A model generated the notes under the pieces. It did not search any database, was not told the DNA's origin, and worked only from the letters and a program-made list of their open reading frames with translations. The position numbers and the translations under genes are program-made. This document shows, piece after piece, positions 1-64,000 of a DNA stretch of 64,000 nucleotides; the stretch's first letter is position 1, and each line of letters starts with the position of its first letter. The stretch lies in NCBI GenBank assembly GCA_036227345.1, contig CP109468.1:3534001-3598000 (forward strand). Reading direction: 5' to 3'. The DNA comes from Streptomyces sp. NBC_01463. GTDB taxonomy: Bacteria; Actinomycetota; Actinomycetes; Streptomycetales; Streptomycetaceae.

Positions 1-30
1 ACCCGGACGGCGTTCCCGGTCACCCCGCCG

Positions 31-77
31 GGTCCGGCGGCGGGCCGCTCCCCCTGTTGGCGGCCCACCGCCGGACC
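31..77. terminator. Strong hairpin ahead of the NlpC/P60 gene
   Basis: Bases 31-48 pair with 60-77 over 18 positions with a single mismatch around an 11-base loop. The hairpin ends 56 bases before the GTG of the next gene. It most likely terminates a gene lying left of the window, or it is a leader structure of the hydrolase mRNA. I saw no conserved bases that would identify a c-di-AMP riboswitch, which often precedes actinobacterial cell-wall hydrolases. Confidence 0.55.
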
Positions 78-133
78 GGGCGGGCCCGTCGGTAGGCCCC
101 GGCGGGCAGTCGAAAGGAAGGACGCCCGCCCTC

Positions 134-1180
134 GTGGCAGCGCACCGGAAACCCAAGCAGCGCCCCTACACCGGCTCTGCAGCCCGCACAGCGGCGACGC
201 TCGCCTTCGCCGGGGCCGCGACCGCCGCCGCGCTGCCGGGATCCGCGCACGCCGATCCGGCGCCGACGACCGCCCAGGTGAGGGCCGAGGTGGACCGGCT
301 GTACCGGGAGGCGGAGGTCGCCACCGAGCAGTACAACGGCGCGAAGGTGAAGGCGGCCGCCGTCGCCAGGTCCGTGGACGCGCTGCGGGACGAGGCCGCC
401 CGCAGGACCGAGCGGCTCAACGCCGCACGCGAGGGCCTCGGTTCGTACGCCGCCGCGCAGTACCGCGCGGGAGGCCTCGACCCCGCGCTCCAGCTGGCGC
501 TCTCCTCCGACCCCGACCAGTACCTCCAGCGCGCCTCGTACGTGGAACGGGCCGGCGAACGGCGGGCCACCGAGGTCCGCACCGTGCAGCGCCAGGTCGC
601 CGACGTCGCGCAGGTGCGCGCCGAGGCCGCCGGGCAGCTGTCCGAACTCGCCACCCGCCAGGCGGCCCTGAAGAAGCACAAGGCGACGGTCCGCGCCAGA
701 CTCGCCGAGGCCAGGCGGCTGCTGGCCGGCCTCTCCCCCGCCGAGCGCGCCTCCTACGACGCCTCGGAGAGCGGCCGCGGCGGCGCCCACGCCGACCGCA
801 GCGCCCCGCGCGGCGCCGACCGGGCGCCCAACGCCCGCGCCGCCGAAGCGGTCGCCTTCGCGTACACCGCGCTCGGCAAGCCGTACGTCTGGGGCGCCAC
901 CGGCCCCTCCTCGTTCGACTGCTCCGGGCTCACCCAGGCCGCCTGGCGCGCCGCGGGCGTCTCGCTCCCCCGGACCACGTACACCCAGATCAACGCGGGG
1001 CAGCGCGTCCCGCGCTCCGAACTCGCCCCCGGTGACCTGGTGTTCTTCTACTCGGGCATCAGTCACGTCGGCCTGTACATCGGCAACGGCCAGATGATCC
1101 ACGCCCCGCGGCCGGGCGCCCCGGTCCGCATCGCGCCGATCGACCAGATGCCCTTCGCGGGAGCGGCCCGGGTGGCCTGA
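134..1180 (+). CDS. Secreted NlpC/P60 cell-wall hydrolase
   Basis: A 348-residue protein probably cleaving peptide stems of peptidoglycan outside the cell. Residues 1-40 form a signal peptide (basic start, Ala-rich hydrophobic stretch, APGSAHA-like cleavage region ending SAHA-DP). Residues about 45-200 are charged and Ala-rich, consistent with the coiled coil seen in RipA/Cgl-type hydrolases. The C-terminal 110 residues are an NlpC/P60 domain with the catalytic Cys in FDCSGL, the His in SHVGLYIG and the following HAPRPG segment. The GTG start is preceded by GGAAGGA. It converges with the response regulator at 1193, 12 bases away. The substrate bond is inferred from the family only. Confidence 0.93.
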   Translation: MAAHRKPKQRPYTGSAARTAATLAFAGAATAAALPGSAHADPAPTTAQVRAEVDRLYREAEVATEQYNGAKVKAAAVARSVDALRDEAARRTERLNAAREGLGSYAAAQYRAGGLDPALQLALSSDPDQYLQRASYVERAGERRATEVRTVQRQVADVAQVRAEAAGQLSELATRQAALKKHKATVRARLAEARRLLAGLSPAERASYDASESGRGGAHADRSAPRGADRAPNARAAEAVAFAYTALGKPYVWGATGPSSFDCSGLTQAAWRAAGVSLPRTTYTQINAGQRVPRSELAPGDLVFFYSGISHVGLYIGNGQMIHAPRPGAPVRIAPIDQMPFAGAARVA

Positions 1181-1192
1181 ACGACCCGGGGC

Positions 1193-1897
1193 TCAGACCA
1201 GCCGTCGGGCCGTCGCCCAGCGCGTGAGCTCGTGCCGGTTGGAGAGCTGGAGCTTGCGCAGCACCGCCGAGACGTGCGACTCGACCGTCTTCACCGAGAT
1301 GAACAGCTGCTTGGCGATCTCCTTGTACGCGTAGCCGCGGGCGATCAGCCGCAGCACCTCGCGCTCGCGCTGCGTCAGCCGGTCGAGGTCCTCGTCGACC
1401 GGCGGCGCGTCCGTGGAGGCGAAGGCGTCGAGGACGAAGCCGGCCAGCCGGGGCGAGAACACCGCGTCGCCGTCCTGGACCCGGAAGACCGAGTCGACCA
1501 GGTCGGCGCCGGTGATCGTCTTGGTGACATAGCCGCGGGCGCCGCCGCGGATGACGCCGATGACGTCCTCGGCGGCGTCCGAGACGGACAGTGCGAGGAA
1601 CCGCACCGGGTTCTCGGCCGCGCCCATGAAGGGGGCGCAGCGGCGCAGCACCTCGACGCCGCCGCCGCCCGGGAGGTGCACGTCGAGGAGGACGACCTCG
1701 GGGCGGGTCGCCGTGATCACGGTGACCGCCTGGTCGACGTCGGCCGCCTCGCCGACGACTTCGACCCCGGTCTCCTCGGTGCGGCCGATCTCGGCCTGTA
1801 CGCCGGTGCGGAACATCCGGTGGTCGTCGACGAGCACGACTCGTACCCGGCGCTCCGGGCCCTCGTGGCCCCCGGTCGCCTCAGTGGTCCCGTTCAT
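1193..1897 (-). CDS. NarL/LuxR-family response regulator
   Basis: A 234-residue two-component output protein. The N-terminal receiver begins VRVVLVDDHRMF and has the phospho-acceptor Asp in VVLLDVHLPG. The C-terminal LuxR helix-turn-helix contains LTQREREVLRLIARGYAYKEIA and SVKTVESHVS. I chose ATG 1897 because it starts just ahead of the receiver and overlaps the kinase stop by 17 bases, a usual arrangement for coupled pairs; a longer in-frame extension upstream is only kinase-coding DNA read in another frame. It should be phosphorylated by the kinase at 1881-3179 and may bind the repeats at 3215-3302. Confidence 0.94.
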   Translation of the reverse strand: MNGTTEATGGHEGPERRVRVVLVDDHRMFRTGVQAEIGRTEETGVEVVGEAADVDQAVTVITATRPEVVLLDVHLPGGGGVEVLRRCAPFMGAAENPVRFLALSVSDAAEDVIGVIRGGARGYVTKTITGADLVDSVFRVQDGDAVFSPRLAGFVLDAFASTDAPPVDEDLDRLTQREREVLRLIARGYAYKEIAKQLFISVKTVESHVSAVLRKLQLSNRHELTRWATARRLV

Positions 1898-3179
1898 CGC
1901 TCGTCCTCTCCATCTCCAGCTCGACTTCCGTGCCCCCGCCGGGCACCGAACGCAGCCGGGCGGTACCGCCGTTGCGCTGCATCCGGCCGATGATCGACTC
2001 TCTGACGCCCATTCTGTCCCCCGGTACGGAATCCAGGTCGAATCCCGGACCGCGGTCACGCACCGAGACGAAGACCGTGCGGCCCTCGACCTCCGCGTAG
2101 ACCTGTACGGCGCCGCCCTCGCCACCGTACTTGGCGGCGTTGACCATCGCCTCGCGTGCGGCCTGCATCTGTGCGGTCAGCTTCTCGTCCAGCGGGCAGT
2201 CGCCGACGACGACGACCTCCAGCGGGACGCCGTGCTTGTCCTCGACCTCGGCGGCGGCGCGTTTGACGGCCTCGGCCAGGGTCTCCGGCTCGTCGCCCTC
2301 GTCCTTGCCGGTGCCCTCGGGGTTGTACAGCCAGTTGCGGAGCTCGCGCTCCTGGGCACGGGCCAGCCGGCGGACCTCGCCGGCGTCCTCCGCGTTGCGC
2401 TGGATCAGGGTGAGGGTGTGCAGGACGGAGTCGTGGACGTGGGCGGCGACCTCGGCACGCTCCTGGGCCCTGATGCGCATCAGGCGTTCCTCGGAGAGGT
2501 CCTGGGTCATCCGGACGAGATAGGGGCCGGCCAGCAGGGCGATGCCGGTGAGCACGGCGATGGCCGCGGTGATGACGTTGCCGAGCTGGGCGGCGGAGCC
2601 GCGGACGACCATGAAGCCGGCCAGCCCCAGGCCGACCAGGGCGACCCCGGCCAGCCCGCGCGCCAGGTGCAGGACGCGACGGCGGCTGCCGACCTCCATC
2701 CAGCGGGCGCGGCGGGCGTTGTCGGCCTGGCGCCACACCAGGACGGAACCGGCGCCGATCAGCAGGGTGGGCCAGATGTAGCGGTCGGCCTTGCTGCCCA
2801 TGTCGACGTTGCCGACGAAGATCAGGGCGCCGATGAGCAGCGCGATGAGGGCGAAGACCTGGCCCTTGTCGGGTTTGCGGAGCCGTCGGGTGCCGTCGGG
2901 GGCGGTCTCGAAGACGGACCGCGGGCCGTCCACGCCGCCGACGCCGAGCGGGACCACGATCCAGAACACCGCGTACAGGAGCGCGCCCAGGCCGTCCGCG
3001 AAGAACAGGCCGAGGAAGACGAACCGCACCCAGGCGACCGGCAGCCCGAGGTGTCCGGCGAGACCGCGCGCGACGCCGCCGAGCAGCCGTCCGTCGGCGC
3101 TGCGGTACAGCTTGCGCTGGGGCGGCTCCTCCGGGTCGGGTGCGAGGGAGCTTGCGGCTCGGGGCGTGGCGGCTGGCAT
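1881..3179 (-). CDS. PspC-domain sensor histidine kinase (Lia/DesK-like)
   Basis: A 432-residue membrane kinase. Residues about 21-80 form a PspC domain (GGVARGLAGHLGLPVAWVR followed by a hydrophobic segment ending VVPLGV). Several more membrane segments follow. The dimerisation/phosphotransfer helix has AAHVHDSVLHTL with the acceptor His, and the ATPase domain has the N box REAMVNAAKYGG and the DRGPGF motif. This architecture matches actinobacterial envelope-stress kinases. The start at ATG 3179 places PspC near the N terminus; the same frame stays open upstream to 4535 but that part lies antisense to the divergent PspC gene. It is translationally coupled to the response regulator. Confidence 0.93.
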   Translation of the reverse strand: MPAATPRAASSLAPDPEEPPQRKLYRSADGRLLGGVARGLAGHLGLPVAWVRFVFLGLFFADGLGALLYAVFWIVVPLGVGGVDGPRSVFETAPDGTRRLRKPDKGQVFALIALLIGALIFVGNVDMGSKADRYIWPTLLIGAGSVLVWRQADNARRARWMEVGSRRRVLHLARGLAGVALVGLGLAGFMVVRGSAAQLGNVITAAIAVLTGIALLAGPYLVRMTQDLSEERLMRIRAQERAEVAAHVHDSVLHTLTLIQRNAEDAGEVRRLARAQERELRNWLYNPEGTGKDEGDEPETLAEAVKRAAAEVEDKHGVPLEVVVVGDCPLDEKLTAQMQAAREAMVNAAKYGGEGGAVQVYAEVEGRTVFVSVRDRGPGFDLDSVPGDRMGVRESIIGRMQRNGGTARLRSVPGGGTEVELEMERTSDERDH

Positions 3180-3214
3180 GCCCCGATCGTCACACGCCGG
3201 TACGGGTGGTGGCA

Positions 3215-3302
3215 TCAGGGTCGGCCCCCACTTCCACCCTGAGACGGGCCGGCGGGGGCGGCGGAGCCCCTGAGGGTCGGGCGGACCAATATCAGGGACC
3301 GG
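3215..3302. promoter_or_regulatory. TCAGGGTC-type repeats between divergent PspC genes
   Basis: The 174-base divergent intergenic region holds several copies of a TCAGGGT motif: TCAGGGTCGG at 3215-3224, an inverted copy with arm ACCCTGA at 3236-3242, CCCTGAGGGTCGG at 3268-3280, and TCAGGGACCGG at 3292-3302. The first two form an inverted repeat with 7-base arms. Their placement between the kinase/regulator pair and its LiaF-like neighbour makes them candidate operators for the response regulator. This is inference. Confidence 0.45.
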
Positions 3303-3353
3303 CCAGGGTCGGGGCGGGTGCCGGAAGGGACCGCGGCCCGTCACCATGGAGCC

Positions 3354-4673
3354 ATGACCGTTCCCCAGGATGCGCCGCCCGGCGTCGCAACGCCCCCCGG
3401 GCCCGTACCGCGGCTGCACCGCAGCCCGCGGCAGAAAGTGGTGGCCGGGGTGTGCGGCGGGCTCGGCCGGTACTGCAACGTCGATCCGGTGATCTTCCGG
3501 ATCGTGCTCGGCGTGCTCTCCGTGACCGGCGGCATCGGGCTGATCTTCTACGGCTTCGCCTGGCTGCTGATCCCGCTGGAGGGCGAGGAGGAGAACGAGG
3601 CGCGCCGGCTGCTGTCGGGCCGGGTCGAGGGGGCCTCCCTGATCGCGGTGCTGTGCGCGCTGATCGGCTGCGGTCTGTTCCTGTCCATGCTGGGCAACAG
3701 CGGCACGCTGGCGTTCTCGGCGATGCTCTCGGTCGCGGTCATCGGTTTCACGGTCTGGACGCAGCACCGCAGGACGGCCGATCCGCAGGAGGGGGTGCAT
3801 CCGGCGGCGGAGCGGGCGGTGTCGGACGCGCCGCCCGAGGTGAAGGCGCCGCCGACCCCGTCGGGCCCCTCCTGGTGGCGGGACCCGATCGTGAAGGACG
3901 GCACGACGGGGCCGCCGGGGCCGGGTTATCTGTGGGGTCCCTCGGACACCGTGCTGGGCGGCAGGTCGGCCGCGCGGCCGCGGGGGGCGACGGCCGAGGA
4001 CCCGTTCCGCGGGCCCGGGCGCTCGCGCCGGAGCGAGGAGCCGACGTCGATCGCCGGTGCGGTCTTCCTGCTCGCGGTGCTGGCGGGTTATCTGGGCGCG
4101 CGGCTGCGCTGGGACTCCCAGCCGTTCGGCACGAGTCTGCAGATCGGTCTGGCCGCGGCGCTCGCGGTGTTCGCCGTCGGGTTGCTGGTCAGTTCCTTCG
4201 TCGGCCGGACCGGCTTCGGCACCTTGCTGCTCGCGGTGCTCACGGCGCTTCTGCTGGCGGGCGCGTCCGCGCTGCCCGACGAGATCACCGCGCACTGGGT
4301 GCGCAAGGAGTGGCGGCCGGCCTCGGTCGCCGCCGTGCAGCCGCGCTACGAGGTGGGTTCGGGGGTGGCGGACCTGGACCTCACAAGGGTCGTCCTGCCG
4401 AAGGGCGGCACCCTCGCCACCGGTGTGGAGGTCGGTGCGGGCCGGGTCGTCGTACGGGTGCCGAAGGACGTCACGGTGAAGCTGCGCGCACGCGCGGGCC
4501 TCGGTGACATCAACGTGCCGGGCGAGGCGCGCCATGGGGACATCGACATCCGTCCCTCGCAGGACGAGCGCAGGACCCTGCGGCCGGCCGCGGGCACGAA
4601 GCCGGCCGGCACGCTCTCGCTCGATCTGGAAGTCGGCATCGGACAGGTGGAGGTCACCCGTGCTGCGTCATGA
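3354..4673 (+). CDS. PspC / LiaF-like envelope-stress membrane protein
   Basis: A 439-residue protein with a PspC domain at about residues 20-80 (VVAGVCGGLGRYCNVDPVIFR then a membrane segment), three or four more hydrophobic segments, and a C-terminal region of about 110 residues rich in short beta-repeats (GSGVADLDLT, VEVGAGRVVVRVP, GLGDINVPG) resembling LiaF/DUF4097-type beta-solenoids. LiaF proteins restrain their cognate kinase in Firmicutes, so together with the divergent kinase and regulator this looks like a Lia-type three-part system. ATG 3354 was chosen over an upstream in-frame ATG at 3318 because GGAG lies just ahead and the PspC domain follows at the usual distance. Confidence 0.88.
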   Translation: MTVPQDAPPGVATPPGPVPRLHRSPRQKVVAGVCGGLGRYCNVDPVIFRIVLGVLSVTGGIGLIFYGFAWLLIPLEGEEENEARRLLSGRVEGASLIAVLCALIGCGLFLSMLGNSGTLAFSAMLSVAVIGFTVWTQHRRTADPQEGVHPAAERAVSDAPPEVKAPPTPSGPSWWRDPIVKDGTTGPPGPGYLWGPSDTVLGGRSAARPRGATAEDPFRGPGRSRRSEEPTSIAGAVFLLAVLAGYLGARLRWDSQPFGTSLQIGLAAALAVFAVGLLVSSFVGRTGFGTLLLAVLTALLLAGASALPDEITAHWVRKEWRPASVAAVQPRYEVGSGVADLDLTRVVLPKGGTLATGVEVGAGRVVVRVPKDVTVKLRARAGLGDINVPGEARHGDIDIRPSQDERRTLRPAAGTKPAGTLSLDLEVGIGQVEVTRAAS

Positions 4674-4923
4674 GTTCCGGCCCGGACGGGCCGTCGCGGG
4701 TGTGGTGATGCTGGCGCTGGCCGCCGGGTACGCGGCGGAGGCGGCCGACGCCTGGGACCCGCCGTGGGCCTTCTTCATCCCTCTCCTGGTCGGCGGGCTG
4801 TGGCTGTCGGCCGTGGTGACGTGGATCGCCTACCGCATCCGGCGCCGCCGGGTCGCGAGGACCGCGTCCACGGAGAACGAGGCGGCCCCGCCGAGCAGCA
4901 GCGGCAGCCAGGCCATGAGGTAG
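4660..4923 (+). CDS. Small two-helix membrane protein
   Basis: An 87-residue protein starting at a GTG that overlaps the end of the PspC/LiaF-like gene by 14 bases, so it is probably co-translated. It has two hydrophobic helices (AGVVMLALAAGYAAEAA and WAFFIPLLVGGLWLSAVVTWI) followed by a basic RIRRRR stretch and a polar tail. The last 94 bases overlap the oppositely oriented DoxX-like gene, so its tail and that gene's end share DNA. No function is recognisable; the position suggests an accessory of the stress-sensing cluster. Confidence 0.65.
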   Translation: MLRHEFRPGRAVAGVVMLALAAGYAAEAADAWDPPWAFFIPLLVGGLWLSAVVTWIAYRIRRRRVARTASTENEAAPPSSSGSQAMR

Positions 4924-5339
4924 ATCAGGTCGTTGCCGAGGTAGTACGGCGAGACCTGCCAGCTGACGGTCAGCCACAGGCTGAGCGAGATCAGCGCACC
5001 GCCGAGCGCGGCGATCCGGCTCCACAGGCCCAGCAGGGTGCCGATGCCGACGGCGAGCTCACCGAAGGCGATGGCGTACCCGAAGCCGGACGGGCTCTTC
5101 AGCGCGAGGTCGACGAGGGCCGGGATCGCGGCGGAGTCGCGGACGGCGGTCATCTGCTCGCCGACGGATCCCGGTCCGGTGGCGTGGAAGAACGCGCTGT
5201 CGGTGAGCTTGTCGAGTGCGGCGTAGATGAAGGTGACGCCGAGAAAGATCCGCAGGGGCAGCAGGGCATGTTCCCGCGCCAGCTCCCGCAGGCTCCTGGC
5301 CTCGCCCAGACCGCGCCCGTTCGTGCCGTACCCGTGCAT
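4830..5339 (-). CDS. DoxX-family membrane protein
   Basis: A 169-residue integral membrane protein with four hydrophobic helices. The first contains LLPLRIFLGVTFIYAALDKLTD, the hallmark start of DoxX/DoxD proteins, and later helices carry FGELAVGIGTLLGLWSRIAALGG. Such proteins are linked to quinone redox chemistry and oxidative-stress complexes, but substrates are uncertain. ATG 5339 is preferred over an upstream in-frame GTG/ATG because it is preceded by AAGG and removes a non-conserved polar extension. Its 3' end overlaps the convergent small membrane gene. Confidence 0.85.
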   Translation of the reverse strand: MHGYGTNGRGLGEARSLRELAREHALLPLRIFLGVTFIYAALDKLTDSAFFHATGPGSVGEQMTAVRDSAAIPALVDLALKSPSGFGYAIAFGELAVGIGTLLGLWSRIAALGGALISLSLWLTVSWQVSPYYLGNDLIYLMAWLPLLLGGAASFSVDAVLATRRRRMR

Positions 5340-5515
5340 GGTTGTCCCGCCTTCCGCAGCTCTGCCCGCCGGACCACCGGGTCCGCCCACAGAGTCATTC
5401 GACCCTCGCCGGACCGTTCGATCCGTCACCAGACCATACGTACGCGCCGAACGCCCGGCTCACCAGGTGCGCGGTCGGGTTCGGCCATCGGGTCGAACGG
5501 CGGGCGGGCCGGGGC

Positions 5516-6781
5516 TCAGTCGGTCACGTCGATCGCGACCCGGTTCGACTCCGCGCCCGATGCCGTCACCACCTGCACCTCGACCACCCCGGGCTCCACC
5601 TCCACCGGCACCGGCACGGTCAGCACTGTGTCGGTCGGGTTGGCGAAGCCGCCGGTGACCGGGACCATCGGGACGTGTACGTGGACGGGGCCGATCCGCA
5701 CGACCATGCGGGCCAGCCGGTCCGGCGCCCCGGCGCCGGGCGGCACGAAGCCCGCGCCGCGGATCTCGATGTCGTCACCGGTACGGATCGGCGCGTCCAG
5801 GTCACCGGCCTCCCGGGCCCGGACCACCGACAGCACCACGGGCCGGCCGCCCTCGGTGTACTTCCCGGCGAAGTAGGCCGCCGCCGACACGGCCACCAGC
5901 AGGGCGAGCCCCCACGGCAGATCGGGCAGCTGCTCGGGCCGGCGGGCGAGGCGGACCGCGGCGAAGACCACCGCGACCGTGGACACCAGCACGTACTGCA
6001 CATCGGTGAACCCGCCGCGCCCGGAGTCGTCGGTGAGCAGGTCGGCGGCGCGCGGCCGGTCGGCCCGCAGCTTCTGCAGCCGCCCGGACAGCACCCGTAC
6101 GCCCACCACCCGCCGGACGACCACCGCGATGGCGCACACCAGCGCCAGCACGGTCACCACACCGGAGCCGCGCGCCAGGTCGAGGCCCTCGATCAGGGCG
6201 TCGCGCTGCGCGTGGCCGGAGGCGCCCGCCAGCTGGAGAGCGAGGACGAGCACCGAGAAGACGGCGAGCAGCACCCAGGACGCGGCGACCGCGCGGGAGG
6301 TGGAGAGCCGGTTGTCCTCGCCGATCAGCGGGGCGAGGAGGCCGCCGCGCGCCCGGTGGAGGTGTGCGGCTGCGGTCAGCAGCCCGGCGGTGACCACCCC
6401 GGCGACCAGGCCGGCGGTACGGGCGTGGGACCAGCCCGCACCGATCGCGGTGGCGGCCTCGGCGACCGCGAGCACGGCGACCGCGCCCCACACGACGACC
6501 AGGGTGCGCTGCCACACCCGGTACAGCCAGGCGTCCCCGGCCTCGCGGCCGCGGTCGGCGACGGCGCGCGCGGACTGGGTCAGCTCGTCCGAGACCCACT
6601 GCCGGGTCGCGGACGGGGACTGGGCGACCCCGGCGGGAAGCCCCTGACCCGCGGCGAGTTCGTCCCGCTTGGCCAGGAAGGCGGCCACCGCGCGCCGGTG
6701 TCCCTGACGCGCTCCGTGCGGGCAGTCGCCGCACGTGCAGCCACCGCCGTGCGTGGTCTGTCCCGCCTCGTCCAACGCCAC
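5516..6781 (-). CDS. Multi-pass membrane protein with IPT/TIG-like tail
   Basis: A 421-residue protein starting at GTG 6781. Residues 14-20 contain CTCGDCPHG, a compact Cys/His cluster that could bind a metal. About six hydrophobic segments lie between residues 90 and 320. The C-terminal 110 residues are soluble beta-rich sequence (GDDIEIRGAGFVPPG, RMVVRIGPVHVHVPMV, VVEVQVVTASGAESN) resembling an IPT/TIG immunoglobulin-like fold. I do not recognise a named family. Neighbours give no firm clue. Confidence 0.75.
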   Translation of the reverse strand: MALDEAGQTTHGGGCTCGDCPHGARQGHRRAVAAFLAKRDELAAGQGLPAGVAQSPSATRQWVSDELTQSARAVADRGREAGDAWLYRVWQRTLVVVWGAVAVLAVAEAATAIGAGWSHARTAGLVAGVVTAGLLTAAAHLHRARGGLLAPLIGEDNRLSTSRAVAASWVLLAVFSVLVLALQLAGASGHAQRDALIEGLDLARGSGVVTVLALVCAIAVVVRRVVGVRVLSGRLQKLRADRPRAADLLTDDSGRGGFTDVQYVLVSTVAVVFAAVRLARRPEQLPDLPWGLALLVAVSAAAYFAGKYTEGGRPVVLSVVRAREAGDLDAPIRTGDDIEIRGAGFVPPGAGAPDRLARMVVRIGPVHVHVPMVPVTGGFANPTDTVLTVPVPVEVEPGVVEVQVVTASGAESNRVAIDVTD

Positions 6782-6907
6782 GGAGAACGCCGCCCTTTCC
6801 CACCCCGGTACAGCTGATGATCAACCCAACTCAGCTGCGATTGCTGCGAATTGTGCCGTACGGTACGGGCGGTTCCCGCATCGGGGCACACCGGGCGGGC
6901 GGGATCG

Positions 6908-7678
6908 TCAGAACGTTCGAGAGATACGGCGCCACAGCGGCTGGTAATTGATCCAGGCGACCAGGTCGCTGCCGAGCTGTTCGCGGGTGGTGACGGCGTC
7001 CCGGTGCTCGATCAGGACCGGCTTCCCGGCCGCCCGCGCGGCCAGCTGGACCTGGCAGGACCGCTCCAGCGCGAGGAACCACCAGGCCGCCGCGTCCACC
7101 GAGTCGCCCACGGTCAGCAGCCCGTGGTTGCGCAGGACGATCGCCTTGCGGGCCCCCAGCGCGGCCGCGATCCGGCGCCCCTCCTCCTCGTCCACGACGA
7201 CCCCGGTGTACGCGTCGTACAGCGCGTGGTCCTCGTAGAAGGCGCAGGCCTCCTGGGTGATGGGCTCCACCAGCTCACCGAGCGCGGCCAGTGCCCTGCC
7301 GTGCACCGAGTGGGTGTGCACGACGGCGACGACGTCCGGGCGGGCCCGGTGCACCTGCGCGTGGACGGCGAACGCCGCCTGGTTGACGTGGTGGCGCCCC
7401 TCGACGACCTGCCCCTCACCGTTCACCAGGATCAGCTCGTCCGGCCGCAGCCCGTCGAAGGGGGCGCCGAAGGGGTTGACCCAGAAGCAGTCGGCGAATT
7501 CGGGGTCGCGGGCCGTGATGTGCCCGGAGACCCCGTCCTCGTACCCGTACTCACCGAACAGGCGCAGCGCCCCGGCCAGGCGTTCCTTGCGGTACGTGCG
7601 TTCCTCGTCGAGGGAGGTGTGCACGGGCGGCATCGCGAAGTGGAGCTGGTCCACGGGTATGGGTGTGGGCTCGGTCAT
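6908..7678 (-). CDS. Class II aldolase/adducin-family protein
   Basis: A 256-residue cytoplasmic protein of the fuculose-phosphate aldolase/adducin superfamily. Metal-binding His residues are visible in VVHTHSVHGRALAAL and in AIVLRNHGLLTVG; an Asp/Glu-rich N-terminal half carries DGVSGHITARDPE. Relatives cleave phosphorylated sugars or act as decarboxylases; the actual substrate cannot be told from sequence. It lies alone between the large membrane protein and guaA, with its own upstream region of about 110 bases before the guaA terminator. Confidence 0.9.
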   Translation of the reverse strand: MTEPTPIPVDQLHFAMPPVHTSLDEERTYRKERLAGALRLFGEYGYEDGVSGHITARDPEFADCFWVNPFGAPFDGLRPDELILVNGEGQVVEGRHHVNQAAFAVHAQVHRARPDVVAVVHTHSVHGRALAALGELVEPITQEACAFYEDHALYDAYTGVVVDEEEGRRIAAALGARKAIVLRNHGLLTVGDSVDAAAWWFLALERSCQVQLAARAAGKPVLIEHRDAVTTREQLGSDLVAWINYQPLWRRISRTF

Positions 7679-7792
7679 GGCGGCTCCTCGGGGCTCCCCG
7701 GCGTACGGGATCAGACGTACGGGATCGGAAGTTACCGCCGGTTGCCGCAGGTGGCCAGAGGGATCCGCGATCGATTCGGGCCGGGAACGCGG

Positions 7793-7828
7793 CGATGCCG
7801 CCGCCCGTGGGTACGGACGGCGGCATCG
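7793..7828 (-). terminator. Terminator after guaA
   Basis: An 11-base stem (CGATGCCGCCG with CGGCGGCATCG) is continued by four more pairs after one mismatch and closed by a GGGT loop. It lies 22 bases beyond the guaA stop. There is no T-tract, as is usual in Streptomyces. Confidence 0.75.
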
Positions 7829-7849
7829 GCGTGACGGTCGGAGTGGGGA

Positions 7850-9436
7850 TCACTCCCACTCGATGGTCCCCGGCGGCTTGCTCGTGATGTCGAGCACCAC
7901 GCGGTTGACGTCGGCGACCTCGTTGGTGATGCGGGTGGAGATCTTGGCGAGCGTCTCGTACGGCAGTCGCGACCAGTCCGCCGTCATGGCGTCCTCGGAG
8001 GAGACGGGGCGCAGCACGATCGGGTGGCCGTAGGTGCGGCCGTCGCCCTGGACGCCGACGCTGCGGACGTCCGCCAGGAGGACCACCGGGCACTGCCAGA
8101 TGTCACGGTCCAGGCCGGCCGCGGTCAGCTCCTCGCGGGCGATCGCGTCGGCGTCCCGGAGCAGGTCGAGCCGCTCCTCGGTGACCTCGCCGACGATCCG
8201 GATACCGAGTCCGGGGCCGGGGAAGGGCTGGCGCTGGACGATCTCCTCGGGCAGGCCGAGCTCCTGGCCGACCATCCGGACCTCGTCCTTGAACAGCTGG
8301 CGCAGCGGCTCGACGAGCTGGAACTCGATGTCGTCGGGGAGCCCGCCCACGTTGTGGTGGGACTTGATGTTGGCGGTGCCGGTGCCGCCGCCGGACTCGA
8401 CGACGTCCGGGTAGAGGGTGCCCTGCACGAGGAAGGCGACCTCGGGGCCGTCCTCCTGGAGGATCTCCAGCTGCGCCTGCTCGAAGACGCGGATGAACTC
8501 GCGGCCGATGATCTTGCGCTTGGTCTCCGGGTCGGAGACCCCGGCCAGCGCCTTCAGGAAGCGCTCGCTCGCGTCGACGACCTTCAGGTTGGCGCCGGTG
8601 GCGGCCACGAAGTCCTTCTCGACCTGCTCGGTCTCGCCCTTGCGCATCAGGCCGTGGTCGACGTAGACGCAGGTGAGCTGGGAGCCGATGGCCTTCTGGA
8701 CGAGGGCCGCGGCGACGGCGGAGTCGACGCCGCCGGAGAGACCGCAGATGGCGCGCTTGTCGCCGACCTGGGCGCGGATCGCGGCGACCTGCTCCTCGAC
8801 GACGTTGGTCGTCGTCCAGGTCGGCTCGATGCCCGCGCCGCGGTACAGGAAGTGCTCCAGGACCTGCTGGCCGTGCGTGGAGTGCAGCACCTCGGGGTGG
8901 TACTGGACGCCGTAGAGCTTCTTCTCGTCGTTCTCGAAGGCGGCGACCGGGACGACGTCCGTGGACGCGGTGACGGTGAAGCCCTCGGGGGCGGCGGAGC
9001 AGGCGTCGCCGTGCGACATCCACACCGACTGCTGGTCCGGCGTGCCCTCGAAGAGCGTCGAGCCGGACTTGGAGACGGAGAGCGCGGTACGGCCGTACTC
9101 ACGGGCACCGTTGTCGTCGACGGTGCCGCCGAGCGTGGTCGCCATCAGCTGGAAGCCGTAGCACATGCCGAAGACGGGGACCCCGGCCTCGAACAGCGCC
9201 CGGTCGAGCGAGGGCGCGCCCTCGGCGTACACGGAGGACGGTCCGCCGGACAGGATGATCGCCCGGGGGTTCTTGGCCAGCATCTCGGCCACCGGCATCG
9301 TGGACGGCACGATCTCGCTGTAGACCCGGGCCTCACGGACCCGTCGGGCGATGAGCTGGGCGTACTGGGCGCCGAAGTCGACAACGAGGACCACGTCGGT
9401 GGTGGTGTCGGGGGCGGCGGGGGGTGCTGCTGGCAC
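7850..9436 (-). CDS. guaA: GMP synthase (glutamine-hydrolysing)
   Basis: A 528-residue enzyme converting XMP to GMP with glutamine and ATP. The N-terminal class I amidotransferase domain has [19 protein letters not shown], the catalytic Cys in [11 protein letters not shown], and the His/Glu of the triad in [11 protein letters not shown]. The ATP-pyrophosphatase domain has the P-loop [14 protein letters not shown], and the C-terminal dimerisation domain has [14 protein letters not shown] and ends KPPGTIEWE. The GTG at 9436 is preceded by GGAAGG and gives the usual length; the upstream in-frame extension to 10156 is not conserved-looking and crosses the chorismate mutase leader. Confidence 0.97.
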
Positions 9437-9561
9437 GGGGCGGCCTTCCGGCGGTGGAGAGGGGGTCGGTCCTCCCGATTCTACCGGCGGCCCGGGGCGC
9501 CCCTCGTCGCACCGATACGCACCGCCCGCGGCCACCGCCGTCTCACCATCCGGGCCCGCCT

Positions 9562-9591
9562 TTGGCCCGGGCCCGGGGCCGGGTCCATACT
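9562..9591 (+). promoter_or_regulatory. Promoter for chorismate mutase leader transcript
   Basis: TTGGCC (9562-9567), an 18-base spacer and CATACT (9586-9591). The start codon of the leader ORF begins 8 bases after the -10 element, which places the expected transcription start on or next to its A, so the leader message would be leaderless. Read from sequence; start site not measured. Confidence 0.55.
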
Positions 9592-9598
9592 GTCCCCC

Positions 9599-9670
9599 AT
9601 GCGTCAGCACACGACCTTCGTCTTTACCTATGGCACCCGGCCCGCCGGCTGCCATGGTCGTGCTGCTTGA
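9599..9670 (+). CDS. Putative aromatic-residue leader peptide of chorismate mutase
   Basis: A 23-codon ORF with no Shine-Dalgarno sequence, starting about where transcription should begin from the promoter at 9562-9591. Residues 7, 9 and 11 are Phe, Phe and Tyr, the end products of the pathway that chorismate mutase opens. The ORF is followed after 24 bases by a perfect 11-base-pair hairpin and then by the chorismate mutase gene. This is the layout of amino-acid attenuation, as known for trp leaders in Streptomyces. Only three aromatic codons are present, so the call is an inference. Confidence 0.45.
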
Positions 9671-9694
9671 GCAACTGACAAGCAACGTTCCAGG

Positions 9695-9720
9695 CGCCCC
9701 GGGCCGACAGGCCCGGGGCG
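9695..9720 (+). terminator. Attenuator-like hairpin before chorismate mutase
   Basis: CGCCCCGGGCC pairs perfectly with GGCCCGGGGCG around a GACA loop. It lies between the leader ORF and the chorismate mutase gene and is followed by TTCTGG rather than a long T-tract. Either it ends the leader transcript conditionally, or it is a simple upstream terminator. Confidence 0.6.
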
Positions 9721-9781
9721 TTCTGGCGTTCCGGGCCCGGTCGGCCGGGGGCAGCCGCACCCCACCACCGGGAGACCCGCC

Positions 9782-10084
9782 ATGAGCAGCACCACAGCCG
9801 CCCGCACCGCCACCGAGGTGACCGGTGCGCACACCGACGAGGCCGCGTCCCTGATCGCGGACGCACGGACGCGCATCGACTCGCTCGACGACCGGATCAT
9901 CGGGCTCGTCCAGGAACGGATGGCCGTCTCCACCGTCATCCAGGAGGCCCGGATCACGTCCGGCGGCCGCCGGGTCAGCCTCTCCCGCGAGATGGAGGTG
10001 CTCGGCCAGTACCGGGACGCGCTGGGCAGGCCCGGCACCTCTCTCGCGATGACCCTGCTGGAGCTGTGCCGCGGCCGCGTGTGA
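9782..10084 (+). CDS. Chorismate mutase (AroQ class)
   Basis: A 100-residue all-helical enzyme converting chorismate to prephenate for Phe and Tyr synthesis. The helix-1 pattern [24 protein letters not shown] matches the AroQ consensus with its active-site Arg, and later helices carry [14 protein letters not shown] and LLELCRGRV. There is no signal peptide, so it is the cytoplasmic form. A leader peptide and hairpin precede it; it diverges from guaA. Confidence 0.92.
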
Positions 10085-10345
10085 CCCGCCGCAGCTCAGG
10101 CGCCCCTTGGGCCGGCAGGGCTGTACGGGCGTATCCCAGTTCGGGCGGACTCTCACCCGTACGGCGCGTGACCGGTCCGGGCGCGGCTTCGTTGGTCCCG
10201 GTGTCCGTGCCAGCCAGGGGCGGCTTGGGAAACAGAACCACGCGTGGCTCCGCCGGGGCGTGTGGCGTACTGCATGTACGCCGTGGGACCGCGCACCGGC
10301 GTGCGTGACCGGTCGGCAGGGGACAGCAGCCCGGTCACCTCAGAA
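10085..10345. other. Structured non-coding interval downstream of chorismate mutase
   Basis: No convincing ORF on either strand. It contains small inverted repeats: GTACGGG at 10123-10129 with CCCGTAC at 10156-10162, and GGCGTAC/GTACGCC at 10264-10282 around a 5-base loop. It ends against two consecutive strong hairpins. This could be a long 3' untranslated region or an unannotated small RNA. I found no match to tRNA, tmRNA, 6S or a known riboswitch consensus. Confidence 0.35.
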
Positions 10346-10379
10346 ACGGCAGGCTTCAGGGACGCCTGGAGCCTGCCGT
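10346..10379 (+). terminator. First hairpin after chorismate mutase
   Basis: ACGGCAGGCT pairs with AGCCTGCCGT, then one T-G position and an inner CAGG/CCTG stem with a GACG loop. It probably terminates rightward transcription from chorismate mutase or from a small RNA in the preceding interval. Confidence 0.65.
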
Positions 10380-10382
10380 GTC

Positions 10383-10422
10383 CAAGGGCCCGTGGACCGG
10401 ACAACCGGTCCACGGGCCCTTG
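10383..10422. terminator. Bidirectional terminator between convergent genes
   Basis: A perfect 18-base-pair stem (arms 10383-10400 and 10405-10422) with an ACAA loop, 13 bases beyond the stop of the leftward LAXTG gene. A's precede and T's follow, as expected for an intrinsic terminator working in both directions. Confidence 0.88.
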
Positions 10423-10434
10423 CGCGTTCCCCGC

Positions 10435-12141
10435 CTACCGGACGGTGCGCCGCCCGGTCACGTACAGCACCCCGCCCGCCAGCAGGGCGGCCGCCGCGGC
10501 GCCTGCGGCCGTGAGCGCGTCGGTGCCGGTCGCGGCGAGACTGCCGACGGTCCGCGGCCCCGGGCCGGCCGGTCCGGTCGAACCGGACGACGCGGAACCG
10601 CCGGTGGCGGACGAGCCCCCGGTGGACCCGGACGTGGTGGGGCCCGTGTCCCCCGAGCCCCCGGTGGACCCGGCGCCGCCCGACGTGCCGGAGGTGTCCG
10701 CGTTCAGGACGAGGGCGGCTGTGTCGTTCCTCCGGTCCGGGTCGAACGGCAGCGGCGGGTCTCCCGCGCCCCGCACCTCGACCCTCCCGGAGGCCCCCGT
10801 GACGGCCTCGACGATCCGCAGGTCGAAGTGCAGCCCGAGGCCGCCGTCCTCCCGGACGGCCGCCGGGGCCGTGCACCGGTAGCGCGGGGCGCCCGCCTGC
10901 TGCTCGCGGGACCGCCCGTCGGCCGTCACACCCCGGCAGGCGTCCGGCCACCCTGTGACCGAGGCACCGCGGGGGACGGTGAAGTCGACCGTGGCGGCGG
11001 GCTCGCCCGCATCGAGGCCGCCGATCCAGGCGGGCCCCTCGTTGCGGAAGCCGATGTCGGCCTCGACGGTGCTGCCCACCATGCCGTCCGCGGTGTCGCC
11101 GTACGCGACGAAGTCGGCGGTGTTCGCGGTGCTGAAGGCGTTCTCCTGCTGGTTGTCGCCGGGGTCGAGATCGGCGGAGCGGGCGGCGGGGAGTTCGGTG
11201 AGCGCGAGCACGTTCCCCTTGCTGCCCGGTGCGGATCGCGCGCCGGAGCGTTCGGCGGCGCGCACGCCAGGACCGCCCTCGTCGACGCGGTAGACGAAGG
11301 TGTCCCGGTAGGCGCGCCGGGTGGCCCTGAGGGTCAGCGGTTCGGCGAGTTCGTAGGCGGCGCCCGCCTCGAAGCTGCCCTCGACCGAGCAAAGTGCCGT
11401 TGTCCGGACGGTGAAGCCCAGGCCGCCGTCGTCCTCGCTGTACACGCAGTTCTCGTACCGCTCGGTGAACTCGATGCCGCGCGTGTAGACGAGCGTGAGC
11501 AGGACGCCGTCGGCGGCGCGGGTTCCGTCGTTGCTGAACGCCAGCGGGACCGGCTGGGTCTGGCCGGGGACGAGCTCCCGCTTCAGCTCGGCCCGCCTCA
11601 TCACCAGGTCGGGGCCGCCGATCCCGATCCGCGTGGTGAACGGGGCGAAGGTCACGCCGTCCGCCGTGCCGGTGACCCTGACGGTCCCGGAGTCCCCCTC
11701 CTCGCTGCCCTCCGCGGCGGTGAAGCGGAGCTCGGGCAGCGGGTTCGGCCCGGGTGCGAGGCCCTCGCCGTGGCACACGCCGGTGGTACCGGTGACCGTG
11801 CAGTCCGTACCGCCGTCCGCACGGCCGTCCGTGCCGAACCCGGCGTCGGCGACGCCCGCGATGCCGCCGAGGTCGAAGGTCACCGTGTACGCGCCGGTGA
11901 AGCCGCCGTGCTCCTCGTCCCGCAGCGGGTTGTCGACGGTGATCGCGAGGGAGGTCCCCTGCGGTGCGCCGGTCGCCGGGTACGGGTGCAGGGCGGTCTC
12001 GGCGGGGCCGCCGAAGCCCATGACGGGACCGGAGGCACGGGCCGGGGCGCCCAGGGCGAGCGATCCGGCGGCCAGCAGGCCGACGGCGGCGAGAGCGCCC
12101 GCGACACGGCGCGCGGCGGCTCTCGGGGTCGTGCTTCTCAT
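10435..12141 (-). CDS. LAXTG (sortase E type) cell-wall anchored surface protein
   Basis: A 568-residue exported protein. It has a signal peptide at residues 1-36 (RRVAGALAAVGLLAAGSLALGAPARA), a long extracellular beta-rich region, and a Gly/Ser/Thr-rich linker. The C-terminal sorting signal is LAATG at about residues 535-539 followed by a hydrophobic helix and the basic tail GRRTVR. LAXTG is the class E sortase motif of Streptomyces, used for long chaplins and other surface proteins. The ectodomain alternates CARDB-like segments (about 150 residues each, with paired Cys) but I do not recognise a named family. ATG 12141 starts the signal peptide; the upstream in-frame extension lacks one. Confidence 0.85.
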   Translation of the reverse strand: MRSTTPRAAARRVAGALAAVGLLAAGSLALGAPARASGPVMGFGGPAETALHPYPATGAPQGTSLAITVDNPLRDEEHGGFTGAYTVTFDLGGIAGVADAGFGTDGRADGGTDCTVTGTTGVCHGEGLAPGPNPLPELRFTAAEGSEEGDSGTVRVTGTADGVTFAPFTTRIGIGGPDLVMRRAELKRELVPGQTQPVPLAFSNDGTRAADGVLLTLVYTRGIEFTERYENCVYSEDDGGLGFTVRTTALCSVEGSFEAGAAYELAEPLTLRATRRAYRDTFVYRVDEGGPGVRAAERSGARSAPGSKGNVLALTELPAARSADLDPGDNQQENAFSTANTADFVAYGDTADGMVGSTVEADIGFRNEGPAWIGGLDAGEPAATVDFTVPRGASVTGWPDACRGVTADGRSREQQAGAPRYRCTAPAAVREDGGLGLHFDLRIVEAVTGASGRVEVRGAGDPPLPFDPDRRNDTAALVLNADTSGTSGGAGSTGGSGDTGPTTSGSTGGSSATGGSASSGSTGPAGPGPRTVGSLAATGTDALTAAGAAAAALLAGGVLYVTGRRTVR

Positions 12142-12275
12142 CGCGGGGCCTTCTGGGGTCGGGAGCTGTACGGCTGCGGCGCAGCGATACGAGTTCGACC
12201 CCGGGACCGCGGGAACAGTTGCGCGGACCCAGGTCACGGATTGAGCACGTCACCCGGGGAGCACCGCGCACGGAC

Positions 12276-12304
12276 GTGATGGGCATCACATAAGGATTAT
12301 GTGA
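12276..12304. promoter_or_regulatory. CRP-like site overlapping an AT-rich palindrome
   Basis: GTGA-TGGGCA-TCAC at 12276-12289 fits the CRP/FNR consensus GTGA-N6-TCAC. It overlaps TCACATAA-GGA-TTATGTGA at 12286-12304, an inverted repeat with 8-base arms that is strikingly AT-rich here. The pair lies 135-163 bases upstream of the LAXTG gene within the 301-base gap between that gene and the GMC oxidoreductase terminator. Regulator identity is inferred. Confidence 0.5.
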
Positions 12305-12392
12305 ACTCGGGGACAACCATTGGGTCCCTCTGCAGGTCATGCATGCGGAACCACCGGTCACATCCGTCACGCGGCTTCACCGGTTGAGCGGG

Positions 12393-12424
12393 AGGGGCTG
12401 CACTCGGAGGGGGGTGCAGCCCCT
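12393..12424 (-). terminator. Terminator after GMC oxidoreductase
   Basis: An 11-base-pair stem (AGGGGCTGCAC with GTGCAGCCCCT) around a 10-base loop, 18 bases beyond the stop of the leftward oxidoreductase gene. Confidence 0.8.
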
Positions 12425-12442
12425 TCTGCTGTCCGGCCCCGG

Positions 12443-14293
12443 CTACTCCGCCTTCGTGGGCTCCTTCTCCGTGACCTTCTTCGGCGGCACCGCCGGCATC
12501 CCCAGGAACGGCAGCCTCAGCGCGCCGAACGCCTCCTTCGGGACGGCCGGCGCCTGCGGTTCGACCGCCGCCAGCCGCTCGTACTCCTCGCCCTGCGCCG
12601 GGCGCGGGTCCCGCTCGCCCTTGTTGGGCCAGAAGGACATGGCCCGCTCCGCCTGCGCGGTGATCGTCAGCGACGGGTTGACGCCGAGGTTGGCGGAGAC
12701 CGCGGAACCGTCGACGACCGAGATCCCCGGGTGGCCGAACAGCCGGTGGTACGGGTCGATGACCCCCTCGTCGGCACTCGCGCCGATCGGGCAGCCGCCG
12801 AGGAAGTGCGCGGTGAGCGGGGTGCCCATCAGCTCGCCGATGTTGGAGCCCGGGAAGCCGTTGATCTCCTCGGCGAGCAGCGTCGCGCTCTGCGTCGCCT
12901 CGGCGATCTGCGTCGGGTTGGGCGCGCCGTGGCCCTGGCGGGCGGTGAGCAGGCCCTTGCCGATGCCCCGGGGCTTGCGGTAGGCGGTCAGGGAGTTGTC
13001 CAGCGACTGCATGACGAGCCCGATGATGGTCCGCTCCGACCAGCGGCGGTTGGAGAGCGAGCGCATCGCGAGCGTCGGGTGCTTGGCCAGGTTGCCGAAC
13101 CAGGCCAGCACCCGGCGGCTGCTGTACGGCACCTGGAGGATGGTCATGCCGCCCATCGCGTTGGATCCCTTGCCGTAGCGGACCGGTTCGATGTGGGTGT
13201 TCTCGTCGGGGTGGATCGACGAGGTGATGGCGACGCCCCTGGTGAAGTCGGCCTTGGTGCCGTGCTTCCTGCGGTAGCGGCGGTCGGAGGTCTGCGCGCC
13301 GACGAGACCCTCGGAGTTGGTCCGGGTCAGCTCGCCGAGGCGGGCGGAGAGCCGGGGCAGCTGTCCCTGGTCCTTCATGGTGTGCAGCAGGGTCTGGGTG
13401 CCGTACGTGCCCGCCGCGACGACCACCTTGCGGGCGCGCAGCCGCGTGGGCGTTGCCTTCTTGCGGCGGTCGGTCGGCACGGTGGAGACGCGGTAGCCGC
13501 CGTCCGGGTCGTCCGTGACCGCGACGACGGACGTCATCGGGTGGATGACCGCTCCGGCCTTCTCGGCGAGGTGGAGGTAGTTCTCGTTGAGGGTGTTCTT
13601 GGCGCCGTGCCGGCAGCCGGTCATGCATTCGCCGCACTCGGTGCAGGCCTTGCGGGCCGGTCCCGCACCCCCGAAGTACGGGTCGGCGACCGTGCCGCCG
13701 GGCTTCGCCCTCGCCGTGCCGTCGGCGTCCTCGCCGTCGCCGAAGAAGACCCCGACCGGGGCGAGGTGGAAGGTGTCGCCGACGCCCATGACCTCGGCGG
13801 TCGCCTTGAGGTGGACGTCGGACGGCGTCATCGTCGGGTTGAGCCGGACCCCGAGCATCCGCTTGGCCTGGTCGTAGTACGGCTTCAGCTCGTCCTGCCA
13901 GTCGGTGATGTGCGCCCACTGCCGGTCCTCGAAGAACGGCGCCGGCGGGACGTACAGCGTGTTGGCGTAGTTCAGCGAGCCGCCGCCGACGCCCGCACCG
14001 GCCAGCACCATCACCTTGCCGAGCAGGTGCACGCGCTGGATGCCGAAGAGGCCGAGCGCGGGGGCCCAGAGGTAGTTCTTCAGGTCCCAGGAGTTCTTGG
14101 GCAGGGTGCCGGGCGTGAAGCGGCGGCCCGCCTCCAGGACGCCGACCCGGTACCCCTTCTCGGACAGCCGCAGCGCCGAGACCGCGCCGCCGAAGCCCGA
14201 ACCGACGATCAGGACGTCGTAGTCGTACGCGGCGTCGTCGTCGGCCGCACCGGCCGCTCCGGCCTGATTCTGGGCAGGGCTGTCCTGGGACAT
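12443..14293 (-). CDS. GMC-family oxidoreductase (ChoD-like)
   Basis: A 616-residue FAD enzyme. The dinucleotide-binding motif YDVLIVGSGFGGAVSALRL is near residue 25, a second flavin segment is GAGVGGGSLNYANTLY, and the C-terminal GMC signature includes TAHFLGGCPIG and VNPSLTI. It resembles the mycobacterial ChoD group rather than secreted cholesterol oxidases: no signal peptide, and it has CTECGECMTGC, a C-x2-C-x2-C-x3-C cluster typical of that group and possibly metal- or Fe-S-binding. It lies 41 bases after the aldehyde dehydrogenase gene and probably shares its mRNA, suggesting sequential oxidation of an alcohol. The substrate is unknown. Confidence 0.9.
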   Translation of the reverse strand: MSQDSPAQNQAGAAGAADDDAAYDYDVLIVGSGFGGAVSALRLSEKGYRVGVLEAGRRFTPGTLPKNSWDLKNYLWAPALGLFGIQRVHLLGKVMVLAGAGVGGGSLNYANTLYVPPAPFFEDRQWAHITDWQDELKPYYDQAKRMLGVRLNPTMTPSDVHLKATAEVMGVGDTFHLAPVGVFFGDGEDADGTARAKPGGTVADPYFGGAGPARKACTECGECMTGCRHGAKNTLNENYLHLAEKAGAVIHPMTSVVAVTDDPDGGYRVSTVPTDRRKKATPTRLRARKVVVAAGTYGTQTLLHTMKDQGQLPRLSARLGELTRTNSEGLVGAQTSDRRYRRKHGTKADFTRGVAITSSIHPDENTHIEPVRYGKGSNAMGGMTILQVPYSSRRVLAWFGNLAKHPTLAMRSLSNRRWSERTIIGLVMQSLDNSLTAYRKPRGIGKGLLTARQGHGAPNPTQIAEATQSATLLAEEINGFPGSNIGELMGTPLTAHFLGGCPIGASADEGVIDPYHRLFGHPGISVVDGSAVSANLGVNPSLTITAQAERAMSFWPNKGERDPRPAQGEEYERLAAVEPQAPAVPKEAFGALRLPFLGMPAVPPKKVTEKEPTKAE

Positions 14294-14334
14294 GGCACTC
14301 CTCGGTACGAAAAGGACAGAAGTGGTGCGGGGGT

Positions 14335-15963
14335 TCAGCGCAGGCGGAAGGCCTTCATGGCCTTGAGGCTGCGGTTCATGAAGGCGGCGTACTTCGCGTC
14401 GTCCATCCCGAAGGACGGGGCCAGCGGGATCAGCCGCTGCTGGGCGACGGTCTGCGCCTCGGTGTACTTGAGGATGCCCTCGGAGCCGTGGCGGCGGCCG
14501 AGGCCGGAGTCCTTCATGCCGCCCATCGGGGACTGCACGCTGCCGTACGCCGGGGCGTATCCCTCGTTGATGTTGACCGTGCCGGTCCGCAGCCGGGCGG
14601 CGACCTGGTGGCCGCGCCTGCCGTCCTTGGTCCAGACGCTCGAATTGAGGCCGTACGGGGTGGCGTTGGCCAGCGCGACGACCTCGTCCTCGTCGCTGAA
14701 GCGGTAGAGGGAGACGACGGGTCCGAAGGTCTCCTCGCCGCAGACGGCCATCGGGGCCTCGACGCCGTCGAGGATGGTCGGCTCGTAGAACAGCGGGCCG
14801 ATGTCGGGGCGGGCGACGCCGCCGGCGACGAGCTTCGCGCCCTTCTCGACGGCCTCCGCGACATGCCGGCTGACGGTCTCCAGCTGGCGCTCGCCGACGA
14901 GCGATCCCATGTCGGCGCCGTACGCGAGGGAGTTGCCGAGCCGCATCGCCTTCGTCCGGGCGGCGAACCGCTCCACGAAGTCGTCGGCGACCGACTCGTG
15001 GACGTACAGCCGCTCGATGGAGATGCAGAGCTGGCCGGCGGAGGAGAAGCAGGCGCGGACGGCGCCGGCGGCGGCCTTCTCCACGTCGGCGTCCTTCAGG
15101 ACCAGCATGGCGTTCTTGCCGCCGAGCTCCAGCGAGACGCCGACGAGCCGGGCCGCGGCACCCTGGGCGACCTCGCGGCCGGTGCGGGTGGAGCCGGTGA
15201 ACGAGACGTAGTCGGCGTGCTTGACGACCTCGGGGCCCACGACGGGTCCGTCCCCGAGCACGACCTGGAACACCTCGGCCGGAAGTCCGGCCTCTATCAG
15301 CAGGTCACGGGCCCACAGCGCGGTCAGCGCGGTCTCCGTGTCGGGCTTCATCACCACGGCGTTGCCGGAGACGAACGCGGGCAGCGCGTCACCGACGGAC
15401 AGCTCCAGCGGGTAGTTCCACGGGGCGATCTGGCCGATGACACCGCGCGGCTGGCGCAGCTCGGTGACCTTGGTGAGGGTCGGTACGACACCGGTGTGCC
15501 GCTTCGGCTTCAGATACGCGGCGGCCCTGCGGCCGTAGTGCCGGGCGGCGACGGCGACGGCCTGCACCTCCTCGTGGGCGTGCAGCCTGGCCTTGCCGGT
15601 CTCCAGCTGGATGAGGTCGAGGACCTCGGACTGGCGGCTGATGACGAGGTCGTGGAAGCGCAGCAGCACGGCGGCCCTGGCCCGGACGGGCGTCGCGGCC
15701 CAGGCGGGCTGGGCCGCGCGGGCCCGGTCGAAGGCGGTCGCCACGTCCTCGGGGGTGGACTCGGGCAGGTCGGCCAGCTTCTCGCCGGTGAAGGGCGTGT
15801 GGTTGGCCGTCCGGCCGGAGCCGACGACGCCACGGGTCAGCTGGGCGATCACCTCGGGGGTCACGACATCGGCGGCCGTGCGCACACCCGCGGGCGCGAC
15901 GGCCACCGGGTTGGTGCCGACAGCGGCGGCGGAGGTGGACGTGGAGGCCTGCGAGTCCGTCAT
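14335..15963 (-). CDS. Succinate-semialdehyde/aldehyde dehydrogenase
   Basis: A 542-residue NAD(P)-dependent aldehyde dehydrogenase. Visible motifs are the cofactor loop FTGSTRTGREVA, the general-base Glu in LELGGKNAML, and the nucleophilic Cys in SSAGQLCISIERLYV. The IAPWNYPLELSVG and GEETFGPVVSLYRF segments are those of the GabD2 branch. A 35-residue Ala/Thr-rich N-terminal extension precedes the core. It is the first gene of a two-gene unit with the GMC oxidoreductase. Its natural aldehyde is not evident. Confidence 0.9.
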   Translation of the reverse strand: MTDSQASTSTSAAAVGTNPVAVAPAGVRTAADVVTPEVIAQLTRGVVGSGRTANHTPFTGEKLADLPESTPEDVATAFDRARAAQPAWAATPVRARAAVLLRFHDLVISRQSEVLDLIQLETGKARLHAHEEVQAVAVAARHYGRRAAAYLKPKRHTGVVPTLTKVTELRQPRGVIGQIAPWNYPLELSVGDALPAFVSGNAVVMKPDTETALTALWARDLLIEAGLPAEVFQVVLGDGPVVGPEVVKHADYVSFTGSTRTGREVAQGAAARLVGVSLELGGKNAMLVLKDADVEKAAAGAVRACFSSAGQLCISIERLYVHESVADDFVERFAARTKAMRLGNSLAYGADMGSLVGERQLETVSRHVAEAVEKGAKLVAGGVARPDIGPLFYEPTILDGVEAPMAVCGEETFGPVVSLYRFSDEDEVVALANATPYGLNSSVWTKDGRRGHQVAARLRTGTVNINEGYAPAYGSVQSPMGGMKDSGLGRRHGSEGILKYTEAQTVAQQRLIPLAPSFGMDDAKYAAFMNRSLKAMKAFRLR

Positions 15964-16059
15964 GAGGGCGAGAGTACGTCGGCCCGGATGCTTTGGGTAC
16001 CCGTGGGTAACAGCTTTTCACGGTCCTCACAACGCCCTTCCGCGACCACCCGCCAACCA

Positions 16060-16077
16060 AGCCAGTGTCTACTGGCT
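16060..16077. promoter_or_regulatory. Inverted repeat upstream of the aldehyde dehydrogenase operon
   Basis: AGCCAGT-GTCT-ACTGGCT, perfect 7-base arms with a 4-base spacer, about 97 bases upstream of the dehydrogenase start. It is the only clear dyad in the 153-base gap and could be a repressor operator for the dehydrogenase/oxidoreductase pair. Confidence 0.4.
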
Positions 16078-16116
16078 AGATAACCGCTGATCAGGGCCTA
16101 CCTTCCGCCGCCCGGG

Positions 16117-17802
16117 TCAGGAGGAGTGAATCTTGAGCCCCTCCGTCACCTGCTCGAAAATCTTCTCCCCGTCCCGCGCGGCCTGCCCTGCCGCGGGCAT
16201 CTCGATCCGCACGTGCCAGTACACCGAGTCCTTGGTCTTCCCGGGGATCCACAGCTCCCGGAACTGCTCGTGCCGCGGGTCGTCCTCCGTGGCGGAGTAC
16301 GGCACGTAGTCGACGGTCATCTCGAAGGCCTTGCGGCCCTGGTGCGTGACCTCCTCGGAGGTGACGGTCGCGTCCTTCATCTGGGTGGCGCTCGCGCCGC
16401 CCTTCTCGTAGTACGCCTTGCGGGCGGCGATGTCCGCACCGGGATCGTCGGCGTCGTCGACGGCGGGTCCCCGGTGCCAGAAGTCGATGGCGAAGACGCC
16501 GCTGGGGTCGCCGAACCACACCAGCCCGTCGTCGCTCTCCTCGTGACGCTGGTACTCCTTCGGCACGGTCACGTCCGCCTTGAGCACCTCCGTCTCCGGC
16601 CTGGACTGCCAGCCCTCGGGCAGACCGCCGCCCGAGAACGGATTGGCGAACAGCAGGACGAGCGCGACGACCACCGCCAGCAGCCCGCCGCCGAAGGCGG
16701 ACTGGGCGCGGCGGTTGCCGTGCAGCGCCGGCGGCAGCCAGCGGCTCCCGCCGGCGTCCGCGCCTCCCGGGTACAGCCGGGTGGCGGTGGAGGGGACGGG
16801 CTGCGGGGCGGTGAGGGACTCCAGGGTCTGCCGGATCTCCGCGGCCGACGGCCGCGCCGCGGGGTCCTTGCGCAGCAGCTGCATCACCAGCGTGCCGAAG
16901 GCCCCCGTGCCGCGGGCCGGCATCTGCGGTTCCGCCGACAGGACGGCCTGCAGCGTCGCCGGGGTGTGCGAGCGGCGGTACGGGGAGACGCCCTCCACCG
17001 CCGCGTACAGCACGACGCCCAGCGACCAGAGGTCGGACTCGGGGCCCGGGCGCTGCCCCAGCACCCGTTCCGGCGCGATGTACTCGGGCGAGCCGACGAA
17101 CGCACCGGTCTCGGTGAGCCCCTCCTCGCCCTCCACCTGCGCGATGCCGAAGTCGGTGAGGACGACCCGGTCCCCGCGGCCCAGCAGCACGTTGGCGGGT
17201 TTGACGTCACGGTGCAGGACGCCCGCGCCGTGCGCGGCGGTCAGCGCGCCCAGGACGGCGAGGCCGATCCGTGACGCCTCGCGCGGGTCGAGGGTGCCCT
17301 CCTGGAGCAGATCGGCGAGCGACTGACCGCGCACCAGCTCCATCACGATCCACGGCTTGGCGTCCTCGACGACCACGTCGTGCACGGTGACGACGGAGGG
17401 ATGGTCGATCCGGGCCGCGGCCCGCGCCTCGCGCTGCATCCGCAGATGGACGATCTCGCGGTCCCGCGCGCCCAGATGGTCGGGCACCCGGGGCTCCTTG
17501 ACGGCGACGTCCCGGTCGACGACCTCGTCGTGGGCCCGCCAGACGGTGCCCATGCCGCCGGCTCCCAGCCGCCCGACGAGCCGGTAGCGGCCGCCGAGGA
17601 GACGGCCGGCGCCCTGTTCGGGCAGCTCCGCTCCGGGCCGTACCTGTCCGGGAACGGGCGGCACCGGAGCAGGCGGGGCGGGCGCCGCCGGCCCGGGTAC
17701 CGGTGCCCGCTCGGTGGGCGGTCCGGACGATGGTGCCGGTGCGTGCGGTGGCCGCAGCGCATAGCTGGTGGGCTCCTCCGCCTGTCCCCCGTCGTTCGTC
17801 AT
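16117..17802 (-). CDS. Membrane Ser/Thr protein kinase (Hanks type), A
   Basis: A 561-residue transmembrane kinase. A Pro-rich N-terminal 65 residues precede the kinase domain: Gly loop GRLGAGGMGTVW, VAVKE with Lys102, HRDVKPAN at 197-204, DFG at 217-219, and an activation loop ending SPEYIAPE. One membrane helix lies at about 371-387. The ectodomain of about 170 residues starts LPEGWQSRPETEVL. All catalytic residues are present. The start MTNDGG at 17802 was chosen over GTG 17838. It is the last of four kinase-family genes in a row. Confidence 0.93.
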   Translation of the reverse strand: MTNDGGQAEEPTSYALRPPHAPAPSSGPPTERAPVPGPAAPAPPAPVPPVPGQVRPGAELPEQGAGRLLGGRYRLVGRLGAGGMGTVWRAHDEVVDRDVAVKEPRVPDHLGARDREIVHLRMQREARAAARIDHPSVVTVHDVVVEDAKPWIVMELVRGQSLADLLQEGTLDPREASRIGLAVLGALTAAHGAGVLHRDVKPANVLLGRGDRVVLTDFGIAQVEGEEGLTETGAFVGSPEYIAPERVLGQRPGPESDLWSLGVVLYAAVEGVSPYRRSHTPATLQAVLSAEPQMPARGTGAFGTLVMQLLRKDPAARPSAAEIRQTLESLTAPQPVPSTATRLYPGGADAGGSRWLPPALHGNRRAQSAFGGGLLAVVVALVLLFANPFSGGGLPEGWQSRPETEVLKADVTVPKEYQRHEESDDGLVWFGDPSGVFAIDFWHRGPAVDDADDPGADIAARKAYYEKGGASATQMKDATVTSEEVTHQGRKAFEMTVDYVPYSATEDDPRHEQFRELWIPGKTKDSVYWHVRIEMPAAGQAARDGEKIFEQVTEGLKIHSS

Positions 17803-17898
17803 GCGCACATCCTGTCCGAGGCCACGCCCCGTGACCACAGGGGCAGTTGAGCGATGACAGACCCGTGACAGTCCGGCGGCCGGCCGGGTCGGGCGGGG

Positions 17899-19548
17899 TC
17901 AGCCCTCGTCGGCAGGCGCACGCCAACTGCGCAGCATCGCCTGGAACTGGTCCCGGGTGACGTCCCAGTCCTTCTCCGGCCCCGTCATGTACAGCGCGTA
18001 CTCCGGGCCGCCCTCCTTGGCGTAGTACATCTGGTCGATGGCGTGCCGCGGGCCGGCGCCGTCCTTCTCGGTCCAGGTGAACTCCCAGATGGATCCGGGC
18101 TGGTCCCGGTAGACGTTGGAGTTCATCTCCAGGCTCCGGTAGTCCGGCAGCCGCTCCTTCAGGCTCGTCTCCAGGTTCTGCATGTGCGTGTACGGGTGCT
18201 CGAAGTCGGGCGTCGGATCGACGCTGAAGCGGAAGTAGTGCACACCGTCGTCCGGCGTGTAGTCGATGTTGGTGCCGTTCACCTGCCGCTCCCAGCCGAT
18301 CGGCATCAGGATGCTGAACCCGGCCGGGTCCTCCACCCGCCGCCAGCCCTCCGGCACCCCCTGCTTCGACGGGTCCGGCTTCGACGACGGGGTGGGGGTC
18401 GGGGTGGCCGGTCCCGGCGAGCGGGTGCCGTGGGACGCCGTGCCGCCGGTCCCGCCGCCGGTGTCGTCGTCCGCACGGTTGGAGTACAGCATCGCGGCGA
18501 TGCCCGCGCCGCCTCCCACCAGCGCCGCCAGGGCGATGACCACGAGCGTGGTGCGCCAGCGGCCGCGGGTGCGCCGGGTGACGGGTGCGGAGCCGGGGGG
18601 CGGAACCGGTCCGGGGTAGGGCAGTTGGGCCGTGCCGCCGTCCGCGCCCATCGCGTGCATGACCTCGTCCGGGACCCGCTGGGTGGGGACGTACGCCTGG
18701 GCCGAACGGGGTGCGCGCCCCTCCATGGCCTCCAGCAGCATCCGTTCGGTCTCCGCGGCCGTCGGCCGGTCCTCGGGTTCCTTGCGGAGCAGTGCGGTGA
18801 TGACGTGCCCCAGCGCCCCGGCCCGCTCGGGCGGCGGCGGATCCTCGGTGACGACGGCCTGCATCGTGGAGATCGGCGAGGTGCGGCGGAACGGCGAACG
18901 GCCCTCGACCGCGGTGTACAGCGTGGCGCCCAGCGACCACAGGTCGGACGCGGGGCCGGGATCGCCGCCGCGTACCCGCTCGGGGGCCAGGTAGTCGATG
19001 GAGCCGACCAGTTCACCGGTCCTGGTGATGGTCGAGTCGCCCTCTATCGCGGCGATCCCGAAGTCGGTGAGCAGCACCCGGCCGTCCCGGGCGAGCAGGA
19101 CGTTGCCCGGCTTCACATCGCGGTGCAGCACCCCGGCGCCGTGGGCGGCGCGCAGGGCGCCCAGCACGTGGAGGCCGATCCTGGCGGCCTCGCGCGGGTC
19201 GACCTCGCCGGACTCCTTGGCCTGGTCGGCGAGTGACGGTCCGTCGACGTACTGCATGACGATCCACGGCCGGTTGTCGTACTCGATCACGTCATGGACG
19301 GTGACCACGCCGGGGTGGGTGATGCGGGCGGCGGCGCGGGCCTCCTTCTGGGTCCGCGCGTGCAGGACGACCCGGTCCGCCTCGGCGACGTACAGCCCGG
19401 CCGTCAGTTCCTTGACGGCGACGGTGCGGTGCAGCACCTCGTCATGGGCGCGCCAGACCTTGCCCATGCCGCCGCGTCCGAGGACCTCGCCGAGCCGGTA
19501 CCTCCCGGCCAGCAGCAGTCCCGCTTCCGTGCCCTGTGATCGATCCAC
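17899..19548 (-). CDS. Membrane Ser/Thr protein kinase (Hanks type), B
   Basis: A 549-residue kinase starting at GTG 19548. The kinase domain starts near residue 16: GEVLGRGGMGKVW, Lys46 in VAVKEL, HRDVKPGN at 142-149, DFG at 162-164, and an activation loop ending SIDYLAPE. A Pro-rich linker leads to a membrane helix at 334-354, then a Ser/Pro stalk and an ectodomain starting VPEGWRRVEDPAGFSILMP. The catalytic set is complete. The ectodomain pattern is shared with the two genes upstream and more weakly with kinase A. Confidence 0.93.
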   Translation of the reverse strand: MDRSQGTEAGLLLAGRYRLGEVLGRGGMGKVWRAHDEVLHRTVAVKELTAGLYVAEADRVVLHARTQKEARAAARITHPGVVTVHDVIEYDNRPWIVMQYVDGPSLADQAKESGEVDPREAARIGLHVLGALRAAHGAGVLHRDVKPGNVLLARDGRVLLTDFGIAAIEGDSTITRTGELVGSIDYLAPERVRGGDPGPASDLWSLGATLYTAVEGRSPFRRTSPISTMQAVVTEDPPPPERAGALGHVITALLRKEPEDRPTAAETERMLLEAMEGRAPRSAQAYVPTQRVPDEVMHAMGADGGTAQLPYPGPVPPPGSAPVTRRTRGRWRTTLVVIALAALVGGGAGIAAMLYSNRADDDTGGGTGGTASHGTRSPGPATPTPTPSSKPDPSKQGVPEGWRRVEDPAGFSILMPIGWERQVNGTNIDYTPDDGVHYFRFSVDPTPDFEHPYTHMQNLETSLKERLPDYRSLEMNSNVYRDQPGSIWEFTWTEKDGAGPRHAIDQMYYAKEGGPEYALYMTGPEKDWDVTRDQFQAMLRSWRAPADEG

Positions 19549-19703
19549 GTGTGTCCCCGCCCCGTTCCTTCGGATGACAGGTTACGGAGGGGAGGTGCGG
19601 CCACGGAACCTCGCACCGCTCACGAGATCGCACTGTGATGCTTGTCGCTTCCCGGCAGCGGTGTGCCGAAACCGGCCGGGCACACAGCGTCAGGCGGTTC
19701 GTC

Positions 19704-22430
19704 TCACTTCGTCACGCGGTAGGAGGTACTGGCCTGTTGGTAGATGTCGTTCACCTTGTCGCGCTCGCCCACCGGGCCGATGGCCTGGAGGATGTGGTAC
19801 TTGCCGTCGACGACCATCACCAGGTTGCGGACGAAGAGCTCGCGGCCGCCCGCCTGCCAGGTGTACTGCCCCTCCGCCATGGCCTGCTGCCCGACGTCGA
19901 TCCGGCGCAGCCCGCTCGCGGACGACCAGCTGGAGTCGCGGAACGGCTTCAACTCCGGTTCCTTGTCCCGCTGGTAGTCGAGCGGGTCCGAGCCGCCGGA
20001 CTTGACCGTGTCGCGCCCGGGCACGATGAGGACGCTGAACCCGCCGTCGCCGTAGCGGATCTGACGGTTCGCGTTGGGCGCGACGCGCGCCCAGCCCTTG
20101 GGCAGCCCGACCTCGAAGCCCTCGGCGTCCTTGCGCAGCGCGTAGCCGGGCGCGAGGGCGACGGCGGAGCGGCTGGTCTGCGGCTGCTGCGCGCCGGAGG
20201 ACTGCGACGGGTCGGGGTCCGGGCCGCCGGAGCCGCCGTTGCCGGGTTCGGGTGCTCCGGACGCGGTACGGGACGGGGACGCGCCGGCCCCCTGCTCCGT
20301 ACCGGACTTGGGCATGAACATCACCGCGTACGCGATCGCCGCGACCAGGAGCAGCAGGATCAGGACGAGCAGCAGCCGGCCGAGCCGCCGCGGTGCGCGC
20401 TTGCCGCCCTGCTGCGGGCGGGGCGGGGTGCGCAGCGCCTTGGGCCCCTTGGGCTCGCGGACCGGCCTGGGGTTCTTCGGCTCGCGCACCTGCTGCCGGG
20501 GGGCCCGCTCCACGGGTTCCGGACGGTCCTTGGTGTGGCGGTGCCTGCCGTGTGCCGCGCCGCCCCGGCGGCCGCGGCGCTTGCGGACGAGTTCGCCGCG
20601 GCGGCGCACGACGGGCAGCCGGGTGGCGTCGGGGGACGGCAGCGGCACGACGTCCGCACCGGCCTCCGGCTCCGGCGCCGAGCGCACCAGGGAGCGCAGC
20701 CAGCCCCGCAGCTCCTCGAAGTCCGGCCGCTCGGTGGGGTCCTGGCGCAGCAGCGACTCGACGACGGGCCGCAGCGGGCCGCACTCCTCGGCGAAGGCGG
20801 GCGGTTCGCCGCAGACCATCTGGACGAGTTCGGCGGCGCTCTCCTCGGGGTACGGGGCGTGGCCCTGGACGGCGCGGTAGAGCAGGGCGCCCAGCGCCCA
20901 GAGGTCGGTGGAGGGGCCGATGGGCGGGGCCAGCTGCCAGTTCTCGTGGACCGGTCCGGCCTGCTCGGGCGCCCAGCGCTCGGTGACCGCGCCGACGACG
21001 GCGATCCGGGCCTGCCGGGCGCGTTCGGCGGCGAGGGTGGTGGCGGGGCCGCGGTAGGCGGACGGGCCGCGGCTGCCGGCGACGATCTCGTCCCAGCGGC
21101 CCGGGGAGGTGTCGCGGGTGGTGGCCGGAACGAGCGGGCTGACGGCCGGGGTGGTGTCGTGGCGCCGGGAGTCGGCGCGCAGGGCGTCCTCGTTGGAACC
21201 CCCGGCGGACACCGGGCGTCCGTAGCCGGGGCCGTCGTCCCAGGTGCCGGTCAGGTGGAGCCGCCGGGGCGGCGGCCCGCCGTCGTCGTCCTCGTCGTCG
21301 TACGGGTCCTCGTCGTCGTACAGGTCCTCGCCGTACGTCTCCGGGACGCCCGGCAGGCCGAGCGGGGGCTGCGGGTGGGCGGGCCGCTGCACCGGGAGGG
21401 TGCCGGTGTCCTGCGTCTCGTCCCGGCCGGCCCGGCGCTCCTCCTCGCTGATGCGGGCGGCGGCGCGGGCACCCGCGCGGTACGCGGCGATGGCACCGGC
21501 CCGGGCTGCCCTGGCCCGGGCGGCACCTGCCTCGTCGGATGCGGGGACGGGCAGGGTGCCGGGCGGCATGGGCGCGGGCTGTGAAGGCCGCGGCACGGAC
21601 TCCAGCTCCCCGGCGCCGTGGGGCTGCGCGGGCCCGTCGCCGTACCCCGGCTCGATGGCCGCGGGTTCGCGGGCAGCGGGCACCTCGGGGGCACCGTGCG
21701 GGTCGCTGTACGGGTCGCCGTGGGGATCGTTGTACGGATCGCCGTCGCCCGCCTCCACCGCGGGCGGGACGTACGGGCCGGTGGGGCCGGACTCGACCGC
21801 GGGGCTGCCGTACGCACCCTCGGGATCGCCGTCGTCGGGGCGCGGCACCGGCACATATCCGCAGAGCGCCTCCTCGGCCGCCCCGGCCGCCAGGCCGGTC
21901 AGCACGACGCGTCCGTCGTCGCAGATCAGCACCGTGCGCACGGTGATGTTGCGGTGGGTCCAGCCGTGGGCGTGCAGGACCCGCAGCGCGGTCAGGACGT
22001 CGGAGCCGATCTCGGCGGCCCGGTACGGATTGAGCGGGCGCTCCGCGAGCAGGGCCGCCAGCGGCCGGGCCGCCACCAGCTCGCTCACGATCCAGAGCGA
22101 GCCCGCCTCGGCGAACACGTCGAAGACCTGGTCCAGGCGCGGGTGGTCGGGCACCTGGGCCGCCGCCTGGGCGGCCTCTATGGCGCGCCGGACGGCCGGA
22201 TCGGTGGACCGCCGCACCGTGCGCGCGCTGGTGCGCCGCGCTGCTGTGGGCACCCCGTCCGCGTCGAGCACCTCGGCGTCCACGACCTCGGGCAACGGCA
22301 CCTGCCGGACGAGGACTTCCTGTCCGCTGTAGGTGTCGAACGCCCGGGTCTCGACCAGTTCGTACTCGTCGGACGGGGGCAGCGGAAGGCGGTAGCGGTC
22401 GGCAAGTACCCGACCCGCATAGTCGTCCAC
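19704..22430 (-). CDS. Transmembrane pseudokinase with a large activation-segment insert
   Basis: A 908-residue kinase-fold protein that appears catalytically dead. The Lys strand reads EVLVRQVPL (no VAVK), the catalytic loop reads THRN at 158-161 in place of HRD, and DFG is replaced by TGL at 178-180. About 295 residues of Pro/Asp/Ala-rich low-complexity sequence (about 185-480) separate that point from the rest of the C-lobe, which resumes with RWAPEQ at 485-490, STDLWALGALLYRAVQG and LLRQDPTERPDF. A basic linker, a membrane helix at 686-706 and an ectodomain resembling kinases B and D follow. GTG 22430 is preceded by GGGGAGG at ideal spacing and was preferred over 22487. Confidence 0.88.
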   Translation of the reverse strand: MDDYAGRVLADRYRLPLPPSDEYELVETRAFDTYSGQEVLVRQVPLPEVVDAEVLDADGVPTAARRTSARTVRRSTDPAVRRAIEAAQAAAQVPDHPRLDQVFDVFAEAGSLWIVSELVAARPLAALLAERPLNPYRAAEIGSDVLTALRVLHAHGWTHRNITVRTVLICDDGRVVLTGLAAGAAEEALCGYVPVPRPDDGDPEGAYGSPAVESGPTGPYVPPAVEAGDGDPYNDPHGDPYSDPHGAPEVPAAREPAAIEPGYGDGPAQPHGAGELESVPRPSQPAPMPPGTLPVPASDEAGAARARAARAGAIAAYRAGARAAARISEEERRAGRDETQDTGTLPVQRPAHPQPPLGLPGVPETYGEDLYDDEDPYDDEDDDGGPPPRRLHLTGTWDDGPGYGRPVSAGGSNEDALRADSRRHDTTPAVSPLVPATTRDTSPGRWDEIVAGSRGPSAYRGPATTLAAERARQARIAVVGAVTERWAPEQAGPVHENWQLAPPIGPSTDLWALGALLYRAVQGHAPYPEESAAELVQMVCGEPPAFAEECGPLRPVVESLLRQDPTERPDFEELRGWLRSLVRSAPEPEAGADVVPLPSPDATRLPVVRRRGELVRKRRGRRGGAAHGRHRHTKDRPEPVERAPRQQVREPKNPRPVREPKGPKALRTPPRPQQGGKRAPRRLGRLLLVLILLLLVAAIAYAVMFMPKSGTEQGAGASPSRTASGAPEPGNGGSGGPDPDPSQSSGAQQPQTSRSAVALAPGYALRKDAEGFEVGLPKGWARVAPNANRQIRYGDGGFSVLIVPGRDTVKSGGSDPLDYQRDKEPELKPFRDSSWSSASGLRRIDVGQQAMAEGQYTWQAGGRELFVRNLVMVVDGKYHILQAIGPVGERDKVNDIYQQASTSYRVTK

Positions 22431-22484
22431 GACGCCTCCCCAGAGCGCGCTGTTCCCCCGGTCACGTAGACCGCACGAAGTCGC

Positions 22485-22511
22485 CAATTGCGGTCACTTA
22501 CTGTGCAATTG
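22485..22511. promoter_or_regulatory. Inverted repeat upstream of the pseudokinase gene
   Basis: CAATTGC (22485-22491) and GCAATTG (22505-22511) form 7-base arms with a 13-base spacer, 55-81 bases ahead of the pseudokinase GTG. It is locally AT-rich and is a candidate operator or promoter element. Confidence 0.35.
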
Positions 22512-22610
22512 ACTTGAGGTTTCGGCTGCGTACGGTCTTCGAGCTCTCACAATACGTGGCAAGCGGCGGCCGCGCGGCAGGGTCGGCGCAACCCGGCCGC
22601 ACGGCTTGGC

Positions 22611-24557
22611 TCAGTCGAGCGGCTTGAACGTGTCGAACGCCGTCTTGCGCAGCGTCCGGCACTCCTTGGCGTCCCATGCGTCGGCCGGGCAGCTGATCAT
22701 GATCGCGTATCCGTGACCGGCGTCGACCTTGAAGCCGCGGTTGATCACCCGTACCCGCTGGCCCTGCTGCGTACGCTCGAACTGCCAGTCGGCGACGGTC
22801 GGGTAGCCGTTGTACTGGACCTTGTTTATGCCGAGGTGGTGGTAGTTGTTGCTGGTGCCGGCGACGGCGGCCCGGGCCGCGTTCCACGCGGCCGCGGCAT
22901 CGCCGCCGGGCGAACGGGTGTAGTCGACCTGGATACGGGGGAAGCCGCCGCTGACGTTGTATATGGCACCGGAGTTGGCGCCCGCCGTCTTGTCGAAGCG
23001 GAAGTTCCCGGGCATCGCCATGGAGAAGTGGAACTGCTTGTTCTCCACCGCCCGGAAGCCGGCCGGCACGGCGTCGTCCGAGCCCTTGTCCTTCGCGTCG
23101 TCCGAGCCCTTGCCCGAGTCGTCGTCCGCGCCCTGGCCGCCGCCCTTGGCGTCGTCGTCCTCGCCCTTGCCCTGTTCCTTGCCGCTGCCCTGCTCCGTGT
23201 CGGCGGAGGACCCGGTGCCGCTGCCGGCGGAGGACCCGGCCGAGGCGGACGCGCCGTCCTTGACCTTGCCCGCGTTGTCGGAACCCTTGTCGTCCCCGCC
23301 GAGCGTGAGCGCGAGGACCGTGGCGAGCACGGCGAGCACGATGACGGCCGCGATGATCGCCAGCGTGCGGCGCGGCACCACGTCCGTGAGCGAGGCCCGG
23401 GGGGTGACCGGCGAGGTGGCCGGACGCGGCGGCGGTACGGCCCCCGAGGGGGAGGCCGTGGCCGTCGCCGGAGCCTTGGCGGGCCGGGCCGGGGCGGCGG
23501 AACCGGCGGCGACACCCGCGCCCGCGGCCGGTGCCGCCTTCGCGTTCCGCACCGAGCGCAGGGCCCCGCGCAGCCGGTCGCGGCCGCCCTCGCCCGTCTC
23601 CCCGGACTTCCGGGCGGACTTGGGCGTGGCGTCGGCGACGTTCTTGGGGATCGCCATCACCTGGGTGGCGTCGGCGGGCGGCGGCACCGGGACGTCAGGC
23701 TGCTCCGGGGCGTTGATGACGTCGGTGAGCAGGGCGCGCGCGCCCGCGTCGTCGAGCCGCTGCTCCGGATCCCGGGCGAGCAGCCCGTAGATGACCTCCT
23801 CCAGCGGGCCCGCGTTCTTCGGCGGGTCCAGCGGTTCGGTCATCACGGCGGTCAGGGTCGCGATCGCGGACCCCTTGTCGTAGGGCGGGCAGCCCTCCAC
23901 GCTCGCGTACAGCAGTCCGCCGAGCGACCACAGGTCGGCGGGCGGTCCCGGCTTGTGCCCGCGGGCCCGCTCGGGCGAGATGTACGAAGGGGCGCCGACG
24001 AGCATGCCGGTGGAGGTGACGGACGGGTCGCCCTCGACCTGGGCGATCCCGAAGTCGGTCAGCACGACCCGGCCGTCCTCGGAGATCAGCACGTTGGACG
24101 GCTTCACATCGCGGTGCAGGATGCCCTCGCGGTGCGCCGAGCGCAGCACGTCGAGGATGGCGAGACCGACCTCCGCCGCGCGGCGCGGCGTCAGGACGCC
24201 GTCCTCGCGCACCGCTTCGGCCAGCGACTTGCCCTCGATGAGTTCCATGACGATCCACGGCCGGTCGTCCTCGTCGACCACGTCGTAGACGGTGACCGCG
24301 CCGTTGTTGCGGATCCGGGCGATCGCCTTGGCCTCGCGCAGCGTACGCGTGATGAGCCGGCGCTTCTCGTCGTCGTCGATGGCCGAGGGGAACCGCAGTT
24401 CCTTGACCGCGACCGTGCGGCCCAGCGTCTCGTCGACGGCGCGCCAGACGGTCCCCATACCGCCCCGGCCGAGTACCTCCCCGAGCCGGTATCGCCCCGA
24501 AAGGAGGCGTCCGTCCTTGTCCCGTTGGGGCTCCCGTGCCTGCTCCGCCTCCGACAT
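22611..24557 (-). CDS. Membrane Ser/Thr protein kinase (Hanks type), D
   Basis: A 648-residue kinase, first gene of the array. Gly loop GEVLGRGGMGTVW, Lys52, HRDVKPSN at 148-155, DFG at 168-170, activation loop TSTGMLVGAPSYISPE. A Pro/Ala-rich juxtamembrane region leads to a membrane helix at 398-419. Then come about 80 residues of Ser/Gly/Asp/Lys-rich spacer, probably an extended stalk, and a globular ectodomain from VPAGFRAVENKQFHFSMAMP to the end, with two Cys that could form a disulfide. The catalytic set is complete. Confidence 0.93.
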   Translation of the reverse strand: MSEAEQAREPQRDKDGRLLSGRYRLGEVLGRGGMGTVWRAVDETLGRTVAVKELRFPSAIDDDEKRRLITRTLREAKAIARIRNNGAVTVYDVVDEDDRPWIVMELIEGKSLAEAVREDGVLTPRRAAEVGLAILDVLRSAHREGILHRDVKPSNVLISEDGRVVLTDFGIAQVEGDPSVTSTGMLVGAPSYISPERARGHKPGPPADLWSLGGLLYASVEGCPPYDKGSAIATLTAVMTEPLDPPKNAGPLEEVIYGLLARDPEQRLDDAGARALLTDVINAPEQPDVPVPPPADATQVMAIPKNVADATPKSARKSGETGEGGRDRLRGALRSVRNAKAAPAAGAGVAAGSAAPARPAKAPATATASPSGAVPPPRPATSPVTPRASLTDVVPRRTLAIIAAVIVLAVLATVLALTLGGDDKGSDNAGKVKDGASASAGSSAGSGTGSSADTEQGSGKEQGKGEDDDAKGGGQGADDDSGKGSDDAKDKGSDDAVPAGFRAVENKQFHFSMAMPGNFRFDKTAGANSGAIYNVSGGFPRIQVDYTRSPGGDAAAAWNAARAAVAGTSNNYHHLGINKVQYNGYPTVADWQFERTQQGQRVRVINRGFKVDAGHGYAIMISCPADAWDAKECRTLRKTAFDTFKPLD

Positions 24558-24806
24558 GCGTCCCCTCTGCGATCAACCCGCCCTGGCAGAGCGTTCATTG
24601 TCCCTCACCCCGGGACCGGTCCTGGTGCCGGGTCCGGGGACCGTGATGACGGGGCCGGAGGAAGCGATTCCTGTCGGCCCGTACCGGGGAGGGCGCTGCC
24701 GCGCCGTGTCCTTGAACCCCTGCCCAGCGAACCACATCTCACGCCGGGCACTCCCCTGCCTACCACGGCCCGTCGTCCACAGCGCCGCTCCGAACCGCCG
24801 TATTCC

Positions 24807-24880
24807 CGGCGGCGGTCCGCCGTCCCGTCCCGCGCCGGAAGGCGGCCGGAGGGAAGCGGACGGCGGACCGCCGCCGTCCG
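24807..24880 (-). terminator. Large terminator structure after glpD
   Basis: Arms 24807-24825 and 24858-24876 are perfectly complementary over 19 bases with a 32-base loop. The distal arm also folds on itself (24857-24866 with 24871-24880 around ACCG), so two alternative hairpins are possible. It starts 12 bases beyond the glpD stop. The remaining 24558-24806 stretch between kinase D and this structure carries no credible gene and only weak promoter-like sequence. Confidence 0.8.
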
Positions 24881-24891
24881 GCCGAGGGAGC

Positions 24892-26598
24892 CTAGATGGG
24901 CACGATGTCCGGTGCTCCCAGCCGTGCCGCGTCCGCCGTCAGGTCGTCGGGCTGGCGCTGCGACTCCCGTTCCGCCTCCACCCGCTTCTCGTAGTGCGTG
25001 ACCTCCCGGTCGATCTGGCCCTTGTCCCAGCCGAGCACCGGCGCCATCAGCTCGGCGCAGAGCCGGGCGGAGCGGGTGCCCCGGTCGAAGGTCTCGATGG
25101 AGATCCGGGTGCGCCGGGTCAGGACGTCGTCGAGGTGGCGGGCGCCCTCGTGCGAGGCGGCGTACACGATCTCGGCCTTCAGGTAGTCGTCGGCGGAGGG
25201 CAGCGGTTCGCCCATCACCGGATCGGCGACGATCAGCTCCAGGATCTCCTCGGTCATGGAGCCGTACCGGTTCAGCAGGTGCTCCACCCGGGCGACATGC
25301 AGGCCGGTCCTGGCGGCGATCCTGGCCCGCGCGTTCCACAGGGCGCGGTAGCCCTCGGCGCCCAGCAGCGGGATGTCCTCCGTGACGCACTCCGCGACCC
25401 GCTGGTCCAGGCCGTGCACCGCCTCGTCGACGGCGTCCTTGGCCATCACCCGGTACGTCGTGTACTTCCCGCCCGCGACGACGACGAGGCCCGGCAGCGG
25501 ATGCGCCACCGTGTGCTCGCGCGACAGCTTGCTCGTCGCGTCCGACTCACCGGCCAGCAGCGGCCGCAGTCCCGCGTAGACCCCCTGGACGTCGTCCCGG
25601 GTCAGCGGGGTGGCCAGCACCGAGTTGACGTGTTCGAGCAGGTAGTCGATGTCCGCGCTGGACGCGGCGGGGTGCGCCTTGTCGAGGTCCCAGTCGGTGT
25701 CCGTCGTCCCGACGATCCAGTGCCGCCCCCACGGGATGACGAAGAGCACGGACTTCTCGGTCCGCAGGATCAGGCCGGTGGAGGAGTGGATGCGGTCCTT
25801 CGGGACGACGAGATGGATGCCCTTGGAAGCCCGTACGTGGAACTGGCCGCGCTCGCCGATCAGCGCCTGGGTGTCGTCCGTCCAGACGCCGCTGGAGTTG
25901 ACCACCTGTTTGGCCCTGATCTCGTAGCTGTCACCCGCCTCGACGTCCTCCACCCGAACGCCGACGACCCGTTCGCCCTCACGGAGGAAGGCGGTCACCC
26001 TCGCCCGGTTCGCCACATGCGCGCCGTATCCGGCGGCGGTCCGCACGAGCGTCGCCGTGTGACGGGCGTCGTCCACCTGGGCGTCGTAGTACTGCAGGGC
26101 CCCCACCAGGGCGTCCCGCTTGAGCGCCGGCGCGACCCGCAGGGCCCGGCGGCGGGAGAGGTGCCGGTGCACGGGCAGTCCGCGGCCGTGCCCGGACGAC
26201 ACCGACATCGCGTCGTACAGCGCGACGCCCGCGCCGGCGTAGAGCCGCTCCCAGCCCTTGTGCTGCAACGGGTACAGGAACGGCACCGGCTTCACCAGGT
26301 GCGGGGCGAGCCGCTCCAGCAGCAGCCCGCGCTCCTTCAGCGCCTCGCGGACGAGCCCGAAGTCGAGCATCTCCAGATAGCGCAGCCCGCCGTGGATCAG
26401 CTTGCTCGACCTGCTCGACGTGCCGGACGCCCAGTCGCGGGCCTCGACCAGCCCGGTCGAGAGCCCTCTGGTCACCGCGTCCAGCGCCGTCCCGGCGCCG
26501 ACCACCCCCGCCCCCACGACCAGCACGTCCAGTTCGCGCTCGGCCATCGCGGCGAGCGCCTCGGTGCGCTCCGCGGGTCCCAGTGTCGCTGTCCTCAC
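24892..26598 (-). CDS. glpD: Aerobic glycerol-3-phosphate dehydrogenase
   Basis: A 568-residue FAD enzyme that oxidises glycerol-3-phosphate to dihydroxyacetone phosphate at the membrane and feeds electrons to quinone. The FAD motif DVLVVGAGVVGAGTALDAV is at residues 24-42. SSRSSKLIHGGLRYLE is a hallmark of GlpD, as are IVGTTDTDWD and VVVAGGKYTTYRVMAKDAVD. GTG 26598 is preceded by GGGAGG; the in-frame extension to 26745 is Arg-rich and unlike the family. It is monocistronic, divergent from the nucleotide-sugar dehydrogenase. Confidence 0.96.
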   Translation of the reverse strand: MRTATLGPAERTEALAAMAERELDVLVVGAGVVGAGTALDAVTRGLSTGLVEARDWASGTSSRSSKLIHGGLRYLEMLDFGLVREALKERGLLLERLAPHLVKPVPFLYPLQHKGWERLYAGAGVALYDAMSVSSGHGRGLPVHRHLSRRRALRVAPALKRDALVGALQYYDAQVDDARHTATLVRTAAGYGAHVANRARVTAFLREGERVVGVRVEDVEAGDSYEIRAKQVVNSSGVWTDDTQALIGERGQFHVRASKGIHLVVPKDRIHSSTGLILRTEKSVLFVIPWGRHWIVGTTDTDWDLDKAHPAASSADIDYLLEHVNSVLATPLTRDDVQGVYAGLRPLLAGESDATSKLSREHTVAHPLPGLVVVAGGKYTTYRVMAKDAVDEAVHGLDQRVAECVTEDIPLLGAEGYRALWNARARIAARTGLHVARVEHLLNRYGSMTEEILELIVADPVMGEPLPSADDYLKAEIVYAASHEGARHLDDVLTRRTRISIETFDRGTRSARLCAELMAPVLGWDKGQIDREVTHYEKRVEAERESQRQPDDLTADAARLGAPDIVPI

Positions 26599-26844
26599 TG
26601 CTGCCTCCCGGTAGATCGGGGTGGTCCGGCACGGGGATGCGGTCCGGCCGCGGGGCCGGGCCCGTGCCCACCTCTCGATTCTGTCCGCGCTCCGCGACTT
26701 CAGCCACCGCCTGTGGACAACACCCGGACGACAAGGGCCACACAATGCGACATATAGGTCATATTTACGCCTAGTCTGACATTGCGCTGTCCCCAGCAGT
26801 TGCGCTTTCTGTCCTCATGGTCTTAGGGAAGGACGGCCACCCAC

Positions 26845-28107
26845 GTGCCTGCAGACCTCGCCGTCATCGGACTCGGTCACCTCGGCCTGCCCCTCGCCCA
26901 AGCCGCCGTCGCAGCCGGCATCCAGACCGTCGGCTACGACACCGACCCGCGCGCCTTCGCGGAGCTCTCCGCGGGCCGCACCCCCGTCGAGGGGCCGCTC
27001 ACCGCGTCCGACATCCGCCGGATGCTCTCCGGCGGCTTCCGCCCCACCACCAACCAGGCCGAGCTGGGCCGGGTCCGTACCGCCGTGATCTGCGCGCCCA
27101 CCCCCCTCGGCCCCGACCGCACCCTCGACCTCACCGGTGTGGGCGACGCGGCCCGCGCCCTGGCCGCCCGGCTGCGCCCGCACACCACCGTGCTGCTGGA
27201 ATCACCCGTCCACCCCGGCACCACCGAGAACTTCCTGCTCCCCCTCCTCGAAGAGGGCTCGGGCCTGCGCGGCGGACGCGACTTCCACCTCGCCTACTCC
27301 CCCACCAGGGTCGACCCCGGCAACCGCACCCACGTCTACGCCAACACCCCCAAGGTGATCGGCGGTCTCACCCCGGCCTGCACCGAATCGGCCGCGGCCT
27401 TCTACAGCCGCCTCACCGACAAGGTCGTCCGCGCCCGCGGCCCGCGCGAGGCCGAGATGACGAAGGTCCTGGAGACCAACTTCCGGCACGTCAACATCGC
27501 CCTGGTCAACGAGATGGCGGTGCTCTGCCACGACCTCGGCGTCGACCTGTGGGACGTCATCCGGTGCGCCGAGACCAAGCCCTTCGGCTTCCAGCCCTTC
27601 CGCCCCGGGCCCGGCGTCGGCGGCCACGGCGTCCCGGTCGACCCGGGCTACCTCCCGTACAACAGCCGCACCCCCGGACACCCCCTGCGGATGGTCTCGC
27701 TCGCGCAGGAGATCAACGACCGGATGCCGCAGTACGTGATCCAGCGCTCGGCCACCCTCCTCAACGAGCACGGCAAGTCCGTCCGGGGCGCCCGGATCCT
27801 CCTCCTCGGCGTCACCTACAAGCCGGACCTCGCCGACCAGGAGGCCTCCCCCGCCCGGGAGATCGCCACCCGGCTGATGGACATGGGGGCGCAGATCGGC
27901 TACCACGATCCGCACGTCCTGGACTGGCGCGTGCGCGAACTCCCGGTCCCACGTGCCGATTCGCTCTACGAGGCGGCCTCCAGTGCGGATCTGACGGTGC
28001 TGCTCCAGCACCACCGCACCTACGACCTCCAGGGCCTGGCCGTGAAGGCGCAGCTCCTCCTGGACACCCGTGGCGCGACCCCGGCGGGAGCCGCGCACCG
28101 GCTCTGA
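26845..28107 (+). CDS. UDP-sugar dehydrogenase family protein lacking the catalytic Cys
   Basis: A 420-residue protein of the UDP-glucose/UDP-ManNAc 6-dehydrogenase family. It has the Rossmann motif VIGLGHLGLPLAQAA, Lys207 and Asn212 in EMTKVLETNFRHVNIALVNE, and the C-terminal domain LLGVTYKPDLADQEASPA. The catalytic loop that normally reads GGHCIPVDP here reads GGHGVPVDP: Gly262 (codon 27628-27630) replaces the nucleophilic Cys. The four-electron oxidation to a uronate should therefore fail, though a two-electron step or a non-catalytic role stays possible. GTG start with GGAAGGA upstream. An AT-rich promoter block lies around 26752-26775. Confidence 0.88.
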   Translation: MPADLAVIGLGHLGLPLAQAAVAAGIQTVGYDTDPRAFAELSAGRTPVEGPLTASDIRRMLSGGFRPTTNQAELGRVRTAVICAPTPLGPDRTLDLTGVGDAARALAARLRPHTTVLLESPVHPGTTENFLLPLLEEGSGLRGGRDFHLAYSPTRVDPGNRTHVYANTPKVIGGLTPACTESAAAFYSRLTDKVVRARGPREAEMTKVLETNFRHVNIALVNEMAVLCHDLGVDLWDVIRCAETKPFGFQPFRPGPGVGGHGVPVDPGYLPYNSRTPGHPLRMVSLAQEINDRMPQYVIQRSATLLNEHGKSVRGARILLLGVTYKPDLADQEASPAREIATRLMDMGAQIGYHDPHVLDWRVRELPVPRADSLYEAASSADLTVLLQHHRTYDLQGLAVKAQLLLDTRGATPAGAAHRL

Positions 28108-28213
28108 TCGCAGTCCCCCCAAGGATTCCGGTGGGTCATTGTCGGAACCGACTGCTAGCCTGCGGCGTCACTCATCGCACACCAGTGCGCCACAGTCCCA
28201 GGGGGAACCCACC

Positions 28214-28792
28214 ATGAGCACGCCCGTACCACCGCCGAACCAGCCGTACGACGGCCAGCCGCAGGCCGGCAACCCGTATGCCGCCCAGCCCGGCCAGCCC
28301 GGCGCCCCGACCGGCAACCCGTTCGCGGGCCAGCAGCCGGTCGGCGCCCCCTTCGGCGGCGGCGCACCGTTCGCTCCGGTGGCACCGGCGCGCAACAACG
28401 TGGGTCTCGGTATAGCCGCCGCCGTCGTCGCGGCGGTCGTCGCGGCGGCCATCTACGGCGCGATCATCGGCGCGACGAAGCACGAGATCGGCTACGCGGC
28501 CGTGGGTGTCGGCTTCGTGGTGGGCTTCGCCTCGGGCAAGGTCGGCGGCCGGAACCCGATCCTGCCGGTCCTGAGTGTCGTCCTCTCGCTGATCGCCGTC
28601 TACTTCGGCCAGTTGCTCGGCGAGGCCATGATCGCGGCGAAGGAGCTCCCCGTCACGGTCTCCGAGCTGTTCTTCGACCACTTCAGCCTGCTGAACGAGG
28701 CGTGGAAGGCCGACTCGGACTTCATCTCGTACCTCTTCTTCGCCGTCGCGGCGGTCGCCGCGTTCTCCGGCGCCAAGAAGGCTGCCGACTAG
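28214..28792 (+). CDS. Pro/Gly/Gln-rich membrane protein
   Basis: A 192-residue protein. Residues 1-60 are low-complexity (repeated QPGQPGAPTGNPF-like units), followed by four hydrophobic segments (LGIAAAVVAAVVAAAIYGAIIGA; YAAVGVGFVVGFASG; ILPVLSVVLSLIAVYFGQLLG; ISYLFFAVAAVAAFSG). A GGGGGAA site precedes ATG 28214. Family unknown to me; similar tail-plus-helices proteins are common in Streptomyces. Upstream lies the dehydrogenase gene with a 106-base gap. Confidence 0.8.
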   Translation: MSTPVPPPNQPYDGQPQAGNPYAAQPGQPGAPTGNPFAGQQPVGAPFGGGAPFAPVAPARNNVGLGIAAAVVAAVVAAAIYGAIIGATKHEIGYAAVGVGFVVGFASGKVGGRNPILPVLSVVLSLIAVYFGQLLGEAMIAAKELPVTVSELFFDHFSLLNEAWKADSDFISYLFFAVAAVAAFSGAKKAAD

Positions 28793-28812
28793 TCGCTGAC
28801 GACACGCAGGAA

Positions 28813-28858
28813 ACACGGAAGGGCCCGGACCGCGATCGCGGTCCGGGCCCTTCCGTGT
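28813..28858. terminator. Perfect 46-base palindromic bidirectional terminator
   Basis: Each half (28813-28835 and 28836-28858) is the exact reverse complement of the other, giving a 23-base dyad centred on GATC. It separates the convergent membrane-protein and guaB3 genes, ending 11 bases from the guaB3 stop. Confidence 0.9.
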
Positions 28859-28869
28859 GTGCTGAGCGC

Positions 28870-29994
28870 TCAGCGGCGGTGCTGCGAGTCCGCCACCGTC
28901 ACCTCGACGCGCTGGAACTCCTTGAGGTCGCTGTACCCTGTCGTCGCCATCGCCCGGCGCAGCGCGCCGAAGATGTTCATCGAGCCGTCGGGGGTGTGCG
29001 AGGGACCGGTGAGGACCTCCTCCGTCGTACCGACGGAGCCGAGGTCGACCAGCTTGCCGCGCGGCACGTCCTCGTGGACGGCCTCCATGCCCCAGTGCCG
29101 GCCGCGGCCCGGGGCGTCCGTCGCGCGGGCGAGCGGGGAGCCCATCATCACGGCGTCCGCACCGCAGGCGATGGCCTTCGGCAGGTCGCCGGACCAGCCG
29201 ACGCCGCCGTCCGCGATCACGTGCACGTACCGGCCGCCGGACTCGTCCATGTAGTCGCGGCGGGCCCCGGCCACGTCGGCGACCGCGGTCGCCATCGGGA
29301 CCTGGATGCCGAAGACGTTGCGCGTGGTGTGCGCGGCGCCACCGCCGAAGCCGACGAGGACACCGGCCGCGCCCGTGCGCATCAGGTGCAGGGCCGCGGT
29401 GTACGTGGCGCAGCCGCCGACGATGACCGGGACGTCCAGCTCGTAGATGAACTGCTTCAGGTTGAGCGGCTCGGCAGCGCCCGAGACGTGCTCGGCGGAG
29501 ACCGTCGTACCGCGGATGACGAAGATGTCCACGCCCGCGTCGACGACGGCCTTCGAGAACTGGGCGGTGCGCTGCGGGGAGAGCGCGGCGGCGGTGACGA
29601 CACCGGAGTCGCGCACCTCCTTGATGCGCTGCCCGATCAGCTCCTCCTGGATGGGGGCGGAGTAGATCTCCTGGAGTCGGCGGGTCGCGGACTCGACGGG
29701 CATCTCGGCGATCTCGTCGAGGAGCGGCTGCGGGTCGGCGTGCCGGGTCCACAGGCCTTCCAGGTTGAGCACGCCGAGGCCGCCGAGCTCACCGATGCGG
29801 ATGGCGTGCTGCGGGGAGACGACGGAGTCCATGGGAGCGGCCAGGAACGGCAGCTCGAAGCGGTAGGCGTCGATCTGCCAGGCGATCGAGACCTCCTTCG
29901 GGTCGCGGGTCCGGCGGCTCGGGACGACGGCGATGTCGTCGAATGCGTATGCCCGGCGGCCGCGCTTGCCGCGCCCGATCTCGATCTCAGTCAC
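28870..29994 (-). CDS. guaB3: GuaB3-family IMP dehydrogenase-related protein
   Basis: A 374-residue TIM-barrel protein of the IMPDH/GMP reductase superfamily without CBS domains. N-terminal AYAFDDIAVVPSRRTRDPKEV and the phosphate-binding HVIADGGVGWSGDLPKAIA and ADAVMMGSPLA segments are clear. The catalytic loop that reads GSICTTR in GuaB reads GAAHTTR, with His222 (29329-29331) at the usual Cys position. Classical thioimidate chemistry is therefore unlikely as written, and the role of actinobacterial GuaB3 is unsettled. It follows guaB (105 bases apart, with a hairpin between). Confidence 0.92.
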   Translation of the reverse strand: MTEIEIGRGKRGRRAYAFDDIAVVPSRRTRDPKEVSIAWQIDAYRFELPFLAAPMDSVVSPQHAIRIGELGGLGVLNLEGLWTRHADPQPLLDEIAEMPVESATRRLQEIYSAPIQEELIGQRIKEVRDSGVVTAAALSPQRTAQFSKAVVDAGVDIFVIRGTTVSAEHVSGAAEPLNLKQFIYELDVPVIVGGCATYTAALHLMRTGAAGVLVGFGGGAAHTTRNVFGIQVPMATAVADVAGARRDYMDESGGRYVHVIADGGVGWSGDLPKAIACGADAVMMGSPLARATDAPGRGRHWGMEAVHEDVPRGKLVDLGSVGTTEEVLTGPSHTPDGSMNIFGALRRAMATTGYSDLKEFQRVEVTVADSQHRR

Positions 29995-30050
29995 GATGGT
30001 GTGGCCTTTCCCTCTACGTCTGCGCTGTCCAGTATCCCCGACACATGAGG

Positions 30051-30084
30051 GAGGGGCGGTTCCGGGAACCCCGGACCGCCCCTC
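30051..30084 (-). terminator. Terminator after guaB
   Basis: GAGGGGCGGT-T-CCGGG pairs with CCCGGACCGCCCCTC with one bulged T and an AAC loop, 16 bases beyond the guaB stop. It should reduce read-through into guaB3. Confidence 0.78.
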
Positions 30085-30099
30085 ACCTGCGCTGTCGCG

Positions 30100-31644
<1,545 letters not shown>

Positions 31645-31729
31645 CTAACGGCCTCCGGGGGTGTCTCATTCCATGAACAAGATCACCGGGAGGTTCTGTA
31701 GCTTCCTACGGCACGGACAGGTGTCCCGT

Positions 31730-32395
31730 TCACTGTTCCGCGAGGGCCCGCAGCCGACTCAGCGCGCGGTGCTGGGCGACCCGGACCGCACCCGGCGACA
31801 TGCCGAGCATCTGTCCGGTCTCCTCGGCGGTGAGCCCCACGGCGACGCGCAGGACCAGCAGCTCGCGCTGGTTCTCCGGGAGGTTGGCGAGGAGCTTCTT
31901 GGCCCAGGCCGCATCGCTGCTGAGCAGCGCGCGCTCCTCGGGCCCGAGCGAGTCGTCCGGCCGCTCCGGCATCTCGTCGGAGGGCACGGCGGTCGATCCC
32001 GGGTGCCGCATCGCGGCGCGCTGGAGATCGGCCACCTTGTGGCCGGCGATGGCGAAGACGAAGGCCTCGAAGGGTCTGCCGGTGTCCTTGTAGCGCGGCA
32101 GGGCCATCAGCACCGCGACGCAGACCTCCTGCGCCAGGTCCTCCACGAAGTGGCGCGCGTCACCGGGCAGCCGGTTCAGCCGGGACCTGCAGTAGCGCAG
32201 CGCGAGGGGGTGGACGTGGGCCAGCAGATCATGGGTGGCCTGCGCGTCGCCCTCGACGGCACGATGCACCAGAGCACCGATCACCGTCGTTCCGTCGTCG
32301 CGCATCGAACCATGGTGCCCCGGTGCCGCGTCATCCGCGGCACCGCGTCCGTAGTTGTGCACCGAAGCGTTATGAGCGGGTGCGCCGGAAGTCAT
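31730..32395 (-). CDS. ECF RNA polymerase sigma factor (SigD-like position)
   Basis: A 221-residue sigma factor. Region 2 contains [41 protein letters not shown] (shown here only as the landmark DLAQEV and [13 protein letters not shown]), and region 4 contains [24 protein letters not shown] and [17 protein letters not shown] 32395 follows GGGGAGGG; a later ATG at 32305 lacks a site. Its place next to guaB and a whiB-like gene mirrors sigD of M. tuberculosis. No anti-sigma factor is adjacent. It may be the ShbA-type factor of Streptomyces, which I cannot confirm. Confidence 0.88.
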
Positions 32396-32642
32396 GTCCT
32401 GCGCCCTCCCCTTCCGCTCGACCGAATCGTTCCCGAGGAACTCCACGTCTCAAGGATGCGTCATCGGCCGGGAAGCGTCACATGCCGCCGGGGCGGCGGG
32501 CTGTGCGGGCGGGGGACGACGTGTGCCGCACCCCTCGCCCGGGTCGCCCCGTCCGCCGGCGTGCGGACGGGGTGTGGATCGGCGGCCGCCGGTCACGGCC
32601 GCACCTCAGAAGCTGTCGCGTGACCTGGGAACGGGCCGCCTC

Positions 32643-33254
32643 TCAGCGGACCAGGCCCCAGCGGAAACCGAGCGCGACGGCGTGCGCGCGGTCCGAGGCG
32701 CCGAGCTTCTTGAACAGCCGCCTGGCGTGCGTCTTCACCGTGTCCTCGGAGAGGAACAGCTCGCGGCCGATCTCCGCGTTGGAGCGGCCGTGGCTCATCC
32801 CTTCGAGCACCTGGATCTCGCGCGCCGTGAGCGTGGGCGCCGCACCCATCTCGGCCGACCGCAGCCGGCGCGGGGCGAGCCGCCACGTCGGATCGGCCAG
32901 GGCCTGGGTGACGGTCGCCCGGAGCTCCGCCCGGGAGGCGTCCTTGTGCAGATATCCGCGGGCCCCGGCGGCGACCGCGAGCGCGACACCGTCCAGGTCC
33001 TCGGCGACGGTCAGCATGATGATCCTCGCGCCGGGGTCGGCGGAGAGCAGCCGACGGACGGTCTCCACACCACCCAGACCGGGCATGCGTACGTCCATGA
33101 GAATCAGATCCGAACGGTCGGCGCCCCAGCGGCGGAGGACTTCCTCACCGTTGGCCGCGGTCGTCACACGTTCGACGCCGGGCACGGTCGCGACCGCGCG
33201 ACGGAGCGCTTCTCGGGCAAGCGGGGAGTCGTCGCAGACGAGGACGGATGTCAT
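32643..33254 (-). CDS. bldM: Developmental response regulator BldM
   Basis: A 203-residue orphan, atypical response regulator needed for aerial hyphae formation in Streptomyces. The receiver starts MTSVLVCDDSPLAREALRRA, with Asp54 in LILMDVRMPG. The C-terminal LuxR-type domain has LTAREIQVLEGMSHGRSNAEIG and DTVKTHARRLFKKLG. The sequence matches BldM as I know it. BldM acts as a homodimer and with WhiI. A sigma-BldN promoter lies 124-151 bases upstream. ATG 33254 gives the known length; the in-frame extension to 33314 runs into the leader. Confidence 0.96.
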   Translation of the reverse strand: MTSVLVCDDSPLAREALRRAVATVPGVERVTTAANGEEVLRRWGADRSDLILMDVRMPGLGGVETVRRLLSADPGARIIMLTVAEDLDGVALAVAAGARGYLHKDASRAELRATVTQALADPTWRLAPRRLRSAEMGAAPTLTAREIQVLEGMSHGRSNAEIGRELFLSEDTVKTHARRLFKKLGASDRAHAVALGFRWGLVR

Positions 33255-33377
33255 GACCGTCCTCCGCAGCTGATGCGCGTCACCTTGGGCCTCCAGGCTG
33301 TAACAAGTCGTCACCTGTGCGGTTGACGCTCTCGGACATCTGCCCGATCGCTTTTTCTGCCAACCGCCTCCGCACTC

Positions 33378-33405
33378 TCAACGATGGTCACTCGAAAGAG
33401 TTACG
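33378..33405 (-). promoter_or_regulatory. Sigma-BldN promoter of bldM
   Basis: On the minus strand CGTAAC (33405-33400), a 16-base spacer and CGTTGA (33383-33378), which is the consensus I recall for sigma-BldN, known to drive bldM. The predicted leader before the bldM ATG is about 115 bases. The 412-base bldM-whiD gap also carries the whiD-side inverted repeat at 33571-33595 and otherwise no gene. Confidence 0.85.
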
Positions 33406-33570
33406 GGTCGGAAGGCCGAGTTCGGCACTCTACGTGAGGGAGCGAGCACGGAGGAGAGCGCCACGAGTCGTCCAGCTGTCAACCGAAACTTCTCATGAAC
33501 GTATGCCCCATTTAGCGGGTTTTCTTCCCTTTTGCTGGTGTCTGTGGCTAGATTCGCAATCAGTCATATT

Positions 33571-33595
33571 TACATCTACTAACACCGTAGATGTA
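33571..33595. promoter_or_regulatory. AT-rich inverted repeat upstream of whiD
   Basis: TACATCTAC and GTAGATGTA, perfect 9-base arms with the 7-base spacer TAACACC, centred 84 bases before the whiD ATG in an AT-rich island. It looks like a dimer-binding operator. BldM, whose gene is divergent, is an obvious candidate regulator, but the match to its site was not tested. Confidence 0.55.
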
Positions 33596-33666
33596 CGGTC
33601 ATGGGCACGGTCACCGACGGACGACCACGACGTTTCCGACACAGCATGGTTTCGAGGGGACAAGCA

Positions 33667-33993
33667 ATGGCAGATTTCTCCCGCCTTCCCGGACCCAACG
33701 CCGATCTGTGGGACTGGCAGCTGCTGGCGGCCTGCCGAGGGGTCGACAGCTCACTGTTCTTCCACCCCGAGGGGGAACGCGGAGCCGCCCGGAGCGCCCG
33801 CGAGACCTCCGCGAAAGAGGTCTGCATGCGATGCCCGGTACGCGCCGAGTGCGCCGCGCACGCACTGGCGGTACGCGAGCCCTACGGGGTGTGGGGCGGA
33901 CTGACCGAGGACGAACGCGAGGAGCTCATGGGACGGGCCCGCAACCGGCTGATCACCGCGGCGGCACCGGCCTCACCGCCGGGACACGGCTGA
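33667..33993 (+). CDS. whiD: WhiB-like iron-sulfur regulator WhiD
   Basis: A 108-residue Wbl protein required for spore maturation. The four [4Fe-4S] cysteines are C23, C53, C56 and C62 (KEVCMRCPVRAEC), followed by the GVWGG turn and a basic tail (GRARNRL). The sequence matches WhiD. ATG 33667 follows GAGGGGAC. WhiD binds region 4 of the principal sigma factor. It is divergent from bldM with a 412-base regulatory gap. Confidence 0.96.
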   Translation: MADFSRLPGPNADLWDWQLLAACRGVDSSLFFHPEGERGAARSARETSAKEVCMRCPVRAECAAHALAVREPYGVWGGLTEDEREELMGRARNRLITAAAPASPPGHG

Positions 33994-34076
33994 ACCGGCC
34001 GCACACCAGCACAGGCGAAACGTTTCTTCACTTCACGTTTCCCCACACCGGACCCGACGGCCCGCTGCGGGACCGC

Positions 34077-34967
34077 TCAGCGGGTGGCCGCCCGGGACAG
34101 CTGGTCCAGGGTGGCCGCCACGGCCGGGACCTGGGCCAGGTCGGGCAGGGTCAGCGCGACGATCTCGCGCTCGATGGCCGGCTCCACCGCGACGGTCCTG
34201 GCCCCCCTGGGGCGTACCGACTCGATCGCCAGCGCCGGCAGCACGGCGACCCCCAGACCCGCGCCGACCAGACCGATCACCGCCGGGTAGTCGTCGGTGG
34301 CGAAGTCGATCCGCGGGGTGAAGCCGGACTCCTCGCAGACCTCCACCAGCTGCCGGCGGCAGCGGGGGCAGCCGGCGATCCACGACTCGGCGGCGAGTTC
34401 GCCGATGCCGACCTCGTCCCGGTCCGCGAGCCCGTGCCCCTCGGGCACCAGGCCGATCAGCCGGTCGGTGAGCAGGGGACGCACCACCAGGTCGTCCCAC
34501 TCGGTGCCCGGCGTGCCGTAGCGGAAGGCCAGCGCGATGTCGCAGTCGCCGTCGCGCAGCATCTCCACCGAGCGGGGCGGCTCGGCCTCGACCAGGGAGA
34601 CCCGGGTGCCGGGGTGGTCCGCCCGGAGCGCGGCGAGGGCGCCGGGGACCAGGGTCGAGCTGCCGCTGGGGAAGGAGACCAGGCGGACCCGGCCGGCCCG
34701 CAGCCCGGCGATCGCGGCGACCTCCTCCTCGGCGGCGGTGAGCCCGGCGAGGATGCCCGAGGCGTGGCGCACGAGCGCCTCTCCGGCCTGTGTCAGCCGC
34801 ATCTCGCGTCCGGTGCGGATGAGCAGCGTGGTGCCCGCGGAGGACTCCAGCGCCTTCATCTGCTGGCTCACGGCGGGCTGGGTGCAGCCCAGCTCGCGGG
34901 CGGCGGCGGAGAAGGAACCGGTGCCGGCCACGGCGCGCAGGACTCGGAGATGACGGGCCTCGATCAC
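34077..34967 (-). CDS. LysR-family transcriptional regulator
   Basis: A 296-residue regulator starting at GTG 34967. The winged helix-turn-helix at residues 1-60 reads RHLRVLRAVAGTGSFSAAARELGCTQ (landmark SFSAAARELG...PAVSQQMKALE), and the rest is a two-lobe effector domain with a CPRC pair near its middle. It is divergent from the MOSC gene across a 93-base AT-rich gap, the classic LysR arrangement, so it probably controls that gene and perhaps itself. Confidence 0.92.
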   Translation of the reverse strand: MIEARHLRVLRAVAGTGSFSAAARELGCTQPAVSQQMKALESSAGTTLLIRTGREMRLTQAGEALVRHASGILAGLTAAEEEVAAIAGLRAGRVRLVSFPSGSSTLVPGALAALRADHPGTRVSLVEAEPPRSVEMLRDGDCDIALAFRYGTPGTEWDDLVVRPLLTDRLIGLVPEGHGLADRDEVGIGELAAESWIAGCPRCRRQLVEVCEESGFTPRIDFATDDYPAVIGLVGAGLGVAVLPALAIESVRPRGARTVAVEPAIEREIVALTLPDLAQVPAVAATLDQLSRAATR

Positions 34968-35060
34968 TCTTCGAATATAAGCGAATCTTGGGTCGGCTGC
35001 GAATTATCAGCATGTGACTTTCAGCCGGACGCTGTGGCCGGAAGTCGCTAGCGTGCGGGC

Positions 35061-35735
35061 ATGAACGCGATGAGAGTGCTGACGGTGAACACGGGCCGGC
35101 CCGTGGCGGTGCCCTACACCGACTCCAAGGAGGGCCTGACCGGGATCGACAAGCGGCCCGTCGAGGGACTCGTGCGGGTCGCGGACCCCGGTCCCGAGGG
35201 CGTCGGCGGCAGCGCACTGGCCGGGGACGCGGTCTGCGATCTGCGCCACCACGGCGGCTCGAACCAGGCCGTGTACGCCTTCGCCCGCGAGGACCTCGAC
35301 ACCTGGGAGCGAGAACTGGGCCGCCCGGTCCGCAACGGCTGGTTCGGCGAGAACCTGACCACGGCCGGGGTGGCGGTCGGCCAGGCGCTGATCGGCGAGC
35401 GCTGGCGGGTCGGTGCCGAGCTGGTCCTGGAGGTCACGTCCGGCCGGATCCCGTGCCGTACGTTCGCGGGCCACGTCGGCGAGGAGCGCTGGATCAAGAG
35501 GTACACGCGGACGGCCGTTCCCGGGGCGTACTTCCGGGTGATCACGCCGGGCGGCATCCGGGCGGGCGACCCGGTCGAGATCGTGCACCGGCCGGACCAC
35601 GAGGTGACGGTGGAGCTGCAGTTCCGGGCCGTGACCACACAGCGGGAACTGCTGCCGCTGCTGCTCACGGCCGGTGCGGCCCTGCATCCCGAGGCGCTGC
35701 GCAGGGCGCGTGCGTACGTGGCCCGTCAGGGGTGA
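35061..35735 (+). CDS. MOSC-domain protein (YiiM-like)
   Basis: A 224-residue protein. The MOSC core includes VCDLRHHGGSNQAVYAFAREDL, GWFGENLTTAGV and the conserved Cys in SGRIPCRTFAGHVG. YiiM-type MOSC proteins are molybdenum-cofactor enzymes active on N-hydroxylated compounds. It has a C-terminal helical extension. Divergent from a LysR gene and 57 bases before the SDR gene. An in-frame ATG at 35070 is an alternative start. Confidence 0.9.
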   Translation: MNAMRVLTVNTGRPVAVPYTDSKEGLTGIDKRPVEGLVRVADPGPEGVGGSALAGDAVCDLRHHGGSNQAVYAFAREDLDTWERELGRPVRNGWFGENLTTAGVAVGQALIGERWRVGAELVLEVTSGRIPCRTFAGHVGEERWIKRYTRTAVPGAYFRVITPGGIRAGDPVEIVHRPDHEVTVELQFRAVTTQRELLPLLLTAGAALHPEALRRARAYVARQG

Positions 35736-35792
35736 GCGGGGAGCGGCGGGCGGGTCGCGGGGAGGTGCGGGCCTGGCACTAACGTGCCGCGT

Positions 35793-36566
35793 ATGACGAC
35801 TGCACTGATTACGGGCGCGACCGCGGGCATCGGGGCCGCCTTCGCGCGCCGGCTCGCGGCCGGGGGACACAACCTCGTGCTGGTGGCCCGCGACACCGAC
35901 CGGCTGCGGGACCAGGCCACCGAACTGCACGACCGGCACGGCATCGAGGCCGAGGTGCTGACCGCCGACCTGTCCACGGACGAGGGGATCGCCGCCGTCG
36001 AGGCGCGGCTGGCCGACCGCAGGGAGTCGGTCGATCTGCTGGTCAACAACGCCGGCTTCGGCAACAAGGGCCGCTATCTGGACGTGCCCATGGCGGACGA
36101 GCTGGCGATGCTGAAGGTCCACTGCGAGGCGGTACTGCGGCTGACGTCGGCGGCCGCGGCGGGCATGAAGGAGCGCGGCCGGGGCGGCATCGTGAACGTG
36201 GCCTCGGTGGCGGCGTTCGTGCCGCGCGGCACGTACGGGGCGTCCAAGGCGTGGGTGGTCCAGTTCAGCCAGGGCGCGGCCAAGGACCTGGCCGGCTCGG
36301 GTGTGCGGATGATGGCGCTGTGCCCCGGCTTCGTCCGGACCGAGTTCCACCAGCGGGCCGGGATGGGCACCGGCAACATCCCGGGCTGGATGTGGCTCGA
36401 CGCCGACAAGCTGGTGGCCGCGGCCCTGGCGGACCTGGCGCGCGGCAAGTCGGTCTCGGTGCCGGACCCGCGGTACAAGGCGCTGATGGGCCTGGTGAAG
36501 CTGACGCCGCGCGGTCTGCTCGGCGGAATGACCTCCAGGACGGGCCGCAAGTACGGGCCCCAGTAG
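35793..36566 (+). CDS. Short-chain dehydrogenase/reductase
   Basis: A 257-residue NAD(P)-dependent SDR. Cofactor motif TGATAGIGAAFARRL, NNAGFG, catalytic Ser in NVASVAAFV, and Tyr/Lys in TYGASKAWV. There is no membrane segment. Substrate unknown. ATG 35793 puts the Rossmann strand directly at the N terminus; an in-frame GTG at 35784 is possible. It follows the MOSC gene closely and may share its mRNA. Confidence 0.92.
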   Translation: MTTALITGATAGIGAAFARRLAAGGHNLVLVARDTDRLRDQATELHDRHGIEAEVLTADLSTDEGIAAVEARLADRRESVDLLVNNAGFGNKGRYLDVPMADELAMLKVHCEAVLRLTSAAAAGMKERGRGGIVNVASVAAFVPRGTYGASKAWVVQFSQGAAKDLAGSGVRMMALCPGFVRTEFHQRAGMGTGNIPGWMWLDADKLVAAALADLARGKSVSVPDPRYKALMGLVKLTPRGLLGGMTSRTGRKYGPQ

Positions 36567-36639
36567 GCAGGACTCCCGCGGCGGGCCCCGCGCGAACGGA
36601 CCCCGGCGCACGGCCGACCCCCGCGGAGCCGCTCCGGTG

Positions 36640-36690
36640 TGATCGAATGATCGGAACAGTACCCTGTTCGATCATCCGCTGCCCGATCAT
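36640..36690. promoter_or_regulatory. CGATCAT-box operator upstream of the DeoR/LacI regulator
   Basis: Three CGATCAT(T/C) boxes: one inverted at 36646-36653 and two direct at 36669-36676 and 36684-36691. The first two are arms of an imperfect dyad, ATGATCGGAACAG and CTGTTCGATCAT, around TACC. The same box appears twice at 37904-37922 before the transporter genes, pointing to one regulator acting at both places. Confidence 0.65.
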
Positions 36691-36711
36691 CCGCCTGAGG
36701 GGGCCGTCACC

Positions 36712-37842
36712 GTGCGCGAAGGTGCCGCTGAACGTCATGACCGACTGCTGAACCTGGTACGCGAACGGGGCAGCGTCCGCGTCTCCGACCTGGCGGAGCG
36801 GCTCGGCGTCGCCCCGGTCACCGCGCGCCGCGACGTCGAGGCTCTCGCGGCGCGCGGCCTGCTGGACCGGGTGCACGGTTCGGTCTCCTGGCCGGCCGAG
36901 CGGGGGCTGTCCGGCACCCCCGCGGGCGGCGGTCCGGTCATCGGGATGCTGGCGCCGGCGGCCGTGTACTACTTCGCCGAGGTGATCCGCGGCGCGCACG
37001 AGGCGGCCGCCCGGCTCGGTGCCCGGCTGATCCTGCGGGTCACCGACTACCGGCCGGAGGACGACGCCTCCCACGCCGCCGGGCTGCTCGCCGCCGGCGC
37101 GCAGGGGCTGCTGCTGGCCCCGAGCTGGACGGAGCCGGGCCATCCGGCCGCATTCAGCGACTGGATCGCCCGGCTGCCCGTGGAGAAGGTCATGGTGGAG
37201 CGGACCGGTGCGCCCGGCGGTCCGCTGGAGGGCCTGGACCGGGTCTGCTCGGACCACGCGTACGGCGTGCTGCTCGCCGTACGGCACCTGGTGGGGCTCG
37301 GCCACGGGGCCCCGCTGCTGATCGCCCGGGCGGACAGCCCCACCGCCCAGGCGGTGCGGGCCGGGTACGCGCGGGCGCTGGCCGTGCTGGGGCTGCGGGC
37401 GCCGGGGCCGGTGATCGAGTCCTCGTCGGACGAACGCGATCCGGAGCTGTTCGAGCGGGCCGCGCAGGCGGTGCGGGACGCGGTGCGGCGGGGGCGGGCG
37501 ACCGCGGCGCTGATGCACAACGACGAGGACGCGATCCGGATGGTGCGGCGGCTGGCCGAGCTGGGCGTCCGGGTGCCCGGGGACCTGTCCCTGATCACCT
37601 ACGACGACGAGGTGGCGGCGCTCGCCGACACCCCGCTCACCGCAGTCGCGCCGCCCAAGCGAGAGGTCGGCCGGCGTGCGGCGGAGCTGCTCGTGGAGCG
37701 GCTGGCGGGGCGGCGCGAGGGTGGTCCCGACGATCTGGTGGCGCGGCGTCACGTGGCGCTGCTGCCCGCCCTGCGGGTCCGCGAGTCGTGCGGCCGGCCC
37801 GCGACACCGCCGACGGTCTCCGGCGAGAACGACGGCGGCTGA
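36712..37842 (+). CDS. Hybrid DeoR-HTH / LacI-type sugar regulator
   Basis: A 376-residue repressor-like protein. Residues 8-60 are a DeoR helix-turn-helix (RHDRLLNLVRERG, VSDLAERLGVAPVTARRDVEAL), and residues 75 to the end are a periplasmic-binding-like effector domain of LacI type (VIGMLAPAAVYYFAEVIRGAHEAA; LSLITYDDEVAAL). The pairing of DeoR DNA binding with a LacI sensor is found in actinobacterial sugar regulators. GTG start. It stands directly ahead of the sugar importer and shares a box motif with it, so it is probably its regulator, with a sugar or sugar acid as inducer. Confidence 0.92.
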   Translation: MREGAAERHDRLLNLVRERGSVRVSDLAERLGVAPVTARRDVEALAARGLLDRVHGSVSWPAERGLSGTPAGGGPVIGMLAPAAVYYFAEVIRGAHEAAARLGARLILRVTDYRPEDDASHAAGLLAAGAQGLLLAPSWTEPGHPAAFSDWIARLPVEKVMVERTGAPGGPLEGLDRVCSDHAYGVLLAVRHLVGLGHGAPLLIARADSPTAQAVRAGYARALAVLGLRAPGPVIESSSDERDPELFERAAQAVRDAVRRGRATAALMHNDEDAIRMVRRLAELGVRVPGDLSLITYDDEVAALADTPLTAVAPPKREVGRRAAELLVERLAGRREGGPDDLVARRHVALLPALRVRESCGRPATPPTVSGENDGG

Positions 37843-37901
37843 ATCCGCCCCACGAGCCGCACCCCCTTCATCCCCTTTTGACATGACTCGCCACTCCCTC
37901 G

Positions 37902-37922
37902 TTCGATCATTTTTCGATCATT
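37902..37922. promoter_or_regulatory. Tandem TTCGATCATT operator before the sugar importer
   Basis: Two identical TTCGATCATT units (37902-37911 and 37913-37922) at an 11-base period, one DNA turn, so two protomers would lie on the same face. A TTGACA element at 37878-37883 sits just upstream. The box matches those upstream of the regulator gene. Confidence 0.65.
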
Positions 37923-38004
37923 CAATCTTTCGCTCTTGACTTCGCTCACGAGGGATCGAAACATCACGGCCACTGCCTGTTCCCGCACGTACAGGAGCCA
38001 CTCC

Positions 38005-39339
38005 GTGAGCCGCAGCTGGTCCCGTCCCATCCATGCACTGGTCGGTGCCGTCACCGCCGTCGCCGTCCTGACGGCGTGCGGCGGTGGCGGTGGCGGCCGC
38101 TCCCCCGCCCGTGGCACCGCCGAGCACCCCGTGACCGTCTCCTTCTGGGCCTGGACCAAGGGGTCGCAGGAAGTGGTGGACGCGTTCAACGCGAGCCACG
38201 ACACGATCAAGGTCAAGTTCGAGGAGATACCCTCCGGCGGCCTCGGCGGCTATCCCAAGATCGCCAACGCCGTGAAGGCGGGCATCGCGCCCGACCTGCT
38301 CTCCATCGAGTACCCGCAGCTCTCCGCGTTCGTCAGCCAGGGCTCGCTCCAGGACATCAGCAGTTACCTGACCGACGACATCAAGAAGAAGTTCCTGCCG
38401 CAGACGATCGAGATGACGACGCTCGGCGGGAAGAACTGGGCGGTGCCGTTCGACGCGTCGCCGCAGGTCTTCTACTACCGCAAGGACTTCTTCACCGAGC
38501 ACCACATCACGCTGCCGAAGACCTGGGACGACTTCCGGACCGCCGCCGCGCAGGTGAAGAAGGCCTCGCCGAAGACCAGGATCGCCACCTTCTTCCCCGA
38601 CGACCCGACGTTCTTCCAGGCCATGGCCTGGCAGGCCGGAGCCCAGTGGTTCCGGGCCGGCAAGGACGCCTGGCAGGTCGACACGACCGACCCCGCCTCG
38701 CAGCGCACGGCGGAGTACTGGCAGGGGCTGATCGACGACAAGCTGGTCAGCACCGCATCCTCGTTCAGCCCGGAGTGGACCAGCTCCCTCAAGCAGGGCA
38801 CCACGGTCGGCTACCTCGGCGCCTCCTGGGGCGCCGGTGTCCTCGCGGGCATCGTGCCCGAGGAGAAGGGGAAGTGGGCCGCCATGGAGCTGCCGTCCTG
38901 GGAGGCGGACAAGCCGGCCAGCGGCATGATCGGCGGCTCCACCTTCGCGGTGAGCAAGAACAGCACCAAGACGGCCGCCGCCGTCGAGTTCGCCCTGTGG
39001 ATGTCCACGCACGAGGACGCCATCAAGGCCCGGATCGGCGCGAGCACGTCGAGCGCGCTGCCCGCGTCGCCCGCGATGGTGCCGATCGCCCGCAAGGCGT
39101 TCGACACGAGCTTCTACGGCGGCCAGGACCTGTACGGCCTGTTCACCCGGGCCGGGGCCTCCATCGGCCCCGACTGGATCTGGGGCCCGAGCCCCGGCGC
39201 CACCAACTCCGCACTCGGCGACGAACTCGGCGAGGTCGTCGGCGGCAGCTCCACCCTCCCGCACGCCATCCGGACCGCCCATGACGCCACCGTCGCCGAT
39301 CTGAAGAAGCGCGGTCTGAAGGTCGAGGAGCCCTCATGA
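38005..39339 (+). CDS. Sugar ABC transporter substrate-binding lipoprotein
   Basis: A 444-residue family 1 solute-binding protein. It has a lipoprotein signal with lipobox VLTAC at about residues 22-26, then a Gly-rich linker. The mature domain starts VTVSFWAWTKGSQEVVDAFN and carries VPFDASPQVFYYRKDFF, typical of the family. GTG 38005 has AGGAG 7 bases upstream; the longer in-frame start would bury the signal peptide. It overlaps the first permease gene by 4 bases. Confidence 0.93.
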   Translation: MSRSWSRPIHALVGAVTAVAVLTACGGGGGGRSPARGTAEHPVTVSFWAWTKGSQEVVDAFNASHDTIKVKFEEIPSGGLGGYPKIANAVKAGIAPDLLSIEYPQLSAFVSQGSLQDISSYLTDDIKKKFLPQTIEMTTLGGKNWAVPFDASPQVFYYRKDFFTEHHITLPKTWDDFRTAAAQVKKASPKTRIATFFPDDPTFFQAMAWQAGAQWFRAGKDAWQVDTTDPASQRTAEYWQGLIDDKLVSTASSFSPEWTSSLKQGTTVGYLGASWGAGVLAGIVPEEKGKWAAMELPSWEADKPASGMIGGSTFAVSKNSTKTAAAVEFALWMSTHEDAIKARIGASTSSALPASPAMVPIARKAFDTSFYGGQDLYGLFTRAGASIGPDWIWGPSPGATNSALGDELGEVVGGSSTLPHAIRTAHDATVADLKKRGLKVEEPS

Positions 39340-40271
39340 GCACGCCCCCCAACTCCGGTACCCGCACCGGCGGGCTGAGCGCGAAGGCCCGCACCCGGAT
39401 CGCGGCCGGCACCTTCCTCACCCCGTTCTTCGTCCTGTTCACCGTCGCGATGATCGTCCCGGTCTGTTACGCGCTCTGGCTGAGCCTCTTCACGGAGAAG
39501 CAGTCCGGGCTGGGCTTCGACGGCCCCCGTACGGTCTTCGACGGGCTCGGCAACTACGCCGCCGCCCTCGGCGACCAGGCCTTCCGCGACGGCTTCTGGG
39601 TGCTGCTGGGCTACTGCGCCTTCTACATCCCGCTGATGGCGGGCGGCGCCATCGTGCTGGCGCTGCTGCTGGACACGGCCCTGGCCCGCGCCCGGCGCTT
39701 CTTCCAGCTGGCGCTCTTCCTGCCGCACGCCATCCCCGGTCTGATCGCCGCGCTGATCTGGATCTACCTCTACACGCCGCAGCTCAGCCCGGTCGTCAAG
39801 GCGATGGAGGCCGGCGGGATCGGCTTCGACTTCTTCTCGTCCGACGGCACGCTGCCCTCCATCGTCAACATCGCGCTGTGGGAGTGGCTCGGCTACAACG
39901 TGGTGATCTTCTACGCCGCACTGCAGGCCGTCGACCGGTCGTTGCTGGAGGCCGCGACCGTGGACGGCGCGGGGAACTGGCGGATCGCGTTCTCCATCAA
40001 ACTCCCGCTGATCCGTTCCTCGTTGGTGATGGTGCTGCTGTTCACCATCATCGGCTCGCTCCAGCTGTTCACCGAGCCGCTGATCCTCAGCCGGGGCTCC
40101 GGCTCGGCCGTGACCAGCACCTGGACCCCGAACATGTACGCCTACAGCGCCGCCTTCGAACGCAACGACTACGGTCTCGCCGCCGCGGCGTCCGTACTCA
40201 TCGCGCTCGTCGCCGCCGCGCTCTCCTTCGCCGTCACCCGCTTCACCAACCGCAAGGAGGCACGGGCATGA
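39336..40271 (+). CDS. Sugar ABC transporter permease (MalF type)
   Basis: A 311-residue membrane protein with six predicted helices (first: FLTPFFVLFTVAMIVPVCYALWLSL) and the EAA loop LLEAATVDGAGNWRIAFSIKLP that docks the ATPase. It starts within an ATGA overlap with the binding-protein gene and ends in one with the next permease. Confidence 0.94.
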   Translation: MSTPPNSGTRTGGLSAKARTRIAAGTFLTPFFVLFTVAMIVPVCYALWLSLFTEKQSGLGFDGPRTVFDGLGNYAAALGDQAFRDGFWVLLGYCAFYIPLMAGGAIVLALLLDTALARARRFFQLALFLPHAIPGLIAALIWIYLYTPQLSPVVKAMEAGGIGFDFFSSDGTLPSIVNIALWEWLGYNVVIFYAALQAVDRSLLEAATVDGAGNWRIAFSIKLPLIRSSLVMVLLFTIIGSLQLFTEPLILSRGSGSAVTSTWTPNMYAYSAAFERNDYGLAAAASVLIALVAAALSFAVTRFTNRKEARA

Positions 40272-41200
40272 CCTCCCCCGTCATGATCGATCCGGCCGCC
40301 CCGGCCGCCCGCCCTGCCGACCGCGCCCGCGACCGCGCCGCCGCCGGCCCGGCCGGCCCCCGGTCCAACCGCTGGCTGTCGAAGACCGCGGTCAACGGCG
40401 TCCTCGTCATCGCCGCCGTCTACACGCTCTTCCCGCTGATCTGGCTGGTCACCGCGGCGACCAAGGACGCCGGAAACCTGCTGGGCGGCGACGTCTTCTC
40501 CTTCGAGGGCTTCAACCTCGGCAGCAACCTCACCTCCCTGTCCACGTATCAGGACGGCATCTACTTCCGCTGGTACGGAAACTCCCTGCTGTACGCGGGC
40601 GTCGGGGCCCTCGGCTGTTCCCTGATCAGCGTCGCGGCCGGGTACGCCTTCGACAAGTACCGCTTCAAGGGCAAGGAGAAGCTGTTCGCCCTGGTGCTGC
40701 TGGGTGTCCTGCTGCCCTCCACCGCGCTGTCCCTGCCGCTGTACCTGCTGGCCGTCAAGACGGGAACCGTCAACACCTACTGGGCGGTGCTGATCCCGGC
40801 GCTGGTCAACCCGTTCGGCGTGTACCTCTCGCGGATCTTCAGCGCGGGATACATACCGGACGAGGTCCTGGAGGCCGCCCGTATCGACGGTGCGGGCGAG
40901 ATGCGCACCTTCTGGTCGGTGGGTCTGCGCATGGTCATGCCCGGCTTCGTGACCGTCTTCCTCTTCCAGTTCACCGCCATCTGGAACAACTTCTTCCTCC
41001 CCCTGGTCATGCTCTCGGACAAGAAGCTCTATCCGCTGAGCCTGGGCCTCTACAACTGGCACAGCACCGCCAACGCCGACCCGAGCTTCTACCCCATGGT
41101 CGTCACCGGCTCCCTCCTGGCCGTCACCCCGCTGATCATCGCCTTCGTCACCCTGCAACGTCACTGGAAGGCCGGCCTCACCGCCGGCAGCGTCAAGTGA
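40268..41200 (+). CDS. Sugar ABC transporter permease (MalG type)
   Basis: A 310-residue membrane protein with six helices and the EAA loop VLEAARIDGAGEMRTFWSVGLRMVMP. An Ala/Arg/Pro-rich cytoplasmic N terminus precedes helix 1. The operon has no ATPase gene; Streptomyces sugar importers of this type normally share the ATPase MsiK encoded elsewhere. Confidence 0.94.
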   Translation: MTSPVMIDPAAPAARPADRARDRAAAGPAGPRSNRWLSKTAVNGVLVIAAVYTLFPLIWLVTAATKDAGNLLGGDVFSFEGFNLGSNLTSLSTYQDGIYFRWYGNSLLYAGVGALGCSLISVAAGYAFDKYRFKGKEKLFALVLLGVLLPSTALSLPLYLLAVKTGTVNTYWAVLIPALVNPFGVYLSRIFSAGYIPDEVLEAARIDGAGEMRTFWSVGLRMVMPGFVTVFLFQFTAIWNNFFLPLVMLSDKKLYPLSLGLYNWHSTANADPSFYPMVVTGSLLAVTPLIIAFVTLQRHWKAGLTAGSVK

Positions 41201-41224
41201 CCTCCGAGGAGCCCGGGTTCCACC

Positions 41225-42253
41225 ATGCACGACACCACTGACAACCGGCCCGCCGCGCTCCTGGCCATGGGGCCGGGGATCGCGGGGCGGCTGCTCACCC
41301 CCGGCCGGCGGGACCGGCTGACCGGTCTCGTCCGCACCGATCCCGCGCTCGTCGCCCACCACCTGCCCGACCCGTCCCCGGCGGTGACCGCCGCGCTCGC
41401 CGGGGCCGAGGTGCTGCTGACCTGCTGGGGCGCACCCCCGCTCACCGAGGCCGTGCTGGACGCGGCGCCCCGGCTGCGGGCGGTCGTCCACGCGGCGGGC
41501 AGCGTCAAGCACCACGTCACCGACGCCTGCTGGGACCGCGGCATCCAGGTCACCTCGGTGGCCGCGGCGAACGCCCGCCCGGTCGCCGAGTACACGCTGG
41601 CCGCGATCCTCTTCGCGGGCAAGAACGTCCTGGGCAGCGCCCGCCGCTACCGCGAACTGCGGGCACCGCACGACTGGCGGGAGGAGCTGGACGGCTGGGG
41701 CAACCACGGCCGTACGGTGGGCATCGTCGGCGCCTCCCGCACCGGGCGCCGGATCATCGAACTGCTGCGGCCGTTCGACTTCGAGGTCCTGCTGTACGAC
41801 CCGTACCTGTCCCCCGCCTCCGCGACCCGGCTCGGCGTCGAACCGGTGGCACTGGACGAACTCTGCGCGCGCAGCGGGATCGTGTCCGTCCACGCACCCG
41901 AACTCCCGGCCACCCGCCACATGATCGGCGCCGCGCAGCTGGCGGCGATGGCGGACGGCGCGACGCTGATCAACACCGCCCGGGGTTCGCTCGTCGACGA
42001 GGACGCACTGCTCCCCGAGCTGACGAGCGGGCGGCTGCACGCGGTCCTGGACGTGACGGACCCCGAACTGCCGCCGGCCGCCTCGCCGCTGTACGACCTG
42101 CCGAACGTGCTGCTGACCCCGCACATCGCGGGTTCGCTCGGCAACGAACTGCACCGGATGGCGGACCATGCCCTGGACGAACTGGAACGCTTCGCGACCG
42201 GCCGCCCGTTCGCGGACCCGGTACACGGGGACGCGTTGTCGCGCTCGGCGTGA
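41225..42253 (+). CDS. D-2-hydroxyacid dehydrogenase
   Basis: A 342-residue NAD-dependent 2-hydroxyacid dehydrogenase of the phosphoglycerate/glyoxylate reductase group. Cofactor motif VGIVGASRTGRRIIELL (a GxSxTG variant of GxGxxG), catalytic Arg in INTARGSLVDED, Glu in VTDPELPP and His in LTPHIAGS. It begins 24 bases after the MalG-type gene, so the operon probably imports and oxidises or reduces a sugar-derived acid. No glycosidase is present. Confidence 0.9.
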   Translation: MHDTTDNRPAALLAMGPGIAGRLLTPGRRDRLTGLVRTDPALVAHHLPDPSPAVTAALAGAEVLLTCWGAPPLTEAVLDAAPRLRAVVHAAGSVKHHVTDACWDRGIQVTSVAAANARPVAEYTLAAILFAGKNVLGSARRYRELRAPHDWREELDGWGNHGRTVGIVGASRTGRRIIELLRPFDFEVLLYDPYLSPASATRLGVEPVALDELCARSGIVSVHAPELPATRHMIGAAQLAAMADGATLINTARGSLVDEDALLPELTSGRLHAVLDVTDPELPPAASPLYDLPNVLLTPHIAGSLGNELHRMADHALDELERFATGRPFADPVHGDALSRSA

Positions 42254-42284
42254 GGCGGGGGACGAAAGGAGGCCCTCCGGGCAT

Positions 42285-42417
42285 CCTCAGCCCCTCCAGC
42301 GTTTGAGGTTTCGCGGGCAACTCCAGCCCCGCCGGCGTTTGAGGCGCGGGGTCCGGGGCGGAGCCCCGGGGGCCCTGCCCCCGGACTCCCGCTCCTCAAT
42401 CGCCGGAGGGGCTGAGG
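42285..42417. repeat. Streptomyces intergenic repeat element
   Basis: A 133-base element bounded by imperfect 24-base inverted arms (42285-42308 and 42394-42417, two mismatches). A further copy of the AGCCCCGCCGGCGTTTGAGG core lies inside, and the GTCCGGGGCGGAGCCCCGG motif is in the middle. This matches a family widely seen after Streptomyces genes; a related unit is at 62135-62155. It accounts for most of the 305-base gap between the dehydrogenase and groEL1. Confidence 0.75.
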
Positions 42418-42501
42418 TTGCCCCGAGGGCTGGAGTCGGCCGGCTGAACCTCATACGCGAGCAGAGACAGGTCCGGCCCGGGCCGAGGCCGGGCACGCGA
42501 A

Positions 42502-42532
42502 AGGCCCGGCACCCCGAAAGGGTGCCGGGCCT
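42502..42532 (-). terminator. Terminator after groEL1
   Basis: A perfect 13-base-pair stem (AGGCCCGGCACCC with GGGTGCCGGGCCT) around CGAAA, 26 bases beyond the groEL1 stop. Confidence 0.88.
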
Positions 42533-42558
42533 CACCGCTTGCGCGGAACAGCTACCCG

Positions 42559-44260
<1,702 letters not shown>

Positions 44261-44283
44261 AACAGAAGCAAACGTTGGGTGAA

Positions 44284-44592
44284 TTACTTCTCGATGATCG
44301 CGAGCACGTCGCGAGCCGAGAGGACGAGGTACTCCTCGCCGTTGTACTTCACCTCGGTGCCGCCGTACTTGCTGTACAGAACGACATCGCCGGTCTTGAC
44401 GTCGAGCGGAAGGCGCTCGCCGTTCTCGAAGCGGCCCGGGCCCACGGCCAGGACGACGCCCTCCTGGGGCTTCTCCTTGGCGGTGTCCGGAATGACCAGG
44501 CCGGAGGCCGTGGTCTGCTCGGCGTCGAGCGGCTGGACCACAATGCGGTCCTCGAGCGGCTTGATCGCAACCTTGGAGCTGGCGGTCGACAC
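44284..44592 (-). CDS. groES: Co-chaperonin GroES
   Basis: A 102-residue co-chaperonin that caps Gro[24 protein letters not shown] carries the mobile loop, and the dome and C-terminal strands ([21 protein letters not shown]) are intact. It starts with GTG and is the first gene of the groES-groEL1 unit, under a promoter embedded in CIRCE elements. Confidence 0.97.
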
Positions 44593-44696
44593 GATCCGGT
44601 CTCCCCCTTCGGAGATCTCACGGGGTTATCAGTCTGGGGTGGCGACCAGGTGGGCCCGTCGTCGCGGGTGCCGGACCTGCCGGTCGCACAGAACTG

Positions 44697-44723
44697 CTGG
44701 CACTCTCCAGTGGGGAGTGCCAG
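44697..44723. promoter_or_regulatory. CIRCE operator 1 (HrcA site)
   Basis: CTGGCACTC-N9-GAGTGCCAG, perfect 9-base arms with a 9-base spacer, matching the CIRCE consensus TTAGCACTC-N9-GAGTGCTAA in most positions. It lies downstream of the predicted transcription start. Confidence 0.9.
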
Positions 44724-44729
44724 CACTGA

Positions 44730-44758
44730 GACTATGACCGCGATTAGCACTCGGTCAA
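44730..44758 (-). promoter_or_regulatory. groES promoter
   Basis: On the minus strand TTGACC (44758-44753), a 17-base spacer and ATAGTC (44735-44730), a vegetative-type promoter. The -35 element lies inside the spacer of CIRCE element 2, so HrcA binding would block polymerase. Confidence 0.8.
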
Positions 44759-44770
44759 GCGGAGTGCCAA
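44744..44770. promoter_or_regulatory. CIRCE operator 2 (HrcA site)
   Basis: TTAGCACTC-N9-GAGTGCCAA, one base from the full consensus. It overlaps the -35 region of the groES promoter. Two CIRCE copies here imply tight HrcA repression. Confidence 0.93.
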
Positions 44771-44836
44771 TTCACGCCCTCGTGGCGTCTCCGGAGAGGT
44801 CCGGACCGCGCGCCGGAGCAGGTCCGGATCCGGCGA

Positions 44837-45175
44837 CTACCGCCTCGCGCACCCCGCCTCCACGGCCGGGGCCCCCGACTCGTAACGTCCCGGCCGCCCC
44901 GGCCGTTCCGGCCACCAGTGGACCGGTGGCCGCACCCGGTAGCCGCCGGCCGCGGGACCGCCGCAGGCGACGACGACCATCGCCCCCGGCGCCCCGTGGT
45001 CACCGCGCACCGCCGCGGGCCGCGCCTCCGGGTCGCTCGGCGACGGATGCACCCGCTGCACCGCCTTGCGGCCCAGCCGCTCGATCGGGTCCACCGACTG
45101 CGCGCAGCCTGCGGTGGCGGTCAGGAGCGCACCGGCGGTCAGCAGTCCGGCCAGCAGCCGGTGCGCCCTTCTCAT
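44837..45175 (-). CDS. Small secreted lipoprotein
   Basis: A 112-residue protein with a lipoprotein-like signal (RRAHRLLAGLLTAGALLTATAGC, lipobox TAGC with Cys at about 24). The mature part is short, Arg/Pro-rich and without a recognised domain. The ATG overlaps the stop of the polysaccharide deacetylase by 4 bases, so the two are co-translated and probably work in the same envelope process. Confidence 0.78.
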   Translation of the reverse strand: MRRAHRLLAGLLTAGALLTATAGCAQSVDPIERLGRKAVQRVHPSPSDPEARPAAVRGDHGAPGAMVVVACGGPAAGGYRVRPPVHWWPERPGRPGRYESGAPAVEAGCARR

Positions 45176-46155
45176 ACGTAGTCCTCCAGCCGGGCCACGG
45201 CGTAACCCTTGTCCGTGATGACCTTCATGACGGACCGGATCAGGTCGGGCATGCTGCCCTTCCAGTCCTTCTTGCCGCGGAAGTGCGTGAGGATGATGTC
45301 GCCGGGGTGCAGGTCCTGGTCCTCCTCGCGCCACTCCATGTGGTCGGGGAACGCCTCCGCAGCCCACAGGGGCACGGCCGTGATGCCGCAGGACTTGGCG
45401 ATCCGCAGGGTGTCGCCGTTGTAGTTCCCGTACGGCGGCCGGAAGAGCCGGGGGCGCTCGCCGTACTGCTTCTCCAGGATGTCCTGCTGGTCGCAGATCT
45501 CCCGCTGCTGCTCCTCGTGGGAGAGACCGGGCATGTAGCGGTGGTTCAGCGTGTGGTTGCCGAGGACGACGCCGCGCGCCTGGGCCTCCTTGAAGTACGC
45601 GTAGTCGTCGCGCACCAGGTAGTCGCTGAGGAAGGCGCTGTACGGGATGTTCAGCTCCGACATCATCTTCAGCAGCTCGGGGTCCTTGTCGTCCCCGTCG
45701 TCCATCGTCAGGAAGACGATCTTGTCCTTGGTGGGGACCGTCGTGAAGACCGGCGGCAGGGACGCGTCACCGCCCTCGACCTCGAAGCCCTTGCGGGTGG
45801 TGAGGTGCGGTTTCACGGCGGGCGGCGCCGGCGGGGTCAGCGGGGTGCCCGCCAGGCCCCACTTCTTCGCGGCGACGGCCCGTGCGGCCAGGGCGCGGCG
45901 CGCCTTCTCGGCCTGCGCGGCGACGGACCCCGCCGCTCCCGCCGGGGGCCCGCCCTGCTGTCCGGCCTGGGCGGCGGCCGCGCGGCCGGGGTCGGCCGGT
46001 GCGCGCTCGGCGGTCTCGGCGGCACAGCCCGAGCCGACGGCGGCGACCAGGAGCGCGGCGACGACCGCATAGCCCGGCCGGCGCCGCAGGTGCCCCCGTC
46101 CGCGCCTCGCCCGTCCCTGCCCGCACGACTCCGCACCCGGTCTGCGCCTCTTCAT
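45172..46155 (-). CDS. Polysaccharide deacetylase lipoprotein (NodB family)
   Basis: A 327-residue exported protein with a lipoprotein signal (AVVAALLVAAVGSGC). After an Ala-rich spacer the NodB domain shows FLTMDDGDDKD (metal-binding Asp), the HTLNHRYM metal motif (H-x3-H), and RPPYGNYN, with LTHF near the end. Such enzymes remove acetyl groups from peptidoglycan or other glycans. ATG 46155 has GGAAG upstream; a very long in-frame extension is antisense to the methyltransferase. First gene of a two-gene unit. Confidence 0.92.
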   Translation of the reverse strand: MKRRRPGAESCGQGRARRGRGHLRRRPGYAVVAALLVAAVGSGCAAETAERAPADPGRAAAAQAGQQGGPPAGAAGSVAAQAEKARRALAARAVAAKKWGLAGTPLTPPAPPAVKPHLTTRKGFEVEGGDASLPPVFTTVPTKDKIVFLTMDDGDDKDPELLKMMSELNIPYSAFLSDYLVRDDYAYFKEAQARGVVLGNHTLNHRYMPGLSHEEQQREICDQQDILEKQYGERPRLFRPPYGNYNGDTLRIAKSCGITAVPLWAAEAFPDHMEWREEDQDLHPGDIILTHFRGKKDWKGSMPDLIRSVMKVITDKGYAVARLEDYV

Positions 46156-46293
46156 GTCCAATTCTTCCTTTTGTCGTACTGGCTGCATGGCGCCGCATCC
46201 TGCCAGCCCGGGGCCGGGCTTCCGGGCCGACACAGCGCCCGCCCCGCACGGTCCCCCGGCTGGCGCGCAGCCGACTGGCCCACAATGGGGCGG

Positions 46294-47532
46294 GTGAACG
46301 CTCTCTCCCCGGCCGGCCCGTCCGACGCCCCCGACCCCCTCGCCGACTTCCTGGCCCTGCGCACCCCCGAGGGCGCCGGACTGCTGGCCGGCCTGCGGTC
46401 GTACGACCCCGCCACGGAACTGGCCACCGCCACCCGGCTGCGCCGCACCCACCCGGCCGCCCTCGTCTCGGCGGCCATCGGCCAGGCCCGGCTGCGGCAG
46501 CGGGCGGTGGCGAAGTTCGGGGCCGAGGACGCGCACCGGATGTTCTTCACGCCGAACGGGGTCGAGCAGGCGACCCGCACCTCGGTGGCCGGCTACCGCG
46601 CCCGGCGGTTCGCGGACGCCGGGGTGCGCAGCGTCGCCGACCTCTGCTGCGGGATCGGCGGCGACGCGATCGCCCTGGCCCGGGCCGGGATCTCCGTCCT
46701 CGCCGTCGACCGCGACCCGCTGACCGCCGAGGTGGCCCGCGCCAACGCCGCCGCGCTCGGCCTGGACGCGCTGATCGAGGTCCGGTGCGCGGACGTCACC
46801 GAGATCGACACCACGCCCTACGACGCGGTCTTCGTCGACCCGGCCCGGCGCGGCGGACGCGGCAGGATCTTCGACCCGGAGGCGTACTCCCCGCCCCTGT
46901 CCTGGGCGACCGCGGCCGCGCTGAAGGCGCCGAGGGCCGCGCTGAAGATCGCCCCGGGCGTCCCGCACGAGGCGATCGGGCCGCAGGCGGAGGCCGAGTG
47001 GATCTCGGACGGCGGCGACGTGAAGGAGGCGGTGCTGTGGTTCGGCGAGGGCTTCGAGGCCGGCTCCTACCGCGCGACGCTGCTCCCGTCGGGCGCCACC
47101 CTGGCGGCTCCGGCCGAGCTGCCCGCCCCGCCGGTCGGCCCGGTGGGCCGCTATCTGTACGAGCCGGACGGTGCGGTGATCCGGGCGCATCTGGTCGCCG
47201 GCATCGTGGAGCGCTGCCACGGCCGGCTGATCGACGGGATGATCGCGTACGTCACGAGCGACGAGCTGTACGACTCCCCGTACACCGCCGGCTACGAGAT
47301 CACCGATCAGCTGCCCTTCAACGTGAAGCGGCTGAAGGCGCTGCTGCGGGAGCGCGAGGTCGGTGTCCTCACGGTCAAGAAGCGCGGCTCGGCGGTCGAA
47401 CCCGAGGAGTTGCGGCGGAAGATGAAGCTCCGGGGGCCGCACGCGGCCACGGTCTTCCTGACCCGGGTCGCGGACGCGCCGACGATGCTGGTCGGCCGCC
47501 CCGTGACCGGCCCGGAGGCCGGCCTCGGGTGA
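46294..47532 (+). CDS. Class I SAM methyltransferase with THUMP-like domain
   Basis: A 412-residue probable RNA methyltransferase. Helical N-terminal 90 residues, then the SAM motif VADLCCGIGGDAIALARAG, acidic loop VDRDP, motif IV VFVDPARRGGRGRIF, and a C-terminal THUMP-like region with VKKRGSAVEPEELRRKMKLRG. GTG 46294 lies 7 bases after CACAAT, a -10-like hexamer, so translation may be leaderless; an in-frame ATG at 46285 is the alternative. A huge open frame upstream (from 42562) is only antisense to groEL1, groES and the deacetylase. Confidence 0.88.
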   Translation: MNALSPAGPSDAPDPLADFLALRTPEGAGLLAGLRSYDPATELATATRLRRTHPAALVSAAIGQARLRQRAVAKFGAEDAHRMFFTPNGVEQATRTSVAGYRARRFADAGVRSVADLCCGIGGDAIALARAGISVLAVDRDPLTAEVARANAAALGLDALIEVRCADVTEIDTTPYDAVFVDPARRGGRGRIFDPEAYSPPLSWATAAALKAPRAALKIAPGVPHEAIGPQAEAEWISDGGDVKEAVLWFGEGFEAGSYRATLLPSGATLAAPAELPAPPVGPVGRYLYEPDGAVIRAHLVAGIVERCHGRLIDGMIAYVTSDELYDSPYTAGYEITDQLPFNVKRLKALLREREVGVLTVKKRGSAVEPEELRRKMKLRGPHAATVFLTRVADAPTMLVGRPVTGPEAGLG

Positions 47533-47544
47533 GTGCGGCCGGCC

Positions 47545-47910
47545 TCAGGCGAGGTCGGTCAGATCGTCCGCGTACACCTGCGAGAGCGGCTGCGGACCCA
47601 CGTACTGCTGGCAGTTGCACTGCCCCGACTCGAAGCGCACCGGCTTCTTCTGCTCGTCCCACGCGGTCGGCACCTCGACCCGCTCGTGGCACTTGCCCCG
47701 CTTGTCGTGCTTGGCGAGGTGGTGCGTGCAGCCGCAGACCGGCTCCGGCGGCCGGTTCGCCGCCTCGACCGCCAGCCGCTCCTGCTTGCCGGCCTCCAGC
47801 AGTTCCAGCTTGCGGGTGTGCCGATTGCGCAGAGCCGTACGGACGTTGTCGACCGCCCAGCCGAAGCCGCCCGTCCAGAAGATGATGAGCAGCCACCAGT
47901 ACCACTCCAT
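47545..47910 (-). CDS. Membrane-anchored Cys/His-rich small protein
   Basis: A 121-residue protein with one N-terminal membrane helix (MEWYWWLLIIFWTGGFGWAV), a basic helix, and a soluble part with CGCTHHLAKHDKRGKCHE and CNCQQY that looks metal-binding (zinc-ribbon-like). Family not recognised. It converges with the methyltransferase, 12 bases apart. Confidence 0.75.
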   Translation of the reverse strand: MEWYWWLLIIFWTGGFGWAVDNVRTALRNRHTRKLELLEAGKQERLAVEAANRPPEPVCGCTHHLAKHDKRGKCHERVEVPTAWDEQKKPVRFESGQCNCQQYVGPQPLSQVYADDLTDLA

Positions 47911-47962
47911 GAAACGCCCTCCCCCTGAGTCGCCCGTGTATGCGCCAAGGATAGGGCCGGGG

Positions 47963-48628
47963 TCAGCGGTGGGCACCGCCGCCGGAGGGGACGAGGGGAT
48001 CGGACGCGGCCCGGCCGGCGAGCGTCCCGAGGATCCAACTCCGGTGCCGGAAGGCCTTGATGACGCCGATGAGGCCGATCAGCCAGCTGATGAAGCCGAG
48101 TCCCATGATCAGGGCCATCAGGCCGTAGGTGTCATGGCCCCGGACCGCGCCCGCCGGCACGGCGAAGCAGGCGTACAGCCCGAAGGCGCAGAGCGCGAAG
48201 GAACTCAGCAGCCAGGCCAGGCTCACGCCGGGCAGCCGGAGCGCACTGTCGCCCGCCGGGTCGCGGTCCAACGCGCCCCACTGCGCGAGCAGTCGGCGGA
48301 TGTCCCGGTCCCGGCGCAGGCCCACGACGACGAGGACGACCGCGGGCACCAGGGCGGCGGCGCCCAGGGCGAGCAGGACCACGCCCATGATGGAGCTGAT
48401 GATGTCGTACGACTCCTCGAACGTGATGAACGCGGTGCCGATCAGCGCCCAGCCGAACGCCCCGAGCGCCCCCCACGTCCAGAGCAGCCCGAGGCGGCCG
48501 GGCCCGATGTGCATCCGCACCAACGCGCCGAGGATGAAGGCCCGGTCGGCGAGCAGCGCCCCCCGGTCGGGCCAGGTGCGTATCTCCACGGGTGGCGGGG
48601 GCGGCGGCAGCGCAGGGCGAGCGGACAT
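47963..48628 (-). CDS. Multi-pass membrane protein of unknown function
   Basis: A 221-residue protein with five hydrophobic segments (LGLLWTWGALGAFGWALIGTAF; IMGVVLLALGAAALVPAVVLVVVG; LLSSFALCAFGLYACFAVPAG; LMALIMGLGFISWLIGLIGV). ATG 48628 is chosen; a start at 48649 only adds seven residues. No domain recognised. Confidence 0.75.
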   Translation of the reverse strand: MSARPALPPPPPPVEIRTWPDRGALLADRAFILGALVRMHIGPGRLGLLWTWGALGAFGWALIGTAFITFEESYDIISSIMGVVLLALGAAALVPAVVLVVVGLRRDRDIRRLLAQWGALDRDPAGDSALRLPGVSLAWLLSSFALCAFGLYACFAVPAGAVRGHDTYGLMALIMGLGFISWLIGLIGVIKAFRHRSWILGTLAGRAASDPLVPSGGGAHR

Positions 48629-48680
48629 GGGCCAGACCCTACCGAGCACCGGACGGCGCCCCCGCCCGGGCGGGGCGGTC

Positions 48681-49151
48681 TCAGGCGTTGCGCAGGGCCT
48701 CGATGTCCAGGCGCTTCATGCCGAACATCGCCTTCATGGCGCGGGCGGCCTTCTCCGGGTCCGGGTCGGTCAGGGCCTCGCCGAGACCGGGCGGGATGAT
48801 CTGCCAGGACACCCCGAACCTGTCCTTGAGCCAGCCGCACTGGCTCTCCTGGCCGCCGTCCGCGGTGAGCCGGTCCCACAGCTCGTCGGCCTCCTGCTGC
48901 GAGGCGCACTCCACCGAGAGGGAGACGGCCTCGCTGAAGGGGAACTGGGGTCCGCCGTTGAACGCGATGTACTCGGCGCCCTCCAGCTGGAACCGCACGG
49001 TCATCACCGCCCCGTCGTCACCCGGTGAGGACGCGGTCCAGCGGGTCACGTCCAGGACGCGCGAGTCGCCGCCGATGACGGAGATGTAGTGGTCCGCCGC
49101 CTCCTCGGCCTGGTTTTTGTCGAACCAAAGGAACGTGGTGACCTTCTGCAT
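48681..49151 (-). CDS. VOC-superfamily (PhnB-like) protein
   Basis: A 156-residue vicinal-oxygen-chelate fold protein of the PhnB/3-demethylubiquinone-methyltransferase-like group: KVTTFLWFDKNQAEEAADHY, YIAFNGGPQFPFSEAVSLSVEC and DRFGVSWQIIPPGL are typical. It is the third gene after the DGPF/ECF42 pair on the same strand; such proteins often accompany these sigma factors. Confidence 0.88.
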   Translation of the reverse strand: MQKVTTFLWFDKNQAEEAADHYISVIGGDSRVLDVTRWTASSPGDDGAVMTVRFQLEGAEYIAFNGGPQFPFSEAVSLSVECASQQEADELWDRLTADGGQESQCGWLKDRFGVSWQIIPPGLGEALTDPDPEKAARAMKAMFGMKRLDIEALRNA

Positions 49152-49214
49152 GGTCCTCTCCTCACTCGGTGGTGCGGAACGCGATGCAGGGTAGACCGGT
49201 GGCGGGCCCGGAAC

Positions 49215-50471
49215 TCATCGGCCGGCCCGGCCCAGCAGCAGCGCCCTCTCCCGCTCGTTGCGGGTGAGCCCGGCCGCCCGTACGAACTCCGCGCGCGCCT
49301 CGTCCGTACGTCCCATCCGCTCCAGCAGATCCCCGCGGACGCTCGGCAGCAAGTGGTAGTCCTTGAGCGCGGGGTCGGCGGCCAGCGCGTCGACCAGGAC
49401 GAGAGCGGCGGCGGGGCCCTCGGCCCTGGAGACGGCGACGGCGCGGTTGAGCTCGACGACGGGTGACGGGGCCAGGACGGCGAGCCGGTCGTAGAGGGCG
49501 GCGATGGCGGGCCAGTCGGTGTCCTCGTACCGCACCGCCCGGGCGTGGCAGGCGGCGATGGCGGCCTGGAGGGCGTACGGGCCCAGTGGCCGTCCCGCCT
49601 CCGCGGCCGTTTCGCTCGCCCGGAGCAGGGCCGCGTAGCCGCGGCGGATCAGCAGCCGGTCCCAGCGGGCCCGGTTCTGGTCCGCGAGCAGCACCGGCGC
49701 CCCGTCCGGTCCGGTCCTGGCGGCGGTGCGCGAGGCCTGGAGCTCCAGCAGGGCGGCCAGCCCGTGCACCTCGGGCTCCTGCGGCATCAGCCCGGCCAGC
49801 ACCCGGGCCAGCCGCAGCGCGTCCTCGCAGAGGCCCGGGCGCAGCCAGTCGTCGCCGGCGGTCGCGGCATAGCCCTCGTTGAAGACCAGGTAGATGACTT
49901 CCAGTACCGATCCGAGCCGGGCGGCGCGCTCGGGGCCGTACGGCACCTCGAAGGGGACGCCGGCCCGGCCGAGCGCCCGTTTGGCGCGGACGATCCGCTG
50001 GGCGACGGCGGGCTCGGTGCTGAGGAAGGCGCGGGCGATCTCCTCGGTGGTGAGGCCGCCGAGGAGGCGCAGGGTGAGGGCGATCCGGGCGTCGGTGGAG
50101 AGCACCGGGTGGCAGGAGGTGAAGATCAGCCGCAGCAGGTCGTCGTCGATGCGGTCCGGGTCGGCGGCGGCCGGGTCGGGTCCGCCGGGGACGGTGTCCA
50201 GGTCGCGGCCCATCTCGGCCAGCTTGCGGGCGTACGTCTCGCGGCGGCGTACCAGGTCGATGGCGCGGTGCCTGGCCGTGGCCATGAGCCAGGCTCCCGG
50301 GTTGTCCGGGACGCCCGACTCCGGCCACTGCTCCAGCGCGGCGACCAGGGCGTCCTGCGCGAGTTCCTCGGCGATGCCCACGTCCCGGACGATCCGGGCG
50401 ACACCGGCGATGATCCGCGCGGACTCGATCCTGAATACCGCCTCAACCGCGCTCGCTGCCGTCACGGCCAC
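49215..50471 (-). CDS. ECF42-type sigma factor with C-terminal TPR-like extension
   Basis: A 418-residue sigma factor, about twice the normal ECF length. Region 2 has AEELAQDALVAALEQWPESG and NPGAWLMATARHRAIDLVRRR, and region 4 has LTLRLLGGLTTEEIARAFL and AQRIVRAKRALG. The last 230 residues are helical (LEVIYLVFNEGYAATAGDDW; DWPAIAALYDRLAVLAPSPVVELNRAVAV), the extension that defines ECF42. It follows a DGPF gene by 45 bases. ECF42 factors have no anti-sigma; the extension and the DGPF partner are thought to matter. GTG 50471 is chosen; GTG 50465 is an alternative. Confidence 0.92.
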   Translation of the reverse strand: MAVTAASAVEAVFRIESARIIAGVARIVRDVGIAEELAQDALVAALEQWPESGVPDNPGAWLMATARHRAIDLVRRRETYARKLAEMGRDLDTVPGGPDPAAADPDRIDDDLLRLIFTSCHPVLSTDARIALTLRLLGGLTTEEIARAFLSTEPAVAQRIVRAKRALGRAGVPFEVPYGPERAARLGSVLEVIYLVFNEGYAATAGDDWLRPGLCEDALRLARVLAGLMPQEPEVHGLAALLELQASRTAARTGPDGAPVLLADQNRARWDRLLIRRGYAALLRASETAAEAGRPLGPYALQAAIAACHARAVRYEDTDWPAIAALYDRLAVLAPSPVVELNRAVAVSRAEGPAAALVLVDALAADPALKDYHLLPSVRGDLLERMGRTDEARAEFVRAAGLTRNERERALLLGRAGR

Positions 50472-50516
50472 CCATCAGAGCAGCCGGACCGGACCCGGGC
50501 AAGCGCGGCCGGCCGG

Positions 50517-50879
50517 TCAGCCGGTCGCTTCGTCGATGGCGCGGACCTCGCAGGTGACGCTCCAGCTCTCCGGGTGCACGCGCAGGAACCGGTTGGCCCA
50601 CTCCAGTGCCTCGTCCTTGTCCTTGCACTGGAGGATGGCGTACCCGCCGACGACCTCCTTGGTCTCGGTGAAGGGGCCGTCGGTGTAGCTGAGCTTGCCG
50701 CCGGACCAGTGGACGCGGGTGCCCTGGGCGGTCGGGGCGAGTCCGGCCGTCTCCAGCATCACGCCCGCCATGCTGATCTCCTCGAACAGGGCGCCCATGC
50801 GCTCGTCGAAGCCGGGGTCGGGCTCGAACCCCGCGGCGGCCTGCTCGTCGATGCGGATGAGTGACATGAAGCGCGGCAT
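50517..50879 (-). CDS. DGPF (YCII-related) protein, partner of ECF42
   Basis: A 120-residue YciI-fold protein carrying the signature YTDGPFTETKEVVGGY. Such proteins are encoded with ECF42 sigma factors and are their main known targets. ATG 50879 follows GAGGAG. The promoter at 50933-50959 fits the ECF42 motif, implying autoregulation. Biochemical role unknown. Confidence 0.92.
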   Translation of the reverse strand: MPRFMSLIRIDEQAAAGFEPDPGFDERMGALFEEISMAGVMLETAGLAPTAQGTRVHWSGGKLSYTDGPFTETKEVVGGYAILQCKDKDEALEWANRFLRVHPESWSVTCEVRAIDEATG

Positions 50880-50932
50880 GGTGACTCCTCGGTCGGGAGG
50901 GCGGGGACCTCTTCCCCGCCTCTCACCCCTGC

Positions 50933-50959
50933 GTCGAACGGGACACGGCCGGATCGACA
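50933..50959 (-). promoter_or_regulatory. ECF42-dependent promoter
   Basis: On the minus strand TGTCGA (50959-50954), a 17-base spacer and CGAC (50936-50933), the motif reported for ECF42 factors in Streptomyces venezuelae as I recall it (TGTCGA and CGA/TC). It lies 54 bases upstream of the DGPF start. Confidence 0.78.
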
Positions 50960-50990
50960 CTCCCCACGGAATTCTTCTGAGAATCCTGTC

Positions 50991-51019
50991 GGCCGGCCAC
51001 CGGGAGGGGTGGTCCGGCC
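50991..51019 (-). terminator. Terminator after the tsaD unit
   Basis: GGCCGGCCACC pairs with GGTGG-T-CCGGCC (one bulged T) around a 6-base loop, 20 bases beyond the stop of the 94-residue ORF. Confidence 0.72.
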
Positions 51020-51038
51020 TGCCACCGGGGCGCCGTCC

Positions 51039-51323
51039 TCAGCCGTCCGCTGCTCCGAGTGACTCGAAACGCCAGCGGTGCACCGGCCGGGTGACGGCGT
51101 CCGCGGCCGGCTCGGGCAGCTCCGGCAGCTCGTCGCCGTAGGCGCCGTCCCACCAGGTGATGACCAGGACCCGGTCCTGCGGGGCGCGCAGCAGCTCGCT
51201 GCGCAGCGGCGGCCGGGCCAGTTCGCCCGCGCGGGCGCGGGCCCACTCCAGGAGTTCCGCGCCCCGGCCCTCGACGGCCCGGGCCTCCCACATCAGCGCG
51301 ACGGTCGTCCCGGTACCGCTCAT
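51039..51323 (-). CDS. Small hypothetical protein coupled to tsaD
   Basis: A 94-residue protein ([46 protein letters not shown]) with an alternating strand/helix pattern like a dimeric alpha+beta barrel monooxygenase-like fold, but no certain family. The ATG overlaps the tsaD stop by 4 bases, so it is translated with tsaD. It ends just before a terminator. Confidence 0.75.
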
Positions 51324-52429
51324 GAGTAGAGGTTGTCCTTGCTGATCTCGTGCACGTGGTCGTGCGTGTGGGAGTGGCCGTGGTCCGCGCCCGGTACGTG
51401 GGGCTCGGTGACCGGCAGCGAGGAGTCGGCCGACAGCTCCAGGTCGGAGGCGGGCCGGTTGCGGGCCACCATCTCCGCGCCCAGGGCGGCGACCATCGCT
51501 CCGTTGTCGGTGCACAGTCCGGGCCTCGGCACGCGCAGCCGGATGCCGGCCCGCTCGCACCGCTCCTGGGCGAGCGCCCGCAGCCGCGAGTTGGCCGCGA
51601 CGCCGCCGCCGATCATCAGGTGGTCGACGCCCTCGTCCTTGCAGGCACGGACGGCCTTGCGGGTGAGCACGTCCACCACGGCCTCCTGGAAGGACGCCGC
51701 CACGTCCCGTACCGGCACGTCCTCGCCCGCGGCGCGCTTGGCCTCGATCCAGCGGGCGACGGAGGTCTTCAGGCCGGAGAAGGAGAAGTCGTACGCGGGA
51801 TCGCGCGGACCGCTCAGGCCGCGCGGGAACGCGATGGCCTTCGGGTCGCCCTCCCTGGCGAGCCGGTCGATGACCGGGCCGCCGGGGAAGCCGAGGTGCA
51901 GCACCCGGGCGATCTTGTCGAAGGCCTCGCCCGCCGCGTCGTCGATGGTCGCGCCGAGCGGCCGCACGTCGTTGGTGATGTCGGGGGCGAGCAGCAGCGA
52001 GGAGTGCCCGCCGCTGACCAGCAGCGCCATGGTGGGCTCGGGCAGCGGGCCGTGCTCCAGCTGGTCGACGCAGATGTGCGAGGCGAGGTGGTTCACGCCG
52101 TACAGCGGCTTGTTCAGCGCGTACGCGTACGCCTTCGCCGCCGAGACGCCGACGAGCAGCGCGCCGGCGAGTCCCGGTCCGGCGGTGACCGAGATGCCGT
52201 CGAGGTCGCGGCCGGTGACCCCGGCCTCCTTCAGCGCGCGCTCGATCGTCGGGACCATCGCCTCCAGGTGCGCGCGGGAGGCGATCTCCGGGACGACGCC
52301 GCCGAAGCGGGCGTGCGTGTCGACGCTGGACGCGACGGCGTCGGCGAGCAGCGTCGTCCCGCGGACGATGCCCACGCCGGTCTCGTCGCAGGAGGTCTCG
52401 ATACCGAGTACGAGCGGTTCGTCAGCCAT
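51320..52429 (-). CDS. tsaD: tRNA t6A threonylcarbamoyltransferase TsaD
   Basis: A 369-residue ASKHA-fold enzyme that moves threonylcarbamoyl from its adenylate to A37 of ANN-decoding tRNAs. [15 protein letters not shown] starts the fold; metal-binding His residues are in [13 protein letters not shown] and [17 protein letters not shown] and the [12 protein letters not shown] segment are typical. It ends with an unusual His-rich tail ([13 protein letters not shown]). It overlaps rimI by one base (TGATG) and the next ORF by 4. Confidence 0.96.
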
Positions 52430-52920
52430 CAGTCAGTCTCGTTTTCTTGAACGTGGAGGCGCATGACGAGTGCGTCGATGTTGCCCGGCTGGTAGTAGCC
52501 GCGGCGGAAGCCGATGGGTTCGAAGCCGAAGCGTTCGTACAGCTTCTGCGCCCGGGTGTTGTCGACCCGGACCTCCAGCAGTACCTCGGCGCACTCGAAG
52601 GCCGTGGCGTGCTTCAGCAGATCGGTCAGGAGCTCGGAGCCGAGCCCGCCGCCCCAGTGGCCGCGGGTGACGCCGATCGTCTGTACGTCGGCGAGGTCGC
52701 CGGCGGCCGCGAGGCCCGCGTACCCGACGATCCGGCCGCTGACCGGGTCCTCGGCCACGACGTAGCGGCGGGTGGCCCGCGGGCCGCGTGCGTGCGCCAG
52801 CTCGGACCAGAACATGCCGGCCGACCAGGCGTCGTCCGGGAACAGCTCGTGCTCCAGGTCGAGCACCGGGTCGATGTCCCACCAGCGCATCTCGCGCAGC
52901 ACTGCGGTCGTGGCGGTCAC
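52429..52920 (-). CDS. rimI: Ribosomal protein S18 N-acetyltransferase RimI
   Basis: A 163-residue GNAT enzyme. The acceptor-side segment [22 protein letters not shown] and the acetyl-CoA loop [15 protein letters not shown] are clear, with [13 protein letters not shown] at the C-terminal end. Located between tsaB and tsaD, as in most bacteria; in actinobacteria the enzyme may have several protein targets. Overlaps both neighbours by 1-4 bases. Confidence 0.93.
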
Positions 52921-53579
52921 TTGGGAGTGACCACCTTGTAGTTCTTCGGGACCTGCGCGTCGGGCCTGCGGAGGTAGAGCGGCCGCGGCGGCAGCATGTC
53001 GGCGCCGGCGGCGAGACGCTCGGCGGCGAGGGCGGCCAGGGCGCCGGCCGCGACGTGCTCGGGGCCGCGCGCGTCCGGGAACGCGTCGGGGTAGAGCACC
53101 GCGCCCGCGCCGACGACGGGAAGACCGGCGAGCTGACCGGCGATGTCGGCGGGCCGGTCGACGGCGGGTTCACCGGTCCGGGTGCGGGGGTCCTCGTACC
53201 GCGCCCAGTAGACCTCCTTGCGGCGGGCGTCCGTCGCGACGGCGAACGGACCCGCCACCCCGGCCTGCCCCGCGGCGTACGCCAGCGCGTCCAGGGTGCA
53301 CAGCCCGTGCACGGGGACGGAGAGCGCCGAGCCGAAGGTCGCGGCCGTCACCAGACCGACGCGCAGTCCGGTGTACGGGCCGGGACCGACCCCGACGGCC
53401 ACGTCGGTCACGGCGTCGAGCGTGACGCCGGCCTCGGCGAGGACCCGGTCGACGGCGGGCAGCAGCAGCTCCCCGTGCCTCCGGGCGTCGACCTGACCGG
53501 ACTCGGCGACGACGCGGGTCCCGTCGTGCAGGGCGACGGTGACGGCGGGGGTGGCGGTATCCATAGCGAGCAAGAGCAC
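52917..53579 (-). CDS. tsaB: t6A biosynthesis protein TsaB
   Basis: A 220-residue ASKHA-fold partner of TsaD: LLLAMDTATPAVTVALHDG, RHGELLLPAVDRVLAEAG and VGVGPGPYTGLRVGLVTAATF are characteristic. Starts at GTG 53579 and leads the tsaB-rimI-tsaD unit. TsaE is encoded nearby but in another operon. Confidence 0.95.
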   Translation of the reverse strand: MLLLAMDTATPAVTVALHDGTRVVAESGQVDARRHGELLLPAVDRVLAEAGVTLDAVTDVAVGVGPGPYTGLRVGLVTAATFGSALSVPVHGLCTLDALAYAAGQAGVAGPFAVATDARRKEVYWARYEDPRTRTGEPAVDRPADIAGQLAGLPVVGAGAVLYPDAFPDARGPEHVAAGALAALAAERLAAGADMLPPRPLYLRRPDAQVPKNYKVVTPK

Positions 53580-53706
53580 GCAAACAGCCTACGGCTCCGC
53601 GGCAGCGGGGGCCGCGCCCCCGTACGGCGTCCCTGGAGCGGGGGTCCCGGCTGCTACCGTCACCGGGTATACGCGGAGTACGTGTAAACGCTTGTAGGAC
53701 ATACGG

Positions 53707-53765
53707 CGAACCGCGGTACGGCATGCAGCGAACCCGCTGTACGGCACAGACGAACCGCAACGGCG
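53707..53765 (+). repeat. 22-base tandem repeat in the leader of the YkuD-like gene
   Basis: Two imperfect 22-base units starting CGAACC (53707-53728 and 53729-53750), sharing GTACGGCA, and a third partial unit from 53751. They lie in the 201-base gap between divergent tsaB and the YkuD-like gene, ending near the ribosome site of the latter. The two-turn period suggests a protein-binding array or an RNA leader repeat. Confidence 0.5.
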
Positions 53766-53780
53766 AAAGAGGCGCGAACG

Positions 53781-54341
53781 GTGGCTAGGGGCAGCTCGGG
53801 AATCGTGGCCGCGCTCACCGCGGCGGCCGTCGCCGCGGTCGGCTTCCTGGCCTACCAGGCATCGGCGAACGTCCCGGACAACCTCGGGGCGACACCGAAG
53901 GCGTCGGCCAGCGCACCGGCCAAGGGCGGCCACGCCAAGCCGAAGGCGAAGAAGGACCCGCTCGCCGTTCCCGCCGCGTCCGGCACCGGCATGCGCGTGG
54001 TGTACGCGCTGGGCGACCGCCGGGTGTGGCTGGTGGACGCGAAGGGCAAGCCGTCCCGGACCTTCAAGGTGATGCCGAGCGCGGTGAGCGCCCTGCCGGG
54101 CACCTACCGGGTGAGTTCGCGCTCCGGCAGCGTCACGGGCTCCGACGGCGTGCCGATCGAGCACGTGGTCCGGTTCGCGACCAACAACGACGTGGCCATC
54201 GGCTTCAGCGCCGCGCAGGACGGCTCGATGGAGAGCCCGGACCCGACGCTGAAGGCGGGTGGCGTACGGATGTCCCGCGAGGACGGCAACGCGGTGTGGA
54301 CGTTCGCCACGGTGGGCGTGAAGGTCAACGTCGTCCCGTAG
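53781..54341 (+). CDS. YkuD (L,D-transpeptidase)-like secreted protein lacking the active-site Cys
   Basis: A 186-residue protein with an N-terminal membrane/signal segment (SGIVAALTAAAVAAVGFLAYQA) and a Lys/Ala/Pro-rich linker. The domain of about 110 residues follows the L,D-transpeptidase layout: VVYALGDRRVWLVDAKGKPSRTFKV, TYRVSSRSG, PIEHVVRFAT, and a terminal GGVRMSREDGNAVWTFATVG. The last replaces the SHGC(V/I)RM catalytic motif: KAGGVRM has no Cys, with Gly161 at that position. It is therefore probably a non-catalytic peptidoglycan-binding relative. GTG start with GAAAGAGG upstream. Confidence 0.85.
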   Translation: MARGSSGIVAALTAAAVAAVGFLAYQASANVPDNLGATPKASASAPAKGGHAKPKAKKDPLAVPAASGTGMRVVYALGDRRVWLVDAKGKPSRTFKVMPSAVSALPGTYRVSSRSGSVTGSDGVPIEHVVRFATNNDVAIGFSAAQDGSMESPDPTLKAGGVRMSREDGNAVWTFATVGVKVNVVP

Positions 54342-54419
54342 CTCCGCGCGTTCCGGCGGCTCGGAAGAGCCGTCCCGCAGCCCCGGAGATCCCCTCCGGC
54401 CCGCTCCCCGGGCCGGAGC

Positions 54420-54587
54420 TCAGGCCCGCCCGGTTCCCGACGGCTTGCCGTCGCGCGGGACGGGGGCCGTGCGCGGGCGCGGGCCGCACGGCGGGGTGGA
54501 GACGGCGGTGGCCGCCGCCCCGGCGGCGAGCAGGTCTCTCATCGATACCGCCCGCGGCGGACGCACTTCTCGCTCCGATGTCGGCAT
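54420..54587 (-). CDS. Small 55-residue protein behind an iron-box-like palindrome
   Basis: ATG 54587 has a perfect AGGAGG five bases upstream, the strongest ribosome site I saw in the window. The product begins MPTSEREVRPPRAVSMRDLL, then an Ala-rich stretch with one Cys, and a Pro/Arg/Lys tail. It has no membrane helix of full length and no known fold. The segment MRDLLAAGAAATAVSTP is a pattern I associate with small conserved Streptomyces proteins. The palindrome at 54619-54636 lies 32 bases upstream, suggesting iron control. Confidence 0.6.
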   Translation of the reverse strand: MPTSEREVRPPRAVSMRDLLAAGAAATAVSTPPCGPRPRTAPVPRDGKPSGTGRA

Positions 54588-54618
54588 GGACGCCTCCTGG
54601 GGCTCCGGTGGAAGGCAC

Positions 54619-54636
54619 GGTTAGGTAGACCTAACC
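54619..54636. promoter_or_regulatory. DmdR/IdeR-type iron-box-like palindrome
   Basis: GGTTAGG-TAGA-CCTAACC is a perfect dyad with 7-base arms. Read on the minus strand over 19 bases it agrees with the DtxR-family box TTAGGTTAGGCTAACCTAA at 14 positions by my count. It lies where a promoter of the 55-residue gene should be. A second dyad, CCGACA-CCA-TGTCGG, is at 54688-54702. Confidence 0.6.
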
Positions 54637-54732
54637 TGCTCTCGCCCTCCATGTCACCACGCCCGCACCGCCCCGCGCAACAATTTGCCGACACCATGTC
54701 GGAAACGGACCGTCAGGTCCGGGTCCGGGGGC

Positions 54733-55308
54733 TCAGGCGCCCGCGGCCTCCCACGGGGCCCAGGACTCCGCACGCAGCCCCGCCCACCGGGCGCCGACGC
54801 CGGCGAGCGTCACCACGCGCCGTTCGTCGTCCGTGTCGCCGACGGCGCGGTCGATCAGCACCCGGAGCCGGTCGTCCGAGAGCTCCTCGACCTTGCCGTC
54901 GCCCCACTCGACGACCACCACCGACTCCGGCAGCGACACATCGAGGTCCAGGTCCTCCATCTCGTCGAGCCCGCCGCCCAGGCGGTACGCGTCGACGTGG
55001 ACCAGCGCCGGGCCGCCGCCGAGCGGGGGGTGGACGCGGGCGATCACGAAGGTGGGGGACGTGACGGCGCCGCGCACCCCCAGGCCCTCGCCGAGCCCGC
55101 GGGTCAGGGTCGTCTTCCCGGCACCGAGCTCGCCGGTGAGCATCACGAGGTCGCCGGGGCGCAGCACGCCGGAGATCCGGCGGCCCAGGGCCTGCATCTG
55201 TTCGGGTGACTCCACGGCCAGCGTCACGGTGACGGTGTCGTCGCGCGTGACTCCGTGCGCGGTGCCTGCGGCGCGCTCAGCGGCCGGGCTGTTGTGCGGT
55301 GCTTCCAT
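54733..55308 (-). CDS. tsaE: t6A biosynthesis ATPase TsaE
   Basis: A 191-residue P-loop protein that stimulates TsaB-TsaD turnover. Walker A GELGAGKTT is at residues 59-67, with TSPTFVIARVHPPLGG and LVHVDAYRL (Walker-B-like) following, then VVVVEWGDGKVEEL. ATG 55308 is used; it overlaps the hydrolase stop by 32 bases. The N-terminal 25 residues are a polar extension not needed for the fold. Confidence 0.94.
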   Translation of the reverse strand: MEAPHNSPAAERAAGTAHGVTRDDTVTVTLAVESPEQMQALGRRISGVLRPGDLVMLTGELGAGKTTLTRGLGEGLGVRGAVTSPTFVIARVHPPLGGGPALVHVDAYRLGGGLDEMEDLDLDVSLPESVVVVEWGDGKVEELSDDRLRVLIDRAVGDTDDERRVVTLAGVGARWAGLRAESWAPWEAAGA

Positions 55309-56530
55309 GCCCGCCAACGTTAGAGGATTCCGGTACGGCACCGGCCCGCACCAGCAGGTCCGCGAGCCGGTCCGTCACCGTCTCCGGGTGCTCCAGCATC
55401 ACCAGGTGCCCGGCGTCCGGGACGATGACCAGCTCCGCGTCGGGCAGCTGGTCCGCGATGGCCTCGCTGTGCGAGCTCGGCGTCACCAGGTCCTTGTCCC
55501 CCGCCAGGATCAGCACCGGTACGTCCCGGAACAGCGGCAGCGCGTTGCTCTTGTCGTGCTCGGCGAAGGCCGGGTAGAACTCCGCGACGACGTCGATCGG
55601 CGTGGACTCGATGAGCCGCTCGGCGAACCGCTCGACCGCCGGGTCCACGTCCCGGGAGCCGAACGAGTACCGCTTGATCAGCCCGGCGAACAGGTCAGCG
55701 GTGGCCCGCCGGCCCCGCTCCACGAGCTCGGCCTGCGAGCCGAGCGCCTTCAGTACGCCGGGCAGCACCCGCCGTACCGCGTTCACGCCCGCCACCGGCA
55801 GCCCGAAGCTGACCTCGGCCAGCTTGCCGCTCGACGTGCCGACGAAGGCGACGGCGGCGACCCGGTCGCGCATCAGGGCGGGGTACTGGTCGGCCAGCGC
55901 CATGATCGTCATGCCGCCCATGGAGTGCCCGACCAGCACCAGCGGGCCCTCGGGCGCGGCCGCGTCGATCACGGCCTTGAGGTCGCGGCCGAGCTGGTCG
56001 ATGCCGACGTGCACGCCCTGCGCCTGGGCCCGGCCGCGCTCGGAGCGGCCGTGGCTGCGCTGGTCCCAGTGGACGGTGCGCACGAGGCCGCGCAGGGCCG
56101 CGCGCTGGAAGTGCCAGGAGTCCTGGCTGAGGCAGTAACCGTGGCTGAAGACGATGGTGACGGGGGCGGGGGCCTTGCGTCCGAAGAGGCGGCGCCTGCG
56201 CGGACCGGCGGCTCCGGAGCCGGCGGCCGTACCGCCCGTGCCCGTACCGCTGCCCGGGTCGACCTCGTCGATCTCGTAGTACAGCTCGGTGCCGTCGTCG
56301 GCCGCGGCCCGGCCCGGCAGGCCGCGCAGGGAGCCGTACGGTCCGGTGGCGTCCAGCGCGAGCCTGGCGCGCTTGCGCATGCCGCGCCCGACCGTCAGCC
56401 GCTCGACCGCGACCCCGGCCGCCGCGCCCGCGGCGATCACGCCTATGGCGGCGCCGGCGATCCCCGCCCGGCGCCAGCCGACCGCCGAAGCGGCCGTCGC
56501 CACCGCGTCCCCCGCGCTGATCTCACTCAC
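55277..56530 (-). CDS. Alpha/beta hydrolase with N-terminal membrane anchor
   Basis: A 417-residue protein. A hydrophobic stretch (RRAGIAGAAIGVIAAGAAAGVAVE) anchors it. The hydrolase core has the oxyanion strand VFSHGYCLSQDSW, nucleophile elbow VLVGHSMGGMTIM, the acid in LAGDKDLVTP and the catalytic His in VPDAGHLVMLEHPE. A Gly/Ser/Thr linker with RRRRLFGRK interrupts the first strands. Always next to alr/tsaE in Streptomyces as I recall, but substrate unknown. Confidence 0.9.
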   Translation of the reverse strand: MSEISAGDAVATAASAVGWRRAGIAGAAIGVIAAGAAAGVAVERLTVGRGMRKRARLALDATGPYGSLRGLPGRAAADDGTELYYEIDEVDPGSGTGTGGTAAGSGAAGPRRRRLFGRKAPAPVTIVFSHGYCLSQDSWHFQRAALRGLVRTVHWDQRSHGRSERGRAQAQGVHVGIDQLGRDLKAVIDAAAPEGPLVLVGHSMGGMTIMALADQYPALMRDRVAAVAFVGTSSGKLAEVSFGLPVAGVNAVRRVLPGVLKALGSQAELVERGRRATADLFAGLIKRYSFGSRDVDPAVERFAERLIESTPIDVVAEFYPAFAEHDKSNALPLFRDVPVLILAGDKDLVTPSSHSEAIADQLPDAELVIVPDAGHLVMLEHPETVTDRLADLLVRAGAVPESSNVGGHGSTAQQPGR

Positions 56531-56602
56531 CGTGCCGCGCTCCTCGTCGGTCGTGTCGTATCCATCGGATCAGATCGTGCCTGGTCAGGGGCGCTTCCCC
56601 GG

Positions 56603-57772
56603 TCAGGACCCGGCCGGGCGCCCCTCCGGCGTTCCGTCGTCCCGGTAGACCCGCGGCACCCGGCCGCCGATCCGGGTGACGATCTCGTACGCGATCGTGC
56701 CGGCCGCCTGCGCCCAGTCCTCGGCGCTCGGCTCGCCCCGGTCCCCCGGGCCGAACAGCACGGCGTCGCTGCCCTCCTCGACGACATCCCCGTGGAGGTC
56801 GACGACGAACTGGTCCATGGCCACCCGGCCCGCGACCGTCCGCCGGACCCCGCCGACGAGCACCGGGCCGCGGCCCGACGCGTGGCGCGGGACACCGTCC
56901 GCGTACCCCACCGGAACCAGGCCGAGCGTGGTCTCGGCCGACGTCGTGTAGTGGTGCCCGTAACTGATGCCGTGGCCGGCCGGCACCTGCTTGACCAGGG
57001 CGACCGACGCGGCGAGCGTCATCACCGGACGCAGTCCGAAGTCGGCGGAGGTGCCGAGCTCGGGGCTGGGCGAGATGCCGTACATGGCGATCCCGGTCCG
57101 GACGAGGTCGAAGTGCGACTCGGGGACCGTCAGCGTCGCCGGCGAGTTCGCGATGTGCCGCACCTCGGGCTCGACACCCGCCTTCTCCGCGTACGCCACC
57201 ATGTCGCGGAAGGTGTCGAGCTGGGCGGTGATCGAGGGGTGTCCCGGCTCGTCCGCGCAGGCGAAGTGGGACCAGAGGCCGGTGACGCGGACGGTGCCCG
57301 CCTGCTCGGCGGTGCGGGCGGCGGCGACGAGCTCCGGCCAGTCGGCGGGCTGGCAGCCGTTGCGTCCCAGGCCGGTGTCGGCCTTGAGCTGGACGCGGGC
57401 GGGGCGGCCCGCGGCCGCGGCCGCCGCGGTGACCTCGCGCAGCGCCCACATCCCGCTCACCGACACGTCGATGTCGGCCTCGATCGCCTCGCGCCAGGGT
57501 CCGCCCGGCGTCCACAGCCAGCACATCATCCGGCCGCCGAGACCGGCCGCGCGCAGGGCCAGCGCCTCCTGCGGGGTGGCGGTGCCCAGCCAGGTGGCAC
57601 CGGCTTCGAGCGCGGCGCGGGCGCAGCGCTCCGCCCCGTGCCCGTACGCGTCGGACTTGACGACGGCCATGAGGTGCGCGCCGCCCGCCCGGGCACGCAG
57701 AACGCGCACGTTGGCGCGGAGTGCGGCGAGATCGATCTCGGCACGGGCTCTCAAGGACGCTGTCTCGTTCAT
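56603..57772 (-). CDS. alr: Alanine racemase
   Basis: A 389-residue PLP enzyme making D-Ala for peptidoglycan. PLP-Lys39 is in AVVKSDAYGHGA, and the catalytic Tyr of the C-terminal domain is in GHGISYGHHYT. GYADGVPRHASGRG and VAMDQFVVDLHGD are family landmarks. ATG 57772 begins at MNETASLRARAEIDLAAL, the usual N terminus. It lies 72 bases upstream of the hydrolase. Confidence 0.95.
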   Translation of the reverse strand: MNETASLRARAEIDLAALRANVRVLRARAGGAHLMAVVKSDAYGHGAERCARAALEAGATWLGTATPQEALALRAAGLGGRMMCWLWTPGGPWREAIEADIDVSVSGMWALREVTAAAAAAGRPARVQLKADTGLGRNGCQPADWPELVAAARTAEQAGTVRVTGLWSHFACADEPGHPSITAQLDTFRDMVAYAEKAGVEPEVRHIANSPATLTVPESHFDLVRTGIAMYGISPSPELGTSADFGLRPVMTLAASVALVKQVPAGHGISYGHHYTTSAETTLGLVPVGYADGVPRHASGRGPVLVGGVRRTVAGRVAMDQFVVDLHGDVVEEGSDAVLFGPGDRGEPSAEDWAQAAGTIAYEIVTRIGGRVPRVYRDDGTPEGRPAGS

Positions 57773-57857
57773 CGCGCCCAGTGTCTCAGAGCCGGGCGGC
57801 GCGGCCCCCGGGCGCCGGTGCGGGGACGGGGCGCGCCGCACCGGCCGGACGGGCAGG

Positions 57858-58247
57858 TCAGCCGTGGTGCAGGGCGTGTTCCAGGTGGTCGGCGAGGACC
57901 GGGACGTGGCTGTGCGGAACATCCTTGACCGCTGTGACGAGCGTCACCGGGCCGCTCTCGCGGACCAGTCTCACCAGCTCGTCCACGGCCGTCGCGTGCA
58001 GCGGGTCGGCGAGTTCGGCCCGGTAGCGGTCCACGAAGGCGTCGTAGCGGGTGGCGGAGCGGTCCTCGTGGTACCAGGAGCGCAGTTCGTCCGACGGGGT
58101 GACGTCCTTGAGCCAGCGGTCGATCGCGGCCCGTTCCTTGGACACGCCGCGCGGCCACAGCCGGTCGACGAGCACGCGGGTGCCGTCGCCGTCCTCCCGC
58201 GGGTCGTACACCCGCCGTACGCGCACGTCACCGCTGTCGTTGCTCAC
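57858..58247 (-). CDS. DUF488-family protein
   Basis: A 129-residue protein: RRVYDPREDGDGTRVLVDRLWPRGVSKERA then DRWLKDVTPSDELRSWYHED and VTLVTAVKDVPHSHVPVLADHL are typical of DUF488, a fold of uncertain function. GTG 58247 is chosen because it immediately precedes the conserved start and has GAGAGGGG upstream. Confidence 0.9.
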   Translation of the reverse strand: MSNDSGDVRVRRVYDPREDGDGTRVLVDRLWPRGVSKERAAIDRWLKDVTPSDELRSWYHEDRSATRYDAFVDRYRAELADPLHATAVDELVRLVRESGPVTLVTAVKDVPHSHVPVLADHLEHALHHG

Positions 58248-58279
58248 GCCCGGGCCCCTCTCGCCGCTTCCAGGATCAC

Positions 58280-59746
58280 TCAGGCCCGTACGTCCCGCCA
58301 CGCCGCCCCGATCGCGTCGGCGACGTCCTGCGCGGCGACCGGGGAGCCGTCCGACGCGTGCCGGGCGGCCAGGCCGTGGAGGTGGGCTCCGACGGACGCG
58401 GCGTCGCGCGGGGCGAGGCCCGCGGCCAGCAGCGAACCCGTCAGCCCGGAGAGCACGTCCCCGCTGCCCGCGGTGGCGAGCCAGGAGGTGCCGGTCGGGT
58501 TGACGCGCACGGGCGTGTGCGGGGTGTCGGTGGCGATCAGCGTCGTGGAGCCCTTGAGCAGGACCGTGGCGCGGAAGCGGGTGGCGAGTGCGCGTACGGC
58601 GGCGAGCCGCCCCGCCTCGACCTCCTCGCGCGCCACGCCCAGCAGGGCGGCGGCCTCGCCGGCGTGCGGGGTGAGGACGGTGGGCGCGGTGCGCGCGCGG
58701 ACGGTGCCGGCGTCCAGCAGCCGCAGCCCGTCCGCGTCGACCAGCACCGGCACGTCCGTGGCCAGCACGTCGGAGACCGCCTCGACGGCGTCCGTGCCGT
58801 CGCCGAGCCCCGGACCGACCACCCAGGCCTGGACGCGTCCGGCCTTCGACGGCGGGCCCGTGTGGACCAGGGTCTCCGGATGGCGCGCGATCACCGCGTC
58901 GCCCCCCGGCCCGACGTAGCGCACGGCCCCCGCCCCGCCGCGCAGCGCCCCGGAGACGGCGAGCACCGCGGCCCCCGGATAGCGCGCCGACCCGGCGACG
59001 ATGCCGACGACACCGCGCCGGTACTTGTCGCTCTCCGCGGCGGGCACGGGCAGCAGCGCGGCGACGTCCGCGTACTGGAGCGCCTCCAGCTCGGGCACGT
59101 CCGGGAGTTCGGCACCGAGTCCGATGTCGACCAGCAGCAGGGCACCGGCGCGTTCGGCGGCCGGGTCGACGAGCAGCCCCGGCTTGTACGCGCCGAAGGT
59201 GACGGTCGCGTCCGCGCGCACGGCGGCCCCCGCCACCTCGCCGGTGTCCGCCTCGACGCCGCTCGGCAGATCGACGGCGACGACGGGCACCCCGTGGGCC
59301 GCGTAGTGCTCGACCACGGCGGCCGCCTCCGGACGCAGTCCGCCGCGTCCGCCGATGCCGGTGATGCCGTCGACGACGAGGTCGATGTGCCCGCCCCAGC
59401 CGCGGTGCGGGGCCACCTCGCCCCCGTCCATCACCCGTCCGCCGGCCGCCAGCAACGCCGCGGTCCCGCCCGCGTGGGCCCGGCCGGGCGAGACGCGCAC
59501 GGCCACGACGCCCGCGCCGCGCCGGGCCAGCCGGGCCCCGGCGTACAGCGCGTCGCCGCCGTTGTCGCCGCTGCCGACGAGGAGGACGACCCGGGAGCCG
59601 TAGACCCGGCCGCCGCGCCGCAGCAGATCGGCGCAGGCCGCGGCGAGTCCGGCGGCGGCGCGCTGCATCAGCGCACCTTCGGGGAGCCGTGCCATCAGGG
59701 CCTGTTCGGCGGCCCGTACGGTGTCAACGCTGTAGGCGGTACGCAT
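58280..59746 (-). CDS. nnr: Bifunctional NAD(P)HX epimerase/dehydratase
   Basis: A 488-residue repair enzyme for hydrated NAD(P)H. The N-terminal epimerase half has LVGSGDNGGDALYAGARLARRG and VDGITGIGGRGGLRP. The C-terminal ADP-dependent dehydratase half has PVLVDADGLRLLD, VLTPHAGEAAALLG and the ATSGSGDVLSGL-type loop (here ATAGSGDVLSGL). ATG 59746 is used, avoiding a short extension from 59773. It is within the glmS-acpS-nnr-alr-tsaE unit. Confidence 0.94.
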   Translation of the reverse strand: MRTAYSVDTVRAAEQALMARLPEGALMQRAAAGLAAACADLLRRGGRVYGSRVVLLVGSGDNGGDALYAGARLARRGAGVVAVRVSPGRAHAGGTAALLAAGGRVMDGGEVAPHRGWGGHIDLVVDGITGIGGRGGLRPEAAAVVEHYAAHGVPVVAVDLPSGVEADTGEVAGAAVRADATVTFGAYKPGLLVDPAAERAGALLLVDIGLGAELPDVPELEALQYADVAALLPVPAAESDKYRRGVVGIVAGSARYPGAAVLAVSGALRGGAGAVRYVGPGGDAVIARHPETLVHTGPPSKAGRVQAWVVGPGLGDGTDAVEAVSDVLATDVPVLVDADGLRLLDAGTVRARTAPTVLTPHAGEAAALLGVAREEVEAGRLAAVRALATRFRATVLLKGSTTLIATDTPHTPVRVNPTGTSWLATAGSGDVLSGLTGSLLAAGLAPRDAASVGAHLHGLAARHASDGSPVAAQDVADAIGAAWRDVRA

Positions 59747-59785
59747 GACTCCAACGTACGCAGGAATCCGCACCCCCGCCCCGGC

Positions 59786-60154
59786 TCAGCCCTCCGCGAT
59801 CACCACGGCCGAGGCGACGCCCGCGTCGTGGCTCAGCGAGACGTGCCACTGCCGCACACCCAGTTCCGCCGCGCGCGCGGCGACCGTGCCGCGGACCCGG
59901 AGCCGGGGCTGCCCGCTCGCCTCGACGTACACCTCGGCGTCCGTCCACAGGAGCCCCGGGGGCGCGCCGAGCGCCTTGGCCAGGGCCTCCTTGGCCGCGA
60001 ACCGCGCGGCCAGCGAGGCGACCCCGCGCCGCTCCCCGCCGGGCAGCAGCAACTCGCTCTCGATGAACAGGCGCTGGGCGAGGTTCGGCGTACGCTCCAG
60101 CGCCGCTTCGAACCGCTCGATCTCCGCCACGTCGATCCCGACCCCGATGATCAC
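59786..60154 (-). CDS. acpS: Holo-[acyl-carrier-protein] synthase
   Basis: A 122-residue AcpS-type phosphopantetheinyl transferase: [17 protein letters not shown] with the metal-binding Asp, [14 protein letters not shown] with Glu/Lys, and [16 protein letters not shown]. It charges fatty-acid ACP. GTG start, 28 bases downstream of glmS. Confidence 0.95.
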
Positions 60155-60182
60155 GTACGCACCCTCACTGTTGGCTGACGGC

Positions 60183-62030
60183 TCACTCCACGGTGACGGA
60201 CTTCGCCAGGTTGCGCGGCTGGTCCACCTCGTTGCCGCGGGCCGTCGCCAGTTCGCAGGCGAAGACCTGCAACGGCACGGTGGCGACCAGCGGCTGAAGC
60301 AGCGTAGGCGTTGCGGGGATCCGGACGAGATGGTCGGCGTACGGGACGACCTCGTCGTCGCCCTCCTCGGCGATGACGATGGTGAGGGCGCCGCGGGCCC
60401 GGATCTCCTGGATGTTCGACACGATCTTGCCGTGCAGCACGGAGCGCCCGGCCGGGGACGGCACCACCACGACGACCGGCAGACCGTCCTCGATCAGCGC
60501 GATCGGCCCGTGCTTGAGCTCACCGGCGGCGAACCCCTCGGCGTGCATGTACGCGAGTTCCTTGAGCTTCAACGCGCCCTCCAGCGCGACCGGGTAGCCG
60601 ACGTGCCGCCCGAGGAAGAGCACGGTGTCGTGCGAGGCGAGCGACCTGGCCAGCTCCCGCACCGGCTCCATGGTCGCCAGGACCCGGTCGACGGATCCGG
60701 AGATCTCGGAGAGCTGGCGGATGACGGTACGGATCTCGTCACCCCACTTGGTCCCGCGGACCTGTCCGAGATAGAGCGCGACGAGGTAGCAGGCCACGAG
60801 CTGGGTCAGGAAGGCCTTGGTCGAGGCGACGGCGACCTCGGGACCGGCGTGCGTGTAGAGGACGGCGTCGGACTCGCGGGGGATGGTCGAGCCGTTGGTG
60901 TTGCAGATGGCGAGGACCTTCGCGCCCTGCTCACGGGCGTGCCGCAGCGCCATCAGGGTGTCCATCGTCTCGCCGGACTGCGAGATCGCGATGACGAGGG
61001 TGTGCGGGTCCAGGATCGGGTCGCGGTAGCGGAACTCGCTGGCGAGCTCGGTCTCGCACGGAATCCGGGTCCAGTGCTCGATGGCGTACTTGGCGATCAT
61101 CCCGGCGTGGAACGCGGTCCCGCAGGCGACGATCACCACCTTGTCGACCTCGCGCAGCTCGCCGCGCGTGATCCGGACCTCGTCGAGGTGGAGCGTGCCC
61201 TCCGGGTCGATCCGGCCGAGGAGGGTGTCGGTGACGGCCTTGGGCTGCTCGGCGATCTCCTTGAGCATGAAGGAGGGGTAGCCGCCCTTCTCGGCCGCGG
61301 AGGCGTCCCAGTCCACGTGGTACGCCCGCACCTCGGCGGGCTCCCCGTCGAACCCGGTGACGACGACCCCCTCGCGCCGCAGCTCGACCACCTGGTCCTG
61401 GCCGAGCTCGACCGCGGAACGGGTGTGGGCGATGAACGCGGCGACGTCGGAGGCGAGGAACGCCTCGCCGTCCCCCACACCGACGACGAGCGGCGAGTTC
61501 CGCCGGGCCCCGACCACCACGTCGGGCGCGTCCGCGAACACGGCGACGAGCGTGAACGCCCCTTCGAGCCGCCGGCACACCTGCCGCATCGCCTCCGCCG
61601 GGTCCGCGGTCTGCGAGTACGCCTCGGCGAGGAGGTGGGCGACGACCTCGGTGTCGGTCTCGGACACCAGGTCGTGGCCGCGCCGGCCGAGCTCGGCGCG
61701 CAGGGCGGCGAAGTTCTCGATGATCCCGTTGTGGACGACGGCGACGCGACCGGCGTTGTCGAGGTGCGGGTGGGCGTTGGCGTCGGTGGGACCGCCGTGG
61801 GTGGCCCACCGGGTGTGCCCGATACCGGCGCTGCCGGCCGGCAGCGGCTGCTCGACCAGCAACTTCTCCAGGTTGACGAGCTTCCCGGCCCTCTTGGCGG
61901 CGGCCAGCCCCCCGTCGGCGAGGACGGCGATCCCCGCGGAGTCGTATCCCCGGTACTCCAGCCGCTTGAGACCGGCGACGACGACGTCCTGCGCCGACTG
62001 CCCACCGACGTAACCCACGATTCCGCACAT
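60183..62030 (-). CDS. glmS: Glutamine-fructose-6-phosphate aminotransferase
   Basis: A 615-residue enzyme making glucosamine-6-phosphate for peptidoglycan. The N-terminal glutaminase uses the Cys right after Met ([16 protein letters not shown]); RYDSAGIA-type segment [12 protein letters not shown] and [12 protein letters not shown] follow. Two SIS domains carry [17 protein letters not shown] and [22 protein letters not shown], ending NLAKSVTVE. First gene of the unit running to tsaE, under the promoter at 62068-62095. Confidence 0.96.
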
Positions 62031-62067
62031 AGTGGTCCTTTCCTGGTCACCAGCCCCTGTTCTTCGC

Positions 62068-62095
62068 ATAGTCGCAGAAGCAACCATCATTTCAA
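62068..62095 (-). promoter_or_regulatory. glmS promoter
   Basis: On the minus strand TTGAAA (62095-62090), a 16-base spacer and GACTAT (62073-62068), with a short leader of about 30 bases and GAAAGGA ahead of the ATG. A plausible vegetative promoter. Confidence 0.55.
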
Positions 62096-62134
62096 GCCCA
62101 CCAACGAGGCCCGTCGCCCTGTTGGATCCGGATC

Positions 62135-62155
62135 AAGCCCGCCCGGCGTTCGAGG
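62135..62155. repeat. Partial Streptomyces intergenic repeat unit
   Basis: AAGCCCGCCCGGCGTTCGAGG resembles the AGCCCCGCCGGCGTTTGAGG core of the element at 42285-42417. It sits between glmS and the MFS gene and may contribute to a terminator fold with the following GC-rich bases. Confidence 0.45.
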
Positions 62156-62195
62156 ACGGGCCCGCCGAGGGCGGACGCCGCCCCACCGCGCTCGA

Positions 62196-63683
62196 CTACA
62201 CCGCCCGCACCGGCTCCGGCACCGCACCGCTCCCCGCCCCCACAGGCACCTTCCGCTCCCCCTTCACCAGCAGCAGCACCGCCACCCCCGCGACAACGCC
62301 CACCGCCCCGGCCACCACGGCCGCCGTGTCGAGCCCCGAGGCGAACGCCGCCCGCAGCGCATGCTCCGGCACCCCTGCCGCCCGCAGCCCGGACGCCCCG
62401 CCGCCCGCGAGGGTGTGGGACCGGTCGTCGCCCAGCGTCTCCCCGATCCGGGAGGTCAGCACCGTCCCGAGCACGGCAACCCCGAGGGCGTATCCGAGCT
62501 GCCGGAAGGTGTTGACCGCGCCGCCCGCCATGCCCGCCCGCTCCGGCGGCACCGCGGCCAGCGCCGCGCCCGCGAGGGCCGGGGACACCAGGCCCGTACC
62601 GATGCCCGCGACCACAAGCCCCGGCAGCAGCGCCGGCCACGAGGAACCGGCCCCCAGAACGGCCTGCCCGAGCGTGCCGACGCCGATCAGGACGAGCCCG
62701 GCACCGATGGACAGCCGCGGCTGCACCCCGTGCAGCAGCTTCCCGCCGACAGCGGCCACCACGAACGCGGTCGCGGCCAGCGGCAGCAGGGCCAGCCCGC
62801 CCTGGACGGGGCTGAGCCCGAGCACGGTCTGCAGCCAGATCGAGGTGTACGGCAGGACGGCGAACGCCGCCAGGTTGTACGCGAGCGCCCCCGCCATCAC
62901 CCCGGTGAAGGCGGACTTCCGGAACAACGACAGCTCAAGCAGCGGGTGGGTGGCACGCCGCTCGACGAGCACGAAGCACACCAGGGCGAGCACGGCGACC
63001 GCGAAGGTCGCGAGCGTGCGCCCCGACGTCCAGCCCAGACTCCCCGCCCGCACCACGCCGTACGTCGCCGCCGCCGCGAACACCGCGAAGCTCGCGGTCC
63101 CCGCCCAGTCGATGCGCCGGCCCTTCGCCCCGTGCGACTCGGGCACGGTCCGGACCGTCAGCCAGACAGCGGCGACGCTGACCGGAAGGTTCACGAAGAA
63201 GATCCAGCGCCATCCGGGCCCCTCGGTCAGCAGCCCGCCGACCACCGGCCCGATCGCGGCAGCGCCCCCGCTGACCGCGCCCCACAGCCCGAGCGCGACG
63301 GACCGGTCCCGCCCCCGGTACACCGAGGCGAGCAACGGCAGCGTGGTCGCGAACATCGCGGCCGCGCCCACCCCCTGGACCCCGCGCGCGGCGACCAGCA
63401 CCGCCGGCGACGAGGCGAGCCCGCAGGCCAGCGAGGCGAGGGCGAAGAGCCCGACGCCCACGACATGGACCCGGCGCCGCCCGAGCAGATCGGCCGCGGC
63501 CCCGATGCCGAGCAGCAGCGCGGCGAGCGCGAGCGCGTACCCGTCGATGACCCACTGGAGATCGGAGAGCGACGCGTCCAGCACCCGTGCCATGTCGGGC
63601 AGCGCCACGATGACGATCGTGACGTCCAGCAGCAGCATGAACGTCCCCAGACAGACCGCGGTGAGCGGCCCCCACTTACGCAT
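62196..63683 (-). CDS. MFS drug-efflux transporter (DHA2, 14-helix type)
   Basis: A 495-residue exporter with about 14 helices. The first helix LTAVCLGTFMLLLDVTIVIVALP carries motif D1 (LDxTIVxVALP), then motif A (GAAADLLGRRRVHVVG) and motif C (GPVVGGLLTEGPGWRWIFFVNLP) of the DHA2 family. ATG 63683 precedes helix 1; the longer frame to 63857 is antisense to the regulator. Substrate unknown; divergent Lrp/AsnC-type gene suggests local control. Confidence 0.93.
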   Translation of the reverse strand: MRKWGPLTAVCLGTFMLLLDVTIVIVALPDMARVLDASLSDLQWVIDGYALALAALLLGIGAAADLLGRRRVHVVGVGLFALASLACGLASSPAVLVAARGVQGVGAAAMFATTLPLLASVYRGRDRSVALGLWGAVSGGAAAIGPVVGGLLTEGPGWRWIFFVNLPVSVAAVWLTVRTVPESHGAKGRRIDWAGTASFAVFAAAATYGVVRAGSLGWTSGRTLATFAVAVLALVCFVLVERRATHPLLELSLFRKSAFTGVMAGALAYNLAAFAVLPYTSIWLQTVLGLSPVQGGLALLPLAATAFVVAAVGGKLLHGVQPRLSIGAGLVLIGVGTLGQAVLGAGSSWPALLPGLVVAGIGTGLVSPALAGAALAAVPPERAGMAGGAVNTFRQLGYALGVAVLGTVLTSRIGETLGDDRSHTLAGGGASGLRAAGVPEHALRAAFASGLDTAAVVAGAVGVVAGVAVLLLVKGERKVPVGAGSGAVPEPVRAV

Positions 63684-63809
63684 GTCTTTCTCCCTGTACG
63701 CATTCGTCCGTGGCCGGCTGCCACTCCCGTACGATCGGAGAGGGGCGGCCGAACCCCCCAGCCAGTGAGCGTTAAGCGCCGGAATCCGACACCGAAGGGG
63801 CCAGACCTC

Positions 63810-64000
63810 ATGGAATCCAACACCGTGGGCGACCCCCTCGACCTCCAGCTCCTGCACGCCCTGGAGCTGGACGCCCGCGCCCCGTTCAGCCGGATCGCGG
63901 CCGTGCTCGGCGTCTCCGACCAGACGGTGGCGCGCCGCTTCCGCAGACTGCGGGCGGATGCGGCCCTCAGGGTCGTCGGGGTCCGCTGCGCGGCCGCCGA
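63810..64000 (+). CDS. Lrp/AsnC-family regulator (cut by the window end)
   Basis: The first 63 codons of a regulator: LDLQLLHALELDARAPFSRIAAVLGVSD then QTVARRFRRLRA, an AsnC-type winged helix-turn-helix with an Arg-rich recognition helix. The effector domain lies beyond the window. It is divergent from the MFS gene across 126 bases and probably regulates it. Confidence 0.82.
   Translation, partial: MESNTVGDPLDLQLLHALELDARAPFSRIAAVLGVSDQTVARRFRRLRADAALRVVGVRCAAA

Follow-up and report, generated by a model that had tools for sequence, protein, structure and literature searches.

A putative leaderless Phe/Tyr attenuator upstream of the chorismate mutase gene in Streptomyces

Layout of the chorismate mutase locus

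The window analysed here, a 64,000-nucleotide stretch of a Streptomyces genome of 9.07 Mb, carries a stand-alone chorismate mutase (CM) gene preceded by a short ORF and a GC-rich hairpin. Chorismate mutase leads to the aromatic amino acids Phe and Tyr. The features are listed below by position in the window. The name of the divergent gene is one that we presume from its sequence, and its start codon was chosen by eye.

7850-9436, reverse strand: divergent ORF, presumably guaA (GMP synthase)
9562-9567, forward strand: -35-like element TTGGCC, read from sequence
9586-9591, forward strand: -10 element CATACT, 18 nt after the -35-like element and 7 nt before the ATG
9599-9670, forward strand: putatively leaderless leader ORF of 23 codons, ATG at 9599, stop codon at 9668
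9617-9619, forward strand: Phe7 codon TTC (TTC 95, TCC 5 and TAC 3 of 103 distinct loci)
9623-9625, forward strand: Phe9 codon TTT, a nearly invariant rare codon
9629-9631, forward strand: Tyr11 codon TAT, a nearly invariant rare codon
9630-9655, forward strand: predicted protector hairpin P1 (strands 1:2), AUGGCA/UGCCAU with inner CCGG/CCGG
9641-9703, forward strand: predicted antiterminator (strands 2:3), a long imperfect hairpin capturing the terminator 5' arm
9693-9722, forward strand: terminator-like hairpin (strands 3:4), GGCGCCCCGGGCC gaca GGCCCGGGGCGTT
9770-9774, forward strand: Shine-Dalgarno-like GGGAG of CM, read from sequence
9782-10084, forward strand: stand-alone CM, AroQ type, 100 aa (Pfam CM_2; NCBIfam NF005894 and TIGR01808)

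A sequence-only reading of this stretch had picked out a promoter-like pair ending 7 bases before an ATG that has no ribosome site, and a 23-codon ORF with Phe at codons 7 and 9 and Tyr at codon 11. Both were confirmed (TTGGCC/CATACT with the ATG at 9599, and the ORF at 9599-9670), and an ATG 7 nt after the -10 element leaves no space for a Shine-Dalgarno site. Its placing of a chorismate mutase after the hairpin was also correct (CM_2/NF005894 at 9782-10084). The hairpin had been described as having 11 base pairs; these form the core, but the full stem has 13 pairs (arms 9693-9705 and 9710-9722) and is extendable downwards. It was ruled out as a terminator of guaA because that gene is divergent.

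Simple sigma-70 and terminator scans left the locus unflagged; the -10 element of the leader belongs to the looser Streptomyces type, and the hairpin has a poor U-tract. No NCBIfam or Pfam family is matched by the leader peptides. Folding of the 137-nt leader RNA gives z = -4.86 against dinucleotide shuffles, none of the 200 being as good. An RNA this highly structured could be a ligand- or tRNA-binding element, a T-box or riboswitch in which the ORF is incidental, but Rfam gave only four matches in window positions 9000-10500, all far under gathering scores, and nothing beyond chance on six diverse loci. A T-box or other Rfam RNA was rejected on this absence of a covariance-model match. Moreover, the start codon, the spacing to the -10 and the frame are kept among relatives, which an aptamer would not need, and we regard this reading as extremely improbable.

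Conservation of the leader with the gene

Relatives were collected as 111 loci picked solely by closeness of the CM protein, comprising a set of 30 best, a set of 80 best and the window's own; nearly all of the best 80 CM loci in the named collection carry the name Streptomyces. The leader core is present in every one of the 111, as [FY].F.YG in 106 and with TTC changed to TCC at codon 7 in five. The check proposed earlier, alignment across Streptomyces, thus bore out conservation of the frame, the Phe/Tyr codons and the hairpin, except that Phe7 can be lost (TCC in 5/103). In a wider set of 243 CM loci, in which certain genomes are represented repeatedly, 237 have upstream of CM a 10-40-codon ORF containing the core F-x-[Y/H/F]-G. 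Three of the six exceptions are at contig ends (L238, L247 and L251, with 239, 1 and 80 nt upstream), and the others (L248-L250) are second, distant CM copies in three genomes.

The leaderless start proposed for the window is supported by the -10 element of the relatives. Among 103 distinct loci the hexamer is CATACT in 96, TACACT in six and GATACT in one (L064), and, where the distance was measured, 5-7 nt separate it from the start codon; TTGGCC-like hexamers were seen by eye, uncounted, upstream of CATACT in many relatives. The start codon is ATG in 175 and GTG in 15 of 190 distinct leaders. All 190 have an A and a T in -10-like positions 5-7 nt ahead of the start, under a loose two-base rule and with a choice of start that favoured such placing. 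From start to core the leader has 5 to 13 codons in 140 distinct ORFs, found by a rule that required the frame. The ORF, its codons and the promoter spacing are established features of these sequences, and conservation of frame and codons suggests that the leader is translated.

A covariance model (R1) was built from 81 sequences. It matches 291/295 genus genomes at E<=1e-3 and, counted by eye, 286 at E<=1e-10. At the looser cut-off R1 also catches generic GC-rich hairpins, and as not every one of the 291 was inspected singly, 291/295 is an upper figure. Matches confined to model positions ~90-125, or occurring on both strands, were rejected as such generic hairpins (e.g. L178/L188 in G152). 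Between the two cut-offs, G121, G186 and G120 are real, G152 has the generic hairpin, and G073 matches at model positions 64-125 only, beside a contig end.

Six of the 295 genomes have no CM match. Three of these (G103, G272 and G276) have no R1 match either, in two the contig stops just past the hairpin (G114) or within the CM gene (G139), and G152 has only its generic hairpin. CM without an R1 match occurs in a single genus genome, G008, where the gene lies at a contig end. R1 matches 186/197 genomes in the order sample. Among those without a match, three have no CM match (G319, G343 and G309), one has its CM at a contig end (G363), and in seven a leader was found by reading (G295, G296, G298, G299, G305, G307 and G308), so R1 is too narrow there. 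This co-occurrence across genus and order genomes indicates that leader and gene go together. G103, G272, G319 and G343, which belong to the same genus and are 99-100% complete, have no match to this CM and no leader.

Conservation is concentrated between the core and the hairpin. Over 400 random pairs drawn from 197 loci, the mean pairwise identity of the 60 nt upstream of the start is 0.63. It rises to 0.74 between the start and the core Phe and to 0.87 between the core and the stop codon, then falls to 0.80 as far as the end of the hairpin and to 0.61 in the 60 nt past it. The core Phe codon is TTT in 185/190 distinct leaders and the core Tyr codon is TAT in 186/190, compared with TTT in 0/13 Phe codons and TAT in 1/221 Tyr codons of the matched CM stretches at the same loci. 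Phe codons ahead of the core are TTC in 180 cases and TTT in one. Fixation of TAT is explained in part by its pairing in P1, while in the fold predicted for the window's RNA the core TTT has no pairing partner; our guess is that slow decoding of wobble codons lies behind the fixation of TTT. Only two aromatic residues occur in 11/190 leaders, and Trp accounts for 12 of the aromatic codons ahead of the core. Four loci of the same genus as the window (L236, L237, L240 and L256, genomes of 4.8-6.6 Mb) have a Trp codon before the core (FWFTYG), and Trp may be sensed too in that group.

The expectation that the ORF would be conserved held for its core, but the 3' half is kept mainly as RNA and not as peptide. 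These features bear on whether the leader might be a functional micropeptide, with a hairpin that merely terminates its own transcript or stabilises the mRNA. As such a peptide would suggest, 87 leaders of the 23-residue class show strong conservation of the core FTYG and of the tail CHGRAA. However, residues 2-6 vary, the synonymous sites of the core are nearly fixed, and the tail follows the RNA pairing. A one-base insertion after Tyr in L064 gives a different peptide tail with the stop position unchanged, and distant relatives have unrelated tails (GSPGRHGDAV, HRIVPAGLVVVR and GPGSLAIVGC). To judge from these alignments, it is the RNA rather than the peptide that is kept in the ORF's last third, and a micropeptide function appears very unlikely.

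Alternative helices and the proposed switch

The regulatory codons lie before or in strand 1, the 1:2, 2:3 and 3:4 helices are all present, and the amino acids encoded match the downstream gene, CM. The sequence-only reading proposed attenuation without this logic of competing structures; the logic is present, with covariation, and supports the proposal. We consider it likely, from sequence and predicted structures, that the locus works by ribosome-mediated transcription attenuation on a leaderless leader peptide, in the manner of trpL and pheL. Leader and competing hairpins very probably turn on CM when Phe or Tyr is short.

The mechanism would run as follows. Transcription would start at, or within ~1 base of, the leader ATG, the putative start site, so that the ribosome would load on the 5' end with no 5'UTR. 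When charged tRNA-Phe or tRNA-Tyr is scarce, the ribosome would stall at Phe7, Phe9 or Tyr11 and cover the 5' strand of P1, leaving strand 2 (CCCGCCGGCUGCCAUGG...GCUUG) free. Strand 2 could then pair with a stretch that ends in the terminator 5' arm, the terminator would be forestalled and CM would be transcribed. When both Phe and Tyr are plentiful, the ribosome would reach the stop codon at 9668 and mask the upper part of the antiterminator, and transcription would be stopped ahead of CM by the GC-rich hairpin at 9693-9722. The choice would be kinetic, as the antiterminator must form before the terminator 3' arm is made. Without a stalled ribosome, the helix expected to compete for strand 2 would be P1, a role that the folds support in part only. 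The starvation response and termination in vivo are putative elements of this scheme, as is a dominant role for either amino acid.

Folding was computed for the unoccupied RNA that exists before the terminator 3' arm has been synthesised, with the ribosome at set A-site positions. With the A site at Tyr, what can still form is the long imperfect hairpin in which the terminator 5' arm is captured. Mean capture over 51 diverse sequences was 0.85 one or two codons before Tyr and 0.72 at Tyr; beyond it, capture was 0.51 two codons on, 0.39 at three, 0.15-0.31 from the fourth and 0.12 with the ribosome at the stop codon. This profile puts the aromatic codons at the edge of the zone in which stalling would antiterminate. 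Capture without a ribosome was 0.44 (sd 0.28), and the best fold in that state was the antiterminator rather than P1 in 3/5 printed examples. A control with shuffled linkers still gave capture of 0.58 against 0.72 for the real sequences (mean energy z -1.52, 36/51 below -1), so that, in sequence this rich in GC, folding by itself carries moderate weight as evidence. When the full-length RNA is folded at equilibrium, the terminator forms in every ribosome state with probability 0.95-0.96, and the model therefore requires kinetic trapping of the kind known from classical attenuators.

Covariation is the stronger evidence in these alignments. At one position shared by strands 2, 3 and 4, 175 of 202 loci could be parsed, of which 169 read C-G-C/T and five T-A-T (L030, L062 and the distant L244-L246); a lone T-G-C case, L240, was discarded as a mis-parse whose actual reading is TGCCG. 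In alignment A1, which holds 81 of 95 distinct transcripts, the T-A-T change preserves pairing in all three helices: G-U in P1, U-A in the antiterminator and A-U in the terminator.

The antiterminator structure was taken from L001 and then counted on A1 and on a second alignment, A2, of 42 of the 51 diverse segments (without L172, L175, L176, L181, L182, L260, L261, L264 and L272), from which the most distant families are missing. In A1, 93.9% of cells are paired, compared with 36-51% (maximum 51.2%) when the structure is slid along the alignment, and in A2 77.4% compared with 37-48% (maximum 47.6%). No shuffle of 500 reached the antiterminator's covariation score or its number of doubly changed cells (31 on A2). 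Other counts discriminated less: pairs changed on both sides were equalled on A2 by 26/500 shuffles and further pair types by 109/500, pair types were equalled on A1 by 63/500, and one slide on A1 exceeds the antiterminator in doubly changed cells (11 vs 5). RNAalifold on A2 recovers only seven pairs, at the base of the antiterminator, one of them compensatory. In the apical helix, L021 replaces C-G by U-A, distant clades have the whole helix replaced, and our own rule failed to detect it in 31/197 loci. Alternative helices and covariation are thereby established at the level of sequence.

The hairpin itself has at least 12 pairs in 197/202 loci by our own rule. The U-tract is weak, with no more than three T in the 12 nt past the hairpin in 102/202, and actinobacterial leaders that have no clear terminators have been published (PMC8079986, PMC1262725). 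The leader could be a cis element for CM translation or mRNA stability, whose hairpin is no terminator in vivo. The interval between the leader's stop codon and the matched CM stretch varies from 83 to 357 nt, and with the hairpin well before the CM ribosome site this makes sequestration unlikely; sequestration of the Shine-Dalgarno site was rejected on these grounds. The terminator arm is moreover the partner of a covarying antiterminator, and we judge an element for translation or stability unlikely.

Related leaders and known systems

CM leaders occur in other genera and families of the order, for example MFCAAVNFSYGTGSPGRHGDAV, MSSRARRFSYGHRIVPAGLVVVR, MLANRRFFYGYGPGSLAIVGC, MRQAAFRFSYGFRNRSGSPVAVWP and VLRSRRFGYGFPAGPVGQAVAR, in which the ends differ and F-x-Y-G is the same. 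At class level R1 matches 68/246 genomes, many by the hairpin alone, and 14 of them are in family f19. Eighteen class-level regions were taken; the 13 of f19 were inspected, and L218, L219, L221, L222 and L223 were checked for CM only. In all 13 f19 loci (L206-L217 and L220), TATAGT or TATATT is followed by an apparently leaderless ORF such as MQRNFWRFYGYRPVPRTVACKALR, a GC-rich hairpin and, after it, an ORF starting MVIVM. One 49-residue f19 N-terminus matches the ferredoxin-like domain of DAHP synthase, the enzyme that opens the pathway to all three aromatic amino acids, and the codons of the leader upstream of it in f19 include Phe, Trp, Phe and Tyr.

A second model, R2, was built from these 13 loci. 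An aromatic leader is present in 30/30 of its best loci (L286-L315, from genomes partly shared with the 13), and an MVI(V/I)M start is visible downstream in 28 of them. R2 matches the Streptomyces CM leaders at the same places, with E-values of 2.8e-11 at best (G013) and 4.0e-5 in the window's own genome. It matches 163/394 class genomes at E<=1e-3, generic hairpins included, as with R1. The codon before Tyr is TTT in 12 and TGG in four of 16 distinct f19 leaders, and Tyr is TAT in 15 and TAC in one.

From these matches the CM leader and the f19 DAHP synthase leader are likely to be of common descent. Their likeness may also be due to convergence, as a shared GC-rich hairpin lifts the scores and the E-values are rough. 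More tentatively, there may be one ancient family of leaderless aromatic attenuators across Actinobacteria, moved between CM in Streptomycetales (Phe/Tyr) and DAHP synthase in another family (Phe/Trp/Tyr), with the near-invariant UUU-x-UAU as a timing device at which stalling decides between antiterminator and terminator; we hold this possible and rather doubtful. The two DAHP_synth_2 and two PDT genes of the window's own genome have no comparable leader, the best candidates being two ORFs with two aromatic residues each.

The closest known systems are pheL of Escherichia coli and aroR of Corynebacterium glutamicum. E. coli pheL has a 5'UTR and many Phe codons, whereas the CM leader is putatively leaderless with two Phe codons and one Tyr codon; the gene served by pheL, pheA, encodes a CM-prephenate dehydratase fusion, whereas CM stands alone here. 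What the two share is a leader with Phe codons before an enzyme with chorismate mutase activity, as pheL is described in PMC11802643. The same source describes the AroR peptide as containing Phe-Tyr-Phe, with stalling under Phe limitation raising aroF transcription, for which it cites Neshat 2014, and Tyr limitation having no effect (PMC11802643). By that description aroR resembles the CM leader as an actinobacterial leader peptide with Phe and Tyr codons, and differs in preceding aroF (DAHP synthase) and in the ineffectiveness of Tyr (PMC11802643).

Among other actinobacterial leaders, trpL1, leuL, ilvL and further leaders of S. lividans are similarly short ORFs with regulatory codons and hairpins, mostly leaderless, in the account given in PMC8079986. 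That re-annotation lists eight leader peptides, none of them Phe/Tyr, and the word 'chorismate' is absent from its main text (PMC8079986). The mycobacterial polycysteine ORFs are likewise leaderless and sense an amino acid; unlike the CM leader they sense cysteine, and the 2005 actinobacterial survey saw no conserved terminator hairpins at them (PMC1262725). That survey treats Trp, Cys, Leu and Ile elements and states that it saw none conserved in structure for other pathways, and it mentions that mutated ilvB and leuA leaders of S. coelicolor did not behave as classical attenuators (PMC1262725).

The sequence-only reading had known of no described Phe/Tyr leader for a stand-alone actinobacterial chorismate mutase. 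Our literature searches, with most subscription papers outside their scope, gave no paper on a CM leader among the matches listed, and this part of the claim stands. The C. glutamicum precedent, as described in PMC11802643, means that Phe/Tyr attenuation as such is not new to actinobacteria. As far as the literature searched shows, no Phe/Tyr attenuator has been described before on a stand-alone actinobacterial CM, and the proposed switch would be the first. Since CM stands at the branch feeding Phe, Tyr and many aromatic antibiotic precursors, the leader could provide a handle for strain work. The predicted tie between ribosome loading and the first transcribed bases would make the start of a ribosome on nascent leaderless RNA directly testable.

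Two features downstream of CM complete the neighbourhood. A strong hairpin at 10383-10422 lies between the convergent ends of CM and the next gene, and is probably a shared terminator. On the reverse strand, at 10435-12237, there is a 600-aa ORF whose end combines an LAATG-type motif with a hydrophobic stretch and with basic residues, an arrangement which, going by the motif, we take to resemble the ends of sortase-anchored surface proteins.
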